NCBI GenBank assembly: GCA_003696125.1 | Contig: RFHZ01000419.1 | Span: forward strand, 1-10,994 | DNA length: 10,994 nt | Direction: 5' to 3' | Source of the DNA: Nitrospinota bacterium | Lineage (GTDB): Bacteria > Tectomicrobia > Entotheonellia > J063 | In this document: positions 1 through 10,994 of the stretch, piece after piece | How the letters are laid out: every line of letters begins with the position of its first letter | How positions within the stretch are numbered: position 1 is the first letter of the stretch | Program-made: the position numbers and the translations under genes | Notes under the pieces: model-generated | What the model was told of the DNA's origin: nothing | The model's input: the letters and a program-made list of their open reading frames with translations, nothing else | The model's database searches: none

Positions 1-111
1 CCAGAGGACGATCAACACCAAAACCGTTACCAGGAAGTAAAACCCCTTGCCCGTCTCCATCACCGGCTTGAGCAGGACATATTCCTCTGCGCTGTACTTG
101 TTCCCTTCCAT
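1..111 (-). CDS. NrfD/PsrC-like membrane subunit, N-terminal fragment (cut by window edge)
   Basis: Only the first 37 codons are present. The peptide begins MEGNKYSAEEYVLLKPVMET and then enters a hydrophobic run (FYFLVTVLVLIVLW), as expected for a cytoplasmic N-terminus followed by the first membrane helix of an NrfD-like quinone-interacting subunit. The ATG is at 109-111, four bases past the stop of the ferredoxin gene, with a GGAGG ribosome site (121-128) lying inside the end of that gene, so the two are probably translationally coupled. The family call rests mainly on position: a cytochrome c - MopB - four-cluster ferredoxin series is almost always completed by an NrfD-type anchor (QrcD, ActC, PsrC). 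So little of the protein is visible that another membrane protein cannot be excluded. Confidence 0.75.
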   Translation of the reverse strand, partial: MEGNKYSAEEYVLLKPVMETGKGFYFLVTVLVLIVLW

Positions 112-115
112 CGTC

Positions 116-799
116 TTAGTCCTCCTCCGCAAGGTAATAGACCTGGGGGGCTGTTCCCAGATCTTCCAGCAATCGGAAAGCCCGCGTTTCTCTCGCCAAT
201 TTTGCCACCGTGCTGTTCGGATCTTCCAGGTCTCCGAAATACATGGCTTTACTCGGGCAGGACTGCACGCAGGCGGGGACATAGTCCCCCTCCCGCAACT
301 CTCTCCCCTCCGCCCTGGCCTGCTCTTTGGCCTTCTGCAAGCGATGATGGCAGAAGGTGCACTTCTCGATCACCCCTTTAGGCCGTACCGCCACGTCAGG
401 ATTGAGTCCTTTCTCCAGGGGAGAGGGCCAGGAGGGGGCGGCCCAGTTGAAGTATTTCACCGTGTAGGGACAGGCATTGGCGCAGTACCGGCACCCGATA
501 CACTGGCCATAGATCTGGGCCACCAGTCCCTCTGGATCCTTGTACGTGGCCTTGGTCGGGCAGACCTTGGTGCAGGGAGGATGCTCACAATGCATGCAGG
601 GACGGGGGATCAGGCGTACCCTGGTCTCCGGATATTCGCCTTCGATGGCGTTGACCAGTTTGATCCAGAGCATCCCCCCTCCCTGCCAGGCCGCATCCGG
701 ATTGGTGGGAGCGATGTTGTTCTCCATCTTGCAGGCAATGACACAGGCCTGGCAGGCCGTGCATTTATCGAGGTCGATGACCATTCCCCAGCGAGGCAT
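116..799 (-). CDS. Four-cluster ferredoxin subunit of a MopB/NrfD complex (QrcC/PsrB/TtrB type)
   Basis: A 227-aa electron-transfer subunit of the DmsB/PsrB/NrfC superfamily. Sixteen cysteines fall in four groups: C13/16/19/23, C68/71/76/80, C100/103/106/110 and C147/150/187/191, enough for four cubane clusters. In the family this protein docks to the MopB catalytic subunit and passes electrons between it and the NrfD membrane subunit. It has no signal peptide of its own, starting directly with MPRWGMVIDLDKC, so it is probably exported folded with the Tat-tagged MopB partner, as is usual for this family. The start ATG (797-799) has an AAGGAG site 13 bases after the MopB stop. The CTFCH at residues 147-151 is a cluster ligand pair, not a heme site. 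The exact complex (Qrc-like or polysulfide/tetrathionate reductase-like) is unresolved. Confidence 0.93.
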   Translation of the reverse strand: MPRWGMVIDLDKCTACQACVIACKMENNIAPTNPDAAWQGGGMLWIKLVNAIEGEYPETRVRLIPRPCMHCEHPPCTKVCPTKATYKDPEGLVAQIYGQCIGCRYCANACPYTVKYFNWAAPSWPSPLEKGLNPDVAVRPKGVIEKCTFCHHRLQKAKEQARAEGRELREGDYVPACVQSCPSKAMYFGDLEDPNSTVAKLARETRAFRLLEDLGTAPQVYYLAEED

Positions 800-812
800 A
801 TCAGACTCCTTT

Positions 813-3284
813 CTACGCTTTGGAGAGTTTCACCCGCGTGGAAAAGAAGGCGGGAAGGCCCCCTATCGCACAGTACTCTTTCCCCAGGATCTTATTCGGA
901 TTCGCCCCTCTTCCTTTTGCCCACCGTCCATAGGCGGTATGTCCCAACCCGTAAGGCATATTCACCACGCCGGGCATGGCCCCGGGATAGAGGTGAGCCC
1001 GGACCCGGATCTTGCCCAGGGGCGATTCCATCCAGACCTCTTCCCCATCTTCGATACCCAGCTCCCTGGCCGTTTCCGGGTTAAGCTCAATCCAGGAATC
1101 CCAGCGGGTGTAGAGGTGTGGTCCCAGGATATCCTGCAGGTAGGGCTGGTTGGCACTCCGGCTGCCGGCCTGGGCCATCGGTTTGTAGGTCACCAGGTGC
1201 AGGGGGTACTCCTTTTCCTCGCCGATAAAGCGAGGAGGTTCGTAGTGGGGGAGGAAGACCAGATCTCCTCGTGTGGTGATCTTCCAGGAGGCGAGGAGTT
1301 GATCGCGGGCCTCTTCCAGGGAGACCTGACCGCTTTCCGCCTTTTGTTGGGCCAGGCGATCCAGCTCCTGGGCCAGGGTGCGGCTGTAAAACTCAAACCG
1401 GCCGCTGGGGGTGCGGAAGACCCGGTTCCAGTCGCGGTACTGGTAGACCGGATCCCACCAGCCCCCCTTCTCCTGCAACTGCTCCCAGAACTCCTCAAAG
1501 GAGCGGTACGAGGGAGCCCAGATCCCTCCCTTCTCAAAGAGTCGATACCAGAATTCCTCTGAAGGGTTTCCGGCAATGTACCCGCGTTGGGCCTTGTAGA
1601 TCCCCTCGACACCGAAGCGAAGCACTTCCTGGAAGTCTTTCCAGGGAAGTGATTTGGCCACGGTTCCCCCGAGCCGTCGCGCCAGCTCCAGGATCACATC
1701 CCCGGTGTGGCGGGTATCGTAGAGGGGTTCGATGACCGGTTGCCGCAGGCCAAAGACCGGGTACCCCAGGCTGGGAGAGACCGGATCGTCCTGCCAGCGC
1801 TCCAGATAGGTGTGATCGGGGAGCACGAGATCGGCGAACATGGTGGTCTCATCCAGGAAAGGGGAGAAGCTGACGATAAAGGGGATCTGGTCCAGGGCCT
1901 GGCGGAAGAGGTCAGGTTGGACCCGCGAGAAGCAGGGGTTGGCGTAGTAGAGCAGGGCTACTTCCGGCTTGTACGGTTTTCCCTGCTGGATGTTCTCGGG
2001 AAGGGCCTGGATCACGCTGGTGGCCAGTGGGAAGCGTGTCGTTCCCGCCTCGTCCAGACGCGGCATGTTCAGCCCCTTTCTGGCAACGGCATCCAGCTTC
2101 ACCGGCGGGAAGGGGGTAAGGGGAACCTCCCGGGGAACCAGCACCCCACCCGGGACATCGATGCTCCCCACCAGGGCGTTGAGGGCGTGGATGGCCATAC
2201 GCGTGTACACCCCATTGGAGTAGAGGGTACTGCCCCGTTCTCCGGCTGCCACCGCCGGAGAGGTCTCTCCAAATTCCCGTCCCAGCCGGATGATCGTCTC
2301 CACCGGCACCCCGGTGATACGGGAGACGGTACCGGGAGAGTACTCCTGCAGCACTAAATTCTTGAATCCCTGATGCTTCTCCCCTCGCTCATCGGTCCAG
2401 TCCTCAAAGCCGAAGGTGTGCTCTTCTACAAACTCCTGGTTGTACAGGCCCTCTTTGATCAAGACATGGGCGATACCCAGGGCCAGGGCGGCATCGGTGC
2501 CGGGACGAATGGGAATCCATTCGTTGGCCTTGATGGCGGTAACGGAAAGCCGGGGATCGACCTGCACGATCTTCCCCCGTACCGGCCGTCCCTGGCGCAT
2601 ATGACCGTACGCGTAGAGCTGGCGTACCGGAGACCACCAGGCTTCCAGAAAGCTACAGCCAAAGGAGAGGAAGTAGTTGGTGTTCTCCAGGTCGTAGACC
2701 ATCTGTTCCCTTACCCCCTGCATCAGGTAGTGGATAAGGGGGGTGCCTTCACACCCGCTGGCGGTGCTCACGTAGTTGGGTGAGCCGAAGGCCTGGACAA
2801 ACTGCTGGAGCAGCCCGGACATCAACCCCCGGTACTGCCCACCAATGACCAGCAGGGTATGCGGCTTGTTCTGTTCACGCAGGGCCTGGAGCTTGCTGGC
2901 CACCTGGCTTAACGCTTCCTCCCAACTGATCCGCTGCCACTGTCCCTCTCCCCGCTTCCCCTTGCGCTGGAGGGGACCGACGATGCGGTCAGGATCGTAC
3001 AGGACCTGTAATCCTCCCAATCCTTTGGGACAGAGTCCACCCCGGTTTATCGGGTGCAAAGGATTCCCTTCGATCCGGACCGGCCAGCCCGCGATCTTGC
3101 GTACCCGGATCCCACATCCCCCTGTGCACTGCTGACAACTGGAAACCACCCAGGACTCTGGTCCGGCCAGCACCCGCTCGCCTCCTCCCTGGCTCAAGGT
3201 CTCCAGGAAACGCAGAGCAGGTTGAGAGAGCACCGCTCCTGCTACCACTCCTCCCGCCAGTTTGAGAAAGTCACGTCTCTTCAT
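813..3284 (-). CDS. Tat-exported molybdopterin oxidoreductase subunit (MopB family; QrcB/PsrA/PhsA-like)
   Basis: An 823-aa protein of the DMSO reductase (MopB) superfamily. It starts MKRRDFLKLAGG, a twin-arginine signal, so it acts in the periplasm. C50-x2-C53-x3-C57-x27-C85 forms the N-terminal 4Fe-4S motif. C178, within SASGCEGT-like context after FGSPNYVST, sits where PsrA/PhsA enzymes carry the cysteine that ligates molybdenum. Later stretches such as IVSFSPFLDETTMFADLVLP and the C-terminal IELNPETARELGIEDGEEVWM are typical of the cofactor-binding folds. Start ATG 3282-3284 follows the cytochrome stop by 27 bases with a GGGAG/AAGG-type site. Gene order matches Qrc, whose QrcB is described as lacking Mo cofactor; the intact FeS motif and C178 argue that this homologue may be catalytic. 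The substrate (polysulfide, thiosulfate, another sulfur compound, or only electron relay) cannot be read from sequence. Confidence 0.93.
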   Translation of the reverse strand: MKRRDFLKLAGGVVAGAVLSQPALRFLETLSQGGGERVLAGPESWVVSSCQQCTGGCGIRVRKIAGWPVRIEGNPLHPINRGGLCPKGLGGLQVLYDPDRIVGPLQRKGKRGEGQWQRISWEEALSQVASKLQALREQNKPHTLLVIGGQYRGLMSGLLQQFVQAFGSPNYVSTASGCEGTPLIHYLMQGVREQMVYDLENTNYFLSFGCSFLEAWWSPVRQLYAYGHMRQGRPVRGKIVQVDPRLSVTAIKANEWIPIRPGTDAALALGIAHVLIKEGLYNQEFVEEHTFGFEDWTDERGEKHQGFKNLVLQEYSPGTVSRITGVPVETIIRLGREFGETSPAVAAGERGSTLYSNGVYTRMAIHALNALVGSIDVPGGVLVPREVPLTPFPPVKLDAVARKGLNMPRLDEAGTTRFPLATSVIQALPENIQQGKPYKPEVALLYYANPCFSRVQPDLFRQALDQIPFIVSFSPFLDETTMFADLVLPDHTYLERWQDDPVSPSLGYPVFGLRQPVIEPLYDTRHTGDVILELARRLGGTVAKSLPWKDFQEVLRFGVEGIYKAQRGYIAGNPSEEFWYRLFEKGGIWAPSYRSFEEFWEQLQEKGGWWDPVYQYRDWNRVFRTPSGRFEFYSRTLAQELDRLAQQKAESGQVSLEEARDQLLASWKITTRGDLVFLPHYEPPRFIGEEKEYPLHLVTYKPMAQAGSRSANQPYLQDILGPHLYTRWDSWIELNPETARELGIEDGEEVWMESPLGKIRVRAHLYPGAMPGVVNMPYGLGHTAYGRWAKGRGANPNKILGKEYCAIGGLPAFFSTRVKLSKA

Positions 3285-3311
3285 CCTTATCTCCCTCGCC
3301 TAGTTGCGGTA

Positions 3312-3815
3312 TCACTTATGACAGGCATTACAGTTCGTGGTCACTTTGCGCTGACGATGACAGTTTATGCAGTTCTCCATAGAGGGGAAGATGACCGGCC
3401 GTACCGGTGGTCGCTCACTCTCGGCAATGGCCCCATGACAGCGGGTACATGCGATTCCGGCAATGGTCACGTGCCGGCGATGGGAAAAGTAGACATGATC
3501 TGGCACCCGGTACACCTTTTTCCAGCGGATCTCTGCTCCCCGCTGGGCATGCTGCCGGATCTTTTCCTCTTCCGGGCTGTCCGTAATCGGCGAATCATGG
3601 CAGTTCAGACAGATCTCCACACTGGGAAGCCCGGCAAAATACGCCTCTTCCACGTATTCGTGACAGAAGTTACAGGGGAGATCTTGCTCCACCGCATGCT
3701 TTTTGTGGTTAAAGGCGATCGGCTGGTACACGGCAGGGTTCCAGGGTTGGGAAATCGCCACCACCGCTCCAAAGGCCAGGATAAATCCGATTAGAAAGGG
3801 CAGTATGGTTTTCAT
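3312..3815 (-). CDS. Membrane-anchored pentaheme cytochrome c (ActA/QrcA-like, c3/c7 type)
   Basis: A 167-aa multiheme cytochrome with five CXXCH motifs at residues 48-52, 69-73, 123-127, 149-153 and 162-166; the last ends one residue before the C-terminus. Extra histidines (FNHKKHA, YFSHRRHV) precede hemes 1 and 3, the spacing used for bis-His ligation in cytochrome c3/c7-like domains. A hydrophobic N-terminus (residues 4-21, ILPFLIGFILAFGAVVAI) with no clear cleavage site suggests a single-helix anchor with the hemes in the periplasm. The ATG at 3813-3815 has AAGGAG upstream. Five hemes match ActA of alternative complex III, whereas Desulfovibrio QrcA is reported as hexaheme. Placed directly before MopB, it most likely exchanges electrons between soluble periplasmic cytochromes and the complex. 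Confidence 0.93.
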   Translation of the reverse strand: MKTILPFLIGFILAFGAVVAISQPWNPAVYQPIAFNHKKHAVEQDLPCNFCHEYVEEAYFAGLPSVEICLNCHDSPITDSPEEEKIRQHAQRGAEIRWKKVYRVPDHVYFSHRRHVTIAGIACTRCHGAIAESERPPVRPVIFPSMENCINCHRQRKVTTNCNACHK

Positions 3816-3837
3816 AGGTACTCCTTTCCCAAGATGC

Positions 3838-4212
3838 TTACCGCTTTTTTGACCCTCGCTCTATCGCTGCCTGCAAGACATCATGTAACTCCTCACGATC
3901 GATCGGTTTGATCAGGTAGTAAAAGATCTTTTCCTGCCGCACCTTCCGCTGAATCTCCAGCGAATCCTTCTCGGCCAGGACGATGATGGGGAGCGAAGGC
4001 GCGATCTGCCGGATCAGGGCCAGCGTCTCCAACGCATCGATCCCGCGAAAAGGAATGCTAAAAATCGCTGCCTGGAAGGTTTTGGCCAGTAAACGCTGGA
4101 TGGCTTCTGTGGCACTGTGCACTTCTTCTACCGTGTGACGTTCTGCCGAGAGAAGCGAGAGCAGAGCAGATGGCTCTTCTTGATCACCGGTGCATACCAA
4201 GATCTCTGGCAT
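3838..4212 (-). CDS. Degenerate (phospho-Asp-lacking) receiver-domain protein
   Basis: A stand-alone 124-aa receiver-like protein, first gene of the sigma-54-driven block A. It aligns over the whole CheY-like fold with the receiver of the neighbouring regulator: FSIPFRGIDALETL here against LDIKMPGMGGVETL there. The phospho-accepting aspartate is therefore Ser52, the usual Thr/Ser switch residue is Ala80, and only D10/E12/E13-type acidic residues and the conserved Lys102 (LIKPID) remain. There is no output domain. Phosphotransfer is thus unlikely; family precedent suggests a protein-protein adaptor. I chose the ATG at 4210-4212 because GGAGG lies eight bases upstream (4221-4225). An in-frame GTG at 4240-4242 would add ten residues but has no ribosome site. 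Why a cytoplasmic pseudo-receiver leads a periplasmic respiratory operon is unknown. Confidence 0.85.
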   Translation of the reverse strand: MPEILVCTGDQEEPSALLSLLSAERHTVEEVHSATEAIQRLLAKTFQAAIFSIPFRGIDALETLALIRQIAPSLPIIVLAEKDSLEIQRKVRQEKIFYYLIKPIDREELHDVLQAAIERGSKKR

Positions 4213-4220
4213 AAGCTCTT

Positions 4221-4225
4221 CCTCC
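4221..4225 (-). promoter_or_regulatory. Ribosome binding site fixing the pseudo-receiver start
   Basis: GGAGG on the minus strand, eight bases before the ATG at 4210-4212. It favours that ATG over the GTG at 4240-4242. Confidence 0.75.
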
Positions 4226-4265
4226 CAAAAGGGCTGGGACACAGGGGAACACGGCCGGTAGAAAG

Positions 4266-4281
4266 AGCAAATTGTATGCCG
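4266..4281 (-). promoter_or_regulatory. Sigma-54 (RpoN) -24/-12 promoter of block A
   Basis: Minus-strand CGGCATACAATTTGCT has the invariant GG-N10-GC spacing and matches TGGCACG-N4-TTGCW at GGCA and TTGCT. The predicted start is near 4255, giving a leader of about 43 nt before the ATG of the pseudo-receiver gene. It shares GGCATA with the other two sigma-54 sites in the window. Confidence 0.8.
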
Positions 4282-4311
4282 CCACGGCCGGAAGAGAGCA
4301 GAAGACGGCTT

Positions 4312-4327
4312 TTGCCGCCTGAGGCAA
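4312..4327. repeat. Short inverted repeat upstream of the block A promoter
   Basis: TTGCC - six bases - GGCAA, about 30 bp upstream of the -24 element. It could be a small hairpin or protein site; no T run follows on either strand. Its role is unknown. Confidence 0.3.
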
Positions 4328-4340
4328 GGGATAAGGAGGA

Positions 4341-4377
4341 GGGCAGGGCCGGGAAAGGGGAGGGGAAGGGAGAGGGG
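4341..4377 (+). other. G-quadruplex-capable polypurine tract
   Basis: Seven runs of three or four G (4341-4343, 4346-4348, 4351-4353, 4357-4360, 4362-4365, 4368-4370, 4374-4377) separated by one to three bases, inside a purine-rich stretch running on to about 4438. The tract lies between the candidate activator sites and the sigma-54 promoter of block A. The motif is clear in the sequence; a structure or function is inference. Confidence 0.6.
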
Positions 4378-4385
4378 AAGGCTGC

Positions 4386-4395
4386 CATTTTGTCA
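4386..4395 (+). promoter_or_regulatory. Candidate activator site, copy 1 (CATTTTGTCA)
   Basis: An exact ten-base match to the left arm of the large inverted repeat at 8032-8059. It stands alone here, with no matching second arm at the same spacing, about 110 bp upstream of the block A -24 element. It is embedded in a small GGCTG - CAGCC inverted repeat (4382-4398 region). Likely bound by the NtrC-type regulator encoded at 4499-5845, by inference. Confidence 0.5.
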
Positions 4396-4420
4396 GCCGG
4401 AGAGGGGAGGAGGGAGGAAA

Positions 4421-4453
4421 AGGAAGAGGGGAAGGGGTTCTCCTCCTCTTCCT
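4421..4453 (-). terminator. Possible weak terminator hairpin after the regulator gene
   Basis: Minus-strand arms AGGAAGAGG and CCTCTTCCT (9 bp, 15-base loop) are followed by TTTTCC. It lies about 45 bases past the stop of the NtrC-type regulator, where a terminator would be expected. The stem is only moderately GC-rich and the T run is short, and the purine-rich background makes such repeats likely by chance. Confidence 0.3.
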
Positions 4454-4460
4454 GACTATT

Positions 4461-4483
4461 TGACAGGCCTCCCTGTCATAATG
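4461..4483. promoter_or_regulatory. Palindromic candidate activator site (UAS), copy 2
   Basis: TGACAGG - CCTC - CCTGTCA is a perfect 7-bp-arm inverted repeat (4461-4478). Overlapping its right side, the minus strand reads CATTATGACA (4474-4483), a copy of the CATT-N-TG-W-CA motif. Its centre is about 190 bp upstream of the block A -24 element, a usual enhancer distance for NtrC-family activators. With no T run on either side, it looks more like an operator than a terminator. Confidence 0.5.
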
Positions 4484-4498
4484 GCAGGGGGAGGCGGG

Positions 4499-5845
4499 CT
4501 ACAGGTTGTACTTCTTGATCTTGCGGTAGAGGTTTCGCTCGCTGATCTTCAGGATGCTGGCCACCTTGGCGCGATGCCCGGAAAACTCGCGCAGGAGACG
4601 GGCGATGTACTGTTTTTCTATCTCCTCCAGGGAGAGGTACCCGGCAGGGCCCTCTACGACGAAATCCCCTTCTCCATGGAGATTAGAGGGGAGGTCGTGC
4701 GGGGTGATCTCTTCCCCTTCGGAGAGGATCACGGCCCGTTCCAGGACGTTTTTCAGCTCGCGCACGTTGCCCGGCCAGGGATAGGCACAGAGCATGGCCA
4801 TGGCCTCGGAAGAGACCCGCTTCTTTCGCCGGCTGGGGATGGGCATATTTTCCAGGAAGTGTTCGATGAGAGGGGGGATATCCTCCACCCGTTCCCGGAG
4901 GGGAGGGACGGTGATGCTGATGACGTTCAGCCGGAAGTAGAGGTCTTCGCGGAATTTCCCCTCCTGCATGAGCTGGGCCAGGTTCCGGTTGGTGGCAGCA
5001 ATGATCCGCACGTTGACCGCCAGGTCTTTGGTTCCTCCTACCCGGCGAAAGGTCCCGGTCTCCAGGACCCGCAGCAGTTGGACCTGGATGGCCGGGCTGA
5101 TCTCCCCGATCTCGTCCAGGAAGAGGGTGCCCTGATCGGCGACTTCAAAGAGGCCGTGCTTTAAGGTGATCGCACCGGTAAAGGCCCCTTTCTCGTGTCC
5201 AAACAGCTCGCTCTGCAGCAGGTGCTCATGCAGCGAGCCGCAATCGACGACGATAAAGGGCTGGTCGCGACGGTTACTGGAGCGATGAATGCAGCGGGCG
5301 ATCAGCTCTTTCCCCACCCCGCTCTCCCCCTGGATAAGCACGGTGGAGTCGGTGGGAGCGACCTTTTCGATCATCTCACCGATCGCTTTCAACTGGGGAC
5401 TCTGGCCGATGAGATAGGGGAACTGCTCTCTGCGGGTGAGCTCCTGTCGTAAGGCCACGTTTTGCCGGACCAGATTCCTCTTTTCCCAGGCCTTGAGGAT
5501 CACCGATTCCAGTTCATCCAGCTTACAGGGCTTGGTCAGATAGTCGTACGCCCCCAGCTTCATCGACTGGACCGCATCGTCGATGGTGCCGTGACCGGTG
5601 AGCATGATCACCTCGGTGAGAGGGGAGAGTTCCCGGAGGCGTTTCAACGTTTCCACTCCCCCCATCCCCGGCATCTTGATATCGAGGAGGACCACATCGA
5701 TTTCGCGGCGTCTCACCACCTGGCAGGCTTCCTCTCCGCCCGGAACCGCAATGACCTCATAGCCCATAAAAGCCAGTTCCTTGCTTAATACCTTGCGGAA
5801 AGTCTCTTCATCATCGACGATCAACACCACGATCTTCGGTGTCAT
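4499..5845 (-). CDS. NtrC/AtoC-family sigma-54-dependent response regulator
   Basis: A 448-aa activator with the full three-domain layout. The receiver (about 1-120) has D11/D12, phospho-acceptor D55, T83 and K105. The AAA+ domain (about 145-385) has Walker A GESGVGKE (173-180), GAFTGA (220-225, the sigma-54 contact loop) and Walker B GTLFLDEIG (239-247). A C-terminal Fis-type HTH ends ISERNLYRKIKKYNL. It should hydrolyse ATP to open sigma-54 promoters. The start is the ATG at 5843-5845, with AAGGAG seven bases upstream; translation from further upstream would only read through the kinase gene end. The gene overlaps the kinase gene by 35 bases, marking it as the kinase's cognate partner. Three sigma-54-type promoters in this window are its natural targets, including that of its own operon. 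Confidence 0.95.
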   Translation of the reverse strand: MTPKIVVLIVDDEETFRKVLSKELAFMGYEVIAVPGGEEACQVVRRREIDVVLLDIKMPGMGGVETLKRLRELSPLTEVIMLTGHGTIDDAVQSMKLGAYDYLTKPCKLDELESVILKAWEKRNLVRQNVALRQELTRREQFPYLIGQSPQLKAIGEMIEKVAPTDSTVLIQGESGVGKELIARCIHRSSNRRDQPFIVVDCGSLHEHLLQSELFGHEKGAFTGAITLKHGLFEVADQGTLFLDEIGEISPAIQVQLLRVLETGTFRRVGGTKDLAVNVRIIAATNRNLAQLMQEGKFREDLYFRLNVISITVPPLRERVEDIPPLIEHFLENMPIPSRRKKRVSSEAMAMLCAYPWPGNVRELKNVLERAVILSEGEEITPHDLPSNLHGEGDFVVEGPAGYLSLEEIEKQYIARLLREFSGHRAKVASILKISERNLYRKIKKYNL

Positions 5846-7733
5846 GCAACAGCTCCTTTTCTGGATAGGGAATAAGCGGAATAACAGGGGAAATGCCTTC
5901 GACCGGCAGGGTAATGATGAAGGTGGCTCCCTGTTGCGGGGCACTCTCTACCCTGATTTTCCCTCCATGACTATGAATAATCGAGTGCGCGATGAACAGG
6001 CCGAGTCCGGTCCCTTTCTCCTTGCGGGTGAAGAAGGGTTCAAAGATCTTGCCCCGGTCTTCAGGGGCGATCCCCGGCCCGGTATCCCGGAAAGTAACCT
6101 GTACCCCATCCTCTGTGCAGCAGGTGGAGAGATAAAGGGTTCCACCACCTGACTCCATGGCCTGGATGGCGTTGAGGGCAATGTTGAGCCAGACCTGTCT
6201 GAGCTGGGATTCATCTCCCCGGATAAGGGGGAGGTGGGGATCGAGGTTTTCCAGAATCTGGATCTGGTTGGCCTGCGCTTCATAGGTGAGCAGGGAGATG
6301 GTATCCCGCAAGGCCCGGTTCAGATCGATGAAGTCGGAAGAGGGACGGGGTTTGCGGGAGAGGATACGGAGCTTCTCCGTGGTCTCCTTGCAACGCTGGA
6401 TTTCGGTCAGGATCAGTTGCAGGTACTCTTCCAGTTCCGTATCCAGCCTGCGCTCTGGCGGCAAGAGCTTCCAGCGTCGCTGCAACCCTTCGATACAGGT
6501 GGTGACCGAGGCGAGCGGGTTGTTGATCTCATGCGCAATACCAGAGGCGAGCACACCGAGGGAGGCCAGCCTTTCCGCATGGCTGAGACCGGCCTCTAAG
6601 TGCTTGCGGGCCGTGATATCCCGCCACACCTCTACCACCTGGAAGACCTCCCCCCGTTCGTTAAAGAGGGGAGAGGAGAAGATCTCCACGTAGCGCTCCT
6701 CTCCGTCAGCAAAACGGAGCAGGGAGACGGTGGTGTGCGGTTTTCCCTGCTGGAAGGTCTCTTCCACCGCGTTCAGGTTTCCCTGTCCCCCAAAGACGAT
6801 CGAGTGCACGGTCTGGGAAGGGGCAGAGAACTGGGTACGATAGGCACGATTGGCCAGCACCAGGTGGTGGTCTCTGTCCAGCACCACGATGCCGTCGGAG
6901 ATGCTGTTGATCAGGTTCTCCAGGTAGTCTTTGTGCTGTTGCACCTTCTGCATCGACTCTTCCAGGTTGTGTGTCATCTGGTTGAAGGCTTCGGCCAGTT
7001 GGGCGATCTCATCTTTGCCCTGCACCGGGATCGCTTCGTGCAGGTGGCCCTGGCCGATCAGGCGGCTCTTCTCCACGAAGATCTTCAGCTTTTTCAGCAC
7101 CACCTTGTTCAACAGGATACTGGCCACCAGGATGATGGAAGAGACCATGGTCACCATCCAGAGCACCATCTCCTGCAGGTTGGAACGCAGGTGCTTTTCG
7201 ATGGAGGCGAGGGAGAAGTCCATGAGGAGCACCCCGTTGATCCGCTGCCCCGGGTCATGACAGGTATAGCAGGGGGGCTTGTTGTAGATCGGGGTCATGG
7301 TGCGAAAGACCCGCTTCCCCCCTGGGGTGGTGATGATGGCCACATTCTCCCGCTGCTCCGGTGGGAAACGATGGCAGACCTGGCAGTTGGGATCGCCCCG
7401 GTTCAGCGCTTTCCCCCGCAACTCAGGCTCTGGGGTGATCCGGATGACCGCATGCGGGTCGAGGATACGCACACTCTCCACCCCTTGCTGCTGGGAGAGC
7501 TCCTTGACGATCTCGATGAGGAGTCGCAGGTCATGAGAGAGCATCGCATATTCGAGACTGCTCTCGATCAGCCGGCTCAGCTCGGTGGTAGAGTCCTTTA
7601 GGCTGCGGAACAACTGCCCACGATGCAGGTTATATAGAAAGTAAAAGAAGAGCAGGGTCAGCAAGCACACGGTGAGGACGATCCCTCCAATGACCTTCAC
7701 CTTGAGGGTTTGCATCTTTCTTAAGACCTGCAC
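5811..7733 (-). CDS. Histidine kinase with a periplasmic di-heme c sensor region
   Basis: A 640-aa membrane sensor kinase. Numbered from the chosen start: TM1 at about 14-34, a periplasmic region of about 155 residues, TM2 at about 189-209, HAMP (about 210-266), PAS (about 270-380), a HisKA box GIAHEINNPLAS with His401, and an HATPase domain with N box (NIALNAIQAM), DTGPGI and GTGLGLFIAHS. The periplasmic region carries two CXXCH motifs (CQVCH at 117-121, CYTCH at 155-159), so it probably binds two c-type hemes and senses redox state or a gas such as O2 or NO. I chose the GTG at 7731-7733, which has AGGAG eight bases upstream. Alternatives are ATG 7776-7778 or TTG 7788-7790 (no ribosome site) and ATG 7713-7715 (weak one). 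It overlaps its regulator gene. Confidence 0.93.
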   Translation of the reverse strand: MQVLRKMQTLKVKVIGGIVLTVCLLTLLFFYFLYNLHRGQLFRSLKDSTTELSRLIESSLEYAMLSHDLRLLIEIVKELSQQQGVESVRILDPHAVIRITPEPELRGKALNRGDPNCQVCHRFPPEQRENVAIITTPGGKRVFRTMTPIYNKPPCYTCHDPGQRINGVLLMDFSLASIEKHLRSNLQEMVLWMVTMVSSIILVASILLNKVVLKKLKIFVEKSRLIGQGHLHEAIPVQGKDEIAQLAEAFNQMTHNLEESMQKVQQHKDYLENLINSISDGIVVLDRDHHLVLANRAYRTQFSAPSQTVHSIVFGGQGNLNAVEETFQQGKPHTTVSLLRFADGEERYVEIFSSPLFNERGEVFQVVEVWRDITARKHLEAGLSHAERLASLGVLASGIAHEINNPLASVTTCIEGLQRRWKLLPPERRLDTELEEYLQLILTEIQRCKETTEKLRILSRKPRPSSDFIDLNRALRDTISLLTYEAQANQIQILENLDPHLPLIRGDESQLRQVWLNIALNAIQAMESGGGTLYLSTCCTEDGVQVTFRDTGPGIAPEDRGKIFEPFFTRKEKGTGLGLFIAHSIIHSHGGKIRVESAPQQGATFIITLPVEGISPVIPLIPYPEKELLHDTEDRGVDRR

Positions 7734-7741
7734 ACCTCGTT

Positions 7742-7746
7742 CTCCT
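7742..7746 (-). promoter_or_regulatory. Ribosome binding site favouring a GTG start for the kinase
   Basis: AGGAG on the minus strand, eight bases before the GTG at 7731-7733. The other in-frame starts lack a comparable site, so the true N-terminus is probably shorter than the longest open frame. Confidence 0.6.
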
Positions 7747-7833
7747 ACCCCTGGGCTGGCCGTCTCCAGCCTTTCCATCTCAGCGAACAATCCAGGAGGA
7801 AATACCCCTCCTTACTTATTATATAACAGATCG

Positions 7834-7849
7834 GGCAATTTTTATGCCA
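7834..7849 (-). promoter_or_regulatory. Sigma-54 promoter of the kinase-regulator operon
   Basis: Minus-strand TGGCATAAAAATTGCC has GG-N10-GC spacing and matches the -24/-12 consensus at TGGCA and TTGC. The predicted start is near 7823, about 90 nt before the kinase GTG. The operon encodes a sigma-54 activator, so autoactivation is likely. Confidence 0.8.
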
Positions 7850-7867
7850 GGGGAAAGAAGAAAGGGA

Positions 7868-7883
7868 TGGCATATTTTTTGCT
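7868..7883 (+). promoter_or_regulatory. Sigma-54 promoter of block B
   Basis: TGGCATATTTTTTGCT has exact GG-N10-GC spacing and matches TGGCA and TTGCT fully, the best of the three sites. Predicted start near 7894. It is divergent from the kinase promoter, with only 18 purine-rich bases (7850-7867) between the two -24 elements. Confidence 0.85.
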
Positions 7884-8141
7884 CTACACTGTAGAAGGAT
7901 AGATCCTACCCCCTCACTCTGTGATCTGCAGAAGATTTTTGACCGGCAAGGAGCCGAGAAGTCTGGAAGAACCCGGGGTTTCAGCGGCTGTATGGCTTCT
8001 GCCTGCAGGGAGGTGGTGTGCACAGGCGAGACATTTTGTCACCTCGGAGTGACAGAATGCCTCGTTGCTGGTGCAGGCCACTCCAGTCGGAGAAAACAGG
8101 AAGTTTGGGACGCTAGCATGAGGAGGTAAAGGAGAAGATTG
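7884..8141 (+). other. Long leader of block B without a gene
   Basis: About 245 nt lie between the predicted start of transcription and the octaheme cytochrome ATG. I see no convincing small gene here on either strand. Near the 5' end are two mutually exclusive short hairpins: CTAC-ACT-GTAG (7884-7894) and GTAG-AA-GGAT-AG-ATCCTAC (7891-7909). GCCTG/CAGGC arms lie around 8001-8027, and the large inverted repeat at 8032-8059 falls inside the leader. No known riboswitch was recognised. Confidence 0.5.
8032..8059. promoter_or_regulatory. Large inverted repeat, candidate binding site of the NtrC-type regulator
   Basis: CATTTTGTCAC - CTCGGA - GTGACAGAATG: two 11-base arms with one mismatch around a six-base centre. 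It is about 197 bp upstream of the kinase promoter's -24 element and about 155 bp downstream of the block B promoter, so one site could serve both. The left-arm ten-mer recurs exactly at 4386-4395. No T run follows, so it is not an ordinary terminator. Confidence 0.65.
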
Positions 8142-8984
8142 ATGGAAAAATTCCTACAGCTTTGGCAACGGGTACCAGAACCCCTGACCCGGCCGGCAGC
8201 CGTCTTTATCGTGGCCATCATCATCGCTATCGGCATCATCCTCTCTTTCCGGCGCAAGCTTCCCGACGCCGTCGTCCGCCTGGCCATTGTGGCCGTGATC
8301 CTGATCGGGGTGGTGCTCTTCATCCGCATCCATGTCATCCCACCCGCGTTGAAAGAGACCGGATTTCAGAGGGCCTCGGCTATTGCGCGAGAGATCTCCA
8401 AGAACCTCAAGTATGCCGGGGCAGACACCTGCACGGAGTGTCATGAGGAAGAGTACCAGACCAAGAGGGAAGGGCATCACCGGAACCTCTCCTGTGAGAC
8501 CTGTCATGGCCCGGCCCAGGCACATGCCGACGACCCTTCTGAGACCAGGCCACCGGCACCACGCGAGAGGAAGTTCTGTCCCTTATGCCATACCTATAAT
8601 CCATCCAGGCCCACCGGCTTTCCCCAGATCAACCCCCGCACCCATAATCCCCTGGAGCCGTGCATAACCTGTCACAGCCCCCATGACCCGGAGCCCCCGG
8701 AGGTGCCCCGCGCCTGCGAGGCCTGCCATGCCGAAATCGTCCGCACCAAGGCGGTTTCTCCCCATGCTCCCTTGGAGTGTACCACCTGTCACACCGTTCC
8801 TGATGAACATAAGGTGACCCCCCGGAGTGTACGACCGAGCAAACCGGAGCAGAGGGAGTTCTGCGGGAAGTGTCACCGGGTGGGGACACAGGATGGGGAG
8901 ATTCCCAAGATAGACCTGGCCACCCATGGAGAACGGTATCTCTGTTGGCAATGTCATTATCCACATATGCCGGAGGCGAGATAA
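8142..8984 (+). CDS. Octaheme cytochrome c with two N-terminal membrane helices
   Basis: A 280-aa multiheme cytochrome. Two hydrophobic segments (about 18-36 and 43-62) precede a hydrophilic domain with eight CXXCH motifs at C97, C118, C146, C174, C192, C213, C241 and C268. Additional histidines (GHH, THNP, SPHDP, SPHAP, YPHMP) can serve as distal ligands. With two helices and a short loop, the hemes should face the same side as the N-terminus; periplasmic is required for heme attachment. I chose the ATG at 8142-8144, with AAGGAG seven bases upstream (8129-8134); a TTG one codon earlier is also in frame. The stop overlaps the next ATG (TAATG). The cytochrome - FeS - NrfD order recalls Geobacter Cbc-type (CbcSTU) and Nrf modules, so it probably exchanges electrons between the quinone-linked membrane unit and periplasmic carriers. 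Confidence 0.93.
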   Translation: MEKFLQLWQRVPEPLTRPAAVFIVAIIIAIGIILSFRRKLPDAVVRLAIVAVILIGVVLFIRIHVIPPALKETGFQRASAIAREISKNLKYAGADTCTECHEEEYQTKREGHHRNLSCETCHGPAQAHADDPSETRPPAPRERKFCPLCHTYNPSRPTGFPQINPRTHNPLEPCITCHSPHDPEPPEVPRACEACHAEIVRTKAVSPHAPLECTTCHTVPDEHKVTPRSVRPSKPEQREFCGKCHRVGTQDGEIPKIDLATHGERYLCWQCHYPHMPEAR

Positions 8985-9781
8985 TGGAGAGACGAGGATT
9001 TCTAAAGCAGTTCATCTTCCTGATCGGAGCGATCGGAGGGGTCTTCAAGGGTGTATCGGTTACGGCCAGAGCCACCACCGAATCTACCGGGCAGGACTAT
9101 GACACCCGCGAGTACTATGCGCGGGCCGGGGTCGAGTATGATCCCAAGGAGCACTACTATGGGATGGGGGTTGAGGTGGATAAGTGCATCGGGTGTGGGC
9201 GCTGTGTGGTGGCCTGTAAAACGGAGAACGAGGTACCAGAGGAGCCCTTCTTCTTCCGCACCTGGGTGGAGAGATACGTGATCAAGACCGATGGGGAGGT
9301 CGTGGTCGAGAGCATCGATGGCGGGACCAAGACCTTAGAACAGGGGGTTCCCGAGGAGAAGGAACTGCTGCGGAGCTTCTTCGTTCCCAAGCTGTGTAAC
9401 CAGTGCGACAACCCCCCCTGCGTGCAGGTCTGCCCGGTAGGGGCCACCTTTCAGACCGAGGATGGAGTGGTCCTGGTGGATAGTGATCGGTGCATCGGTT
9501 GCCGGTACTGCATTCAGGCCTGCCCTTACGGGGCGCGCTATCTGCACCCGGTGACCCGGACCGCGGATAAATGTACCTTCTGCTATCACCGCATCGTGCG
9601 CGGGTTGCTCCCGGCCTGTGTGGAGGTCTGTCCCACCCAGGCCAGGATCTTTGGGGATTTAAAGAGCCAGGCCAGTCCCCTGGTCCGGTTCCGCCGCATG
9701 CATAAACTGCATGTGCTCAAACCCTTTCTCAACACGGAGCCCAAGGTCTTTTATAGCAATCTAGATGGAGAGGTGAGATGA
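8984..9781 (+). CDS. Tat-exported four-cluster ferredoxin subunit (NrfC/DsrO type)
   Basis: A 265-aa protein starting MERRGFLKQFIFLIGAIGGV, a twin-arginine signal (RRGFLK) with a hydrophobic core, so it is exported folded. Cysteines group as C68/71/74/78, C138/141/146/150, C170/173/176/180 and C197/200/212/216, giving four 4Fe-4S sites. The start ATG at 8984-8986 overlaps the cytochrome stop, with GGAGG seven bases upstream. An open frame continues upstream to 8870, but that part lies over the cytochrome gene. Unlike the block A ferredoxin it carries its own Tat signal, which fits the absence of a MopB partner in the visible part of block B and the DsrO/NrfC pattern. It should relay electrons between the octaheme cytochrome and the NrfD-like subunit. 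Confidence 0.94.
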   Translation: MERRGFLKQFIFLIGAIGGVFKGVSVTARATTESTGQDYDTREYYARAGVEYDPKEHYYGMGVEVDKCIGCGRCVVACKTENEVPEEPFFFRTWVERYVIKTDGEVVVESIDGGTKTLEQGVPEEKELLRSFFVPKLCNQCDNPPCVQVCPVGATFQTEDGVVLVDSDRCIGCRYCIQACPYGARYLHPVTRTADKCTFCYHRIVRGLLPACVEVCPTQARIFGDLKSQASPLVRFRRMHKLHVLKPFLNTEPKVFYSNLDGEVR

Positions 9782-10994
9782 ATGCAGAAACCACGGCGAG
9801 ACTCTACGAGCTGCTGGAACAGGTTACCGGTTATATCTACCCGAACGAAATAGAGATTCACTGGTCGATCCTGATCGTGGTCTACCCCTACGTCACAGGG
9901 CTGGTGGCCGGAGCCTTTATCCTGGCCTCCCTGGTCAAGGTATTTAACGTGAAGGAGGTGGAACCCGCTTACCGGCTCTCCCTGCTGACCGCGTTGGCCT
10001 TCCTGCTGGTGGCCCCTTTCCCCCTGTTGCTCCACCTGGGCCGACCGGAGCGGTCGTTTGAGATCTTCCTGACCCCCAACCTGCGCTCGGCCATGGCCAT
10101 GTTCGGCTTTGTTTACGCCTGGTACCTGATGGTGGTGCTCTTGCTGGAGATCTGGTTTGAGTACCGCCGCGACCTGGTCTTATGGGCGGCAAAAGAGCGG
10201 TTCCCCATGCGCTGGATTCACCGGCTCCTGGCCCTCTTTTCCAAAGATGTCAGTACCGAGGCGGTGAATTTCGACAAAAAGGCGGTAAAGGCCATCACCA
10301 TCATCGGTATCCCTTCCGCCTTCCTCCTGCACGGGTATGTCGGATTCATCTTCGGCTCGGTGAAGGCCAACCCCTGGTGGAGTAGCGTGCTGATGCCCAT
10401 CGTCTTCCTCTTCTCCGCCATCGTTTCCGGCATTGCCCTGGTCATCCTCCTCTACATGGTCATCAAGCCGCTACGCGGGGAGCCGATAGACATGAAGTGT
10501 CTCGACCGCATGGCCTCTTTCCTCTTCTATGCGGTCATCGTCGACTTCTCCCTGGAGGCGCTGGATTTCATCCACCGGCTGTACGAGAGTGAGGAATCGA
10601 TAAAGATCTTATCCGAGCTGGTCATCAACAAGCTCCTGGTCAGCCTGGTCGTTATCCAGCTCCTCCTGGGGATGATCCTCCCCCTGGGAATCATGGCGAG
10701 CATCAAACTGTTCAATTTCAATGAGGAGCTGAGGCGACTCTTCTACTTCGTCTCCGTGATCCTGATCCAGGTGGGCATCTTCACCACCCGCTGGAACGTG
10801 GTCATCGGTGGCCAGTTGTTCTCCAAGAGTTTTCGAGGACTGACCACCTATAAGATGGAACTGGTAGGCATCGAGGGACTCCTGGTCAGCATCGCCCTCC
10901 TGATCTTACCCTTTATCATTCTAACCATTCTCTTAAAGATCCTCCCCCCCTGGGAACCGGCCTGGGAGAGCCCGAAGAAGGGGATAGGAGAGGA
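9778..10994 (+). CDS. NrfD/PsrC/DsrP-like integral membrane subunit (3' end outside window)
   Basis: An open frame of at least 405 codons with no stop before the window edge. It starts at the ATG overlapping the ferredoxin stop (ATGA, 9778-9781), with GGAG upstream. The protein begins MNAETTARLYELLEQVTGYI and has about nine visible hydrophobic segments. Signature stretches such as LLLHLGRPER after helix 2 and RWNVVIGGQ...SFRGL near the end are typical of NrfD-family subunits (NrfD, PsrC, DsrP, HybB), which bind quinone and anchor the FeS subunit. It would oxidise menaquinol or reduce menaquinone in exchange with the two preceding proteins. The direction of electron flow, and whether a further subunit follows, cannot be told from this window. 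Confidence 0.94.
   Translation, partial: MNAETTARLYELLEQVTGYIYPNEIEIHWSILIVVYPYVTGLVAGAFILASLVKVFNVKEVEPAYRLSLLTALAFLLVAPFPLLLHLGRPERSFEIFLTPNLRSAMAMFGFVYAWYLMVVLLLEIWFEYRRDLVLWAAKERFPMRWIHRLLALFSKDVSTEAVNFDKKAVKAITIIGIPSAFLLHGYVGFIFGSVKANPWWSSVLMPIVFLFSAIVSGIALVILLYMVIKPLRGEPIDMKCLDRMASFLFYAVIVDFSLEALDFIHRLYESEESIKILSELVINKLLVSLVVIQLLLGMILPLGIMASIKLFNFNEELRRLFYFVSVILIQVGIFTTRWNVVIGGQLFSKSFRGLTTYKMELVGIEGLLVSIALLILPFIILTILLKILPPWEPAWESPKKGIGE

Follow-up and report, generated by a model that had tools for sequence, protein, structure and literature searches.

The window analysed here, a stretch of 10,994 nucleotides from a Nitrospinota genome, encodes a membrane-bound histidine kinase with two CXXCH motifs in its sensor region. 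This raises the question of whether the protein carries two c-type hemes in the periplasm and, if so, what such a sensor would report on. An earlier note on this DNA had described both motifs as lying between the membrane helices of a kinase that is paired with an NtrC-type regulator and set between two multiheme respiratory operons, and had suggested that it senses the periplasmic electron-carrier pool or a gas. The positions of the features discussed are given in Table 1.

Table 1. Features of the window, in order of position. Residue numbers refer to the kinase read from its TTG start.
Feature	Residues	Position	Strand	Basis or remark
QrcC-like iron-sulfur subunit		116..799	-	
Molybdopterin enzyme subunit (ArrA/PhsA/QrcB-like) with Molybdop_Fe4S4 domain		813..3284	-	
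QrcA-like cytochrome, five CXXCH		3312..3815	-	
Receiver-only protein		3838..4242	-	Ser replacing the phospho-accepting Asp
Putative sigma54-type promoter CGGCATACAATTTGCT		4266..4281	-	Consensus match; ahead of receiver/Qrc-like operon
NtrC-type response regulator		4499..5845	-	Receiver with Asp, GAFTGA sigma54-activator domain, Fis-type HTH
Histidine kinase		5811..7790	-	TM1, two-motif Cache sensor, TM2, HAMP, PAS, HisKA, HATPase_c
Periplasmic single-Cache sensor domain	50-210	7161..7643	-	AlphaFold2, Foldseek/VIA-align, 3b42/3b47 profile match
Predicted heme site 2, CYTCH	174-178	7257..7271	-	Homologous to GSU0935/GSU0582 heme site
Predicted heme site 1, CQVCH	136-140	7371..7385	-	Added segment, strands 2/3
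Met83, predicted distal ligand of heme 2	83	7542..7544	-	Alignment (= Met60 of GSU0935)
Putative sigma54-type promoter TGGCATAAAAATTGCC		7834..7849	-	Consensus match; ahead of kinase
Putative sigma54-type promoter TGGCATATTTTTTGCT		7868..7883	+	Consensus match; toward divergent cytochrome operon
Membrane-anchored cytochrome, eight CXXCH		8139..8984	+	
Tat-type iron-sulfur subunit (TtrB/DsrO-like)		8984..9781	+	
NrfD-type membrane subunit		9778..10992	+	Runs past window end

Read from the TTG codon, the kinase comprises 659 amino acids; other candidate starts are a GTG at 7733 and an ATG at 7715. The span of 5811–7733 given in the note holds for the GTG-start version, and the strand, on which the note was silent, is the minus strand. 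Hydropathy analysis places the membrane helices at approximately residues 28–56 and 207–233, and because CQVCH and CYTCH lie between them, exactly 38 residues apart, both motifs are assigned to the periplasm, as had been proposed. The kinase order described earlier was also found intact, with Pfam models for HAMP (227–278), PAS (295–396), HisKA (413–480) and HATPase (525–631) all scoring above cut-off. A chance origin of the motifs was ruled out by shuffling of the sensor domain, where at least one CXXCH occurred in 0.3% of permutations and two in none out of 200,000, together with their conservation among homologues.

A search of genome contigs, complemented by profile searches in sets of 193 and 24 genomes, supplied the homologues, of which 52 domains were compared. 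The second motif is present in 51 of these, as CX2CH (15), CX4CH (32) or CX3CH/CX5CH (4), and Met83 is kept in 49. The first motif, CX2CH, was found in 41 of the 52, a share that is inflated because the search profile was built mainly from two-motif members; the 11 domains lacking it retain at most one Cys. Conservation of the motifs, on which the note had made its heme assignment depend, is thus seen in silico. Asn170 and Gly186 are invariant in the family alignment, and in the CX4CH form the motif His is often followed, two positions later, by another His. Beyond the motif residues and Met83, the window domain has no His or Met that this alignment shows to be widely kept, and a conserved distal ligand for heme 1 is therefore not evident from it. 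In a tree calculated without the motif columns the window protein groups with that of locus L154 (support 86) and next with L010 (94), and motif 1 changes about five times, compared with 10 in shuffles. The two-motif sensors of Citrifermentans bremense (L167, Geobacteraceae) belong to the same family, and no second sensor copy was found in five genomes of the window's own phylum. Within this sample, two-motif Cache kinases occur widely and make up one coherent family, in which CX4CH is a second form of site 2. Relatives with site 2 alone occur at L172, L120, L168/L121, L177, L178 and L139; in L172 and L120 a lone Cys near site 1 resembles a degenerated heme site.

With a profile built from eight relatives, the only convincing solved relatives were the Geobacter chemosensor domains 3b47 and 3b42; a 48-sequence profile matched 3b42 at E 2.6e-13, and Cache domains of WalK as well. 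In the profile alignment CYTCH falls onto the heme motif of 3b42. When the numbering of 3b42 is fixed through Cys140, Cys143 and His144, the first Met of GYMM is residue 60, and this Met60 of GSU0935, the distal heme ligand of that protein (PMC8396549), is aligned with Met83 of the window protein. The AlphaFold2 model of the sensor domain is a single Cache fold predicted with confidence (pLDDT 91.9), consisting in order of a long N-terminal helix, strands 1 and 2, the CQVCH segment, strands 3 and 4, a short helix, the last strand and a C-terminal helix. In this model the CQVCH segment contains a helix (domain residues 85–91) and CYTCH is located at the short helix (domain residues 123–127). 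Foldseek and VIA-align group the predicted domain with Cache sensors, WalK giving Z 14.6 with an rmsd of 2.5 over 135 residues and GSU0935 giving E 6.6e-6; the large rmsd to GSU0935 is expected from the domain swap of that protein. Going by the alignment to 3b42 and the placement within the predicted fold, CYTCH (site 2) corresponds to the heme site already known from these chemosensors, and CQVCH (site 1) has been added between strands 2 and 3.

A whole-protein Pfam scan matched the sensor region only below threshold. PF21563 (Mcp40H-20_sensor, cut-off 27) gave 23.1 bits with the whole protein and 27.6 bits with the isolated domain, of which the second half alone was matched; 41 of 48 family members match this model. 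The PF11845 cut-off was missed by the window domain (19.4 against 24.1 bits), and none of the Pfam models in the scan describes both heme sites. GSU0935 and GSU0582 (3b42, 3b47; PF21563) have in common with the window protein a periplasmic Cache domain between two transmembrane helices, with heme site 2 and the distal Met aligned; they are, however, chemotaxis receptors with one heme, whereas the window encodes a kinase whose sensor has a further predicted heme site between strands 2 and 3. The sCache_heme or Tll0287-like domains (PF11845, DUF3365) are likewise extracytoplasmic Cache domains, often fused to kinases, and carry a covalent heme of the kind predicted in the window, but they are defined by one CXXCH, whereas the window domain has two and scores below the PF11845 cut-off. 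GSU0582 and GSU0935 are counted within the sCache_heme family by the authors of the family paper (PMC12889525), and the window domain may be akin to this family despite its score. A two-heme c-type sensor domain, as claimed in the note, is the best reading of the window kinase, heme being predicted from motif conservation and from the homology of site 2.

Downstream of the kinase, on its own strand, follow the NtrC-type regulator, the receiver-only protein, the QrcA-like cytochrome, the molybdoenzyme, the QrcC-like protein and the start of a further ORF (from approximately 111, cut by the window end), which by gene order should be NrfD-like. The octaheme-FeS-NrfD operon diverges upstream, and the gene and domain calls therefore agree with a position between two multiheme respiratory operons. 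The pairing with an NtrC-type regulator was likewise confirmed: the two genes overlap, and the kinase boxes, receiver Asp, sigma54-activator domain and Fis-type HTH of an NtrB/NtrC-type pair are all found. The receiver-only protein lacks the phospho-accepting Asp in three of three loci, having Glu in L010 (6300–6677) and Lys in L154 (5019–5426, minus strand) at the position of the Ser in the window. Given this shared absence, a pseudo-receiver seems to be part of the conserved module.

The downstream complex is termed 'Qrc-like' only, because its QrcA (104 against 180 bits), QrcB (344 against 440) and QrcC (301 against 400) scores lie below the NCBIfam equivalog cut-offs. The order of multiheme cytochrome, molybdopterin-type subunit and FeS protein is that of the QrcABCD menaquinone reductase, with an NrfD-type protein next in L154. 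QrcB of QrcABCD is reported to be without redox cofactor (PMC13059093), whereas the large subunit in the window matches Molybdop_Fe4S4 and may be an active molybdoenzyme from the ArrA/PhsA side instead of a Qrc reductase.

A strict pattern, requiring the GG/GC core and a match at 10 or more of the 11 consensus positions, found only three sigma54-type sites in the window. All are intergenic and correctly oriented, and shuffles of the two gaps gave expectations of 0.015 and 0.002 sites. A looser pattern yielded 6 sites in the whole window against 4.3 expected, which is not above chance, and the promoter argument therefore leans on placement. L154 has a sigma54-type site in the same gap, ahead of its receiver-Qrc operon. 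One of the two L154 sites was discounted, being a T-run after a hairpin; what carries the argument is then the window itself, the other L154 site and the sites ahead of GcvH-FeS-NrfD operons in L141, L147, L150 and L160. Taken together, the homologous loci have 13 upstream intergenic sites in 716 kb and the control loci 3 in 319 kb, an apparent difference of about twofold. The genome encodes sigma54, and also cytochrome c assembly proteins. Both intergenic regions further contain an 18-bp palindrome with TGTCA/TGACA half-sites, namely TGTCAC-N6-GTGACA (8037–8054) and TGACAGG-N4-CCTGTCA (4461–4478); since the half-sites stand in opposite senses, the idea of a shared regulator operator was dropped.

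In L154, from a genome related at domain level only, the order of the window (kinase, NtrC, receiver, QrcA, molybdoenzyme, QrcC) is preserved through NrfD, with a kinase that has no PAS domain. In L010 (Nitrospinota, 43% identity) the kinase, NtrC regulator and receiver are followed by an 11-motif cytochrome, and in L142 an 11-motif cytochrome comes after the kinase and before Qrc genes, of which QrcA (187 against 180 bits) and QrcB (470 against 440) pass the NCBIfam cut-offs. Several further two-motif kinases adjoin GcvH-FeS-NrfD operons. At L141 (11061–17022), L150 (2228–9654) and L160 (6854–12529) a two-motif kinase and NtrC regulator lie by an operon of GcvH-like, HmcB-like FeS and NrfD genes with a sigma54-type site ahead of it, and in L141 and L150 a Peptidase_M54 (archaemetzincin-like) protein adjoins the regulator.

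For a statistical comparison, genes within 8 kb of 34 two-motif kinases were set against those around 25 motif-free kinases from the same genomes; these replaced an earlier control of kinases from mixed phyla, which reduced taxonomic bias while the effect stayed. FeS genes were near 21/34 two-motif kinases and 0/25 controls (p 2e-7), multiheme genes near 16/34 and 1/25 (p 2e-4) and NrfD near 9/34 and 0/25; an NtrC gene was adjacent in 24/34 and 7/25. The search suggested in the note, for homologues with both motifs beside cytochrome operons, was thus successful, both in these statistics and in the synteny.

With moderate confidence, we propose that the kinase is a two-heme redox sensor of the periplasm which would switch its own sigma54-dependent gene and both respiratory operons through the NtrC regulator. 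Because kinase and regulator share an operon with a respiratory electron-transfer complex, it is probably the periplasmic redox state that is read. Heme 2 (C174/C177/H178) would be the ancestral sensing heme, common to the Geobacter chemosensors, with Met83 as its likely distal ligand, bound or released with the redox state; this switch would move the N-terminal helices leading into the membrane. The added heme 1 (C136/C139/H140) would most likely serve as an electron entry or second redox site, equilibrating the sensor with the periplasmic cytochrome pool, and its role is the least certain step. Passed on through HAMP and PAS, the heme state would set the level of autophosphorylation; the phosphate would go to the overlapping NtrC-type regulator, which together with sigma54 would turn on the kinase gene, the QrcA-molybdoenzyme-QrcC operon and the divergent octaheme-FeS-NrfD operon.

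Both hemes may instead be present while the signal is NO (or CO) on an open heme iron, the NtrC regulator answering nitrosative conditions. We consider this unlikely, yet it is the chief rival, because tight NO binding, with no stable complex formed with oxygen, has been shown for a characterised signalling relative, a P. azotoformans sCache_heme protein linked to HAMP, which behaves as an NO sensor (PMC12889525). The domains of GSU0582 and GSU0935 bind both NO and CO (PMC8396549), and a heme 1 without conserved distal ligand would suit an open gas-binding site. On the other hand, the counterpart of Met83 is the redox-linked ligand of GSU0935, the residue is retained almost throughout (49/52), and the surrounding genes encode quinone-cytochrome electron-transfer complexes, while no gene for NO handling was recognised within the window. 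Sequence cannot decide between the electron-carrier pool and a gas; the Met83 match and the electron-transfer neighbours lead us to favour redox.

That heme 2 alone senses, heme 1 being structural or vestigial with no signalling role, appears improbable. Such a division would agree with a near-universal motif 2 and a motif 1 that is missing in 11/52 domains after some five changes on the tree, but motif 1 remains intact over long distances (41/52, an upwardly biased share since the profile favours two-motif members) and, where absent, is wholly lost, bar one leftover Cys in two relatives. This all-or-none behaviour points to selection acting to keep the heme site whole. We give hardly any credence to a scheme without attached heme, in which the Cys/His motifs would hold another metal, such as zinc, or be engaged in disulfides. 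Although CXXC motifs are able to bind metals, site 2 has a homologous counterpart that was seen as a heme site in crystal structures, its CX2CH and CX4CH variants fall inside the CX2-4CH heme c signature for Geobacter (PMC8396549), and the genome has cytochrome c assembly genes; moreover, site 2 is found without site 1, so that they do not jointly make up a single metal site.

The novelty implied for a di-heme kinase was not upheld. The window protein has a second c-type heme motif inside one periplasmic domain, the mark of a di-heme sensor, and signal transducers with two such motifs already appear in published lists: GSU0591 and GSU0599, a protein with two-component annotation, both from Geobacter (PMC8396549), and Adeh_2011 and Adeh_3383 of Anaeromyxobacter (PMC3831638). 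Compared by motif counts alone, these four resemble the window protein in combining the same sensor family with an extra c-type heme motif. The 2026 sCache_heme family paper defines the family by one motif and leaves two-motif forms unmentioned (PMC12889525). With two-motif sensors listed before and two-motif kinases widespread in the present data, the window protein is a further member of a recognised, widespread heme-sensor family, whose two-heme versions have, in the literature consulted, been counted but not studied. The present analysis adds family-wide conservation, the CX4CH form, matched neighbourhood statistics and a conserved sensor-regulator-Qrc-like operon. GSU0598, beside GSU0599 by locus tag, may be the sigma54 regulator BccR needed for the low-potential complex CbcBA, in which case GSU0599 would offer the most suitable experimental model.

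For c-type heme Cache sensors, both redox potential and gases are under discussion as the signal, and because the conserved operon with a quinone-cytochrome complex offers a concrete regulatory target, this alternative becomes directly testable. As a tentative generalisation, which we regard as possible though somewhat doubtful, two-heme Cache kinases might be a widespread wired redox gauge, in which heme 1 would take electrons from the pool, heme 2 would switch its Met, and sigma54 regulators would set the complexes that fill or drain the pool, a loop that would operate in several phyla.
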